Below are positions 1 through 49,818 of a stretch of 49,818 nucleotides of DNA, piece after piece (position 1 is the stretch's first letter; the number at the start of each line of letters is the position of its first letter). Made by a program: the position numbers and the translations under genes. Under the pieces are notes generated by a model. The model saw nothing but the letters and a program-made list of their open reading frames with translations, had not been told where the DNA came from and made no database searches. Source of the DNA: Candidatus Hikarchaeia archaeon HikBin5 (GTDB taxonomy: Archaea; Halobacteriota; Halobacteria; Halobacteriales; Hikarchaeaceae). The DNA lies in assembly GCA_009889625.1 (NCBI GenBank), contig WTZU01000007.1, positions 1 to 49,818 of the forward strand, in the 5' to 3' direction.

Positions 1-1
1 C

Positions 2-76
2 AGCGCGATAGGATAGCCAGGATATTCCGCCGGGCTCATAACCCGGAGATCGGTGATTCAAATTCACCTCGCGCTA
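2..76 (+). tRNA. Initiator tRNA-Met (anticodon CAT)
   Basis: A full cloverleaf can be drawn. The acceptor arm is 2-8 paired with 69-75, the anticodon stem is 30-34 with 42-46, the loop is 35-41 with CAT at 37-39, and the T arm is 52-56 with 64-68. The anticodon stem carries three consecutive G:C pairs next to the loop, and the first acceptor pair is A:U. Both are hallmarks of archaeal initiator tRNA rather than elongator tRNA-Met. The discriminator base is A at 76. No intron and no encoded CCA are seen. The tRNA starts translation by pairing with AUG in the ribosomal P site. Confidence 0.95.
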
Positions 77-86
77 TATTTTAACT

Positions 87-1025
87 CTATTCTTTCCCCG
101 CCCATTTCGCTAACAAAAGTGTTCCTTCAAACAATATTACCATCGTAAAAGCAACAATTAGCGGCGCCATGCCTGTAGGATCTGGACTAAAAATAAAAGA
201 TAATCCCAAGAAACCTCCCCAGAACAAAATTCTTCTTTTTATTAACCACCTTCTAGTCACAATTCCCATCAACAATGCTAACATAACAAAAATAGGTATT
301 TGGAATACAATCGCTAGGTACCCCATTAAAACTAGTATTAGGTTAAATGTCTGGCCGAGCCCAAAACCTATCGTTGCTATTCCCTCTGAATAATATAAAA
401 AATACGTAAAAATAATGGGTAATACAATAAAATAAGCAAAACTCACTCCTACTATTGCAAGAACTAAACTTGTCGGTATGGCTGCCAAATAATATCTACG
501 TTCGTGTTCATATAACCCCGGACGCATGAATGCATATGTTTGCCACACTCCTATGGGCAATGCGATGATCAACCCTACTAAACTGGCTACCTTGAACTCT
601 GTGAATTTGAGTTCTAATATTCCATACAATCTGGGCCTAGTAACATCACTAACTGGAAGGATGGAGTCCCATAAAAAATTAATAATTCCATCCGCAAAAG
701 GAAATGTAATGACGCTCACCAATCCTGCAACCCCTGCAACAATAGCCAAACGTTTTATCAATTCTCCTATGTGATCTACTATTGGTAACTCTCTATCATC
801 TCTTGGTCCTTTTTTTACACCATCCAACCCGTCTAAAATATCACCTTCTCGCATTAATTCTGCAGACTCAACTTTGATTTTCGACGCCAGATCTTCACTC
901 ACACCAGAAACAGCAGAAAGATCCTTTATTGACGCTACCCGCAAAGCCTCAATAGTACCAAAACCCGCTTCTTCAAGCGCTTTGGCTTTTACTTTTCCAA
1001 TTCCAGGTATGTCTGTCAATTTCAT
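87..1025 (-). CDS. tatC: Sec-independent translocase TatC with N-terminal helix-hairpin-helix domain
   Basis: TatC is the membrane receptor of the twin-arginine translocase, which exports folded proteins. From about residue 80 the protein has the TatC signature DHIGELIKRL followed by six hydrophobic segments and the conserved F-SPDPT stretch near the end. The first ~60 residues are different: LTDIPGIGKVKAKALEEAG followed by a second similar unit reads as a helix-hairpin-helix pair of the Rad51/DNA-repair type. The reading frame is continuous from an ATG, so the fusion is seen directly, although a start at Met58 (MREGDILDG) would remove it. The gene is divergent from a second, double-length tatC, as the TatCo/TatCt pair is in haloarchaea. 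The role of the HhH part is unknown. Confidence 0.9.
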   Translation of the reverse strand: MKLTDIPGIGKVKAKALEEAGFGTIEALRVASIKDLSAVSGVSEDLASKIKVESAELMREGDILDGLDGVKKGPRDDRELPIVDHIGELIKRLAIVAGVAGLVSVITFPFADGIINFLWDSILPVSDVTRPRLYGILELKFTEFKVASLVGLIIALPIGVWQTYAFMRPGLYEHERRYYLAAIPTSLVLAIVGVSFAYFIVLPIIFTYFLYYSEGIATIGFGLGQTFNLILVLMGYLAIVFQIPIFVMLALLMGIVTRRWLIKRRILFWGGFLGLSFIFSPDPTGMAPLIVAFTMVILFEGTLLLAKWAGKE

Positions 1026-1140
1026 TTTTTGAAAGGGCGTTTTGCCTCTACATGATCTTTAAGTAGGGTAACTGGTATAGACCTTTTTGTAGAGATGCAT
1101 ACCGATAAGGTTGTCCTCGAGAAAGAAATATCACAATAAG
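1026..1140. promoter_or_regulatory. Divergent promoter region between the two tatC genes
   Basis: This 115-base spacer separates two genes transcribed away from each other, so it must hold both promoters unless one is silent. An A/T-rich TATA-like stretch lies at 1058-1066 on the plus strand. It is too far from the ATG at 1141 for a leaderless transcript but would fit a leader of about 50 bases. No operator palindrome is obvious. Confidence 0.35.
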
Positions 1141-3330
1141 ATGAGTGTTAGCGACTTCTTCAACCCCGATGCACGCCGCACATTCGATAAAGGTAAGCAG
1201 ACGGCATCAGATATGCTCACTGCCGCCAAATCCAAATTACGCCGAGTGTTTCTGGTTTTTGTTGTTTGCCTTTTGGCAACCATTTATGCTATGCGTCTCT
1301 GGATCTGGCCTGCTTTAAAACAAGATCTACTCTCTCGAGGCGCGGACGTAATCGTATTAACACCTTTCGACGTTATCCTGCTACAAGCTAAGATAGGTAT
1401 TCTCCTCGGCGTTATATTTTGCATTCCCTTTTTCTTATATTATTCTCGAGATGCTCTCAAAACTCGCGGATTCTATCCTCAAACAGAAATTAAAATCTGG
1501 AAATTGGCTGCAATGGGGTCCTTATCCACTTTTCTCTTCTTTGGAGGTATTGCATACTCCTATCGAATTTTTTTCCCACTAATGTTTGATTTTCTCGCAT
1601 ACAATGCCGTAAGTGCAGGCCTTTCTCCTACATATTCCATCGTAGAATGGACTCAATTCATTTTCGTCCTCGGTTTCGCATTTGGCATAGCGGCACAGTT
1701 GCCTCTAGTTATGACTACTTTATCTTACACCGAAATTATCCCCTATGAAACATTTAGAGACAAATGGAAATACGCCGTTCTAGGAATGTTTGCATTTGGG
1801 GCCATATTTTCTCCACCCGATCCATTTACTCAAATTTTATGGGCTGCACCGTTAGTGGTGTTGTATGGATTCAGCCTTTATTTATCAAAAATAACAGTTT
1901 CATTTCGTAGAGGAAAAGATAATATTGATATAGCCAAAACCGCACGGGAACAATCTAAATTCATTTTACCAACAATCATCCTGACTGGAGTTATCAGTTA
2001 TTGGCTTTCTGCCACCGGGGTGACTCAAATCTTTGTGCTACTGGGGCAGATCGAACGTTTCATCAGTCCAAATCTCACTGCAACTTCATACCTTTTCGTT
2101 AATCAATCTTGGGAAGTCAGCATAGTTTCACCATTTATATTCTCTTTATTTATTGGCATTTTATCTGGATTTTTATTACTATTGTATTATTCTATACCCG
2201 AATTAGAACCCAATGCAATTTTCGGCGATCCCACCGAAATCGATCTAGAATCTCTTGACGTTGAAGGTCTTCAAAGAGCGCCACCCGAGGCCATCCTCCA
2301 ATTAACAGAAGAAAAGGGACTTGCCATGGCGTCTAGAGCAATAAAAGCCGGGGACGCAGAAAAAGCCCAAGCCATCTTAAGAGCAGTTGATTCAGCAAAG
2401 AACATGCGTGCTGTAGACATGCTATATCATTTTGATGAAGACGAGTGGAACCGGATCAAAAAAGAGAGGATGGAAGAAAAAAGAAGAAAAACATTCGAAG
2501 GTTCTTTCAAACGAGCAACAGCCGGAATTGTGAATTCAGTCTCCGAAAAACAAGTTGGAGAAGAAGAAATAGGTGGTTATGCATATGATTTGGCCTTTTT
2601 ATTTGACACATTAAGATCCAAAACTTTTAGAATTTTTGGAGTATTCATAACCGTCTTAGTAAGTGTTTTCACATTTCTCTACACGGGTGGAATCGGACGG
2701 ATAAAAAATGATTTCCTTAGACGTCTACCCGATTTAGTCCAACCTGAAGAAGTCAGCGTCATCACTCTCCATCCTGTAGAAGCACTCATTTTTGAAATCA
2801 AAATTGCAACCTTATTGGGTCTTGTCGCGACATTACCGTGTGCTCTATATTACCTATGGCCTGCTTTTAAGAAACGTGGTATAATCAAAGGTGACCGGAA
2901 TGTTGCATTTAGCTGGGCCGGGGCAATAACTATGGGACTCATTTTTGGCAGTGCATTGGGATATCTGTACGTGGCCCCCGCATTCGTTTCATATTTTGTT
3001 TATGATGGTATTCGGGCAAATATGCTTGTAACTTATAGGGTGTCTAATTTCTTTTGGCTTATTTTCTTTTGCACAGTTGGTATCGGCCTCTGGATCGATA
3101 TCATCGTCACCATGATAATGTTCCACCGAGCAAAATTAATTTCTTATGCCACCATGCATTCCCATTGGCGTAGTGTAACCGTTGGCATTCTTGTCCTCTC
3201 TGCGGTATTTACCCCACCTAGCGTTGTAACTATGGTTCTAGTTACTCTTCCTATCATGATAGCATATGGTATTGGATTGGCAATATTGTGGTTTTACAAC
3301 AAAGTCAAGCCATTTGAAAATCCTCTGTAA
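1141..3330 (+). CDS. tatC: Double-length TatC (TatCt-type, two fused TatC domains)
   Basis: Two complete TatC-like membrane domains sit in one chain. The first is roughly residues 30-270 and ends with a SPPDPFTQILW stretch. The second is roughly 490-729 and ends with FTPPSVVTMV. Two further hydrophobic segments follow the first domain, then a soluble charged linker of ~120 residues. This arrangement, about 14 membrane spans, is the TatCt architecture known from haloarchaea, where Tat is the main export route. I use the ATG at 1141 because the protein then begins MSVSDFFNPDARRTFDKG, which resembles the start of haloarchaeal TatCt from memory. A TTG at 1111 in frame is an alternative. The linker has no motif I recognise. 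Confidence 0.9.
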   Translation: MSVSDFFNPDARRTFDKGKQTASDMLTAAKSKLRRVFLVFVVCLLATIYAMRLWIWPALKQDLLSRGADVIVLTPFDVILLQAKIGILLGVIFCIPFFLYYSRDALKTRGFYPQTEIKIWKLAAMGSLSTFLFFGGIAYSYRIFFPLMFDFLAYNAVSAGLSPTYSIVEWTQFIFVLGFAFGIAAQLPLVMTTLSYTEIIPYETFRDKWKYAVLGMFAFGAIFSPPDPFTQILWAAPLVVLYGFSLYLSKITVSFRRGKDNIDIAKTAREQSKFILPTIILTGVISYWLSATGVTQIFVLLGQIERFISPNLTATSYLFVNQSWEVSIVSPFIFSLFIGILSGFLLLLYYSIPELEPNAIFGDPTEIDLESLDVEGLQRAPPEAILQLTEEKGLAMASRAIKAGDAEKAQAILRAVDSAKNMRAVDMLYHFDEDEWNRIKKERMEEKRRKTFEGSFKRATAGIVNSVSEKQVGEEEIGGYAYDLAFLFDTLRSKTFRIFGVFITVLVSVFTFLYTGGIGRIKNDFLRRLPDLVQPEEVSVITLHPVEALIFEIKIATLLGLVATLPCALYYLWPAFKKRGIIKGDRNVAFSWAGAITMGLIFGSALGYLYVAPAFVSYFVYDGIRANMLVTYRVSNFFWLIFFCTVGIGLWIDIIVTMIMFHRAKLISYATMHSHWRSVTVGILVLSAVFTPPSVVTMVLVTLPIMIAYGIGLAILWFYNKVKPFENPL

Positions 3331-3380
3331 TCATCTTACATCCTTTTATTTTAATACCTAACCCCCTCTACAAATATAAT

Positions 3381-4100
3381 ATGGCAACTCAAAACTCAAC
3401 CTCCACCTCCTCTAAAATCATCTCCGGAGAGGGAATAAAAATAGGTCTAATTGCACTATTCATCACGGGTCTGTTAACTGCACAGTTAACTGCAGTAAAA
3501 ATCCTTGAATTACCTCTTTCATTTTTAACCCCTGGTATGTCTGCTATCGTACCAGCGGGAGTACTAGCATATGCAATTACTTTCTTCGCATCCGATTGTT
3601 ATGCGGAATTATATGGAAAAAAATCAGCAAGAATGGTTGTTCTTATAGCATTTGCAATGAACATTCTAATGATCATCCTAATTTGGATCTCAATTAGGTC
3701 TCCTGGGTCCGATGCGGGTGTTTCACCTGAATTATTTGCCACAGTGCTGGGCCCATCTGCAAATGTGGTCCTGGCCAGTTTAGCAGCCTACCTAGTCAGT
3801 CAAAACCTTGATATTTGGGCCTTCGACGTTCTCCGGGAGAAGACCGATGGCGGCAAACTTTGGTTGAGAAATCTTGGATCGACCACTCTCAGCCAACTAG
3901 TAGATACAATCATCTTTATAACTTTGACATTTTCAATTCTTCCTTCTATTCTTGGAATTGGAATCGGATTGCCTTCATCTGTTATTTTACAATTAATATT
4001 GGGACAGTATTTCATCAAACTATTAATTGCCCTTGCAGATACTCCTTTGATTTACGGCTTTTTTTACTACCTAAAGAAAGAAAATTTAATGTCTGGCTAA
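3381..4100 (+). CDS. VUT/YhhQ-family transporter, probable queuosine or archaeosine precursor importer
   Basis: This 239-residue integral membrane protein has about six hydrophobic segments. The family signature is clear: FFASDCYAELYGKK near residue 70, then SQNLDIWAFDVLREKT and LWLRNLGSTTLSQLVDT near residues 140-175. The family (DUF165, YhhQ/QueT group) imports deazapurine precursors such as preQ0 or preQ1. In archaea the product would feed archaeosine at tRNA position 15, or queuosine-like salvage. No tgt gene is in the window to support the substrate. It lies 50 bases after tatCt on the same strand and its last four bases overlap the end of the converging rlmE gene. Confidence 0.8.
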   Translation: MATQNSTSTSSKIISGEGIKIGLIALFITGLLTAQLTAVKILELPLSFLTPGMSAIVPAGVLAYAITFFASDCYAELYGKKSARMVVLIAFAMNILMIILIWISIRSPGSDAGVSPELFATVLGPSANVVLASLAAYLVSQNLDIWAFDVLREKTDGGKLWLRNLGSTTLSQLVDTIIFITLTFSILPSILGIGIGLPSSVILQLILGQYFIKLLIALADTPLIYGFFYYLKKENLMSG

Positions 4101-4915
4101 TCTTTATTTTCTACTTTATTCATCCCTTTAGCAAACCCAAATTTTAATCTCACTTCTTCAATTTTTATATCCCAAAACTCTCCCAACTCGGACCCTGGTA
4201 CAAAAACATTATATCCTTGTATGCTGGCAATTCCATCTCCTCTTTTTCCTTCTCCAACTATCTCCACTATCATTTGATCCCCGACTTTAACTGGAGCAGT
4301 CAGCCTACCTTTACACACAACATACACTTCCGCAGATTCTTTTCGAGATGCACGCGGGTTGTAAACCTTAACATTTTCAAATTCCTTTCTTAGATCTTCT
4401 AAAAATTCTTTAATATCTGTCCCATAAAATGCCTTAACAACAAAATTCCCACCGTGACATAGGATACTTAGAGCACATTCTAGAGCTTCTCTACATAGAT
4501 AAATAGACCTAGCTTGATCTAGTGAATATTCACCTGTTATATTCGGTGCTAAATCTGATAATACCACATCAATTCTACCACCTCTTTTCTCTTTCTTCTC
4601 TGCTTTCCCATTCCCCTGCTCTTCTAAAATAGATCTAATTTTTTGTTTGGTTTTTTCTTTTGTAATATCTCCTCTTATTGTAAAAATACCCTCTAACGGT
4701 TTTATTTTCTGAAGATCGACCCCAATTATCACCCCCGTTTTTGACAACTCATTTGCCACTTGTAGCCACCCCCCTGGGGCAGCTCCTATATCCACGACAG
4801 AATCTCCCTTTTCAATAACCATGTGGTGCTCGTTTATTTGTTTAAGTTTATACGAAGCCCGCGATCGGTATCCCTCCATTTTCGCTTTATTATAGTAGAA
4901 ATCTTTTCGGGGCAC
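4097..4915 (-). CDS. rlmE: 23S rRNA 2'-O-methyltransferase RlmE (FtsJ/RrmJ) with TRAM domain
   Basis: The enzyme methylates the ribose of a conserved uridine in the 23S rRNA A-loop using S-adenosylmethionine. The SAM site reads VDIGAAPGGW at residues 41-50. The K-D-K-E catalytic set of the FtsJ family is visible as K23, D121, K161 and E196. Residues ~205-258 form a TRAM-type RNA-binding barrel (VKVGDQMIVEIVGEGKRGDGIA). This extension is absent from E. coli RlmE but found in haloarchaeal and methanogen homologues. A Lys/Glu-rich insertion lies at 100-112. The start is GTG. It converges on, and overlaps by 4 bases, the upstream transporter gene. Confidence 0.93.
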   Translation of the reverse strand: MPRKDFYYNKAKMEGYRSRASYKLKQINEHHMVIEKGDSVVDIGAAPGGWLQVANELSKTGVIIGVDLQKIKPLEGIFTIRGDITKEKTKQKIRSILEEQGNGKAEKKEKRGGRIDVVLSDLAPNITGEYSLDQARSIYLCREALECALSILCHGGNFVVKAFYGTDIKEFLEDLRKEFENVKVYNPRASRKESAEVYVVCKGRLTAPVKVGDQMIVEIVGEGKRGDGIASIQGYNVFVPGSELGEFWDIKIEEVRLKFGFAKGMNKVENKD

Positions 4916-5061
4916 TATATCTTAACTATACGACTCCTATTGATACAATCATCGTTCATAATCCTCGAAATAATCGGCCAAAACATATAATTCTATAACT
5001 ATATCGCCTCTCGCTAAGAACAGATGTCTTTTTACCCAGTCTATCCGTACCGAATTCAATA

Positions 5062-5805
5062 ATGTTCAGTGCCACTATCGACGCCAAAGTTCTACAAGAA
5101 GCAATCGGATCTGCCAAAGTATTGGTGGATGAATGTAAATTAAGACTAGACAATGATAGCTTTAGAATTAGGGCAGTCGATCCTGCGAATGTAGGTATGG
5201 TGGATATAGAATTGTCCCCTTCTGCTTTCGTTTCATATGAGTCGGACGGCGTCCTATTAGGAATAAATCTATCTCGACTGTCTGATATCACAAATATAGC
5301 CCGATCAGACGAGACCATTGACTTGGAATTCGATGAAGAAACTCAGAAATTAACTATCAGGGCAGGGGGGTTACAATATACACTATCTCTAATTGATCCA
5401 AATTCTATCAGAAAAGAACCAGAATTGCCCGATTTAGATCTCCCCGCAAAAGTTGTAATAGAGGGCAGCAATCTAGACCAGGGAATTAAAGCTGCAGATA
5501 TGGTATCTGATCATATTGCCTTAGGAGTCGACCCTGAATCTCAAACATTTTATATTCGTGCAAAAGGTGACACTGACAATGTGCAACTAGAATTAAAACA
5601 AGATGAATTAATCTCCTTCCAACCCGCTTTGGCACACTCTTTATTTTCTCTAGATTATTTCAAAGACATGAACAAAGCCATTCCAAAATCTACCTCTGTG
5701 ACGTTATCGATAGGGGAAGAGTATCCTATCAAAATTAATTTTCCAATTGCAGATGGAAATGGCCAGGTAACTTATTTACTTGCTCCTAGAATCCAAAGTG
5801 ACTAG
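5062..5805 (+). CDS. pcn: DNA polymerase sliding clamp PCNA
   Basis: This 247-residue protein has the archaeal PCNA length and pattern: FSATIDAKVLQEAIGSAKVLVDE at the N-terminus, RIRAVDPANVGMVDIEL around residues 45-60 (central helix and PIP-box contact region), and LDYFKDMNKAIP followed by a strand ending YLLAPRIQSD. It forms a trimeric ring that tethers DNA polymerases, ligase, Fen1 and other PIP-box proteins to DNA. It sits with priL and hjc, a replication and repair neighbourhood also seen in haloarchaea. A T-rich stretch at 5026-5034 lies ~28 bases before the ATG and could be the TATA element of a leaderless transcript, but it is a weak match. Confidence 0.96.
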   Translation: MFSATIDAKVLQEAIGSAKVLVDECKLRLDNDSFRIRAVDPANVGMVDIELSPSAFVSYESDGVLLGINLSRLSDITNIARSDETIDLEFDEETQKLTIRAGGLQYTLSLIDPNSIRKEPELPDLDLPAKVVIEGSNLDQGIKAADMVSDHIALGVDPESQTFYIRAKGDTDNVQLELKQDELISFQPALAHSLFSLDYFKDMNKAIPKSTSVTLSIGEEYPIKINFPIADGNGQVTYLLAPRIQSD

Positions 5806-5812
5806 ATTTTTA

Positions 5813-7120
5813 TTACCCATTTACTTTCCCCGTCTGTTTGTATGGTAATCTAGCAAGAAGTATCACCATCGGGATAAACGCAATTGCTCCCAAGACGAAT
5901 GGCGACCAAATAGCTATGGTGTATAATACAGCCATTAATGGAGGGCCCATCGTCCTTCCAAGACTCCCTGCACTTTGGAAAATTCCAAATGATGCACCTT
6001 GTGTATCTTCCCTAGCAGCTAGTGAAAGTAATGTCGACAGAGAAACGTTAAAAGAAGCATTTGAAATAGCAAGTATCCCCATAACAACGAGAAGAGTAAC
6101 CACTCCCGGATCTATCCAGTTTCCATTCAATACCCTGGGGCAAAAAGGCATCAAAACCATCGCAAACATCAATCCACCCGATGAGCCAATAGCAACTTTC
6201 ATCGAAGAATATCTTTCAATGAGTTTCGGACAGATCACTCCATGAGAAAACGCACTAATTACCCCGATATATGTAAGAATCATTCCTGCAGTAGCGGCCC
6301 CATATCCGTATACATCAGCAATAAATGGTATGAACATAACTGTAACCCCCGAAAATGCGATCGCACCTACTAATGAAACAATAACTACTCCTCTAATGGA
6401 ATGATTTTTCAGAGGCTCTAGCAAGTTTTCAAACCCTTTCTTTTGCTTTCCGACTTCTCCATGTTTATTAGATTCAGGAAGATAGAAGATACATAGGATC
6501 ATTCCCAACAGACTTAATAAACCTGCACCAAAACTCGGCAAAGAATAAGCGGTTATCGGGATCACTTCGGGTAGTATTGCATCAACAATTCTAATTGTGT
6601 AGTCTGTAGCTAAAAATCCGCCAATAGCTGGCCCTATTATGAACCCAACCGAAAATGCAGCACCAATATATCCAAGATATCTAGGTCTTTCTTCTTCAGT
6701 GGTAATATCTGCTATATATGCATTTGCCGTCGAAATATTGCCGCCCATTGCCCCCGCAAACATACGAGCTACGAACAATATCAACAAACCTCCTATTATG
6801 TTGTATGAACCCACTTCTTCTGCAATCCCAAAAATAAACCAAGCCAAAGAACTTCCCATCAAGGAAATAATTAAAATCGGGCGCCTCCCCCATATATCTG
6901 ACCATTTACCAAGAAACGGAGCTGACACAAATTGCATCAACGAATATGAAGCTGCCAATAATCCAATAGCCACATCACTGACACCAAAACTCCTAACATA
7001 AAATGGCAAAATTGGAATGATTATTCCAAAACCTATCAAATCCAGTAATATGACAAAAAAGACTATTGAAAGTGCTTTCTTTCGATTAGAAAAATTCTCT
7101 CTTTGTTTTAATTTTTTCAT
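5813..7120 (-). CDS. MFS transporter, TetA/multidrug type (12 membrane spans)
   Basis: This 435-residue membrane protein has about 12 hydrophobic segments. The N-terminal span reads FVILLDLIGFGIIIPILPFY, as in drug:H+ antiporters of the TetA group. The loop after span 2 has the family A motif GKWSDIWGRRPI, and GAAFSVGFIIGPAIGG matches the antiporter motif C. The substrate cannot be read from the sequence; drug or metabolite efflux is likely. Its ATG overlaps the TGA of the upstream conserved unknown gene by four bases, so the two are translationally coupled, although a functional link is not evident. It converges on pcn with a gap of 7 bases. Confidence 0.85.
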   Translation of the reverse strand: MKKLKQRENFSNRKKALSIVFFVILLDLIGFGIIIPILPFYVRSFGVSDVAIGLLAASYSLMQFVSAPFLGKWSDIWGRRPILIISLMGSSLAWFIFGIAEEVGSYNIIGGLLILFVARMFAGAMGGNISTANAYIADITTEEERPRYLGYIGAAFSVGFIIGPAIGGFLATDYTIRIVDAILPEVIPITAYSLPSFGAGLLSLLGMILCIFYLPESNKHGEVGKQKKGFENLLEPLKNHSIRGVVIVSLVGAIAFSGVTVMFIPFIADVYGYGAATAGMILTYIGVISAFSHGVICPKLIERYSSMKVAIGSSGGLMFAMVLMPFCPRVLNGNWIDPGVVTLLVVMGILAISNASFNVSLSTLLSLAAREDTQGASFGIFQSAGSLGRTMGPPLMAVLYTIAIWSPFVLGAIAFIPMVILLARLPYKQTGKVNG

Positions 7121-7704
7121 CCAATCCTCTCAATTACCCTTTTTGCAGCTTGTGCCTTTTCCATCCACCCATACCCACCTTCGTAAACGTGCCTCTTGTT
7201 ATCTATCACATCTCTTGGAGTAGTTTCTGCAAAACCACCTCTGTCCCAACTACCACTTCGAACGAGCCACTGAGTGACTTTTTCTTGTGTCTCCTCCCAT
7301 GAAAATCCCACCATTTTATGCCAAGCTAACATGGCAAAAAGAGCATTATCATGACACCCTGGGTAGCTCCCCTTTTCATATATAGTCTTCATAGGTTCTG
7401 ACACAGGTTCTGATATTCTTTCTGCTCTTTCTACAGGGGTTAGCAATCTTATTTTCCCCATTTCTTCTTGTCCGATACGTTGCTCTCTCATCAACGTGGA
7501 AATTATCGCCGTGTGCAAATTTTTCCATTCAGTTCCAATTTTACCTGGAATTTCTTTCTGCACACTGGGGTCTATCAAAATCAACGAAATAATATCAATA
7601 TATGCCTTTTCAATTTCCCCTCTAGAATACAATTCAAACTTACATTCTGGAGCATGCATACTACTCATAGTCCGACAACCTGGACATGGGTAAGCAAAAA
7701 GCAT
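7117..7704 (-). CDS. Conserved protein of unknown function, zinc-ribbon N-terminus, primase-like C-terminal region
   Basis: From memory it resembles a family conserved across haloarchaea with no assigned function. The N-terminus has Cys pairs (YPCPGCRTMSSMHAPEC), a likely metal site. The middle reads GCHDNALFAMLAWHKMVGFSWEET, which recalls the primase C-terminal helical motif in which a small-residue/His/Asn patch is followed by a 'W-M-G' helix. The tail, GYGWMEKAQAAKRVIERI, is predicted helical. The gene is divergent from priL (124-base gap) and overlaps the MFS gene downstream by 4 bases. A role connected with priming or replication is my inference from the resemblance and location. I chose the ATG at 7704; a GTG two codons upstream (7710) is equally possible. 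Confidence 0.7.
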   Translation of the reverse strand: MLFAYPCPGCRTMSSMHAPECKFELYSRGEIEKAYIDIISLILIDPSVQKEIPGKIGTEWKNLHTAIISTLMREQRIGQEEMGKIRLLTPVERAERISEPVSEPMKTIYEKGSYPGCHDNALFAMLAWHKMVGFSWEETQEKVTQWLVRSGSWDRGGFAETTPRDVIDNKRHVYEGGYGWMEKAQAAKRVIERIG

Positions 7705-7827
7705 AGGCACTCTACTATACCTTTACCTAGGGTTTAGATACATCGATACATACAATGGTAAAAATACAATAAATGTATGGATCTCACCGGATAAGTTTAT
7801 CCTGGGTGCAGTTCGAGAGCATAGTGA

Positions 7828-8838
7828 ATGGAACTTCTACACTCAAAATACCCGTTTATATCTTCTGCAAAAGAGAGTGTGGCAAATTCTGGATTTAATT
7901 TAATCACCACCATTGAATCCAATAAAACCACAGTCAACCGGGCATTAGAACGCATCCTATGCGCAATTGAAGAAGGATCTATAGGCTCTGTACATAGAGA
8001 TGCCACAGTAGAACTTTTGTCATACCCTCTAGCACGCATCCTAGTTTCCATAGTAAACGAACCCGGGTTGACCCATCGATATGCTTGGGCAGAATCACAA
8101 AGTGCTATTGTACATTTCCAAGAAGACACCGAAAATAAAACAGAATTAAAAAGTATCACTTCCGCGAAACTTTCTCTCTCTTCTCTTTTGGACGAATTGA
8201 ACATTAAAAATGATATAATCTGTGCGGGTGATATATTTTCAATTTCTGTTGAAACCTATTTATCTCTCATATCCTACTTACCCGGCGCAACCTGGAAGTT
8301 GGCATTTCAAGCTCTATCTCATGGAAAAATAAATGTCGATCAATCTGAATTATACAAACTTTTGGGTGTTGCAATTTTCCAAAAAATCAAAAGTGACCTC
8401 CCTCTTAAAATCCCAAATGAAGCAGAAAAATTGTTACAAAATCAGTTAAAATCAATCCATAGTTATATCGATGAAATTGACCTCGAACCCGAACTTGGTC
8501 CTGTCTCTCTTGACTCTTTTCCACCATGCATGATGAATTTATTAAAGCGAGTAGAATCCAATGAAAAACTACAAACACAGTCTCTTTTTTCATTGATTTC
8601 ATTTCTTATTTCTACCCAAACAGATGAGGAAAATATTCTTGATTATTTTACCACCAATTCTTTCCACCCATCTTTAATCCAATCTACTATGGGATATCTC
8701 AAAGATAAAGATGGATCTACACTTTATCCGCCACCCTCTTGTGCCACAATGAAAACCTATGGTGATTGTATCAATATGGATGATATCTGCCAAAGCATAT
8801 CTCATCCTCTTCAATATTCCTCCAAAAAACAATCTTAG
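7828..8838 (+). CDS. priL: DNA primase large subunit PriL (4Fe-4S)
   Basis: PriL is the non-catalytic subunit of the archaeal/eukaryotic-type primase and helps start and count the RNA primer. The protein begins with the typical YPF motif and has an all-helical N-terminal domain with RERAL/LARIL-like segments. The C-terminal domain carries four well-spaced cysteines, C234 (FPPC), C305, C314 and C321, the expected 4Fe-4S ligands. The PPPSC...YGDC spacing matches the family. Length (336 aa) is normal. PriS, the catalytic partner, is not in this window. The neighbourhood (pcn, hjc) supports the replication role. Confidence 0.9.
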   Translation: MELLHSKYPFISSAKESVANSGFNLITTIESNKTTVNRALERILCAIEEGSIGSVHRDATVELLSYPLARILVSIVNEPGLTHRYAWAESQSAIVHFQEDTENKTELKSITSAKLSLSSLLDELNIKNDIICAGDIFSISVETYLSLISYLPGATWKLAFQALSHGKINVDQSELYKLLGVAIFQKIKSDLPLKIPNEAEKLLQNQLKSIHSYIDEIDLEPELGPVSLDSFPPCMMNLLKRVESNEKLQTQSLFSLISFLISTQTDEENILDYFTTNSFHPSLIQSTMGYLKDKDGSTLYPPPSCATMKTYGDCINMDDICQSISHPLQYSSKKQS

Positions 8839-8848
8839 CTAATCTCTC

Positions 8849-9058
8849 TCATTCTTCAATCGTAGAAAGCCAGTATCCTGTCCCCATCATCGCGATTATG
8901 AATGCTGTTATGATTCCAATCATCCACAATGTCCCTTCTTGCAATGGTCCCTCTTGCATGGAATATTTACTACCGATGTAAACCACTCCTATTACAAAAA
9001 TACTTGCCCAAACCACTGAAGAAATTATTTCCATCAACCGAATACGTGGCAGACTCAT
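8849..9058 (-). CDS. Small two-span membrane protein, function unknown
   Basis: This 69-residue protein has two strongly hydrophobic segments, at about residues 9-27 and 43-62, joined by a polar loop (YSMQEGPLQEG). It ends GYWLSTIEE. It begins ATG and lies between priL (converging) and hjc on the same strand as hjc. It resembles, from memory, a small haloarchaeal membrane protein found at a similar place next to priL, which supports its being real despite its size. No function is known to me. Confidence 0.6.
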   Translation of the reverse strand: MSLPRIRLMEIISSVVWASIFVIGVVYIGSKYSMQEGPLQEGTLWMIGIITAFIIAMMGTGYWLSTIEE

Positions 9059-9120
9059 ACTCTATCTATTTCCTAGAAATAGTAAAAGCCCTTCGAAGAA
9101 TAACAACCTTCTATCTATCA

Positions 9121-9561
9121 CTATTCATCCACCCCACTATAGTCATATAGTGTCTTTTTCTCGGACCCACCAATCAATTCTTCAAAGTCGATCCCTTGCT
9201 CATGTATGTCCTCTCTTGTAACCCGATAATTGCCCCCTTTTGTCAGATAAAGATCCCCCGGGTGAAAGAAGTACCACTTTTCATTATCAAATCGAATACC
9301 AATACGCGCTTTGGCACCAAAATTCTGAGAAAAATAAATTAAAGCTTCTACTTCTTTCCCACTCAAATAAATTTTATCACTAGCACTCGATTTGACTTCA
9401 AATGCATAAAATAACTCCCCATTCCCTGCTAATACATCTGGCAATTCTCTTGATGTTGCCCCACCACTTGCAGGCGCGCGCATAACTGCAAAACCAGATT
9501 CATCTAATAGTCTAACCAATTCCCTTTCCACACGACTCCCTTTTGTTTGAGCAGAACTCAT
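9121..9561 (-). CDS. hjc: Archaeal Holliday junction resolvase Hjc
   Basis: The protein is a PD-(D/E)XK nuclease that cuts four-way DNA junctions during recombination and fork repair. Active-site residues are visible in the expected order: E12 in RVERELV, D42 in ELPDVLA, and E55 with K57 in FEVKSS. The N-terminal basic GSRVEREL and the central [15 protein letters not shown] segments are typical. I place the start at the ATG at 9561, which overlaps the TGA of ahcY in an ATGA quartet; a longer start at 9576 would read through the neighbour. The resulting 146-residue length fits the family. Confidence 0.92.
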
Positions 9562-10838
9562 GTCCCAAACTCCCACCCTTTCAAATAATCTTCTTGTGTT
9601 TCAGACAAATAATCTATCTCTATTCCTTCCGATCTAAGTTTTATTTCTGCTACTTTTGCATCTAGTTCAATTGGCACTGGGTGCACACCAGAACTGTATG
9701 TTGGATTCATAACCATTTCTCGCATACAAACAGCTTGCATTCCAAAACTCTGGTCCATTATTTCGATAGGATGGCCTAGAGACAACGGTGTCGCCAAATT
9801 AACAAGTCTACCCGAAGCGAGCACATTAATCCGGCGACCATCTTCCAATTGATACTCTTCAATTCCTTCTCTCACTACTTTTTTAGATACTGATAATTCT
9901 TCTAGATCTTTTGTATTGATTTCAACATCAAAATGTCCTGCATTTGCAAGAATAACACCGTCTCTCATAAGTTCAAAATGATCTCCATTCAAAATATCAC
10001 AATTCCCTGTAGTTGTAATAAACACATCACCCCTGTGAGCCGCTTGAACCATTGGCATTACCTCATATCCTTCCATATGTGCCTCTAGTGCTCTCAACGA
10101 ATCCACTTCTGTAACTATTATACGTGCATTTTGACCAGTTATTTTCTTTGCCAATCCTCGACCACAATAACCATAACCCGCAACAACTACCGTCTTACCT
10201 GCCCATGAAAAATTAGTTGTCATGGAAATTGATAACATGGCAGATTCCCCTGTCCCATGAACATTATCAAACAAACGTTTCATTGGAGTGTCATTAACAG
10301 CAAAAACGGGATATTTTAATTCCCCTTCTTCTTCCATGGATTTGAGTCTATGTACTCCCGTAGTAGTCTCTTCACATCCTCCTATTATCTTTTTTATTTT
10401 ATCTTTATGATTTTTATGCAGTGCAAAAATCAAATCACCACCATCATCCAACGTCAAAGTTAGGTTATGGGAAATAACTGCCTCTATCCCCTCATAATAT
10501 TCCTCATCACTAACTCCTCTCTTGGCATAACTTGATATCTTTGGATTGGCATCCAAGGCACAGCTCACATCATCGTGAGTGGAAAGGGGATTACAACCAG
10601 TTACTACAACTTCTGCACCACCCTCTGCCAATAATTCTAATAACACAGCTGTTTTTGCTTCAACATGTAATGCAACTCCTATACATTGCCCCTGAAAAGG
10701 AAGGTCTCGAACAAATTGTTCACGCAAAAAAGAAAGAATAGGCATGTTCGATGCCGCCCATTCAATTTTTCTATTCCCCCTCTCTATATTTTCACTTACA
10801 TTTTCCAGGGAATTTGAGATGGTGGGGTATGTGCTCAT
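9558..10838 (-). CDS. ahcY: Adenosylhomocysteinase (S-adenosyl-L-homocysteine hydrolase)
   Basis: The enzyme splits S-adenosylhomocysteine into adenosine and homocysteine, relieving product inhibition of methyltransferases. [14 protein letters not shown] (family usually STQDD) and [18 protein letters not shown] carry the substrate-binding Lys, Asp and Asn. The NAD Rossmann motif is [15 protein letters not shown]. The C-terminal section reads [19 protein letters not shown], also conserved. The length of 426 aa suits the archaeal form, which lacks the extended mammalian insert. It precedes hjc (4-base overlap) and follows a deaminase-type amidohydrolase that probably works on the same metabolites. 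Confidence 0.94.
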
Positions 10839-10893
10839 ACCACTCCTGGGCGACGCATGAAAAAAAGAGTTTCAAGACGCCATTTTTCGCCAA

Positions 10894-12192
10894 TTACTTT
10901 TTATTTCCCACTCTTTCAGTAAGATCTTCCACACATTCACGAGCAGCAGCTATGACTTTAGGTTCATCCAGTGTTTCTATTTTTTTATCTTTCATTAGAA
11001 TTTTCCCATCACAAATTGTATGGGTTATATCTGACCCCTTGGCCGAATAAACGATACCATTCACACCATTCCCAATTGGAGTAAGGTGTGCCGCTTCAAT
11101 ATTTAATACAGCCAAGTCTGCAACAAAACCCGATTCTATCTTTCCCGCGGGAATTCCTAACAATTTTGCTCCAGCCATTGTGGCCATTGAAAAAACAGAC
11201 TTTGCATTCATAGCACTAGCATTTTTAGCAAATAATTTCCCAACCATGGCTGCATCTCTCATCTCTCCAAATAAATCTAGATCATCATTCGAAGCAGCAC
11301 CATCTGTACCCAATCCTACTGTCACTCCCCTATCTAACATTTCCTGTATTGGAGCAATCCCACTAGCTAATTTCATATTCGATGCTGGGCAATGGACCAC
11401 ACCTATCTCGTTTTCAGCTAAAAGAGAAATTTCATTTGAATCAACATGCACACAATGAGCAGCGAAATCACCCGGGCCCAAGATATCATGTTCTAGAGAA
11501 AATTCTATCGGCCTCATTTGATGCATTTCAACAGTTTTCTTGACATCTTCTAATGTCTCATTAGTATGGAGATGTATGGGGATATCTGATTCTCTAACAC
11601 GAGGAATGTGCTCCTCAAAGTATTCTAGATCAACTGTATTTATGCTATGGGGCATGAACGCTGTGCTAATCCTCCCCTCTGCATACCCATCATATTTTTC
11701 TGCAAATTCTAATCCATTTTTAGCATCATCATGAGCATCGTTTTCATCTTTCCCAATTGTAACTATTCCTTGCCCCAACACGGCTCTCAAACCCGAACTA
11801 TCCGTGGCTTTTGCCACTTCTGACATGTGGAAGTACATGTCACAAAATGTAGTTGTACCTGATTTAATCAATTCAACCAAAGCCAATTGGGATCCTATAT
11901 GGACATCCCTGGGTGTCAACTGGGATTCAATGGGCCATATATCTTCTTTCAACCATCTCTCGAGTGGCTTATCATCCGAATAACCACGTAAAAGTGTCAT
12001 GGCTATGTGGGTATGTGCATTCACCAATCCTGGGATGATTAATCCTCCATTTATGTCCATTTCGTCATCGCCACCTAGCGATTTTCCCATTTCTAAAATA
12101 ATCCCTTCATCCACGTCGATGAGAATATCCGAATACTCTATAGTCAAGTCCTCTTGCAAGACTCTCCCTCCTTTGACATTTAGAGTGGTCAT
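10894..12192 (-). CDS. mtaD: Amidohydrolase: SAH / 5'-methylthioadenosine / 5'-deoxyadenosine deaminase
   Basis: This 432-residue protein belongs to the metal-dependent TrzN/ATZ/SAH deaminase family. The HxH metal motif NAHTHIAMTLLRG is at about residue 60. Further ligands are the His in HLHTNE, the His in FAAHCVHVD and the Asp in LGTDGAASNDDLD. The family deaminates adenine-containing by-products of SAM: SAH, methylthioadenosine or 5'-deoxyadenosine. The adjoining ahcY (gap 55 bases, same strand) favours this group over guanine or triazine hydrolases, but the preferred substrate cannot be told from sequence. It is divergent from hisG. Confidence 0.88.
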   Translation of the reverse strand: MTTLNVKGGRVLQEDLTIEYSDILIDVDEGIILEMGKSLGGDDEMDINGGLIIPGLVNAHTHIAMTLLRGYSDDKPLERWLKEDIWPIESQLTPRDVHIGSQLALVELIKSGTTTFCDMYFHMSEVAKATDSSGLRAVLGQGIVTIGKDENDAHDDAKNGLEFAEKYDGYAEGRISTAFMPHSINTVDLEYFEEHIPRVRESDIPIHLHTNETLEDVKKTVEMHQMRPIEFSLEHDILGPGDFAAHCVHVDSNEISLLAENEIGVVHCPASNMKLASGIAPIQEMLDRGVTVGLGTDGAASNDDLDLFGEMRDAAMVGKLFAKNASAMNAKSVFSMATMAGAKLLGIPAGKIESGFVADLAVLNIEAAHLTPIGNGVNGIVYSAKGSDITHTICDGKILMKDKKIETLDEPKVIAAARECVEDLTERVGNKK

Positions 12193-12283
12193 ATATACCC
12201 TTTGAAATAGAGGACATTAGTTCCTACGGTATGATCTCGCTATACCGAAAGAGTGTTTCTCATAGGTCTCCTTAGGTATACTT

Positions 12284-13150
12284 ATGAAAATCGCGTTACC
12301 GAATAAAGGCCGCCTCCACGCCCCTTCATTTGACCTACTATGTCGAGCAGGAATAAAGGTGAGGGAATCTCAACAAGACAGAAAACTTTGGGCAGATACC
12401 TCCCTTCCTGATGTCACTGTTATTTATGTTCGGTCAGAAGATATACCTCGGTACATCAGCAGTGGTGCGGCTGATATAGGAATCACTGGGTATGATCAAA
12501 TCCAAGAAAAAAATTTCGATAACATCATTGAACTTTTAGATCTTGATTTTGGCAAATGCAAAATCGTAGTAGCAACCCTCGACCCACGAATTGGCAATAA
12601 AACATCAATTGAATCCATAGAAGAATTACAAGGAAAAACTATTGCAACAGAATTCCCTCACATAACAAAAACTTTTTTCATGGGTCGTGACATCGATGTC
12701 AAAATAATAGAAGTAGGCGGGGCCACCGAAATCACTCCTCATGTTCAAATGGCAGATGCAATTGTAGATATTGTCAGTTCCGGGGACACCCTGCGTAGCA
12801 ACCAACTCGTCATACTCGACGAAATACTTACTAGTAGTGCGCGATTGATTTCACGAAAAGATATACAAGATAAACCCTTGGCGAACAAAATATCCGATGC
12901 ACTACTTTCAGTTGTATCTGCTAAAGAAAAGAGATACTTAATGATGAATGCCCCTCGTGACAAATTAGAACAAATAACTAGTGTCCTACCAGGATTATCT
13001 GGTCCAACTGTGATAGACACTTCAGGGAGCTCTTTGGTAGTTGTCCACGCGGTGGTAAACGAGAGTGAAGTTTTCGAAACCATTGGAGCTCTAAAAATCC
13101 AGGGTGCAACAGGAATATTAGTAACGCGAATCGATCGATTGGTAGAGTAA
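12284..13150 (+). CDS. hisG: ATP phosphoribosyltransferase, long form
   Basis: HisG performs the first step of histidine synthesis, joining ATP and PRPP. The N-terminus reads KIALPNKGRLHAPSFDLL, and the PRPP-loop region VQMADAIVDIVSSGDTLR is at about residues 153-170. At 288 residues it is the long form: the last ~75 residues (MMNAPRDKLEQI to GILVTRIDRLVE) form the PII-like regulatory domain that binds histidine, so it should need no HisZ. hisH lies ~12 kb away, so histidine genes are scattered, as is usual in haloarchaea. It is divergent from mtaD with 91 bases between. Confidence 0.95.
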   Translation: MKIALPNKGRLHAPSFDLLCRAGIKVRESQQDRKLWADTSLPDVTVIYVRSEDIPRYISSGAADIGITGYDQIQEKNFDNIIELLDLDFGKCKIVVATLDPRIGNKTSIESIEELQGKTIATEFPHITKTFFMGRDIDVKIIEVGGATEITPHVQMADAIVDIVSSGDTLRSNQLVILDEILTSSARLISRKDIQDKPLANKISDALLSVVSAKEKRYLMMNAPRDKLEQITSVLPGLSGPTVIDTSGSSLVVVHAVVNESEVFETIGALKIQGATGILVTRIDRLVE

Positions 13151-13216
13151 TTCTTTAAATATAACTCATCTCTGGGCATCGACACCCTCATGATTTATTA
13201 GAACTGAATCGTTTTT

Positions 13217-14182
13217 GTGTATGTGCTAGAATTAGCAGGAGAAGATGACAATTTTGCTGCAGCAGAGGCTCAAAATGCAGCAGAAGATGTACATGTAATC
13301 GCACCAGGATTAGCAACTGCAAAATCAATTGCTACCTCTAGGATTTCAAATCTAGCTTATACCCACCGCGTTAGCGCTGTCCTCTCCCAAACTTCGTCCT
13401 CTCTACCTGATCTTTTCAATTCCATCGATAATATCCAAATAAGTCCATCAGGGACCATTGCCGTCCGAGCTCGAAATGTCAGAAAATCTACACATATTGA
13501 CACAAAACAAATAGAGCGAGATATAGGAACTATGTTTGTAGACAAAGGCTTTCCAGTCGATTTAACAAACCCTCTTCATGAAATCAGGGTGCTCTTTTCA
13601 GATAATATTTGCATCGTAGGACGTCTCGTAAGAACAAGTTCAAAAAGCTATGTCAATCGAAATCCCACAAAAAAACCCTTTTTCCAACCAGGAAGTATGG
13701 ATTCCGTCGAAGCTCGGGCAATTGCAAATTTGGCTGGGGCCGGTCCAAATACAATTCTTTTTGACCCCATGTGCGGCACTGGTGGGATTCTCATAGAAGC
13801 CGCATTGATGGGGGCAACGGTTTATGGTATGGACATTCAAAATAAAATGGCTGCGGGGTCGAATGAAAACCTCCAATATTATTCTTCAACAGATTTTATG
13901 ATCCTCCAAGGAGATGCTGCCAATTTTCCTATTTCCACAAAAATAGATGCAATTCTTTTTGATATTCCCTATGGTCGCCAATCTAAAATAGCCGGATATG
14001 AATTGGATGTTCTTGTAAACCACACACTTGTGGAAGCAGCCCAGATCACTTCCAATGTAATTGTTATATCCGATTCCTTTCTCGGAGACTTAATCCAACA
14101 AACAGACTGGAACCTAAGACGACATTTTACAAGAAGAGTGCACAAATCTTTAACCCGATATATCCACATTCTTTATAAATAA
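13217..14182 (+). CDS. trmG10: tRNA (guanine(10)-N2)-dimethyltransferase, THUMP-type
   Basis: The enzyme (Trm11/Trm-G10 family) methylates G10 of tRNA with SAM. Residues 1-140 form the N-terminal ferredoxin-like/THUMP region. The Rossmann methyltransferase follows: FDPMCGTGGILIEA (SAM motif I) near residue 180 and the catalytic DIPYGRQS (N2-methyltransferase D-PPY-type motif) near residue 253. The start is the GTG at 13217, giving MYVLELAGEDD, the normal opening of the haloarchaeal family; no in-frame ATG lies nearby. It is co-oriented with hisG, with a 66-base gap that could hold its own promoter. Confidence 0.92.
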   Translation: MYVLELAGEDDNFAAAEAQNAAEDVHVIAPGLATAKSIATSRISNLAYTHRVSAVLSQTSSSLPDLFNSIDNIQISPSGTIAVRARNVRKSTHIDTKQIERDIGTMFVDKGFPVDLTNPLHEIRVLFSDNICIVGRLVRTSSKSYVNRNPTKKPFFQPGSMDSVEARAIANLAGAGPNTILFDPMCGTGGILIEAALMGATVYGMDIQNKMAAGSNENLQYYSSTDFMILQGDAANFPISTKIDAILFDIPYGRQSKIAGYELDVLVNHTLVEAAQITSNVIVISDSFLGDLIQQTDWNLRRHFTRRVHKSLTRYIHILYK

Positions 14183-14187
14183 TTTAT

Positions 14188-14751
14188 CTAATCTCCCAAT
14201 AAAGTGGATTCACCTGCTCTAACCCTATCTCCTTTCTTTACCATTAGGTCTCCCAATCGAACCCCGGTAGGGAATATCACATCCACCCGGCTACCAAACT
14301 CAATGTGTCCTATCCGTTCTCCCTTTTCAATATAATCGCCCACTTTTACATATGGTTTTATCCGCCGGGCTAACGCGCCTGCTATCAATACGACTTCCCA
14401 CTCTTCTACCTCATCATCTATTTTCTTCGATAGATCTAAAGATGTAAAGACAATTCTAACCCTCTCATTTCTATCTGAATCTTTCGAAAATGCAGGGACA
14501 TATCTCCCTGGCAAATGATCGATTTTTTTAACATATCCTGGCATGGGGGCTCGATTGACATGGACATCATATACGTTCATGAAAACACCCACTCTAACCT
14601 TCCCATTTACATCTTCGCGAATTATGCTTATTTTACCATCTGCAGGAGATACTACTCCCTTCTTAGGGATTGACCTCTCTGGATCCCTTTTACTCCATAC
14701 TATGAACCACACCACAAACAATGCTGTACAAAATACAAATATTATTTCCAT
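14188..14751 (-). CDS. asd: Archaetidylserine decarboxylase proenzyme
   Basis: The enzyme makes archaetidylethanolamine from archaetidylserine in polar-lipid synthesis. One membrane anchor spans residues 2-20. The body has VVSPADGKI, MNVYDVHVNRAPM (with the His of the family) and the self-cleavage site FGSRVDV near residue 153, where Ser becomes the pyruvoyl group. It is the short PSD-A-like form without the large bacterial N-terminal domain. The ATG at 14751 overlaps the TGA of rfcC by one base (TGATG); a GTG one codon earlier is an alternative. rfcC-asd is also adjacent in haloarchaea, from memory. Confidence 0.92.
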   Translation of the reverse strand: MEIIFVFCTALFVVWFIVWSKRDPERSIPKKGVVSPADGKISIIREDVNGKVRVGVFMNVYDVHVNRAPMPGYVKKIDHLPGRYVPAFSKDSDRNERVRIVFTSLDLSKKIDDEVEEWEVVLIAGALARRIKPYVKVGDYIEKGERIGHIEFGSRVDVIFPTGVRLGDLMVKKGDRVRAGESTLLGD

Positions 14752-15752
14752 CACAATGATCCAAATTTTGTTAAGAACTTAGTCAAATGAATCACAGAAT
14801 TTGATTCATTTGCGAGATCAAAATCAACCTCTCCAATTACCAAAGCAAATTTGGTTTGGTCGATATCATCCCGATTCCTTACAACCTCGCCCACGATTTC
14901 TAATATTTCTCCTCCTGTATATCCACTAGTTATGATTAATTTTTCGAGAATTGATCTTGCATCTATAATTTTTCCATCTAGTGAACAATCAATCATCTCT
15001 ATTATGGGATCATTTATACCCATATCTTGAATAATTTCAACCACGCCTTCATAAGTCACCTCGCCCATCCCCTCCGATACCGCTTGTGCATGCACAATAG
15101 CAGATCTAAGATTGCCCGATGAATTAGCAACTATATAATCAACCGCTTCATCTGTGAATTCTATCTCTTCTGCATCTAATATCCTCACCAGTATCTTCTT
15201 CATGTCTGTATCTGCAGGAGATCTAACAGAGATGGGATAGCAACGAGATCTGATGGCCGGAATGACTTTCCAAAGTTGACGTGTTGTAAGAATAAATTGC
15301 GTATTTCTATGATACTGTTCTATTATACGTCTAAGAGCCTGTTGAAAACTTCTTTGTGCACTTTCAAAATTATCGAGCATCATAATTTTCTTCCCACCTG
15401 AAATAGAAGGGTAACTCGCACTTTCTTTTATTAAGTGAATAACAAGTGATTCTTTTGACCCACTCGGGGTTTTCCCCGACGATATGAAACCTGAAAAAAG
15501 AGGATTTTCTACTATTTCTTTTTTAGAACTATTAAATAAATCTGAAATATTAAATTCAACTAGATCTTGTCCCTCCTCATCCGGCCCCTTCGCAATGATT
15601 CTAGCCGCAGAGCTTTTACCACTGCCCTCTGGCCCATAGAGCAGAAAGTTTATTGGCATTTTTTGAAACTTAGATAAATTAAAACGGAGTTCACGCTGAG
15701 AAAAATCCTCTCCTTCTGGTGCATATTTATCAATCCATAATGGGGAGTCCAT
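14751..15752 (-). CDS. rfcC: Clamp-loader AAA+ subunit, RFC small-subunit paralogue (RfcC-like)
   Basis: It opens with PLWIDKYAP, the 'WxxKYRP' start of RFC proteins. The Walker A site is LLYGPEGSGKSS at about residues 38-49, and the sensor/SRC region is AIRSRCYP at ~168. The Walker B site is altered: MMLDNFESAQ at ~125 instead of the usual hhhhDEAD, so the catalytic Glu is displaced or lost. This suggests a subunit that binds but may not efficiently hydrolyse ATP, working alongside other RFC subunits. The start is the ATG at 15752; a TTG one codon upstream is possible. It is divergent from RNase Z and coupled to asd. Confidence 0.85.
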   Translation of the reverse strand: MDSPLWIDKYAPEGEDFSQRELRFNLSKFQKMPINFLLYGPEGSGKSSAARIIAKGPDEEGQDLVEFNISDLFNSSKKEIVENPLFSGFISSGKTPSGSKESLVIHLIKESASYPSISGGKKIMMLDNFESAQRSFQQALRRIIEQYHRNTQFILTTRQLWKVIPAIRSRCYPISVRSPADTDMKKILVRILDAEEIEFTDEAVDYIVANSSGNLRSAIVHAQAVSEGMGEVTYEGVVEIIQDMGINDPIIEMIDCSLDGKIIDARSILEKLIITSGYTGGEILEIVGEVVRNRDDIDQTKFALVIGEVDFDLANESNSVIHLTKFLTKFGSL

Positions 15753-15842
15753 CAATTCCTGATGGCATTCAAAAACTAAGAATTGGTCGATTTAACCATT
15801 CAATTGAAAATAGGTATCTCCTTCGAGTCACAATACTCTCAA

Positions 15843-16766
15843 GTGACATTACGAATTACCTTCCTGGGAACTAGTGGTTCGGTTCCAACAACTGAACGAA
15901 ATTCAAGTGGGATTTTTATTAATATCCACGGTGATAAATTTCTTTTTGATGTTGGGGAAGGTACTCAACGTCAAATGATGAATTATGGGACTGGATTCGG
16001 GATACAAGATGTCTTCTTGACCCATGTACATGGGGACCATATATTTGGTCTCCTTGGGCTGATTCAAACAATGAATTTCAACGGTAGAGAAGAACCCCTC
16101 TTCATATACACTCCACCTGGAACAAAACAATATGTAGGCGATTTAGTTTCTCTCTGCGACGATGGAATCGATTATTCCATTACCATCTCTGAAACTCCTC
16201 CTAATACTACTGTTAAAAAAACTTCTGAATACGAAGTCCGCACTTTTAAAACAGATCATAAAACTCGTTCAACGGGATATGCACTAATCGAATCACAACG
16301 TAAAGGGCGATTCTTTAGAGACAAAGCGGAGAAACTTGGGGTGCCCGTGGGAAAAGATTTTTCTACACTACATGAAGGCACCCCAATCATCCTAAAAGAT
16401 GGCACTAAAATTTCACCCGAACAAGTAGTAGGCCCATCTAGACCTGGGAGGAAAATAGCATATACTGGCGACACCAGACCAACAAAATCTACCATAGAAG
16501 CAGTCTCTGGATTTGATCTATTGATCCACGATTCAACATTCACCGACGAATATAAAAAACGGGCTGAACTGACTGGCCATTCTACAGCTTTGGAAGCAGC
16601 CAACATAGCTGTTGAAGCAGACGTTACTCACCTAGTACTCACCCACCCCTCATCACGATTTAGTGGCAATTCGAACATTTTACTCAATGAAGCAAAAACT
16701 ATATTTAAAAAAGAATTGACTCTGGCATACGATGGATTGGAAATCGAAATACCCCTTTCCGATTAG
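15843..16766 (+). CDS. rnz: Ribonuclease Z (tRNA 3'-end endonuclease)
   Basis: RNase Z cuts precursor tRNAs after the discriminator base. This suits a genome whose tRNA genes lack CCA, as the one at 2-76 does. The metallo-beta-lactamase core is clear: ITFLGTSGSVPT at the start, then the H61-H63-D65-H66 motif (THVHGDH), and later TGDTRP, HDSTF and a final LTHPSSRF. I take the GTG at 15843, giving 307 aa and the canonical opening, rather than the in-frame TTG at 15783, which would add 20 residues unlike the family. An A-rich stretch at 15805-15816 lies at a TATA-like distance from that GTG. Confidence 0.93.
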   Translation: MTLRITFLGTSGSVPTTERNSSGIFINIHGDKFLFDVGEGTQRQMMNYGTGFGIQDVFLTHVHGDHIFGLLGLIQTMNFNGREEPLFIYTPPGTKQYVGDLVSLCDDGIDYSITISETPPNTTVKKTSEYEVRTFKTDHKTRSTGYALIESQRKGRFFRDKAEKLGVPVGKDFSTLHEGTPIILKDGTKISPEQVVGPSRPGRKIAYTGDTRPTKSTIEAVSGFDLLIHDSTFTDEYKKRAELTGHSTALEAANIAVEADVTHLVLTHPSSRFSGNSNILLNEAKTIFKKELTLAYDGLEIEIPLSD

Positions 16767-16866
16767 AAAAAAATTGCGATGGTATGTGTACCGCTTACTC
16801 ATTTTCCCACCGCAAAAATAGATCTATAGGATTTTCCCCGAAGAAGCCATATGACAAACGTATAAG

Positions 16867-17886
16867 ATGCCTCATACCGAATCTCCATCTAATTTGACAA
16901 TCTATGATAAAATCACCCAGAACGTGGTTGAAAGCATAACTGATGCAGAAATCCGTACATTGGCAGATTCTCCTGATGGAAAACGAGCTTACGTTGGGTT
17001 CGAACCTTCCGGAGTTCTCCATCTAGGTCATATGTTAACTGCAAATAAATTAATTGACTTACAAGAAGTCGGCATGAAAATTGTAGTTCTCTTGGCAGAT
17101 CTCCATGCTTATCTCAATGGTAAGGGATCGCTAGATGAAATTCAACTCATAGCAGAAACCATGCGGCAACAATTCATAGCATATGGGTTACATGAAAACA
17201 CCACTGAATTCATTTATGGATCTGACTTTCAACTTGAAAAAGATTATCTGCTCGATTTACATAAATTGGGTAATTTAGTAACTCTCAATCGTGCAAGTAG
17301 GGCCATGGCTGAAATACAAAGTGGAAACGTACCTAAAGTAAGCCAAGCTGTGTATCCTATAATGCAGACACTTGATATGCATTATTTAGACCTCGACCTC
17401 GCAGTTGGTGGAATTGACCAACGAAAAGTACACGCACTCGCTAGAGAACTCTTACCCGAATTGGGATATTCTCCCTGCCCAGCGATCCATACTCCCATCT
17501 TAGCCAATCTGACAACGGGAATTGGAAAAATGTCTTCTAGCGTGGGTATCACAATTTCAATGGAAGATTCCTCAGATTCCATCAATAAAAAAATTAACAA
17601 AGCGTTTTGTCCCCCCACTTCAGAGCCCCCAACTGACCAAGATGGAAATAAACCTGAAAATCCAGTATTACAAATATTCCAATTCCATATCTTCCCAAGG
17701 TTTCATCAAGTTACCATCGAACGGCCAGATAAATATGGTGGCAATATGGTGTACAATTCATATTCTGATCTACAAAATGATCTAGAATCTGGACATCTTC
17801 ACCCCCAAGATGCAAAGAAGACTCTCGCAAATTACTTAGACATTCTAATAACTCCTGGGAGAACAAAACTATTGGACCAATCTTAA
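16867..17886 (+). CDS. tyrS: Tyrosyl-tRNA synthetase, archaeal type
   Basis: This class I synthetase charges tRNA-Tyr. It has the HLGH signature at residues 52-55 (PSGVLHLGHML), preceded by the archaeal GFEPSG, and the KMSSS loop at 221-225 (GIGKMSSSVG). The tyrosine pocket segment QAVYPIMQTLDMHYLDLDLAVGG is near 160-182. The 339-residue length and the compact C-terminal domain match archaeal rather than bacterial TyrRS. It stands alone, with ~100 bases upstream and 56 bases before eIF1A on the same strand. Confidence 0.95.
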   Translation: MPHTESPSNLTIYDKITQNVVESITDAEIRTLADSPDGKRAYVGFEPSGVLHLGHMLTANKLIDLQEVGMKIVVLLADLHAYLNGKGSLDEIQLIAETMRQQFIAYGLHENTTEFIYGSDFQLEKDYLLDLHKLGNLVTLNRASRAMAEIQSGNVPKVSQAVYPIMQTLDMHYLDLDLAVGGIDQRKVHALARELLPELGYSPCPAIHTPILANLTTGIGKMSSSVGITISMEDSSDSINKKINKAFCPPTSEPPTDQDGNKPENPVLQIFQFHIFPRFHQVTIERPDKYGGNMVYNSYSDLQNDLESGHLHPQDAKKTLANYLDILITPGRTKLLDQS

Positions 17887-17942
17887 TACATCTGCGAATA
17901 TAGATGGACACAACTTAAACCCCTTCGTCTAATATAGCCAAT

Positions 17943-18248
17943 ATGAGTAACAAAACCGACCCCAACGAAGAAGAGCTCCATCGGAGAAAACTCAGAATGC
18001 CACAAGAAGGAGAAGTATTTGCAGTAGTTTCTGAAATGCTAGGTTCCAATCGAATACAAGTACGTTGCGCAGACAGCGTCGAACGACTAGCTAGGATCCC
18101 TGGAAAAATGCGCAAGAGAGTTTGGATTCGTCAAGATGATGTCGTTTTGGTCAAACCCTGGGAGTGGCAAGATTCAAAAGCTGATGTCGTATGGAGATAT
18201 GATCGACACGATGCCGCTCAACTCCGGAGGGAAGGAACCATCGAGTGA
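17943..18248 (+). CDS. eif1a: Translation initiation factor eIF1A
   Basis: This is a 101-residue OB-fold protein. [31 protein letters not shown] at ~residues 17-47 and [23 protein letters not shown] at ~50-73 are the conserved barrel strands of the family. eIF1A binds the ribosomal A site and assists initiator tRNA placement and start-site scanning or selection. It is followed after 19 bases by RIO1 and then a KH protein, an arrangement found in many archaea and linking initiation with 30S maturation. Confidence 0.95.
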
Positions 18249-18267
18249 ACACGAAAAAAACATATCC

Positions 18268-19098
18268 ATGAAGTCAAACAAAGACGATTTCGAATTTGAC
18301 ACTTGGACCAATATAGATTTCACCGACGACGAAGTCGACAGAATTTCTCGGAAAAATGATAGAAAATTTGCAACATTTAAAAAAAGAATCAAAGACACGG
18401 ATCAATTCAAAGTAGAAGCAAATGTTTTCGACGATTCTACCTACGCAGCGCTATATAAATTAGTTCAAGAAGGTCATATAACCGCTCTAGGCGGCCCAAT
18501 ATCGTCTGGAAAAGAAGCAATAGTCTTCGAAGCATATGGGGAAAATAACCGTGAAATAGCCATCAAAATCTACCGAATAAACACATCTTCGTTCCGACAA
18601 ATGAAAGATTATTTAATTGGAGATCCTCGATTCTCTGGAATAGGATCTGATAAGAGAGACATAGTTTTGGCTTGGACTAGGAAGGAATTTGCCAATCTGA
18701 AGAGGGCCAAAGAAGGCGGAGTTCGTGTACCCGAACCAATTGCTGTAAAATTAAACGTCTTGGTCATGGAACTCATTGGGGTCGAAGGAAATGTGGCCCC
18801 AAAATTACAAAACATCGAACTAAAAAATCCAGATATCGCCTATGAAATCGTCCGCGATTTTATGAAAAAAATACATCTCTCCGGTTTGGTTCATGGCGAT
18901 TTATCTGAGTATAATATATTGGTCCACGACGGCGAAATTTGCATTATCGACATTGGACAAGCAGTTACTCATCGCCACCCAAAAGCATCAACATATTTAC
19001 ACCGAGATTGTGAAAATATATCTAAATTTTTCAGTCGGAAGGGAGTAGAAACATCTGAAGAATTACTTTATGATTATATCACTCAAGAATCCTCCTAA
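18268..19098 (+). CDS. rio1: RIO1-type serine/threonine protein kinase
   Basis: RIO kinases act as ATPases in late maturation of the small ribosomal subunit. Seen here: the RIO1 N-terminal signature KDTDQFKVEANVFDDST, the flexible P-loop region GPISSGKEAIVFEA, the ATP Lys in IAIKIYRI, the catalytic loop LVHGDLSEYNILV, and the metal-binding IIDIGQAV. I start at the ATG at 18268 (MKSNKDDFEF), 19 bases after the eIF1A stop. Earlier Met codons lie inside eIF1A and add residues unlike the family. The product is 276 aa. The next gene begins 37 bases downstream. Confidence 0.92.
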   Translation: MKSNKDDFEFDTWTNIDFTDDEVDRISRKNDRKFATFKKRIKDTDQFKVEANVFDDSTYAALYKLVQEGHITALGGPISSGKEAIVFEAYGENNREIAIKIYRINTSSFRQMKDYLIGDPRFSGIGSDKRDIVLAWTRKEFANLKRAKEGGVRVPEPIAVKLNVLVMELIGVEGNVAPKLQNIELKNPDIAYEIVRDFMKKIHLSGLVHGDLSEYNILVHDGEICIIDIGQAVTHRHPKASTYLHRDCENISKFFSRKGVETSEELLYDYITQESS

Positions 19099-19135
19099 CC
19101 AAAGTTTAATTCACCTCGCCAAGAAAAGCTACAAT

Positions 19136-19672
19136 ATGCAGTATGTAAAGATCCCCGGCGACCGACTTGGAGTTCTTATCGGCGAAAAAGGGGCCACCTT
19201 GCGTAATATAGAATCACAAGCAAATGTTACTATCAATGTCGATTCCGAAAATCATAGAGTCCAAATAGAAAACACAGCGGAACCCTTTGAAGAATTAACT
19301 GCTGCAGATATAGTAAAAGCCATTGGGAGGGGGTTTTCTCCAAAAGATGCCTTGTCTTTACTAAAAAACGACGAAACCATATTCGATTTAATAGATTTAA
19401 AACGCCTATCTAGAAATGAAAATGACATGAAACGGCACAAAAGTCGATTAATAGGAAAGAATGGAAGAACACGTGCCACAATGGAAGAATTAACTAATAC
19501 TAAAATAGTGATTTACGGTTCAACTGTGGGTATTATTGGACTTTATCAACAGGTAGAGCTGGTAAGATCGGCAGTAGAAATGATAATTGATGGTTCTCGT
19601 CATGGATCTGTCTATGGTTTTCTCGAACGAAAACGCCAAGAAGTAAATCAATCAAAATTCGATCGTTTTTGA
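19136..19672 (+). CDS. KH-domain ribosome-biogenesis protein (Pno1/Dim2 homologue)
   Basis: This 178-residue RNA-binding protein carries a first KH motif in VKIPGDRLGVLIGEKGATLR (residues 4-23) and a second, SRLIGKNGRTRATMEELT, at about 103-120. That two-KH layout matches archaeal Pno1 (Dim2), which binds the 3' end of 16S rRNA in pre-30S particles. The ATG at 19136 gives the usual MQYVKIPGDR start; the longer in-frame start at 19070 would run into rio1. It is the third gene of the eIF1A-RIO1-KH set, so all three products touch the small subunit. Confidence 0.9.
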   Translation: MQYVKIPGDRLGVLIGEKGATLRNIESQANVTINVDSENHRVQIENTAEPFEELTAADIVKAIGRGFSPKDALSLLKNDETIFDLIDLKRLSRNENDMKRHKSRLIGKNGRTRATMEELTNTKIVIYGSTVGIIGLYQQVELVRSAVEMIIDGSRHGSVYGFLERKRQEVNQSKFDRF

Positions 19673-19714
19673 TTCTGTGCAAGACCCTTAACAACATATT
19701 TCTTCATTCCCCAA

Positions 19715-19730
19715 CGGAAACATATATATA
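19715..19730 (+). promoter_or_regulatory. BRE/TATA promoter of the thermosome gene
   Basis: The purine-rich element CGGAAA (19715-19720) is followed directly by CATATATATA (19721-19730). This is a textbook BRE plus TATA box, centred about 24 bases before the ATG at 19749. The spacing implies a transcript that starts at or next to the start codon, i.e. leaderless. It is one of the clearest promoters in the window, as expected for a strongly expressed chaperonin. Confidence 0.65.
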
Positions 19731-19748
19731 GAATAGCAAACAAATCAA

Positions 19749-21452
19749 ATGACGATTATGGCTCAGCAGCTAGGCGGTCAGCCGCTGATTGTGCTCGCAG
19801 AAGGTGCTCAAAGAACTTCTGGAAGGGATGCACAATCTATGAATATTACGGCCGGTAAGGCCGTCGCAGAAGCAATCCGGACCACTCTCGGTCCGCGAGG
19901 TATGGATAAAATGCTGGTAGACAGTTCTGGAACTGTTGTAGTTACCAATGATGGGGCTACGATTCTCGCTGAAATGGATATAGATCATCCTGCAGCAAAT
20001 ATGATCGTTGAAGTAGCCAAGACACAAGAGGATGAAGTTGCAGATGGAACTACTACTGCAGTCGTTTTGGCAGGCGAATTTTTACATCAAGCCGAGAATT
20101 TACTTAAACAACAACTTCACCCAACAACAATTACTCAGGGATACCGACAAGCAGCCACCAAGGCCAAAGAAATTCTAGATAACGTTGCCACTGATGTTTC
20201 TAAAACCGACACAGAAATTCTAGAAAAAATAGCCTCTACTGCAATGACAGGAAAAGGGGCAGAAAACGCGAAGGATTTGCTGTCCAAACTGGTAGTCGAA
20301 GCAGTAACCTCTGTACATGATAAAGATGGCATAGATCTAGATGACATCCGAATTCAGAAAGTAGTTGGTGGGGCAATGAACGAATCCGAACTTATCGAAG
20401 GGGTTCTCATCCAAAAAGAGAGAGTGCAAGAGAACATGCCTTATGTCATCGAAGATGCACACATAGCAGTATACGGCGGAAAACTCGAAGTCCGAGAAAC
20501 CGAAATTGACTCGGAAGTTAATGTATCCGATCCCGCCGAATTGCAACTTTTCTTAGATCAAGAACAAGCCCAACTCAAAGACATGGTAGATCAACTCAGT
20601 GCATTAAATGTAAATGTTCTTTTCACCGACGGGGGCATCCACGACATGGCACAACATTTCCTAGCCGAAGCAGGAATTTTAGCTGTTAGGAGAACGAAAA
20701 AAGCAGATCAAAAAGCAATAGCAAAAGCGAGTGGGGCTAGAATCGTCACCAACTTTGATGATATTGCTAAAGACGATATAGGACATGCTGGGGAGGTCAT
20801 ACAACAAGACCTCGGCGGCGATCAGCACATATTCATAACCGATGTCAAAGACGCAAAATCTGTCACAATCCTTCTGCGTGGTGGAACTGAACATGTAGTC
20901 GACGAAGTCGAGCGCGCAATTGACGATTCTCTAGGGGTGGTCCGTGCAACCATAGAAGATGGTAAGGTTGTAGCAGGAGGGGGATCTCCCGAATTAGAGG
21001 TGGCCCTTGGCGTTCGGGATTTCGCCGAATCCATTGGAGGTAGGGAACAACTAGCAATCGAAGCATTCGCAGATGCGGTTGAGGTCATCCCACGTACCCT
21101 CGCTGAAAATGCAGGATTGGACCCCATCGATTCAATTGTGAATCTTCGCTCTCAACATGATGGAGGCAGTGCATTTGCAGGTCTAAACGCCGACACGGGA
21201 GATGTAATTGATATGGCAAAACAAGGTGTTTACGAACCTCTCCGTGTTAAGACACAAGCAGTTAAATCAGCCACAGAAGCCGCAATTATGATCCTTCGTA
21301 TAGATGATGTCATAGCCGCAAGCGATTCACCATCCGGTGGTCAACCAAGCCCTGAAGAATTAGAAGCTATGATGGGTGGCATGGGTGGCATGGGTGGCAT
21401 GGGTGGCATGGGTGGCATGCCCGGCATGGGTGGCATGCCCGGCATGATGTAA
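19749..21452 (+). CDS. thsA: Thermosome (group II chaperonin) subunit
   Basis: This chaperonin subunit of the CCT type forms double rings with a built-in lid that fold proteins using ATP. Visible motifs: [16 protein letters not shown] and NDGATIL near residues 45-75, the nucleotide loop [14 protein letters not shown] near 97-110, and [17 protein letters not shown] near 405-420. The C-terminus is a glycine-methionine tail of GGM repeats, typical of thermosomes and extending into the ring cavity. The ATG at 19749 fits the promoter; a second ATG at 19758 (MAQQLGG) is also plausible. Length is normal at 567 aa. No second subunit gene is in the window. Confidence 0.96.
21372..21449 (+). repeat. 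9-bp tandem repeat coding the thermosome GGM tail
   Basis: Five perfect copies of ATGGGTGGC (21372-21416) are followed by alternating ATGCCCGGC and ATGGGTGGC units to 21443, then ATGATG before the stop. The near-identical codons in the first five units suggest recent expansion by slippage rather than simple amino-acid selection. Confidence 0.9.
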
Positions 21453-21489
21453 TCTCATCCTTTAATATTATCTCTATACATTTATATTT

Positions 21490-21951
21490 TCAAACGGCAG
21501 GAATTTCCATTTCGAATTGTCTATTCTCCACAACTGCATTTAGCACAACACTAGTGTTGGATGCCTTAATTATAGGGTCAGCAAGGACCGCTTTTATCTG
21601 CTTGTTCATCCCTTCTGTATCTGTGAACTTTGCGATAATGATCAGATCATAGTCCCCAGTCACCTCGTATATTGATATCATCTGATTAAAATCTGAAAGT
21701 TTACTAGTAATATCTGGAATTCTTGCACCTTCTACTTTCAATTGAATTATTGCGGTGAGGCCATACCCGAGCTTTTCATATTTTATTTTAGGAGCATAAC
21801 CCACTATCACTCCTCGATCTTCTAGTGCGAACAAATGCCTAGAAATGGTTGCTACCGAAACTCCCACTCGGTCAGACAAAGTTCTAAAACTTGCTCTCCC
21901 GTCCTTGAGTAATTCATTTATCAATTTTGAATCGAGATTTTCATACGTCAT
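21490..21951 (-). CDS. lrp: Lrp/AsnC-family transcription regulator
   Basis: This 153-residue protein has an N-terminal winged helix-turn-helix (residues ~5-55, with FRTLSDRVGVSVATISRHLFALE as the DNA-reading part) and a C-terminal RAM effector-binding domain (~65-145, ending VVLNAVVENRQFEM). Such proteins form dimers and octamers that sense amino acids. It is divergent from glnA with 125 bases between, an arrangement I recall from haloarchaea, so it probably controls glnA and itself in response to glutamine or nitrogen status. It converges on the thermosome gene. Confidence 0.92.
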   Translation of the reverse strand: MTYENLDSKLINELLKDGRASFRTLSDRVGVSVATISRHLFALEDRGVIVGYAPKIKYEKLGYGLTAIIQLKVEGARIPDITSKLSDFNQMISIYEVTGDYDLIIIAKFTDTEGMNKQIKAVLADPIIKASNTSVVLNAVVENRQFEMEIPAV

Positions 21952-22076
21952 CGACTAAATATATGAAATATACCTATTAAAATGTAACGAATGTTTACTT
22001 TTATAAAATAATATAAACCGTGCGAAAATCATAACCTTTTATTATGAACCATAAACTATAGCAAATACACATTAAC
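21952..22076. promoter_or_regulatory. lrp-glnA divergent control region
   Basis: The spacer holds an imperfect inverted repeat, GTAA-N7-TTAC at 21984-21998, the size of an Lrp-dimer site. Next to it is the very A/T-rich stretch TTATAAAATAATATAAA (22001-22017) and a second A/T stretch at 22051-22060. The repeat sits 33 bases from the lrp start and 79 from the glnA start, so a bound regulator could act on both. The operator call is inference. Confidence 0.4.
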
Positions 22077-23447
22077 ATGACAAATGGACATTCAGATTCT
22101 GAACTGGCTGAAATTGGCCCTTCGGAACAAAAAATTATAGATAGTATTAAAAAAAATAATATTGATTTTTTACGATTACAATTCGTTGATATATTGGGCA
22201 CTGTGAAAAATATAGCAATCCCTGCCCACCAGGCAGAGAAGGCATTTACAGAAGGTATCTATTTTGATGGTTCCTCTATAGAAGGATTTACTAGGATACA
22301 AGAATCCGACATGCGCCTTGTACCCGATCCTTCCACTTACGCAGAACTCCCCTGGAGAAAAGACGAAAATGGACGAGGAACTGCTCGTCTCATTTCTGAT
22401 GTACGCCGAATAGACAATTCTCATTTTGAAGGCGACCCCCGAACGGCCCTTCAAAATTCTCTTGAAAAAGCAAAGAAAATGGGCTTTGAGGTAAATGTCG
22501 GAACCGAACCGGAATTTTTCCTTTTAAAAACAAATCAAGGGACTCCTACGTTAGAAACACATGATGTAGGGGGTTATTTTGATATAATCCCTGTTGACAT
22601 AGGCTCTTCCATTCGTAGAAATATGGTCTACACCCTTCAAGAGCTTGGATTTGATATAGAAGCAAGCCATCACGAGGTTGCAGAGGGTCAACATGAAATT
22701 GATTGGAAATACGCCCCCGCACTCCAAACAGCAGATAATGTTGTGACATTCAAAGCCGCCGTAAGGGCAATTGCGCATCAACACGATGTATATGCAACTT
22801 TCATGCCAAAACCTATATCTGGGATAAATGGATCTGGAATGCACACTCACATGTCATTATTCGAAAATGGAAACAATGCTTTCTATGACAAAGATGGAGA
22901 ATTTGGTCTTTCTGATGTAGCTAAACACTACCTCGCAGGTTTATTAGAACACGCTCCAGCTTTAACCGCAATTTGCAATCCTATAGTTAATTCTTACAAG
23001 CGTCTAGTTCCTGGATATGAAGCACCGGTATATATCGCATGGAGTGATGTTAATCGATCTGCATTAATTAGAAAACCTGCATCAAGAACTGCAGCTGGTA
23101 CACGTGTGGAACTTAGATCTCCCGACCCAGCTGCCAATCCATACTTAGCTATAGCCGCAATGTTAGAAGCAGGATTGGATGGTATTAATAGAGAACTAGA
23201 AGCACCCGCACCAGTCCGTGAAAATATTTATGATTTCGATTCCAAAAAACAAGAAGAATACGGCATCACTACTCTTCCAAGTAACTTGGGAGATGCTCTA
23301 GATGCACTTGAGGCAGACGATATCATTTGCAACGCACTTGGTTCGCATATCACCGAGGCATATCTCAATACCAAGCGTGCTGAATATGCAGATTATTTGG
23401 TGTCTGTTTCCGCGTGGGAACATGATCGGTATCTAAGCGTGTACTGA
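22077..23447 (+). CDS. glnA: Glutamine synthetase type I
   Basis: The enzyme makes glutamine from glutamate, ammonia and ATP. Family motifs are intact: [10 protein letters not shown] near residue 62, the metal-binding EPEFFLL near 143, [12 protein letters not shown] near 252, [13 protein letters not shown] near 304, and [11 protein letters not shown] plus [16 protein letters not shown] near 330-360. At 456 aa and with no adenylylation-site signature, it looks like the GSI-alpha form that is regulated by feedback and transcription. The divergent lrp supports transcriptional control. It ends 7 bases from the converging trm1 gene. Confidence 0.96.
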
Positions 23448-23454
23448 ATTCGCA

Positions 23455-24558
23455 TTAGTCATTTGCAATTTCATATATTTCAGAAATTGTAGCATTTGTT
23501 TTAAATGTAGTTCCTCCATAGTGCGTCCTAGAAATTTCAAAACCAGCATCTACTATCTGCCCAATAAATATCTCCATCGAAGGTGCAGGGAGTCCCCATA
23601 ATCGGCATAATTTATGTTGATCGTAGTGCGTAGGAACTTCTAGTTCTTCAGCTACTCTTGAAAATATTCTTTCTACTCTACTGCCCATTCCCATCTCTTC
23701 TGTCACATGCGATCTTGCCTTACTAATAAAATCTTTATCATGTGTTTTCCCCAACCAAATGGGGCCTGATGTTATCACTTTTTTACCACCACAAGATGGG
23801 CATGAAAGAATAGGAAATGAAAGTAAACCTAACTGCACCTCTCGATAGAGGCAAGATGAACAATGATGTATGTATCCTAATTCCTCCAATGCTTCATTGG
23901 CTTTTGACGCTCTTCGATCTATTTCCACGTACACTCTGTAATAATGACGAGTAGAATGGCAAAATATTGGATTTATTCCAATATCGTAACGAGCACCCCA
24001 TCTTGCCATCGAAGAAAGTAGATTTCTAATGCCTATCTCTGCATGATATTCTGTCTTCTTTGGGACTGAACTATACCGGCGTATTCCTGCCTGCAGATGG
24101 GCACCACAAAGCGGCGCCGTATCTGTGGCAGTCACACATAATAACTTACGCGCGCCTCTAAATGCACTATCTAAAAATGAAATGGGACTCCCAAATGGGT
24201 CTACATCGACAACATCGTATCTCTTTGAACGGAGCTCAATATTAACATCGTTGTGATGTACTTCTCCCGATAGATTATTTATAGATAAATTTAATTTACA
24301 CAATTCCACTGCTTCTGGACTGATATCTACTAGTGTAACTTTCCACCCATCCAATGCAGCCCTTGTACCTCTTATCCCTGTAGCTGCATTTGCATCAAGA
24401 TATGTTTCCATTCCTTCTTGTTTATATGCCCTCAAAACGGCAATCGTTAGATCTCGATTTAGCTCCATTTCTGGATTAAAAAAAACATCTTTGGTTTTCC
24501 CAGACACAGACATCGATGGAACCCTAATCTCAACCCCACCTTCTGAGATTACATACAT
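23455..24558 (-). CDS. trm1: tRNA (guanine(26)-N2)-dimethyltransferase Trm1
   Basis: This SAM-dependent enzyme methylates G26 of many tRNAs. FFNPEMELNRDLTIAVL near residues 27-43 and YLDANAATGIRGTRAALDG near 57-76 form the SAM site. VDVDPFGSP (~117-125) is the catalytic D-PFG motif. The family's C-terminal zinc-binding set is visible as CSSC and CPSC around residues 235-265. It is a single gene, flanked by glnA (converging) and a SWIM protein (divergent, 116-base gap in which I see no further gene). Confidence 0.94.
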   Translation of the reverse strand: MYVISEGGVEIRVPSMSVSGKTKDVFFNPEMELNRDLTIAVLRAYKQEGMETYLDANAATGIRGTRAALDGWKVTLVDISPEAVELCKLNLSINNLSGEVHHNDVNIELRSKRYDVVDVDPFGSPISFLDSAFRGARKLLCVTATDTAPLCGAHLQAGIRRYSSVPKKTEYHAEIGIRNLLSSMARWGARYDIGINPIFCHSTRHYYRVYVEIDRRASKANEALEELGYIHHCSSCLYREVQLGLLSFPILSCPSCGGKKVITSGPIWLGKTHDKDFISKARSHVTEEMGMGSRVERIFSRVAEELEVPTHYDQHKLCRLWGLPAPSMEIFIGQIVDAGFEISRTHYGGTTFKTNATISEIYEIAND

Positions 24559-24674
24559 ACATCTCCGTCTGTGTCAAAACCTGAAAAACCATCGCTTATG
24601 TTACATTACATTTAAAATTTAAAAAATCCATGATTTATTTGCTTTTATTACTGTAGGGAACTAACTCTACAATA

Positions 24675-25013
24675 GTGCCTCGCCCCGATCAAAATATCAA
24701 TCCACCACCGACCAACCAAATTGCACCTTATGTAGAAGAATTACTAAAAAAAAATGGAACCCGTGGTGAAAAGGCTATAGAAGCCATCCAAGAAGACAGA
24801 GTGAAACAATACCGAGATTTCACCGTCGTCGTCGGATACCACGACGAGTATATTGTAGAAGGTGAAATATGCACTTGCAAGGGTTCTGAGTACAATCTCC
24901 AAAACGACACTGATAAGAAATGTTGGCATTTATTGGCAGTAGAAATAGCAGAACGAACTGGAAGCATTGACTACCATGACATGTGGTATTCTGAAGTTAG
25001 AGATTTATTATGA
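24675..25013 (+). CDS. SWIM zinc-finger protein
   Basis: This is a small 112-residue protein with the SWIM signature CxCx(n)CxH: C66 and C68 (EICTCKG), C83 and H85 (KKCWHLLAVE). SWIM fingers bind nucleic acid or partner proteins, and many occur in recombination or helicase complexes. The N-terminal 20 residues are Pro/Asn-rich and likely disordered; residues 30-60 hold a helix then a strand. The start is GTG, 116 bases from divergent trm1. Its TGA overlaps the ATG of the next small gene (ATGA), so the two are translationally coupled. Its specific job is unknown. Confidence 0.8.
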   Translation: MPRPDQNINPPPTNQIAPYVEELLKKNGTRGEKAIEAIQEDRVKQYRDFTVVVGYHDEYIVEGEICTCKGSEYNLQNDTDKKCWHLLAVEIAERTGSIDYHDMWYSEVRDLL

Positions 25014-25219
25014 AACTTTCTCAACATACAAAATTATCTGAATTTTTCTGGGCTTTTTTTCTTTCTATACCTGTTGGAATAGGGGTGTCTTTGGCCATCA
25101 TGAAGAGCACTGGGGGGCGATTCATAGAACCATTAGTATTTGTACCGGGACTGATTTCATTTTTATTTATATTCTTAATTATCATTCTTAGCATACTCAC
25201 CCCAAATGACGCCATTTGA
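25010..25219 (+). CDS. Small two-span membrane protein coupled to the SWIM gene
   Basis: This 69-residue protein has hydrophobic segments at about 12-30 and 41-62, with a short polar loop containing GGRF between. It begins with an ATG overlapping the SWIM gene stop by 4 bases, the best sign that it is real. I recognise no family. It ends 12 bases before the end of the converging hisH gene. Confidence 0.6.
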   Translation: MKLSQHTKLSEFFWAFFLSIPVGIGVSLAIMKSTGGRFIEPLVFVPGLISFLFIFLIIILSILTPNDAI

Positions 25220-25231
25220 ATCATCTCAACC

Positions 25232-25858
25232 CTATGCTTCTTGACAAAATTCTATAAAATTACGAATAATTTTCAAACCCGTTTCCCCTGATTTTTCAGG
25301 GTGGAACTGAGTGCCAAAAATATTCTCTCTAGCAATAATACTAGCGAATTCACCACCATATTCCGTTGTAGAAACAATTGCCAAATCGTCGTCTGGAACT
25401 GCACAATATGAGTGAACAAAGTATGCATGCAATCCATCCACTCCCTTAACAATAGGGTGTTCGTTTACAATGTTAATTTTATTCCATCCCATATGGGGTA
25501 CTTTTTCATTTCTAATCCTGATATTTTTCCCAGGAATTAGATCCAAACCACGGACATCTCCCTGCCCCACATATTCTGCTTCTTCCGATTCCGTTAATAG
25601 CATTTGCATACCTAAACAAATTCCAAACATTGGGATTCCACTCTCTCCAATTTCAATAATATTTTCTCTAAGAGGTTCTGCATTTTCCATCCCCTCTGAA
25701 AAAGCCCCGACTCCTGGTAGTACAATACCATCTGATTTCGATATAATCTCCATGTCCGATGTGACGATCACATCACCCCCTGAGCGCTCAAAACCCTTTT
25801 TGACACTTCGTAAATTACCCAGCCCATAATCTATTATCGCTATTTTCACGGTAGCCAT
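25232..25858 (-). CDS. hisH: Imidazole glycerol phosphate synthase, glutaminase subunit
   Basis: HisH releases ammonia from glutamine for HisF in histidine synthesis. The class I amidotransferase triad is visible: the Cys in MFGICLGMQML near residue 82, and the His-x-Glu in FGTQFHPEKSG near 186-188. It starts KIAIIDYGLGNLRSVKKGFE after the ATG at 25858. A longer in-frame start exists at 25990 but would overlap the upstream glycosylase gene and add 44 unrelated residues, so I reject it. hisF is not in the window. Confidence 0.93.
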   Translation of the reverse strand: MATVKIAIIDYGLGNLRSVKKGFERSGGDVIVTSDMEIISKSDGIVLPGVGAFSEGMENAEPLRENIIEIGESGIPMFGICLGMQMLLTESEEAEYVGQGDVRGLDLIPGKNIRIRNEKVPHMGWNKINIVNEHPIVKGVDGLHAYFVHSYCAVPDDDLAIVSTTEYGGEFASIIARENIFGTQFHPEKSGETGLKIIRNFIEFCQEA

Positions 25859-25904
25859 AATTCCTTTATCACCTATTCTACTAGAATGACATTCCACAAA
25901 AAGA

Positions 25905-26504
25905 TTATGCACTACCTCTATTGGATGAATTTTTATTTTTCTGCCCCTCTGGTGCAATCCAGTTTGCAGCTTTTGAAATTGCAGATTCAAAAATAATTTT
26001 CTGATTTGGATTGTATAGTGTTGCCGCAGGATGGATACAAATCAATACCTTTCGATCTAAACCTGCAATATTCTTGACCTCTATTTTTCCAGCCTCTTTT
26101 GTAACTATTACCTTTCTCCCAAGCAGGTGCTCCGAAGGCACTCTCCCTAAAGCAACAATTAACCTAGGATTTATAAGTGCAATCTCTGTATCAAGATGAT
26201 TCTTACAATTGGACAATTCTCTCTTGGATGGATTTCTATTATTTGGGGGCCTGCAACGAACACAATTGGTAATCCTGACATTTTCCCTCAATATCCCGTT
26301 TTCCCGTAAACTTTTGTCAAGAACAGTGCCACTTCTCCCCCTGAATGGTTTCCCACTTATGTCTTCTTCTCTACCTGGTCCTTCTCCTACGAACAAGATT
26401 TCAGCATCCATTTTCCCATCTCCATTAACAATCCTCGATCTAGATTCCACCAATACAGGGCAAAGCTCACATGAGATCACTTTCGAACCCCTCATATTCT
26501 CCAT
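25905..26504 (-). CDS. udg: Uracil-DNA glycosylase, family 4 (4Fe-4S)
   Basis: The enzyme removes uracil from DNA, a repair need created by cytosine deamination. The family 4 signature GEGPGREED (residues 40-48) contains the catalytic Glu region. The cluster ligands appear to be C12, C15, C84 and C100, with another cysteine at C81. The second active-site motif reads HPAATLY near residue 158. A Lys/Asn-rich tail of ~15 residues follows the domain. It precedes hisH on the same strand with 46 bases between. The start is ATG, with a second Met three codons on. Confidence 0.9.
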   Translation of the reverse strand: MENMRGSKVISCELCPVLVESRSRIVNGDGKMDAEILFVGEGPGREEDISGKPFRGRSGTVLDKSLRENGILRENVRITNCVRCRPPNNRNPSKRELSNCKNHLDTEIALINPRLIVALGRVPSEHLLGRKVIVTKEAGKIEVKNIAGLDRKVLICIHPAATLYNPNQKIIFESAISKAANWIAPEGQKNKNSSNRGSA

Positions 26505-26531
26505 ACGCCACTATAGTTGCACTGGTAGTTT

Positions 26532-26957
26532 ATGAACTCTGTCCCATCTAGAAATCAATCAATTGAATTGGAATCCAACAATCTAAAAAAATATATATAT
26601 ATGGCGATTGGATTTGCAGCCCTCTTTATGGCTTATGTTGGTGTTATCACTCCTGGTATACCTTTCACCGGATTTCTCATTATTGCAGCTTGGGCATTTA
26701 GTAAAAGTTCAAAAAAGTGGCACAATTATCTCTATTCCCATTCAATTTTTGGACCGTTCCTTCATAATTGGGAAACCGAACGAGTATTCCCTAGAAAAGC
26801 ACGGTATCTCATGATAGTATCAATGTGGATTAGTTCAACTATCGTTTGGGTTACTACTAAATCATTATCTTTCACCGCTACTATAGTTTTCATCATGATA
26901 TTGGCCATACTCTGGACTAATAGGTATCCCGAATCCCCTTCATTAAATATAACTTAA
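26532..26957 (+). CDS. DUF454/YbaN-family membrane protein
   Basis: This 141-residue protein has three or four hydrophobic segments. The family signature is visible as ITPGIPFTGFLIIAAWAFSKSS then HSIFGPFLHNWE and PRKARYLM. The family is widespread in bacteria and archaea, but its function is unknown to me beyond being an inner-membrane protein. It is divergent from udg by 27 bases and 5 bases before the MBL hydrolase on the same strand, so those two are probably cotranscribed. Confidence 0.82.
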   Translation: MNSVPSRNQSIELESNNLKKYIYMAIGFAALFMAYVGVITPGIPFTGFLIIAAWAFSKSSKKWHNYLYSHSIFGPFLHNWETERVFPRKARYLMIVSMWISSTIVWVTTKSLSFTATIVFIMILAILWTNRYPESPSLNIT

Positions 26958-26962
26958 CTCTG

Positions 26963-27577
26963 ATGGAAGTCTGCAATTTAACTCATGATTCTACCTCGTT
27001 CACTTCTAATGCCTATCTGATTTTTGGAGAAAAAATCACCCTCATCGATGTGGGATCTGATCCTGGGACTCTCGAGAAACTCGGCGATTATACCTCTGAA
27101 ATAGATTCCATTCTCTTAACTCATCAACATTCTGATCATATTGGATCTTTAAACGAGATTATGGATGCTTTCCACCCCGAGTTATATTGCCACTCCGCAC
27201 ATCCTCTGCAGACATCACGGATTTCTACTGGTCAAAAAATTCTAATAGGGGATGATTGGTATGAGGTCCTCCACACCCCTGGACATTCCAAAGATCATTT
27301 GGTATTTTTTAATTCACATTCTATATTTTCAGGAGATATCGTGGTCTACAGTGACAGCGCCTTTCGCCGGGGCAGCTTCGGACGCACTGATCTTCCTGGT
27401 AGTTCCCGGGAGGATTTGATAAATAGTATAGAATTAATCCTATCTCATTCCTCTCACGAATTACGGAATATGTATCCTGGCCATGGACCTGTTTTTCATG
27501 GAAATGTAATGGATGTGATTACCAAAGCCCTATATAGAGCTAATAAGAGAGAACCAAAATACAGTTCTCCCCGATAA
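26963..27577 (+). CDS. Metallo-beta-lactamase-fold hydrolase, glyoxalase II-like
   Basis: This 204-residue protein has the full MBL metal set: LLTHQHSDHIGSL (HxHxDH) near residue 53, the His in HTPGHSKDHLVFF near 113, SGDIV (Asp) near 130, and YPGHGPV (His) near 176. Proteins of this size and layout are hydroxyacylglutathione-hydrolase-like, but the substrate cannot be assigned. The N-terminus (TSNAYLIFGEKITLIDVGSD) is standard. It follows the DUF454 gene closely and converges on the L40e gene. Confidence 0.88.
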   Translation: MEVCNLTHDSTSFTSNAYLIFGEKITLIDVGSDPGTLEKLGDYTSEIDSILLTHQHSDHIGSLNEIMDAFHPELYCHSAHPLQTSRISTGQKILIGDDWYEVLHTPGHSKDHLVFFNSHSIFSGDIVVYSDSAFRRGSFGRTDLPGSSREDLINSIELILSHSSHELRNMYPGHGPVFHGNVMDVITKALYRANKREPKYSSPR

Positions 27578-27595
27578 TTTCTCTTAACAACTCGA

Positions 27596-27751
27596 CTATA
27601 CTCCGCCAGCTTGACGTTCTCTTCTTCTAACACGCAAACCCGTGTAACCACACTTTCGACAAGCCTTTGCTCTCTCTGGATTGCGGGCATTACAACGCAT
27701 ACAAATCCTTTTTTGCAACATACGTTTTTCCGCTTGTTCAAACCGCGCCAT
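27596..27751 (-). CDS. rpl40e: Large-subunit ribosomal protein L40e
   Basis: A 51-residue protein read on the minus strand from the ATG at 27751 to the TAG at 27596. It has a C4 zinc ribbon with C17, C20, C31 and C34 ([11 protein letters not shown] ... [17 protein letters not shown]) and a basic tail, exactly the archaeal L40e pattern. It lies 71 bases downstream of tsr3 on the same strand, so both may be transcribed together; both products belong to the ribosome or its maturation. Confidence 0.93.
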
Positions 27752-27822
27752 AGCCACAGTATAGTCTACCGCAATTAAAAACTTTCGAGTCTTGTTTATC
27801 TAATTTCTCAACCCCTTCTTAT

Positions 27823-28314
27823 TCAATCTAAGTACCTTTCTTGGACATTTACTACTTCCTTTGAGGTCGCACAAGAGGCATATGATTCTAATGGTTCTTG
27901 ATTTAATTCTATAAAATTCAAACCCCATCGAAACTTAGACAACACACTTCTAGATTGTTCTTTCTCACCCAATATAAACAAAGAAGCTGCTATGGCTTCT
28001 ACAGTAGTGAGTTTAAATGGTTTTCCATAATTCACAGGATTCGCAGCCACTAGGAATGGAAGTGCCCGATGAATTCCTCTCATAGCAAATCTATTTTCTT
28101 CTGCATTTTCCCAAGAACAATCTAAAGCCACTAATTTATATGGATATTTGTAATCTGCAGGAGACAAAGCAATCTCTGAATATGGATTAAGTATCACTCC
28201 ATATGGAACTGATCTATCCTTTCTATGCAATTCAGCTAGCTGAAATCGAGCGAGCTTTTTAGCTGTGCATTTAGATGGATCATCATCACCTTCATATCGA
28301 ATATGTATCTCCAC
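27823..28314 (-). CDS. tsr3: Tsr3-type 16S rRNA aminocarboxypropyltransferase (DUF367)
   Basis: Tsr3 transfers the aminocarboxypropyl group of SAM to a hypermodified base of small-subunit rRNA. This 163-residue protein has the family core [14 protein letters not shown] near residues 11-24, [14 protein letters not shown] near 42, [14 protein letters not shown] near 64, and [18 protein letters not shown] with [15 protein letters not shown] near 83-115. Length is normal. The start is GTG at 28314. It precedes L40e and is divergent from the LysE exporter. Confidence 0.9.
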
Positions 28315-28409
28315 ATATTATTCATATGCGTATGGCCCGTAAAAACAAACCGTAGAATGATCTACTTTCAACCCATCATTTTTTGCCTACCCCCCTTCTT
28401 CCCTATTCC

Positions 28410-29006
28410 ATGGATTTAGCACTTTTAGGAGCAACGATCTTATTTATGGTTTCTATGACCTTCTCTCCTGGCCCAAATAATCTCCTCTGTGCTGCGCACG
28501 GGTCTCAACATGGTTTCAGAAAGACCCTCTCCTTGATGATTGGAATGTTTTCTGGATTCACAATTTTGGCCCTTGCAATTGGGATTGGAGCCGTTTTCCT
28601 CGAACAAAACGCCACAATACTACAATTACTCGTATATGCAGGCGCTATTTACATAGCATATCTTTCATACAAAGTAGCCTTTTCTCCTCCTATTGATTCG
28701 GATGAATCTACCAAAATACTTGGATTTTCAACAGGGCTGCTGCTCCAATTGGTAAACGGCAAGGCATGGATCCATTTCATTATTCTAATGACTACCTTCG
28801 CAACCCAATTTGGAACTGGATATGGAATCAAAATTCTATTTGTTTTGGCCAATTCAACATTAGGCTTCACAGCCCTTTGTACGTGGGCCTTTGCTGGGAC
28901 GTTACTTAGAAAAATATTCAGCACACCTGGACAAGTCCGGATATTGAATCTATTACTTGGATTCTCACTTTTCTTTGTAGCTATATGGATAGCACTTCCC
29001 CACTAG
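28410..29006 (+). CDS. LysE/RhtB-family amino-acid exporter
   Basis: The 198-residue membrane protein has about six hydrophobic segments. The family motif FSPGPNNLLCAAHGSQHGF lies near residue 20, and GKAWIHFIILM lies in the second half. Members export basic or branched amino acids or homoserine lactones; the substrate here is unknown. I use the ATG at 28410, where the first membrane span begins in the family; the in-frame TTG at 28383 adds nine residues. It is followed by the rhodanese gene after 50 bases. Confidence 0.85.
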   Translation: MDLALLGATILFMVSMTFSPGPNNLLCAAHGSQHGFRKTLSLMIGMFSGFTILALAIGIGAVFLEQNATILQLLVYAGAIYIAYLSYKVAFSPPIDSDESTKILGFSTGLLLQLVNGKAWIHFIILMTTFATQFGTGYGIKILFVLANSTLGFTALCTWAFAGTLLRKIFSTPGQVRILNLLLGFSLFFVAIWIALPH

Positions 29007-29056
29007 ATTAAACCAAAAAACAATACTTGATATTTGTTTACCTCAAAAAGCAATCA

Positions 29057-29818
29057 ATGCGAAGAAGAGAACTTCTACTGGGCTTGGCATTTACATTATC
29101 TGGGTGCTTGAATGCAGATTCAAAAAACAGATATGGCCCAGATGTAGATCTTTCTGATGGCTATCCTCCTCTCCCTCGTCAAATGCCTTCTAAAAAATTC
29201 TTTGACCCCAGCACTTTCGATGTGGCACTGGTCGACTCTCAAATCATCCCACTCGCTCCTCTCGATATTGTTTCCAATTGGCATGCAAGAGGGGAAGCAA
29301 GATTTGTCGATTCTAGATCTCAAACCCAATATGAAAGATCACATATTCTTGGCTCTGTACTGAGCCCGGCACCATCTGGGATCGGTCCCACTGACCCAAC
29401 TACCGATTGGCCTAAAAATGATAGAATTGTGACATATTGTGGATGTCCACTTCACCTTTCTAGTCTAAGGGCAGCTAGCCTATTGAATTCTGGGTTCACG
29501 AATGTTTACGTGCTCAAAGAAGGATTTTGGGAATGGCATGAGAAACAGTATCCTTTGTCTGGATATGATAAAAAATTAGCACCAAATTCCTGGACAATCA
29601 CTGGAAAAACTGATCCTTCTTTTTCTGGGAAAACAGTTTGGATTCGGGAGTTACAATCAGGACAAGTGGAAGCGGCAATGATTCAACAAAATGGGGAATT
29701 CATATCTGAGATACGGTTCTCCAATATTTCTCTCAATACCCTTATCTCAATAGAAGTATCCGAAAGGATTGTCATAAGACCTCTCTCTTCTCTAATTGAA
29801 ACAACGATTGAAATCTAG
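29057..29818 (+). CDS. Tat-exported rhodanese-domain lipoprotein
   Basis: The ATG at 29057 gives MRRRELLLGLAFTLSGC: a twin-arginine motif, a hydrophobic stretch and a lipobox (LSGC), the haloarchaeal Tat lipoprotein pattern. The rhodanese domain follows at about residues 70-165, with HARGEARFVDSRSQTQYERSHI and the active loop TYCGCPLHLSS, where cysteines can carry sulfane sulfur, then LLNSGFTNVYVLKEGFWEW. The last ~75 residues hold beta strands of unknown role. An upstream in-frame start at 29027 would bury the signal. It probably handles sulfur or redox chemistry outside the membrane. Confidence 0.85.
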   Translation: MRRRELLLGLAFTLSGCLNADSKNRYGPDVDLSDGYPPLPRQMPSKKFFDPSTFDVALVDSQIIPLAPLDIVSNWHARGEARFVDSRSQTQYERSHILGSVLSPAPSGIGPTDPTTDWPKNDRIVTYCGCPLHLSSLRAASLLNSGFTNVYVLKEGFWEWHEKQYPLSGYDKKLAPNSWTITGKTDPSFSGKTVWIRELQSGQVEAAMIQQNGEFISEIRFSNISLNTLISIEVSERIVIRPLSSLIETTIEI

Positions 29819-31170
29819 TTCCTCAATCCTGCCCCTACCGCACTCTCTCCTATTGGTTCATGACCTTTGATCTTTTCCAATCCTCCCATATATGGTTGTA
29901 AAATATTTGGAATATCTACTGTCCCATCTTCGTTTTGATAGTATTCTAGTATGGCAACAATGACTCTGGGGAGTGCCAAACCCGAAGCATTCAATGTATG
30001 TATGTATTCCGCCGATTCGTGACGTTTAGGACGATACCTCAATCCTGCTCTACGGGCCTGGAAATCCTCAAAATTTGATGCAGAAGAAACTTCTAACCAT
30101 CTCCCCTCTTCTCCTTTCTCACCATTCCCTATGGGCGTCCAAACTTCAATATCATATGTTTTCGCCGAAGAAAATGTCAGGTCACCCGTGCAAAGAGAAA
30201 TTACCCTATATGGTAATTCTAATTTCCTAAGTACTTCTTCAGCATCATCCACTAATAATTCAAGTTGTTTGTAACTATCATCTGGCTGAATAAAATTAAC
30301 CAATTCGACCTTGTTGAATTGATGCACTCTAACAATCCCCCGAGTCTCTGTCCCGTGCTCTCCTGCCTCTCTACGGAAGTTAGGTGTGTATGCTTGATGT
30401 TTTATCGGCAAATCTTCGTCCAACAAAATCTCTCCGGAATACATATTTGTCACAGGCACTTCCGCAGTTGGACAAAGCCATAGATCTTCTCCTTCAATTT
30501 TATACGCATCACCAACGAATTTTGGAAATTGACCCGTACCTGTCATAGATGTGGATGAAACAGGGATGGGCGGAATCAATTCTATATATCCCTGCTCCCG
30601 ATGAATATCTAGCATAAGTGAAATCAAAGCATGTTCTAATCTAGCACCCTCTCCCTTCAAAAAATAAAAACCAGACCCTGTTGTTTTTGCTCCTCTAACT
30701 TCGTCGATTATATCCAATTTAACTCCCAGTTCGTAGTGGGGAATGATACCTTCTGGGACCTTTCTCAGGTTTTCAAACCCTCTCCGCCGAATTTCAACGT
30801 TATCTGATTCATCCATTCCTATTGGGACACTTTCATGTGGAATATTTGGCAACTCTAGTAATTCTTTTTGCAACTTTTCTTCCATTTTTTTTGCACTTTC
30901 TTCTAATTTATCTAGCTTAGTTTTTATCACTGAAGACTTAGTTATCGCGTCTATTGCAGCCTCCTCTTTCCCTTCATTTTTAAGATTTCCAATCAGGGCA
31001 GAAACTGTATTCCTTTCATGCCGAAGATTATCACATTTTGACTTTATATTCCTCCACTCTTCATCCAATTGAAGGAGACTCTCCACCATTTTACCATCGC
31101 CCATATTTCTATTCTTTATGGCTGTTTTTACTATCTCTGGGTTTTCTCTAAGATACCGTCTAGCCAACAT
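29815..31170 (-). CDS. serS: Seryl-tRNA synthetase
   Basis: This class II synthetase charges tRNA-Ser and, where present, tRNA-Sec. It has the N-terminal coiled-coil arm (residues ~30-105, Lys/Glu-rich helices that contact the long variable arm of tRNA-Ser). Motif 2 is visible in NFRREAGEHGTETRGIVRVHQF, and motif 3 near the end is ALPRVIVAILEYYQNEDG. The 451-residue length is typical for the common form rather than the methanogen-specific rare form. It overlaps the converging rhodanese gene by 4 bases and is divergent from the methyltransferase gene. Confidence 0.95.
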   Translation of the reverse strand: MLARRYLRENPEIVKTAIKNRNMGDGKMVESLLQLDEEWRNIKSKCDNLRHERNTVSALIGNLKNEGKEEAAIDAITKSSVIKTKLDKLEESAKKMEEKLQKELLELPNIPHESVPIGMDESDNVEIRRRGFENLRKVPEGIIPHYELGVKLDIIDEVRGAKTTGSGFYFLKGEGARLEHALISLMLDIHREQGYIELIPPIPVSSTSMTGTGQFPKFVGDAYKIEGEDLWLCPTAEVPVTNMYSGEILLDEDLPIKHQAYTPNFRREAGEHGTETRGIVRVHQFNKVELVNFIQPDDSYKQLELLVDDAEEVLRKLELPYRVISLCTGDLTFSSAKTYDIEVWTPIGNGEKGEEGRWLEVSSASNFEDFQARRAGLRYRPKRHESAEYIHTLNASGLALPRVIVAILEYYQNEDGTVDIPNILQPYMGGLEKIKGHEPIGESAVGAGLRN

Positions 31171-31287
31171 ATTCTTATATCTACCAACAAGTGCTCAACG
31201 AAAACAATATCGGGTTATCATCAGTAATAATTCGTCACAACATATACTTAAACAGAAAACAAAGTAACCCTTGGAAACGTTCCTATT

Positions 31288-32049
31288 ATGGTAAACCAAA
31301 CTACAAATAAAAAACAAACAGCAACTGCATTTGGGAGTAGGTCCAATTCATACTTAATTAGCAAAAACCATAAAGAGGGATCTGACCTAGATATTCTATC
31401 CAATTGGTCAACGGAATCTAGATTTATACTTGATATTGCCACTGGCGCAGGACATGCGGCAAATGCAATTTCTCAAAATATTCCCTCTCGTACCATTGCC
31501 ACTGATATATCTCCAAAAATGGTACGTACTGCTATTTCTGCATATCCTAGTTTGGAAGGTGTTATATCTGATGCAGAATGCTTACCTTTCCAATCTAGTA
31601 CTTTTGACACTATTGTCTGTAGAATCGCAGCCCATCATTTTCCCAATCCACTCACCTTTCTCTCCGAAGTAGCAAGAATATCTGCTAAACCTGCAATATT
31701 CCTCTTTGAAGACAATGTAGCCCCCACTCTTCCTTCTCTAAACACATTCTTAAACAAAGTTGAGAAACTAAGAGATCCCACTCACATTGAAAGTTATACA
31801 GAAAACCAATGGAAACATTGGATCGAGGAGCAAGGATTTACAATAGAATACACTTTGACCTTGAAAAAAAACATTGAATACCTCCCTTGGATCCGCCAAT
31901 CTAATACGCCTCCTGGTAATATAGAAAAACTAAATGACCTCTTCATCAATGCACCCCCTGCTGCAAAAAAACTTTTTGACATACAAATAACCAATGGCGT
32001 GGTAGATTCATTTTCAAATTTAAAAATCCTAATAAAAGCCATTCGATAG
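31288..32049 (+). CDS. Class I SAM-dependent methyltransferase
   Basis: This 253-residue protein has the Methyltransf_11 pattern: ILDIATGAGHAANAI (SAM motif I) near residue 47, TDISPKMV near 71, and DAECLPFQSSTFDTIVCRIAAHHF near 93-116. It resembles UbiE-type quinone or small-molecule methyltransferases. The remaining ~110 residues have no motif I recognise, and the substrate is unknown. It starts the run of co-oriented genes that ends with mvaD. The SAH cleared by ahcY would be its by-product. Confidence 0.85.
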   Translation: MVNQTTNKKQTATAFGSRSNSYLISKNHKEGSDLDILSNWSTESRFILDIATGAGHAANAISQNIPSRTIATDISPKMVRTAISAYPSLEGVISDAECLPFQSSTFDTIVCRIAAHHFPNPLTFLSEVARISAKPAIFLFEDNVAPTLPSLNTFLNKVEKLRDPTHIESYTENQWKHWIEEQGFTIEYTLTLKKNIEYLPWIRQSNTPPGNIEKLNDLFINAPPAAKKLFDIQITNGVVDSFSNLKILIKAIR

Positions 32050-32089
32050 AATCAATAACTATAGGTTCTATGTAATAACCAACTACTCT

Positions 32090-32821
32090 ATGGTGAATGT
32101 GACAATATGGAATGAATATCATTGTGAAAAAGAGGATCCAATAGCAGAGGGGCTCTATCCCTCTGGGATTCACAATTTCATAGCTAGTTTTCTCACCGAA
32201 GCTGGTTATAATACTACGACAGCAACTCTAGCTTCGCCAGAACATGGCCTTTCTAACGAAGTTTTGGATACTACCGACGTATTACTTTGGTGGTCTCATA
32301 ATCAAAACGAACACCTAGATGATTCTATCGCCAATAGAGTTGCAAAAAAAGTCTTAGAAGGAATGGGATTCATAGTACTCCATTCTGCCTTAAGATCCAA
32401 ACCTTTTCATCTACTCATGGGGACCTCTTGCAATTTAAAACGACGAAACGCAGATGAAATCGAACGCGTTTGGGTAATCAACCCTGGACATCCCATTGTT
32501 CAAAACCTCTCCAACGAGTATATAGAATTTCCCCAATCCCAAATTTTTGGAGAACCATTTGATATCCCTCCCCCGGAAGATTTGGTTTTAATTAGCTGGA
32601 ATGAAGGAGGTGAGGTCTTTCGAAGTGGTTGTTGCTGGACACGAGGAAATGGAAAAATATTTTTTTTAGGACCTGGTCATGAAACACATCCAATATACCA
32701 TAATTCAGATATTCAATTGATTATTAGAAATGCAATTGATTGGGCTAGTCCACTATCCAACCCCCCGATCACTTATGGGAAGTTAACTCACTCTACAAAT
32801 TCTAAATCTTCCCAAATCTAA
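32090..32821 (+). CDS. ThuA-like (trehalose-utilisation-type) protein
   Basis: This 243-residue glutamine-amidotransferase-like fold protein has VTIWNEYHCEKEDPIAEGLYPSG at the start, VLLWWSHNQNEHLDD near residue 63, FIVLHSALRS near 93, and the terminal GKIFFLGPGHETHPIYHN near 200. These match ThuA domain proteins. The family is loosely linked with sugar metabolism, but the catalytic Cys of true amidotransferases is not at the usual site, and the exact role is unknown. It resembles haloarchaeal ThuA proteins from memory. Confidence 0.85.
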   Translation: MVNVTIWNEYHCEKEDPIAEGLYPSGIHNFIASFLTEAGYNTTTATLASPEHGLSNEVLDTTDVLLWWSHNQNEHLDDSIANRVAKKVLEGMGFIVLHSALRSKPFHLLMGTSCNLKRRNADEIERVWVINPGHPIVQNLSNEYIEFPQSQIFGEPFDIPPPEDLVLISWNEGGEVFRSGCCWTRGNGKIFFLGPGHETHPIYHNSDIQLIIRNAIDWASPLSNPPITYGKLTHSTNSKSSQI

Positions 32822-32856
32822 CGAGGATTTTTTACCTCTCGTCTCCATGAAGCACT

Positions 32857-33315
32857 ATGGACTATGAGGCAGAAATTCGTGGAATTGGAATTAGTTGGTG
32901 TGAATCCGGAATGGCAACTCCTGTGGTACTTCTAACCGCCGAAGACCGATATGTCCCAATTTTTATCAGTCCCGACCAAGCACAATCTATTCAGTTCGAA
33001 CTACAAGGGGAAAGAAGCGAAAGACCACTCACACACGATCTGTTATTGGAAATGCTCACCGAACTAGGTGGGGCAATAGACAAGGTCATTGTAGACGATC
33101 TCTCCAAGGGAACTTTTTACGCCAAAATATATCTACAACGCTATGTTGATGGCGAGCCAAATACATTTACCTTTGACGCCCGTCCATCAGATGCAATTGC
33201 CATGGCAATTCGTGCAGAATGCCCTATCCTTCTCTCTGAATCCGTGATAGATTCGGCAGGCCAATCTATTGGGGACTTTATATTACAAGAGTTTGGCAGC
33301 ACGGGGTGGGAATGA
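32857..33315 (+). CDS. Bifunctional nuclease-family (DUF151) protein
   Basis: This 152-residue protein has the DUF151/BFN core VPIFISPDQAQSIQFELQGE near residues 33-52, ERPLTHDLLLEMLTELGG near 54-72, and TFDARPSDAIAMAIRAECPI near 105-125. A plant member was reported to have nuclease activity; prokaryotic members are uncharacterised, so nuclease function is only a family label. It is 35 bases after the ThuA gene and 58 before the GGT gene, all on the plus strand. Confidence 0.88.
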   Translation: MDYEAEIRGIGISWCESGMATPVVLLTAEDRYVPIFISPDQAQSIQFELQGERSERPLTHDLLLEMLTELGGAIDKVIVDDLSKGTFYAKIYLQRYVDGEPNTFTFDARPSDAIAMAIRAECPILLSESVIDSAGQSIGDFILQEFGSTGWE

Positions 33316-33373
33316 TTTTCTTCAATACTCATTTGTATACTTTAATAAAGCACATGTACTAATTACACTATAA

Positions 33374-35032
33374 ATGAAATTTAGTTATCCCTGGCAATTC
33401 GTTGGAAGAAGATCGGCAATGATGTCAAACAATGGAATGGTGGCAACAAGCCAACCCCTAGCGGCCATTTCCGCCCTACGTGTACTGGAAAATGGAGGAA
33501 ATGCAGCAGATGCCGCCGTAACTGCCGCCGCGATTCTCAATGTCGTAGAACCCCATATGTCTGGAATAGGAGGGGATATGTTTGCTATAGTCCATTTCGA
33601 CAATAAATACGAGGCCTATAATGGAAGTGGAGGTGCACCTGAAGAAGCTAACCTTTCTATTTGCGAAAAGATTTCAGTCGAACAAAAAACAGATACAGAA
33701 TTTCAAAATCTGGACACCCAACCAACAGAAGACGTCGTAAAAATGCCAACAAAAGGAGGAATATCTGTGACGGTACCTGGGGCACTAGCAGGCTGGAGCG
33801 ATTTGCTTAATAAATATGGGACATTCTCGCTTTCGGAAGCATTCGAGCCAGCAATTAAATATGCAAGAAATGGTTTTCCAGTAAGTGAATATATATCTTG
33901 GCAATGGTCCTTTGCTTCAAATAGGATCACACCTTATCCTGAAACTTCACTTACATATTTACCTGGGGGATCTCCTCCTTCTCCTGGGGATACTTTTACC
34001 AACACAAAACTAGCCGACACATTTGAGACAATCTCTGATAATGGAGTCTCGGAATTTTACCAAGGAAAACTAGGTAAAGATTTGGTTAAAACAGTACAAG
34101 AAGATGGGGGGTTATTGTCCACTTCAGATCTAGAGGAACACAAAGGCACTTGGTGTGATCCAATTTCTACTACTTATCGTGGAATCGATATACTTGAAGC
34201 CCCCCCAAATGGCCAAGGACTAATAGCATTGGAAGCAATAAACATAGCAGAAAATTTTGATCTCCCCTCCTCGGTTACCGATCCTGACCGAATACATACA
34301 CTTGTTGAAACTTTCAAGATAGCAGTTTCAGATGGACACAAATATATTTCTGACCCAAAAATGGTAGATGTTCCTCTGGATAAGATGCTATCCAAAAAAT
34401 ATGCCAAAAAACGCTCGGAAGAGATAGGCGAATCCGCTAGTTCTTACCTCCCAAAAGCAGGACCAAATGGCAATGACACAGTTTACATCTCTGTCGTTGA
34501 TAGTGACGGAAATGCGGTCTCATTTATCAATAGTATATTCATGGCATTTGGGAGTGGCTTATCTTCTAATGGATTTCTTCTCCATAACCGAGGATGCTCT
34601 TTTAGCCTAAATCCCACACATGCAAATTGTGTGGCCCCGAATAAACGCCCATTCCATACTATCATACCTGCTATGCTTCGAAAAAATGGAGAGTTTAGGG
34701 CTTCCTGGGGAGTGATGGGTGGATCTATGCAACCACAAGGACACCTCCAGGTTCTATTGTCTCTAGTAGACCTAGGCCTAAATCCACAAGCCTCAATGGA
34801 TGCTCCCCGATTTAGATGGGTAAATGGGAATAAAATCGCTCTAGAAACTAGTCGAATTCCTGCTGAAACAGTCACCGAACTACGCAAAAAGGGACACGAA
34901 GTCCTCGAAGAGCATCTCTTCTTTAATCCAAGAGAACATTTCGGAGGGGGTCAGTTCATTTATTCAGATGGAAAAGGAACTTTAATCGGGGGATCTGATC
35001 CTCGTAGAGATGGTGTAGCAATCGGGTACTGA
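33374..35032 (+). CDS. Gamma-glutamyltransferase-family Ntn hydrolase
   Basis: This 552-residue protein has the GGT layout. The N-terminal half contains GGNAADAAVTAAAILNVVEPHMSGIGGD. The probable self-processing nucleophile is Thr369 in GNDTVYISVVDSDGNAVSF, and the small subunit carries RPFHTIIPAML and GVMGGSMQPQGHLQVL. There is no signal peptide, so it appears cytosolic. Members cleave gamma-glutamyl peptides or act as acylases, and sequence alone does not choose between them. In an archaeon that might use gamma-glutamylcysteine as a thiol, turnover of that compound is a reasonable guess. Confidence 0.87.
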   Translation: MKFSYPWQFVGRRSAMMSNNGMVATSQPLAAISALRVLENGGNAADAAVTAAAILNVVEPHMSGIGGDMFAIVHFDNKYEAYNGSGGAPEEANLSICEKISVEQKTDTEFQNLDTQPTEDVVKMPTKGGISVTVPGALAGWSDLLNKYGTFSLSEAFEPAIKYARNGFPVSEYISWQWSFASNRITPYPETSLTYLPGGSPPSPGDTFTNTKLADTFETISDNGVSEFYQGKLGKDLVKTVQEDGGLLSTSDLEEHKGTWCDPISTTYRGIDILEAPPNGQGLIALEAINIAENFDLPSSVTDPDRIHTLVETFKIAVSDGHKYISDPKMVDVPLDKMLSKKYAKKRSEEIGESASSYLPKAGPNGNDTVYISVVDSDGNAVSFINSIFMAFGSGLSSNGFLLHNRGCSFSLNPTHANCVAPNKRPFHTIIPAMLRKNGEFRASWGVMGGSMQPQGHLQVLLSLVDLGLNPQASMDAPRFRWVNGNKIALETSRIPAETVTELRKKGHEVLEEHLFFNPREHFGGGQFIYSDGKGTLIGGSDPRRDGVAIGY

Positions 35033-35105
35033 TACCCTTCCACTCGAGCTATTGATTCAATTTAAACCCTTGTCTATCTTACTAATTTTCGTATAAATAT
35101 TCAAT

Positions 35106-36389
35106 ATGTCTATTCTAAGTGCCTCTTTTAAACACAAACCCGAGTTCGACCGAACTGCATCTTTCCTTTACGGTGTGAGTGCACTTTCCATGATGGGTGT
35201 AACATTTATTTCTCCAGTTTTTCCTCTAATGTTTCTAGAGATTGGGATGACCGAATTGGATATGGCAAACATGATCGCATGGTTCACATTCCCTGCTCTT
35301 ATTTTCATCCCCTTATGGGGCTTCATAGCCGACCGCTTTCAAAGAAAAATAGTCCTCGCGGTATCTCTATTACTTTTTGGAATCGGTGGCACTGCCATCT
35401 TTTTCACAGATAATATGCAAGCAATACTTTGGTTACGATTTATACAAGGAATTGGAGTCAGTGGAATCATGCCCATGACTGGTACCATCATCGGAGATAT
35501 GTTTTCCAAACAAACAGATCTTGAGGTTGGATCTCAAGGATTAAGAGTAGTCTCGATAAATGTAGCCAAATTTTTCTACCCTGTCGTAGGGGGGCTCTTG
35601 GGGGGAATAGCCTGGAATCTACCTTTCTTATTTTTCTTCATAGCCATCCCTGCAGGATTGTACACGCTAAAATACATGCCAGAAATGGGGATTGAAGAAA
35701 AGAAAACCCATAAGACCTCAATTCTTTATTTCTATTCTCTATGGGGGGCTCTCTTCAATTGGTCTGTTGTCATCTCCTATGCTGTAGTTTTCATGAGATT
35801 CTTCATCAAATATGGGGTTTACACATTTCTCCCATTAATGGTATTGAAATATGGCATGTCCGCTTGGGAAGCCGGCGTCGTTTTCAGTATGATGAGTTTA
35901 GGGCTAGCGGCAGTAGCAACTCAAGTCAAACGTTTGGCAAATAGCAGATTCCAAATCAAATATATAGTTCTTGTAGGAATGATTTTCATAGGTATAGTAT
36001 CTATTGGTTTTAGTCTCGCAACTTCCTTTATCTCATTTTTAATCGTTGGCCTTCTTTATGGGATAATGGAAGGCTTTGCAGCAGGCCTCGAAACTAGTCT
36101 ACTTACTCAAACAACGTCTCGAGATATTCGAGCTGGCATTGTATCGATTGGCTCTTGGATTCGGAACCTAGGAAAAACGATATCGCCTTTATTTTTCCTT
36201 TATGTAGCAACCAACCCTGAATTATTCCATTCTATATCTCATCTGCCTTTTTTCAATTTAGACCCCACCTTGACGGGCCCCGATCAGGGATTTATCATAA
36301 CCGGAATTTTAGGTACTCTTGCCGGAGTTGTATTAGTACTCTTAATCTCTATTTCCCTCTTGATCAAAAAAATAAATCTTTCCACATAA
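35106..36389 (+). CDS. MFS transporter
   Basis: This 427-residue membrane protein has about 12 hydrophobic segments. The loop after span 2 reads GFIADRFQRKIV, the MFS A-motif, and WLRFIQGIGVSGIMPMTGTIIGD matches the fourth-span region. It differs from the TetA-like gene at 5.8-7.1 kb and the MFS at 42-43 kb, so it is not a recent copy. It follows the GGT gene by 73 bases and precedes mvaD by 74, on the same strand. The substrate is unknown. Confidence 0.85.
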   Translation: MSILSASFKHKPEFDRTASFLYGVSALSMMGVTFISPVFPLMFLEIGMTELDMANMIAWFTFPALIFIPLWGFIADRFQRKIVLAVSLLLFGIGGTAIFFTDNMQAILWLRFIQGIGVSGIMPMTGTIIGDMFSKQTDLEVGSQGLRVVSINVAKFFYPVVGGLLGGIAWNLPFLFFFIAIPAGLYTLKYMPEMGIEEKKTHKTSILYFYSLWGALFNWSVVISYAVVFMRFFIKYGVYTFLPLMVLKYGMSAWEAGVVFSMMSLGLAAVATQVKRLANSRFQIKYIVLVGMIFIGIVSIGFSLATSFISFLIVGLLYGIMEGFAAGLETSLLTQTTSRDIRAGIVSIGSWIRNLGKTISPLFFLYVATNPELFHSISHLPFFNLDPTLTGPDQGFIITGILGTLAGVVLVLLISISLLIKKINLST

Positions 36390-36463
36390 TCCAAAGTAGA
36401 ATATAAAAATCCTCTCTGTCAGATACCAACAGTGTTAAGTTCATCACAAGCACGCCTCATTCC

Positions 36464-37435
36464 ATGAAGGCGACTGCAAGAGCCCACCCCATCCAAGGTC
36501 TCATAAAATATCATGGAATTCAAGATTCTATCCTTAGGCTTCCTTACCACGATAGCATTAGTGTTTGCACGGCCCCAAGCAGCACTACCACGACCGTCGA
36601 ATTTGACCAAAATCTGAAATCTGATGTATATTCTATTAACGGAAAGATCCTTCAAGGCCGATCTGCAGAGCGTGTAAAATCAGTTGTAGATAGAGTAAGA
36701 GAATTGAGCAACATTTCTCACCATGTAAAACTTGAAAGCACTAATTCATTTCCTTCTAATATAGGACTTGGATCATCAGCTTCCGGATTCGCAGCAGCAG
36801 CTTTGGCCCTATCTGAAGCTGCAGATCTAAATCTCTCTTTAGAAGAAGTTTCAACTATCGCCAGGCGTGGATCAAGCTCCGCTGCCCGGTCTGTAACTGG
36901 AGGATTTTCTATTTTACACTCTAGTGAAGAGGACTCTACATGCAAATCCACTCAGATCGAAGATGGTTTCTCTGATGATCTTCGAATTATCGTTGCAATC
37001 GTACCTGCACATAAGGAGACAGATTCTGCTCATTCTGAAGCCGCTGATAGCCACATGTTCCAAGCCCGAGTAAAATATGCACAATCTCAAATATTTGCAG
37101 CAATGGATGCAATAGAAATAGGAGATTTTGACGGTACATTTTCACTAGCAGAATTGGATTCGATATCTCTGGCAGCAACTACCATGACTGGCCCAACTGG
37201 GTGGATTTATTGGAAACCAGAGACGTTAATGATTTTTGAAACCATCCGAACTTTGAGAGAGTCTGGTATAGATGCATATTTTTCAACTGACACTGGTGCA
37301 ACAGTTTATATCAACACAAGAGAAAAATATACTTCTCAAATTTCAGATTCTATATCCGATCTTGGAATCGAAACACAAACATGGCAGGTAGGTGGCCCAG
37401 CAATCTTATTAGATAGCAATGAAGATTTATTTTAA
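36464..37435 (+). CDS. mvaD: Mevalonate-pathway decarboxylase (phosphomevalonate decarboxylase type)
   Basis: This GHMP-family enzyme acts in isoprenoid (archaeal lipid) synthesis. AHPIQGLIKYHGIQ near residue 6 contains the conserved Lys. SFPSNIGLGSSASGFAA near 100 is the phosphate-binding loop, and ARRGSSSAARSVTGGFSIL near 130 carries the decarboxylase Arg and Ser pattern. The sequence looks like haloarchaeal proteins shown to act on 5-phosphomevalonate rather than the diphosphate, so isopentenyl phosphate and a downstream isopentenyl phosphate kinase are expected. This substrate call rests on my memory of the family. Its end overlaps the converging SDR gene by 4 bases. Confidence 0.9.
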   Translation: MKATARAHPIQGLIKYHGIQDSILRLPYHDSISVCTAPSSTTTTVEFDQNLKSDVYSINGKILQGRSAERVKSVVDRVRELSNISHHVKLESTNSFPSNIGLGSSASGFAAAALALSEAADLNLSLEEVSTIARRGSSSAARSVTGGFSILHSSEEDSTCKSTQIEDGFSDDLRIIVAIVPAHKETDSAHSEAADSHMFQARVKYAQSQIFAAMDAIEIGDFDGTFSLAELDSISLAATTMTGPTGWIYWKPETLMIFETIRTLRESGIDAYFSTDTGATVYINTREKYTSQISDSISDLGIETQTWQVGGPAILLDSNEDLF

Positions 37436-38187
37436 TTTTCAAAAATATAGTCTGTTTCTTCGTATCCTTTCCCATCCCCCAAACCCCGATACCTTCCTCC
37501 ATTTCTACCCTCTCCACTCGCAAGTCTGATCATCGGCTCTGTAATGACCTCTGGATCATGATTCATATTTTCCATTGGGTTCTCTACAAAAGCTGCCTCA
37601 TTGGTTCTAACACCACCTGGCGGCGGTGTAAATATCAATGAATCTACTGGCTCCTTTTCCAATTCTAATGACAACGTCCAATGAAATCCTTCTGCTCCAA
37701 ACTTAGATGAAACATATGCACTTCTTTTCACCCGTCCTTTTTTCCCATGTCCCGATGTAATGTGAATTATTCTTCCACGCTTTCTATTTAACATCCCCGG
37801 CAGTACAAATCTAGTACACAAAAAACAACCACGTAAATTAGTTTTTATCACTTCATCCCATAATTCAAGTGGAACTTTGGCAACAGCGTATTCTTCACCC
37901 ACTAGTGTTAGTTGTTTCACACCTGCATTATTAACTAGAACATCTGCCCCTCCACATCCCTCCGAAACTGAAATCAAACGTTTTACATCATTTTCATTCC
38001 CCACATCACAAACCACTGGAATCATTTCTCCATCACCTTTGATCATTTTTATAGAATTTTCTAGCCCCTTCTTATCTATATCTCCGCAAATAACAGTTGC
38101 CCCTTCTTTAACAAACCCCATCACCATGGCTTCACCCAATCCCGAAGCAGCCCCGGTTACAATAATAACTTTATCTTTAAGCCTCAT
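37432..38187 (-). CDS. Short-chain dehydrogenase/reductase
   Basis: This 251-residue Rossmann-fold oxidoreductase has the cofactor motif TGAASGLGEAM at the start, then NNAGVKQ near residue 91 and the catalytic SAYVSSK (Tyr-x3-Lys) near 156-162, with Ser in HITSGHG upstream. The acidic residue in CGDIDKKG after strand 2 favours NAD over NADP. The C-terminal ~50 residues (GEGRNGGRYRGLGDGKGYEE) are Gly-rich and unusual for a simple SDR. The substrate is unknown. It is divergent from the beta-hydroxyacid dehydrogenase gene. Confidence 0.88.
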   Translation of the reverse strand: MRLKDKVIIVTGAASGLGEAMVMGFVKEGATVICGDIDKKGLENSIKMIKGDGEMIPVVCDVGNENDVKRLISVSEGCGGADVLVNNAGVKQLTLVGEEYAVAKVPLELWDEVIKTNLRGCFLCTRFVLPGMLNRKRGRIIHITSGHGKKGRVKRSAYVSSKFGAEGFHWTLSLELEKEPVDSLIFTPPPGGVRTNEAAFVENPMENMNHDPEVITEPMIRLASGEGRNGGRYRGLGDGKGYEETDYIFEN

Positions 38188-38264
38188 ACAACCCTATCTG
38201 GAAGGCAGACACGTAACATTTCCGACAGAAGACATTTTTATCTTTTGAGATAGGTTAATTTACC

Positions 38265-39152
38265 ATGACAAAATTAATTGGATTCATCGGTCTAGGAATA
38301 ATGGGCCTGCCTATGGCAAAAAATCTATTAACTGCAGGTTATTCAGTACTTGGTTATAATCGATCTTCTCCACGATTAGAAGACCTGGTTAGATCAGGTG
38401 GCATGGCCGCAAATACGCCAAAAGAAGTCGCAGAAAAAGCACAAATAATTATCATGTGTCTGCCAAATTCTAATTCAGTATCTGAAGTCCTTTTTCAAAA
38501 CCAAGGTCTTATGGAGGGGCTTCAAGATGGTAGCATCCTCATAGATTGTTCCACCATCTCTCCAACGGTAACTGTGGATATAGCGCAAAAACTCATGGAA
38601 TCTGGAATTTCTCTACTCGACGCGCCCATCTCTGGAGGAGAAGAAGGTGCAATTAATGGCACTCTATCCATCATGGTCGGCGGTGATATAGTTCTCTTAG
38701 ATCAACATATGGACATTTTCCAGGCAATGGGAACTACTATCACTTATTGCGGTCAAAATGGCGCGGGCCAAATAGCAAAAGCATGCAATCAAATTGTAGT
38801 CGCTTCGCAAATGGTAGGTGTCAGTGAAGCATTACTTCTTGCCAAAAAATCAGGAGCAGATTTGGAATCTGTTGTTTCTGCAATTTCACAGGGTGCAGCT
38901 AGTTGCTGGACACTTACCAATCGTGCACCTGATATGATCAAAGGGGATTTTTCCCCTGGTTTCTTCGCCGAATATCAATACAAAGATCTATGCATCGCAG
39001 TAGATTCTGGCAGGGAGTTTGGCTCTCCAATGCCCCAAACAATGGTGGCACATGAATTATATAAATCTATGATCCAAAATGGAATGGGGAGGGATGGAAA
39101 TTCCGGGGTCTTGAAAATTTTGGAATTACTCGCTGGGCCTCTTGAAAAGTGA
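38265..39152 (+). CDS. 3-hydroxyisobutyrate/tartronate-semialdehyde-type beta-hydroxyacid dehydrogenase
   Basis: This 295-residue enzyme has the family signature GFIGLGIMGLPMAKNLLTAGY (NAD(P)-binding) at the start, DAPISGGEEGA near 122 (substrate-binding), and the catalytic Lys in GAGQIAKACNQ near 171. The family reduces or oxidises 3-hydroxyisobutyrate, tartronate semialdehyde or succinic semialdehyde; the exact substrate is not clear. It lies between an SDR gene and aconitase, so carboxylic-acid metabolism is a plausible theme. The 116 bases between it and acnA hold nothing I can identify. Confidence 0.9.
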   Translation: MTKLIGFIGLGIMGLPMAKNLLTAGYSVLGYNRSSPRLEDLVRSGGMAANTPKEVAEKAQIIIMCLPNSNSVSEVLFQNQGLMEGLQDGSILIDCSTISPTVTVDIAQKLMESGISLLDAPISGGEEGAINGTLSIMVGGDIVLLDQHMDIFQAMGTTITYCGQNGAGQIAKACNQIVVASQMVGVSEALLLAKKSGADLESVVSAISQGAASCWTLTNRAPDMIKGDFSPGFFAEYQYKDLCIAVDSGREFGSPMPQTMVAHELYKSMIQNGMGRDGNSGVLKILELLAGPLEK

Positions 39153-39268
39153 AATCAAAACAACATTTTAGATTTTGAAAGTCATGTCGAAACCTATGAA
39201 TCTCCTGAGTCAGAGAGATGCTTTTACCTCGATTCAAAAAACTACATTTTGATTCTTATTTCTTCTCC

Positions 39269-41959
39269 TCACGCGAGAAGCCTTCTAAGAACATAATTCA
39301 AAATACCGCCATGTTCAATATATTTCACCGCAGCGGGAGTATTCACTTGGGCTATCACTGAAAATTCTAATTTTTCCCCATTTCCTCTCTCTGCAATAAC
39401 CTTCAATTTCTGACCAACATTCACTCCCGATTCTAATCCTATTATGTCATATTTTTCCGATCCATCGAGACCCAGGGATGTCTTTGATTCTCCATCTTCA
39501 AATTGCAATGGTATTACTCCCATTCCTACCAAATTATCTCTAAATATTCTTTCATAACTTTCTGCAATTGTCGCACGTATGCCTAAAAGATATGAACCCT
39601 TTGCCGCCCAATCTCTACTAGAACCTGCTCCAAATTCTTTCCCTGCAAGAACAATCAATGGGATGTTTTCTTCTTGGTAGTGTTTACTTGCGTCATAGAC
39701 ACTTGAAACCTCCTGTGAAATGAAATCAAATGTATATCCTCCTTCGATCTCGGGGACTAGTTCATTCTTGATCCTGACATTAGCAAAAGTACCTCTCATC
39801 ATGACTTCGTGATTCCCCCGGCGAGATCCATATGTATTAAATTCATATGGAGCTAGTCCTTCCCCTGTTAGCCAAATACCTGCTGGAACATCAGATCCAA
39901 ATGGACCTGCTGGACTGATATGATCTGTTGTAACTGTATCTCCCAAAACCAACAAACAACGCGCCCCCTTTATATTTTTTGTCCCCGGTGGATTTGAAGA
40001 AAAATTCTGGAAGAATGGAGGTTCTCGTATGTATGTAGATTTAGAATCCCATTCATAATTCACTCCTTCAGGTGCAGAGAGCTTTTCCCATTTTTCATCC
40101 CCCGAAAATACCTCTGAATATTTTTCCTGAAACATAGATGGATCTAGATTTTCTCTCACCGTTTCGTTTATTTCTTCATTGCTTGGCCAAACATCTTTCA
40201 GGTAAACTGGATTTCCATTTTTATCTTTTCCAAGTGGATCTACTTCTAGATTGATATCCATTCTCCCTGCAAGACCATATGCCACTACTAGTGGGGGACT
40301 AGCAAGATAATTGGCTCTAATTTTAGGATGAATTCGGGCTTCAAAATTTCTATTGCCACTCAAAACACTTGTTGCCCACAGGTTATTCTCATCAATCGCC
40401 TTTTCCACACTTTCGGGCAACGGACCTGCATTCCCAATACATGTTGTACATCCATACCCCACGACATGATATCCCAATTTCTCAAGTGGTTCTAGCAATT
40501 CTGACTCTTTCAAATATTCTGTAACAACCTTGCTCCCCGGGGCCAAGCTAGTTTTCACATGGGATGGTATTTCTAGACCTAGTTCTATGGCCTTTTCGGC
40601 TAAAAGCCCTGCAGCAACCATGACAGTTGGATTCGATGTATTTGTACAACTAGTAATTGCACTTACCACAACACTCCCGTGTCCAATAGAGGAATTTTCC
40701 TTTCCATCAAATTCAACTACAATTTCTTTGGATTTTCCTCCTTTCTCAACTTCTGAATCAAGTATCTCTTCAAAGTGAATCTTCATGTCGTTTAGTAGGA
40801 CTCGGTCTTGCGGCCTTTTTGGACCAGCTAGGCTAGGTTCTATTGTTCCTAGATTTAGCTCTACAATTTCTGTATACTCTGGTTCTTGTTCCCCGAATAA
40901 ACCCTGTTCTTTAAGGTATGCTTCTACCAATCGAATGTGTTTTTCATCTCTTCCTGTCAATCGAAGATACTCTAGTGTTACATCATCTACTGGGAATACA
41001 CTAATCGTCGATCCTTGCTCTGGAGCCATATTTGAAATAGTGGCTCTGTCTGGAACTGACAAAGTTTTGACAGCCGGTCCAAAAAATTCTACAAAGCGAT
41101 CTACTACTCCTACCTCTCTTAAAATTTCTACTAGGTATAATACTAAATCAGTTGCAGTTGCCCCTTGGGGTAGTTCTCCTGTCAATCTAACCCCCACAAC
41201 CTCTGGAAGTGTCATTGTTATGGGTTGACCAAGCATAGCAGCTTCTGCCTCAATTCCTCCCACTCCCCATCCCACTACGCCAATCCCTCCTATCATTGGA
41301 GTGTGGCTATCCGTTCCAACTAATGTATCTGGCAGTAGCCACTGATCCCCTTTTATCGATCTAGAGTGGACAACTTGACCGAGATATTCTAAATTCACTT
41401 GATGAACAATACCTGTTCCTGGGGGGACCACACGAAAACTAGAAAATGCTTGCTGAGCCCATTTCAACGACCGATACCGCTCCCCATTTCTTTCATATTC
41501 CATTTCAACATTTCGTTCATATGCATCCTCTGATCCAAAGAAATCAACTTGAACACTATGGTCAATCACCAAATCACATGGGACTGCAGGTTCTACTATG
41601 GAGGGATCTTTCCCTGCCCTATGGGCCGCCGATCTAAGTGCTGCTAAATCTACTACTGCAGGCACTCCTGTAAGATCTTGCAACACAACTCTAGATGGAC
41701 TAAATGGAACTTCCACATCGGGCGTTTCGGGTGCCCAAGAGGTTGCATTTTTCACATCTTCAAAATTTATTATTTCCCCATCTATATTCCGCAAAACCGA
41801 TTCTATGAGTATTCGAATACTAACTGGGAGCTTGTCCAATTCACAAAGCCCATCTTTTTCTAGTCCTTTCAAAGAAGCTATCTTGTATGTCTCTCCTTCA
41901 AATTCAAAATCCATTATGGCTGAAGAAGAATCTGATTTTTCCATATTGAACTTATGCAT
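39269..41959 (-). CDS. acnA: Aconitate hydratase, AcnA/IRP type
   Basis: This TCA-cycle enzyme interconverts citrate and isocitrate. It is 896 residues, full length. The three 4Fe-4S cysteines are in SAITSCTNTSNP (~437) and GYGCTTCIGNAG (~503 and 506). LVGTDSHTPMIGGIGVVGWGVGG (~215) and GAGSSRDWAAKG (~770) are substrate-site signatures. This is the large, monomeric AcnA form common in bacteria and in aerobic haloarchaea, consistent with an oxidative lifestyle. The start is the ATG at 41959; a second Met five codons on (MEKSDSSS) is possible. It is 25 bases upstream of the MFS stop, on the same strand. Confidence 0.95.
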   Translation of the reverse strand: MHKFNMEKSDSSSAIMDFEFEGETYKIASLKGLEKDGLCELDKLPVSIRILIESVLRNIDGEIINFEDVKNATSWAPETPDVEVPFSPSRVVLQDLTGVPAVVDLAALRSAAHRAGKDPSIVEPAVPCDLVIDHSVQVDFFGSEDAYERNVEMEYERNGERYRSLKWAQQAFSSFRVVPPGTGIVHQVNLEYLGQVVHSRSIKGDQWLLPDTLVGTDSHTPMIGGIGVVGWGVGGIEAEAAMLGQPITMTLPEVVGVRLTGELPQGATATDLVLYLVEILREVGVVDRFVEFFGPAVKTLSVPDRATISNMAPEQGSTISVFPVDDVTLEYLRLTGRDEKHIRLVEAYLKEQGLFGEQEPEYTEIVELNLGTIEPSLAGPKRPQDRVLLNDMKIHFEEILDSEVEKGGKSKEIVVEFDGKENSSIGHGSVVVSAITSCTNTSNPTVMVAAGLLAEKAIELGLEIPSHVKTSLAPGSKVVTEYLKESELLEPLEKLGYHVVGYGCTTCIGNAGPLPESVEKAIDENNLWATSVLSGNRNFEARIHPKIRANYLASPPLVVAYGLAGRMDINLEVDPLGKDKNGNPVYLKDVWPSNEEINETVRENLDPSMFQEKYSEVFSGDEKWEKLSAPEGVNYEWDSKSTYIREPPFFQNFSSNPPGTKNIKGARCLLVLGDTVTTDHISPAGPFGSDVPAGIWLTGEGLAPYEFNTYGSRRGNHEVMMRGTFANVRIKNELVPEIEGGYTFDFISQEVSSVYDASKHYQEENIPLIVLAGKEFGAGSSRDWAAKGSYLLGIRATIAESYERIFRDNLVGMGVIPLQFEDGESKTSLGLDGSEKYDIIGLESGVNVGQKLKVIAERGNGEKLEFSVIAQVNTPAAVKYIEHGGILNYVLRRLLA

Positions 41960-41984
41960 AGGTACTTTAAATAATTAGAGAAGT

Positions 41985-43196
41985 TCATCTACTTCTTGAA
42001 AAATGAATAATTGTAGCAAGAAGTAGGCCCAATCCTCCCAAAATTAGTCCGATCTTCACAAATGTAACTGACACCGTGCCACGGTAAAGTAAAATCCCCA
42101 TCAAAAACGGACCTGAAGCCTGCCCAAAACTCTGAGCAGCCATCGCAACAGAAATAGTTCCTCCTCTGAGCCCCGCGGGTGAGAATTGAACCATGAGGCT
42201 CTTTTGAATAGGTGCACTAACACTAGCTCCTATTGAAAAAACCACCAACGATCCCATCAGCACGATAAACGATTTTGATGCTCCCATCGCAGCTAGTCCT
42301 ATCCCTGTTGTGAGCAAACTAACACCTAGTAACATTAATGGGTCAAATCTATCCATGAAGCGACCAGATTGGGCGGCTCCAATAAGTGTCAAAATTCCAT
42401 AACTTGTAACAATTATCCCTGCCTCAAATGCCCCATATTGAAATTTTTCCAGAATCAATAATGACACATAAGCGAAAAAAGCAAAAGACATCATAAATCG
42501 AACAATAAACGACATACTCATCGCGGCTATGTCTAATCTAATCAGGGATTTGTATAATTTTGACACGTAGATCTTCCCCGATCCCCGTATGGCGTTGCCA
42601 TCGGATGGCAACACCACCCAAGTCCAAAAACCTGCAAAAATAGCAACAAAATATAGAATAAATGGAGCCCTCCACGAAATTATCAATAATCCACTTGCAA
42701 CTAATGGGGCTATGAGTGCTATCGACTGCATCCCCACTATTCGGACACCTTGGGCCGTGGCTTCTTGAATATCTGCATAGTAATCTCCTATCATGGCTAC
42801 ACTAACTGGCATCAATGCGGCAAAACCAATACCTTGTATCGCCCTCAAAACAAGAATAGTAACAAAATCGTTCACCAATCCAATTGCACCTCCTGCCAAA
42901 CCAAAAACAATAAAGCCAAACACTATGACGCGACGACGACCAATTCTATCCGATAACATCCCCATCAATGGAACAAGAAGGATCGAGGGGGCTGTGTATG
43001 CAGTTATGAGCTCCCCCGCTCTCACCGCTGGCATACCAAATACTAGGGTAACTTCCGCCGCGATTGGACTTACTGTATATACACCTGCCATCCCCACAGC
43101 AGCAGCAACCATGACAATTTGCATCTCTTTATCCAGAAATACCATGCCTTCTTTGCCAAATATCAATTCCAACCAATTCTCTAATGTTTTACCCAT
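41985..43196 (-). CDS. MFS transporter
   Basis: This 403-residue membrane protein has about 12 hydrophobic segments. GMLSDRIGRRRVIVFG (A-motif) is near residue 78 and VLRAIQGIGFAALMPVSVAMIGD (span 4) near 112-134. It most resembles drug or small-solute antiporters of the DHA1 group. It precedes acnA in the same transcription direction with a 25-base gap, so the two may be cotranscribed, but no shared substrate is evident. It is divergent from endA with 65 bases between. Confidence 0.85.
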   Translation of the reverse strand: MGKTLENWLELIFGKEGMVFLDKEMQIVMVAAAVGMAGVYTVSPIAAEVTLVFGMPAVRAGELITAYTAPSILLVPLMGMLSDRIGRRRVIVFGFIVFGLAGGAIGLVNDFVTILVLRAIQGIGFAALMPVSVAMIGDYYADIQEATAQGVRIVGMQSIALIAPLVASGLLIISWRAPFILYFVAIFAGFWTWVVLPSDGNAIRGSGKIYVSKLYKSLIRLDIAAMSMSFIVRFMMSFAFFAYVSLLILEKFQYGAFEAGIIVTSYGILTLIGAAQSGRFMDRFDPLMLLGVSLLTTGIGLAAMGASKSFIVLMGSLVVFSIGASVSAPIQKSLMVQFSPAGLRGGTISVAMAAQSFGQASGPFLMGILLYRGTVSVTFVKIGLILGGLGLLLATIIHFSRSR

Positions 43197-43261
43197 ATTA
43201 TCTCCTCAGTGGGACCAGCATTTACCGTAGCGGCTTTCTCCCCCGCAGTATATCTCTGAGT

Positions 43262-44263
43262 ATGGAAGGTCATCTATCCGGAAACCTCGTGATTGTAGGC
43301 GAAGATGCAAAACAACGTTTCCATGATTCAAGAGGATATGGTGTCCCACAAAATGGAAATAAAATCGCACTCGATCCCATCGAAGCTGCCCACCTTCTAC
43401 TTAGGGGCGATCTCGATACCGTCGATGGAATGGATTTTACCCAATTTATTTCAAAACAAAAATCAAATTTTTCCTCACACTTTTCGACATATATAGATCT
43501 TAGATTTCGAGGTTTTCATCTTACCCCTGTCGGTGATTCAAACGATTCTCATCTCAAACATATCGACTTCACTGTGTATGAACGTGGCACTAAACCACCC
43601 GGAGGGATAATCAAGTACAATCTACGGGTCATACGAGAACGTTCAACTATAATTGCAAATGAACTTGGCGGATGTGTACTTGCAATTGTAGATGAGGAGG
43701 GCGAATTAACCTATTTAAACACAACTGAAATTAATCCAATTGGAAAAATGAAATTTTCTCCCCCTTTATCAGAAGGCATCCTCCTAAAAGACAATGTATT
43801 GCTTAAAAATTCAGACCCCTCTCTTCACGAATCGGGCTTTTTCGGGCAACATATTCCAAATACCTCTCATATACAACTCTCCCTAGTCGAAGCAGCCTAT
43901 CTAAGTAACTGTGGGGTTTTATCGGTTAATGGAAATGTGATAGATCAAGGACGAACTATCGAAGGCAACCTGTTCGATCACCGTTTACTTGTATATACCA
44001 CTTTACGCAAACTAGGATTGGTCCCAAAAACTGGTTTTAAATTCGGATTTGATTTCAGAGTTTACCAGGACTTCAACACAACCACTGAAGCACTTCACTC
44101 CGAGTACTTGGTCAAGATCGTCGAAAATGAACATACTTTTTCAACGAAAGAACTATCCATCAATGTCCGCCTCGCAGTCGGTGTGAGAAAACGAACACTT
44201 TTTGCAATTGTAGACGGGAGTAATAATATCCGATGGATCTTGGTTGAAAGGGTGACACCATGA
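43262..44263 (+). CDS. endA: tRNA-splicing endonuclease EndA, two-domain fused form
   Basis: EndA excises introns from precursor tRNAs at bulge-helix-bulge sites. The 333-residue chain contains two tandem endonuclease units. The N-terminal unit starts MEGHLSGNLVIVGEDAKQRF and has degenerate catalytic residues. The C-terminal unit has the intact set: Tyr in FDFRVYQD, His in ALHSEYLVKI, and Lys in VRKRTLFAIVD. Two such chains make the alpha2 enzyme known from haloarchaea. I use the ATG at 43262 rather than the in-frame start at 43184, which overlaps the divergent MFS gene. Its stop overlaps trpS (ATGA). Confidence 0.92.
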   Translation: MEGHLSGNLVIVGEDAKQRFHDSRGYGVPQNGNKIALDPIEAAHLLLRGDLDTVDGMDFTQFISKQKSNFSSHFSTYIDLRFRGFHLTPVGDSNDSHLKHIDFTVYERGTKPPGGIIKYNLRVIRERSTIIANELGGCVLAIVDEEGELTYLNTTEINPIGKMKFSPPLSEGILLKDNVLLKNSDPSLHESGFFGQHIPNTSHIQLSLVEAAYLSNCGVLSVNGNVIDQGRTIEGNLFDHRLLVYTTLRKLGLVPKTGFKFGFDFRVYQDFNTTTEALHSEYLVKIVENEHTFSTKELSINVRLAVGVRKRTLFAIVDGSNNIRWILVERVTP

Positions 44264-45771
44264 ACAATAACTCTCGAAACGACCAAAAAGAAATTTCCAT
44301 TGATCCTTGGGGGTCATCCAATATCGAAGATTACGACGATCTATTCAATCACTTCGGAATATCGAAATTTGAACATTTACTCCCCGACATACCCAACCCT
44401 AATCATTTGATGAGGAGGGGTATAATATTCGGCCATCGTGGGTACCAATCAATTGTCGAAGCTATCAATTCGAAAAATCCCTTTTCAGTTCTATCCGGCT
44501 TCATGCCTACTGGCGATCCACACATAGGCCATAAAATGGTTTTTGATGAAATCGTTTGGCACCAAAAACAAGGTGCAAAAGCATATGCTTTGATAGCAGA
44601 TCTTGAAGCCCACGCAGCTAGGGGCTTAAGTTGGAATGATATTGATGGACACGCTAAGAACTATATCCTTGGTCTCTTGGCTTCTGGTTTTGATTTGGAA
44701 TCTGGGGAACTCTATAGGCAATCTTCAAACAGACGAGTTCAAGATTTGGCCTTTGAGCTTGGAATTGAAACCAATTTCTCTGAGATGCAATCAATTTATG
44801 GATTTTCTGATAACACTGAACTGTCTCACCTTCAGAGCGTACTGACACAAGCCGCTGATATCCTCTATCCTCAACTTGACCAGCCTCAGCCCACTATAAT
44901 CCCCGTCGGACCTGACCAAGATCCACATCTGCGACTGACTAGGGATTTGGCATCACGATTACGTTTATTTTCTGTAACTGAGGCTTATGCAAGTTTTGAG
45001 TCAAATGATCTAGAACTCATATACCTTAAACAAGCCTTCGACAAATTATCCTCTAAAAAGACACCACTCAATTGTAATGATGTCCTAGAACTACTTGAAA
45101 ATGAAAATCCCTCTGATGAAAATTTAATTGCCCTTTCTACCAAATTGCAATCTGCGTCAACTGAAGTGTTTTCACCTCGAATTCGAATCATTAACCATAG
45201 AGCAACTTCTCAATTATTCGGCGAATTAGCTTCTAGGATTTCTGAAGAAAAACAAGTATACAAAGAACATATGGATATTTTCAATTCTTCATATATGGCC
45301 ATCGACGATATAGTTAGGGAGTTTGAAATTGAACATGGTGGATACGCATTCTACCCTCCCCTCTCTCTTTATCATAGATTTATGAGCGGCCTTACCGGTG
45401 GCAAAATGTCTTCGTCAATTCCGGACAGCCACATCAGTTTATTCGAAGATCCCGAAAGTGGATACAAAAAAGTGAAAGCATCTACAACTGGAGGACGGGA
45501 ATCTGCAAAAATACAACGTGAGATGGGTGGAGAAGCTGATAAATGTCCTGTGTATGAGCTATACGCATACCTTTTAACACAAGAGGATGATTCGTATGCA
45601 CAACGGGTTTATGAAGAGTGCACAACTGGCACTCGACTTTGCGGCGATTGCAAAGAAGAAGCAGCAAATCTAATGAGAGAATTCTTAAAGGATTACCAAC
45701 AAAAAATAAAAGAAGTAGAACCTCTACTAGAGGAATTAACTCTACGTACACACCCCGAGGACAGCGATTAA
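44260..45771 (+). CDS. trpS: Tryptophanyl-tRNA synthetase, archaeal/eukaryotic type
   Basis: This class I synthetase charges tRNA-Trp. FMPTGDPHIGHKMVFDEIVW at residues ~81-100 contains the HIGH motif and GLTGGKMSSSIPDSH (~375-390) the KMSKS loop. The C-terminal section has CPVYELYAYL and TGTRLCGDCKEE, as in archaeal forms. It is coupled to endA by a 4-base overlap and directly abuts pheS (the TAA is followed at once by ATG). Length, 503 aa, is normal for haloarchaeal TrpRS. Confidence 0.95.
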   Translation: MNNNSRNDQKEISIDPWGSSNIEDYDDLFNHFGISKFEHLLPDIPNPNHLMRRGIIFGHRGYQSIVEAINSKNPFSVLSGFMPTGDPHIGHKMVFDEIVWHQKQGAKAYALIADLEAHAARGLSWNDIDGHAKNYILGLLASGFDLESGELYRQSSNRRVQDLAFELGIETNFSEMQSIYGFSDNTELSHLQSVLTQAADILYPQLDQPQPTIIPVGPDQDPHLRLTRDLASRLRLFSVTEAYASFESNDLELIYLKQAFDKLSSKKTPLNCNDVLELLENENPSDENLIALSTKLQSASTEVFSPRIRIINHRATSQLFGELASRISEEKQVYKEHMDIFNSSYMAIDDIVREFEIEHGGYAFYPPLSLYHRFMSGLTGGKMSSSIPDSHISLFEDPESGYKKVKASTTGGRESAKIQREMGGEADKCPVYELYAYLLTQEDDSYAQRVYEECTTGTRLCGDCKEEAANLMREFLKDYQQKIKEVEPLLEELTLRTHPEDSD

Positions 45772-47280
45772 ATGAGCATTAAACTTCCGAAAAACCAAAA
45801 AAAAGTCTTGGAAGCGGCGAGCTCAACCAAGCAAAAAACATTCGACCAAATATCATCAGCGACTAAACTCAAACCTGAATATGTATCTGGTGCATCCTAT
45901 TCTCTTGAAGAACGAGGCTTGATCTCAATAACAACTGATTCTCATGACGAACTATTGCTCACCGATGAAGGGCATCATTATTCAAAAAATAGTCTCCCTG
46001 AGATGAGACTCTACGAAGCAGTACAACGCTTGGGCGATCTAGAAACAGAATTTGATCTTAGCCAGGCATTTGACCAATCCAATCTCGATAAAAACGAAAT
46101 TAATGTGGCCCTCTCAAACTTCGTTCGCAAAAATTATGGGACCATCGATCAAGGAAAAATAGTCGCATCTCGTGATATAGATATTCAATTGGACCCCGAA
46201 CAAGCTGCGTTAGATTCAATTAGCCAAAATCTCAAAGTAGAAGATTCAATTACAAAACGACTCGAATCAAGAGGGTTAGTAAAAGTCAACCAATCTACTG
46301 TTAGATCTATTATTTTAACTAAAGAAGGTATGGCCGTTCTACAAAAAGGAGTTAAAGTTTCTCAAAGTGTGACTAATTTGACCCCCCAAATGCTGTCAAA
46401 GGGAAACTGGGAACACATAGAATACACAGCATACAATGTTGAAGCAGAAACTGCTCCTTACATAGGAGGGCGAGTACATATCCTACGAGACACTGCAGAA
46501 AAAGTCAAAGATACCCTAGTTAGCATGGGATTCCAAGAAATGGAAGGTCCTCACGCAGATTCAGAATTTTGGATCAACGATTGTCTGTTCATGCCACAAG
46601 ACCATCCTGCAAGAACTCACTGGGATCAATTTGCACTTTCAGTGCCGCCTGCCCAAAATCTCCCCTCTGATTTAATCAAAAAAGTACAGAAAGCACATAT
46701 AGATGGCGTTGGACCAGATGGAGATGGTTATCATTCTCCCTGGTCAGAAAATGTAGCATTAGGAGTAGACTTGAGGGGGCATACAACTTCCCTCTCAATG
46801 AGGTATCTTTCAGGACAATCAATCGGAACCATCGAACCACCTCAACGGTTTTTCTCCGTTGAAAAAGTTTACCGAAATGACACGCTAGATCCTACACATT
46901 TACTTGAATTTTTCCAAATCGAAGGATGGGTAATGGCAGAAAATTTATCGGTTCGAGATCTGATGGGTACTTTCACCGAATTTTATCGTCGATTTGGAAT
47001 AACAAATTTAAAATTTAAACCCCATTATAATCCTTACACCGAACCAAGCTTCGAGATTTTTGGAGAACACCCCCGGACAGGGGCATTAATCGAAATAGGC
47101 AATTCTGGCCTTTTCCGAGAAGAAGTATTACACCCCCTTGGAGTTTCTTGCGATGTCATGGCATGGGGGCTTGCACTCGAGAGATTACTAATGTTGATGT
47201 ACGGGTTTGAAGATATAAGAGATGTCCACGGCACTCTTTGCGATCTACAACTCTTGCGTTCTACGGAGGTTCCTTATTAA
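45772..47280 (+). CDS. pheS: Phenylalanyl-tRNA synthetase alpha subunit
   Basis: This catalytic subunit of the alpha2-beta2 class II synthetase is 502 residues. Residues ~1-220 form winged-helix DNA/RNA-binding modules as in archaeal and eukaryotic PheS (KNQKKVLEAASSTKQKTFDQIS, then FVRKNYGTIDQ). The catalytic core starts with EYTAYNVEAETAP and contains motif 1-like MGFQEMEGPHADSEFWI, motif 2 KVYRNDTLDPTHLLEFFQIEG, and motif 3 GVSCDVMAWGLALERLLML. The start is the ATG immediately after the trpS stop. The pheT start overlaps its stop (TAATG). Confidence 0.95.
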   Translation: MSIKLPKNQKKVLEAASSTKQKTFDQISSATKLKPEYVSGASYSLEERGLISITTDSHDELLLTDEGHHYSKNSLPEMRLYEAVQRLGDLETEFDLSQAFDQSNLDKNEINVALSNFVRKNYGTIDQGKIVASRDIDIQLDPEQAALDSISQNLKVEDSITKRLESRGLVKVNQSTVRSIILTKEGMAVLQKGVKVSQSVTNLTPQMLSKGNWEHIEYTAYNVEAETAPYIGGRVHILRDTAEKVKDTLVSMGFQEMEGPHADSEFWINDCLFMPQDHPARTHWDQFALSVPPAQNLPSDLIKKVQKAHIDGVGPDGDGYHSPWSENVALGVDLRGHTTSLSMRYLSGQSIGTIEPPQRFFSVEKVYRNDTLDPTHLLEFFQIEGWVMAENLSVRDLMGTFTEFYRRFGITNLKFKPHYNPYTEPSFEIFGEHPRTGALIEIGNSGLFREEVLHPLGVSCDVMAWGLALERLLMLMYGFEDIRDVHGTLCDLQLLRSTEVPY

Positions 47281-49010
47281 TGCCCGTTGTGAGTCTACAT
47301 CCTGATATTTTAAGAAACATGGTAGGTATAGATGTGTCTGATGAAACACTAAAACAGGATCTATTTAACTTGGGTCTCGAATTCGATGGGGAAGATGAAG
47401 ATGGCAATTTCCAATTAGAGTTTGCGCCCGATCGATTAGATCGACTCTCAGTCGAGGGTGTCGCGCGATCTCTAAGATATCATTATGGAAAAGAAAGAGG
47501 TGTTTTCATCCCTCCTCTCAATCCTCCAACCTGGTCCATATGCATTCAACATCCTATCTCACACAATCGTCCCTATGTTACTGGTGCCATTGCACGTGGA
47601 ATCAAACTAGATGATTCTATCCTGAAATCTTTGATTCAGCTACAAGAGAAACTCCACGATACAATTGGCAGAAATAGGGCAAAAGGATCTATTGGTATCC
47701 ATGATCTCTCCATGATCAAAAGCACCGAAACCCCTGATGGGATGTCCTCTATTTATTATAAAGGCACTCCTCCTTCTGAGCCATCATTTGTTCCATTGGG
47801 CCTTCAAGAAGAGTTGACCCCTATGCAAGTCCTTGAATCACATCCAACTGGGAAAAAATACAAACAACTTGTAGAAGAAGACCGACAATATCCTGCCTTT
47901 TTCGATGAACTAGGGTTGTTTTCCTTCCCCCCTGTAATCAATGGTGCCCGAACAGAAGTTACAGTCGACACTAGGGATCTGTTCATTGAGATGACAGGTT
48001 CAGATCAATGGACCATCGATAAGATGCTAAACATAATATGTTATGCTTTGGATTCCCACGGGGCCACTCTCGAATCAATTAATATTTCCTCCCCCGATGC
48101 CTCAATTCAAAAACCCGATTTCTCCTCCGATACAAAACACATAGATCACAGCAGAGTTGAACAAATTCTAGGCATTTCACTTACTTCAAATGATATCCTA
48201 GATTCCATCGAAAGATCCGGATTAGATGCCACTCTCCTCACGCCCCCTTATCAACAAGATGATTCTCTTGAAAAATCACAGTACAAAGTTACCATTCCTC
48301 CTTATAGGGTCGATGTTCTTCACCCCATCGATATAATAGATGATATCGGTCGTGCATATGGTTTCTACAAACTTCAACCACGCTACCCAGATGTAGCAAC
48401 GATCGGCGGAAGAACGCCCAACTCCAATTTGGAACGGGCAATAAGACAAGCCCTCATCGGAACAGGATTTGAGGATTTGCTTAATTTCAATTTGATAAAC
48501 GAAGATGAAAATTTCTCCAAAATGAGATTGAAAGATGGTAAAGAAGAGGCATATGGTAACTATGAACCTGTCACAATACTTGAACCCTATTCTGCAGAAT
48601 ATACAATCATTCGGACCTGGGTTCTTCCTTCCCTTTTAATGGTATTGGAGAACAACACCCACCGTGCATATCCTCAAAATTTGATGGAAATAGGTTTCAT
48701 CGCACATACAGATCACACACAGGACAACAGAATCAAAGAAAAAAATGCTATAGCAGCTACAATAGCACATTCTCAAGCATCCTACGAAGAAGCTAAATCA
48801 AAATTGCAGGTCATTTGCCAAAGATTCAATAAAAAAATCGAAACTCTCCCCATTAGCCACCCAACTTTCATCGAAGGCCGCGCTGCTTCCATCATCATTG
48901 ATGGGAAATCCAAAGGAATCCTCGGCGAAATACACCCTGAGGTTCTAATATTACATGGTATCGAGGTCCCTGTATCTGCATTCGAATTGTCACTCGATTC
49001 TTTCATTTAA
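47280..49010 (+). CDS. pheT: Phenylalanyl-tRNA synthetase beta subunit
   Basis: The non-catalytic partner of PheS: the B1 domain lies at the N-terminus (MPVVSLHPDILRNMVGIDVSDE) and the B3/B4 tRNA-editing domain (~residues 90-250) includes RGIKLDDS. B5 is near 290-370 with VTIPPYRVDVLHPIDIIDDIGRAYG, and the B6/B7 core follows to the end. The 576-residue length suits archaeal PheT, which lacks the bacterial extra domains. I start at the ATG at 47280, overlapping the pheS stop (TAATG); an in-frame Met at 47238 is inside pheS. Confidence 0.95.
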   Translation: MPVVSLHPDILRNMVGIDVSDETLKQDLFNLGLEFDGEDEDGNFQLEFAPDRLDRLSVEGVARSLRYHYGKERGVFIPPLNPPTWSICIQHPISHNRPYVTGAIARGIKLDDSILKSLIQLQEKLHDTIGRNRAKGSIGIHDLSMIKSTETPDGMSSIYYKGTPPSEPSFVPLGLQEELTPMQVLESHPTGKKYKQLVEEDRQYPAFFDELGLFSFPPVINGARTEVTVDTRDLFIEMTGSDQWTIDKMLNIICYALDSHGATLESINISSPDASIQKPDFSSDTKHIDHSRVEQILGISLTSNDILDSIERSGLDATLLTPPYQQDDSLEKSQYKVTIPPYRVDVLHPIDIIDDIGRAYGFYKLQPRYPDVATIGGRTPNSNLERAIRQALIGTGFEDLLNFNLINEDENFSKMRLKDGKEEAYGNYEPVTILEPYSAEYTIIRTWVLPSLLMVLENNTHRAYPQNLMEIGFIAHTDHTQDNRIKEKNAIAATIAHSQASYEEAKSKLQVICQRFNKKIETLPISHPTFIEGRAASIIIDGKSKGILGEIHPEVLILHGIEVPVSAFELSLDSFI

Positions 49011-49146
49011 TTTCACACCCTCTCTCCTCATTAAGCCTAATTTTAATACATTTTTGCTATATTTTATGTAAAAACAGAAAAAAAACCTCAACGACGACCT
49101 CGAGTATATAAAGATATGGTTCATCCATGGCCAGATCTCCGATATA

Positions 49147-49153
49147 TTTATAA
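49147..49153 (+). promoter_or_regulatory. TATA box upstream of the MC1 gene
   Basis: TTTATAA lies about 26-28 bases upstream of position ~49176, predicting a transcript with a ~15-base leader before the ATG at 49191. A second TATA-like element, GTATATAAAG, lies at 49104-49113; it could serve a longer transcript but would start after the upstream ATG at 49116. Both favour the downstream start codon. Confidence 0.5.
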
Positions 49154-49190
49154 GCAGCCCTCATCACGATCCTCATGGTGGAATCAAACC

Positions 49191-49499
49191 ATGGTACGTG
49201 AAGATGGAAAACGAAATTTCGCTCTACAGGACAGAGCAGGAAACGAATCAAGTGTATTTAGCGGCAACACGCCACGACAAGCAGCATTAAAAGCTGCCCG
49301 AAGACTCGAAGATGTCGGCAATGACGAGGCAAGCGCTACACGTGTAGAAATAAGAATGAGAGAACGCGGAACAAGTAAAGTGCATATATATGATGCATGG
49401 GCATGGATGACCGATGCCCCTGCCGATTCTCCTAGCTGGATGCCTAGCGTATTAAAGGAAGCAAATGTTTCCAAAAAAGGCATCGAACGCATCGATTAA
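49191..49499 (+). CDS. Chromosomal (non-histone) protein MC1
   Basis: This 102-residue DNA-binding and bending protein organises the chromosome in haloarchaea and Methanosarcina. The match is clear: KRNFALQDRAGNESSVFSGN, TPRQAALKAARRL, RMRERGTSKVHIYDAW and PSWMPSVLKEANVSKKGIE follow the MC1 core. I use the ATG at 49191 because the MC1 fold begins there. An in-frame start at 49116 would add 25 residues (Trp/Tyr-rich) and lies too close to the upstream TATA box. The 180-base region before it is A/T-rich, and otherwise I see only the promoter elements. Confidence 0.92.
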   Translation: MVREDGKRNFALQDRAGNESSVFSGNTPRQAALKAARRLEDVGNDEASATRVEIRMRERGTSKVHIYDAWAWMTDAPADSPSWMPSVLKEANVSKKGIERID

Positions 49500-49524
49500 G
49501 ATCACCAATAAAGATCTTTTTTTA
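49498..49524 (+). terminator. Probable terminator after MC1
   Basis: AAGATC (49498-49503) pairs with GATCTT (49513-49518), giving a short stem with a 9-base A-rich loop, followed by a run of seven T at 49517-49523. The stem includes the last two bases of the stop codon. T-runs alone can end archaeal transcripts, so the hairpin may be incidental. Confidence 0.5.
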
Positions 49525-49536
49525 CGTTTTATTTTC

Positions 49537-49782
49537 TTAGGAATCCCTGCCTTTTTCCATTTTCTCAGTGTTAGTCATTCTCACACATAATGCACGAGGG
49601 GGATCCGATGGGTTTAATATCCCCCGACCTGAATTATAGGTCCGAGCTTCTATGTATGAAGCAAAACGAGGTGAGGATTTTGCCCCTGCGGTACACTCCG
49701 TAAAGACAAAATCTGATATTAACGCATAATACGAAACTTTTGACAGTTTCGGTGAATCCCGATCAGTTCCTCTGAATATCAA
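49537..49782 (-). CDS. Uncharacterised short ORF
   Basis: This 81-residue ORF is closed by a TGA upstream at 49786-49788, so it cannot extend toward the window end, and the only start in place is TTG at 49782. The composition is protein-like (SPRFASYIEARTYNSGRG, NPSDPPRALCVRM), and it fills an otherwise empty ~300-base stretch. I recognise no family, and no strong promoter is visible. It could be a real small gene, or one with a start or frame that I misjudge. Confidence 0.4.
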   Translation of the reverse strand: MIFRGTDRDSPKLSKVSYYALISDFVFTECTAGAKSSPRFASYIEARTYNSGRGILNPSDPPRALCVRMTNTEKMEKGRDS

Positions 49783-49818
49783 CTTTCAAAAATGGAGGAC
49801 ACAACACAGTGTTCGTCA

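Follow-up and report, generated by a model that had tools for sequence, protein, structure and literature searches.

Tat transport handles folded proteins, and we know of no Tat receptor that carries a nucleic-acid- or ribosome-type domain. Helix-hairpin-helix (HhH) domains such as NusA AR2 and the C-terminal domain (CTD) of the RNA polymerase alpha subunit are protein-docking modules of transcription complexes. The Tat pathway is the predominant secretion route of halophilic archaea (PMC2910488). In Haloferax, RNA polymerase (RNAP) subunits and ribosomal proteins co-purify, and association of RNAP with the ribosome has been described (PMC8576121). In the bacterial expressome, the emerging transcript aligns with the ribosomal helicase, of which the ribosomal protein uS3 forms a part (PMC8116511).

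The stretch of DNA analysed here (the window; 49,818 nucleotides of contig WTZU01000007.1) belongs to HikBin5, a genome of Marine Group IV (MG-IV, Hikarchaeia), which are uncultured ocean archaea. Close to one end it encodes a TatC with an N-terminal HhH domain, and our analysis confirmed that this is a genuine fusion in Marine Group IV. The locus contains the following features (evidence in parentheses).

87..1025, minus strand: HhH-TatC fusion gene, 312 amino acids, ATG start (ORF; orthologues in three same-genus MAGs)
867..1022, minus strand: HHH_5 domain, residues 2-53, nearest to the eL32/uS3 copies (Pfam; AlphaFold pLDDT about 82-93)
963..1013, minus strand: first HhH motif, DIPGIGKVKAKALEEAG; P7, G8 and G10 are invariant in the four MG-IV TatCs (alignment)
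873..917, minus strand: second HhH motif, SAVSGVSEDLASKIK (alignment)
777..866, minus strand: variable linker, residues 54-83, cytosolic by TatC homology (low pLDDT in 61-80; dN/dS)
150..776, minus strand: TatC core, residues 84-292 (Pfam, Foldseek)
1026..1140, no strand: short intergenic region between the divergent tatC and tatCt, mostly conserved within the genus
1141..3330, plus strand: tandem double TatC (TatCt-type) with two TatC domains and without HhH; the start is the ATG of the relatives (Pfam)

A tRNA-Met gene (window 2-76) lies directly past the 3′ end of the fusion gene; on that side the other same-genus loci have a different, protein-coding neighbour.

The HHH_5 profile of Pfam (PF14520) matched residues 2-53 with E=5.2e-14 (52.9 bits against a cut-off of 27), and the TatC profile (PF00902) matched residues 84-292 with E=1.4e-42. 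A profile search of the N-terminus had been proposed as a check in the preliminary description, and its match was clear. That description had read the region as tandem HhH units; both motifs are present, but together they make up one two-motif HHH_5 domain. The top non-TatC matches among the NCBIfam models were eL32 (PRK12766) and RadA, each through the first ~58 residues. When the N-terminal 80 residues were compared with solved structures, eL32 of 1jj2 was best (E=2.5e-8) and Rad51/RadA came next. No RadA/Rad51-type ATPase domain was found by Pfam in the 312-residue ORF. Across the genus the GxG of the first hairpin is invariant (4/4), and that of the second is degenerate in two of the four proteins, its second Gly being Ser here and in one relative and Gly in the two others.

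The rest of the protein is an otherwise ordinary TatC, as had been noted, by its Pfam E-value and by its structural matches. The positions of the signal-peptide site are kept: F166 aligns with F94 of E. coli TatC and E175-R176-R177 with E103-R105, F94 and E103 being key residues of that site. Q242 occupies the place of E. coli TatC E170. TatA is present in the three other same-genus MAGs and was not found in this 70%-complete genome. A predicted protein encoded further along (window 29027-29818) begins like a twin-arginine lipoprotein (MRRRELLLGLAFTLSGC), continues with an apparent rhodanese-like domain, and is a possible Tat substrate.

An AlphaFold model of the fusion, built on a 41-row alignment, gave a mean pLDDT of 84.7, with a confidently predicted HhH lobe joined by a flexible linker to the body of TatC. 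Ten-residue blocks scored 82-93 in residues 1-60 and fell to 47-51 in residues 61-80, where the linker lies; the GVKKGPRDDRE segment of the preliminary description is present as written, and its suggested flexibility agrees with these values. The helices of the N-terminal lobe span residues 11-19, 25-30, 33-37 and 44-67. Foldseek ranked TatC structures at the top, followed by RadA/Rad51 N-terminal domains and NusA AR2. The body matched TatC structures 4b4a and 4hts with a target-normalised TM of about 0.8, and superposition of the lobe on the N-terminal domains of RadA/Rad51 gave about 0.9-2 Å (rmsd 0.9-1.1 Å over 57 columns for RadA). By homology with other TatCs, the N-terminus on which the predicted HhH sits with its flexible linker faces the cytosol. 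The Pfam E-value, the AlphaFold model and the Foldseek matches ruled out that the HhH is a chance similarity.

The fusion is carried by all four genomes of the genus (in one of them, G003, the copy is divided by a contig end); the three besides HikBin5 are Marine Group IV archaeon HikBin4 and Halobacteriales archaea ALOHA_A2.5_47 and PW3.metabat2.160. For the survey of TatC homologues that had been proposed earlier, residues 1-130 were used as the query against samples of 394 genomes each for the order and the phylum, which overlap and whose species coverage is incomplete. Among the matches listed for the order, full-length ones came only from the four Marine Group IV genomes. In the phylum sample, where this genome alone represents the genus, its own gene was the only full-length match among those listed. 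Haloarchaeal TatCs among the matches listed mostly align from about residue 50-75 onward. None of 26 haloarchaeal TatC N-termini that were read carried an HhH, these being variable, mostly acidic low-complexity tails instead, and a scan with an HhH profile around about 45 non-MG-IV TatC genes found none on TatC. Within the samples searched, HhH-TatC is restricted to Marine Group IV. TatC and TatCt are likewise paired divergently at nearly every haloarchaeal locus examined, and this conserved arrangement supports orthology of the fusion with haloarchaeal TatC. Both domains are well known; of their combination no report was found in the open-access literature (most subscription journals lie outside that scope). 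A literature search for L32e with HhH found nothing relevant, and TatC does not come up in the main text of the genome paper on the Hikarchaeia.

Comparison of the four MAGs provided information on the translation start and on selection. Met1 is conserved and the HhH is free of indels in all four. The dN/dS ratio (NG86) of the HhH is 0.19-0.33, several-fold above that of the TatC core, which is 0.02-0.05 in informative pairs and 0.20 in the closest pair, where changes are few. Values for the linker are mostly 0.26-0.73, with one pair saturated. Given the conserved start, the absence of indels and these ratios, the HhH behaves, as judged from substitution patterns, as a translated protein domain under purifying selection, and the linker as relaxed.

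By sequence comparison the TatC HhH was shown to be closest to the eL32 and uS3 HhH of the same genus and less like RadA. Its nearest non-TatC relatives there are the C-terminal HhH of uS3 (65% identity) and the N-terminal HhH of eL32 (59-66%); haloarchaeal eL32 mostly gives 37-48% and RadA of the genus about 36%. The label of a DNA-binding-type domain, given to it at first, is not supported as its main description, since the closest sequences are ribosomal (59-65%) and the net charge of the TatC HhH is 0 to -5. This charge does not favour nonspecific DNA binding, though an acidic character is also found in the RadA and eL32 relatives, which are adapted to salt. In a 35-row domain tree, the HhH of MG-IV TatC, uS3, eL32 (first unit) and Rpo1C grouped at 99/98, and a second sampling (54 columns) left the deep order and the donor unsettled. 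The HhH was likely acquired in a single event that preceded the divergence of these MG-IV species, with a ribosomal HhH of the eL32 type as its source. We infer the direction from eL32 to the other carriers because eL32 bears an HhH in haloarchaea too and, as judged by ORF length and similarity, in other lineages of the phylum. RadA as donor has lower identity than eL32/uS3, though the tree does not reject it (AU tests on only 54 columns gave p=0.33 for a grouping with RadA). A third candidate was a gene that some haloarchaea have immediately downstream of tatC, which we read as encoding a MutS-like protein with an N-terminal HhH and which adjoins tatC at five loci. It was rejected as a likely donor, its HhH being of a different subtype, on a long separate branch and on the wrong side of the gene.

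TatC is not the only protein of the genus with such a domain. MG-IV eL32 has two HhH units, MG-IV uS3 has one at its C-terminus after an acidic tail, and MG-IV Rpo1C (RNA polymerase A'') has one in the C-terminal ~55 residues of a long ORF at three loci. The HhH bearers identified in the genus are proteins of RNAP, the ribosome or TatC, besides RadA, UvrC, helicase/nuclease-like and radical-SAM-like proteins. Nearly all haloarchaea examined differ: all but one of the 21 haloarchaeal uS3 tails that were read are acidic and have no HhH, and the 23 haloarchaeal matches to Rpo1C all leave its HhH uncovered. Because of these kindred modules on uS3 and Rpo1C, the TatC HhH is, on its sequence relationships, best described as one among several grafts specific to this lineage. 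A C-terminal HhH on uS3 behind an acidic tail also occurs in a single haloarchaeal family (three genomes), and this copy groups apart from those of MG-IV, so that grafting onto uS3 apparently happened more than once. Within MG-IV, uS3 and eL32 share one gene cluster and have near-identical HhH copies. In one genome (G002) the DNA of the uS3 HhH and of the first eL32 unit (L034:5719-5880 and L034:1591-1752) is 95% identical over 168 bases, which looks like a recent duplication or gene conversion between the two. Contigs break within this shared stretch in two other genomes (G000 and G003) and just before it in the remaining one (G001).

We tentatively read the protein as the MG-IV orthologue of the single-domain haloarchaeal TatC, with an HhH from an eL32-type source that would serve as a cytosolic docking arm for gene-expression machinery, and put the probability of this reading at roughly 40%. 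Its linker of some 25-30 residues would let the HhH reach from the Tat receptor into the cytosol. There it could bind rRNA or mRNA, or else a second HhH-bearing protein of the ribosome or of RNAP, and docking would keep the translating machinery, or newly released Tat substrates, close to the translocon. A ribosome or transcription complex is the putative target because kindred HhH domains sit on uS3, eL32 and Rpo1C. The association of RNAP with ribosomes in Haloferax and the weight of Tat in haloarchaeal secretion also speak for this reading. The earlier suggestion that the HhH might dock another protein, bind nucleic acid or represent a small repurposed fold is in line with it. Several points count against a docking arm for ribosomes or other gene-expression machinery: Tat substrates are folded, so the known mechanism does not require ribosome docking; HhH domains with two motifs occur widely and have varied uses; the dN/dS of the HhH exceeds that of the core; and the tree leaves the donor unsettled. 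A module copied as readily as that of uS3 and eL32, near-identical within one cluster, may moreover owe its grafting to mutation and not to function.

This last point leads to the most serious rival, namely that an easily copied HhH replaced or capped a dispensable acidic N-terminal tail and needs only to fold and stay soluble, with no dedicated partner. The tails in question, at the N-terminus of haloarchaeal TatC and the C-terminus of uS3, are acidic and highly variable, and the uS3 HhH was placed at the end of just such a tail. The almost identical DNA of the uS3/eL32 copies, the faster evolution of the HhH relative to the core and the separate uS3 graft in one haloarchaeal family also fit a passive origin. 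Retention in all four species, the invariant hairpin residues and a dN/dS well under 1 speak for constraint, however, and recruitment to gene-expression machines was repeated. On balance we regard a partnerless graft as somewhat unlikely.

Less probable again is a generic tether, in which the HhH would bind DNA or any RNA and hold the Tat receptor near the nucleoid, with no specific link to ribosome or RNAP. Such a role would suit the likeness in sequence and structure to the HhH of RadA/Rad51 N-termini and of UvrC and ligase, as well as the first GxG hairpin, intact in every TatC of the genus. It sits poorly with the neutral to acidic charge, with a second hairpin that is degenerate in two members, and with nearest sequences that are ribosomal and not repair copies. 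Doubtful, too, is the proposal that the shared HhH is a common adhesive on Rpo1C, uS3/eL32 and the Tat receptor that links transcription, translation and the export of folded proteins. We consider a role within the translocase, for instance in TatC-TatCt assembly or in gating of the signal-peptide site that adjoins the TatC N-terminus, a little less probable still: the HhH lies ahead of the cytosolic segment with which TatC begins, the gene of the TatCt partner is adjacent and NusA-AR2-like HhH domains bind proteins, but haloarchaeal TatC/TatCt pairs do without an HhH, and the kindred uS3 and Rpo1C domains would be left unexplained. A start at Met58, raised in the preliminary description and making the upstream HhH frame an accident, is barely credible and was rejected: this genome has a Met codon there, but the three relatives have Val or Ala at that position, one of them with a Met at 57, whereas Met1 is conserved, the upstream part lacks indels and is under purifying selection, and the HHH_5 match has E=5e-14.

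With related HhH domains on TatC, uS3, eL32 and Rpo1C, this genus is a natural test case for a physical coupling of archaeal gene expression to protein export and for the ways in which essential machines acquire small modules. Compared with known systems, the MG-IV TatC resembles haloarchaeal TatC with its divergent TatCt in its core (mostly 52-65% identical, 39-45% in the most distant families) and in its neighbour, and differs at the N-terminus, where the haloarchaeal protein has an acidic low-complexity tail and the MG-IV protein an HhH. The archaeal eL32 N-terminal HhH (PRK12766 family) is the same HHH_5, and eL32 of 1jj2 is the best solved relative by sequence, but the domain sits on a ribosomal protein there and on a membrane receptor here. 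The RadA/Rad51 N-terminal HhH superposes in fold within about 1-2 Å; it is attached to a recombinase, and in MG-IV its identity of about 36% is under that of the eL32/uS3 copies. NusA AR2 and the alpha CTD share a similar compact two-HhH fold (6ib8) with weak sequence matches, but are bacterial, of low sequence identity and not borne by a translocase.
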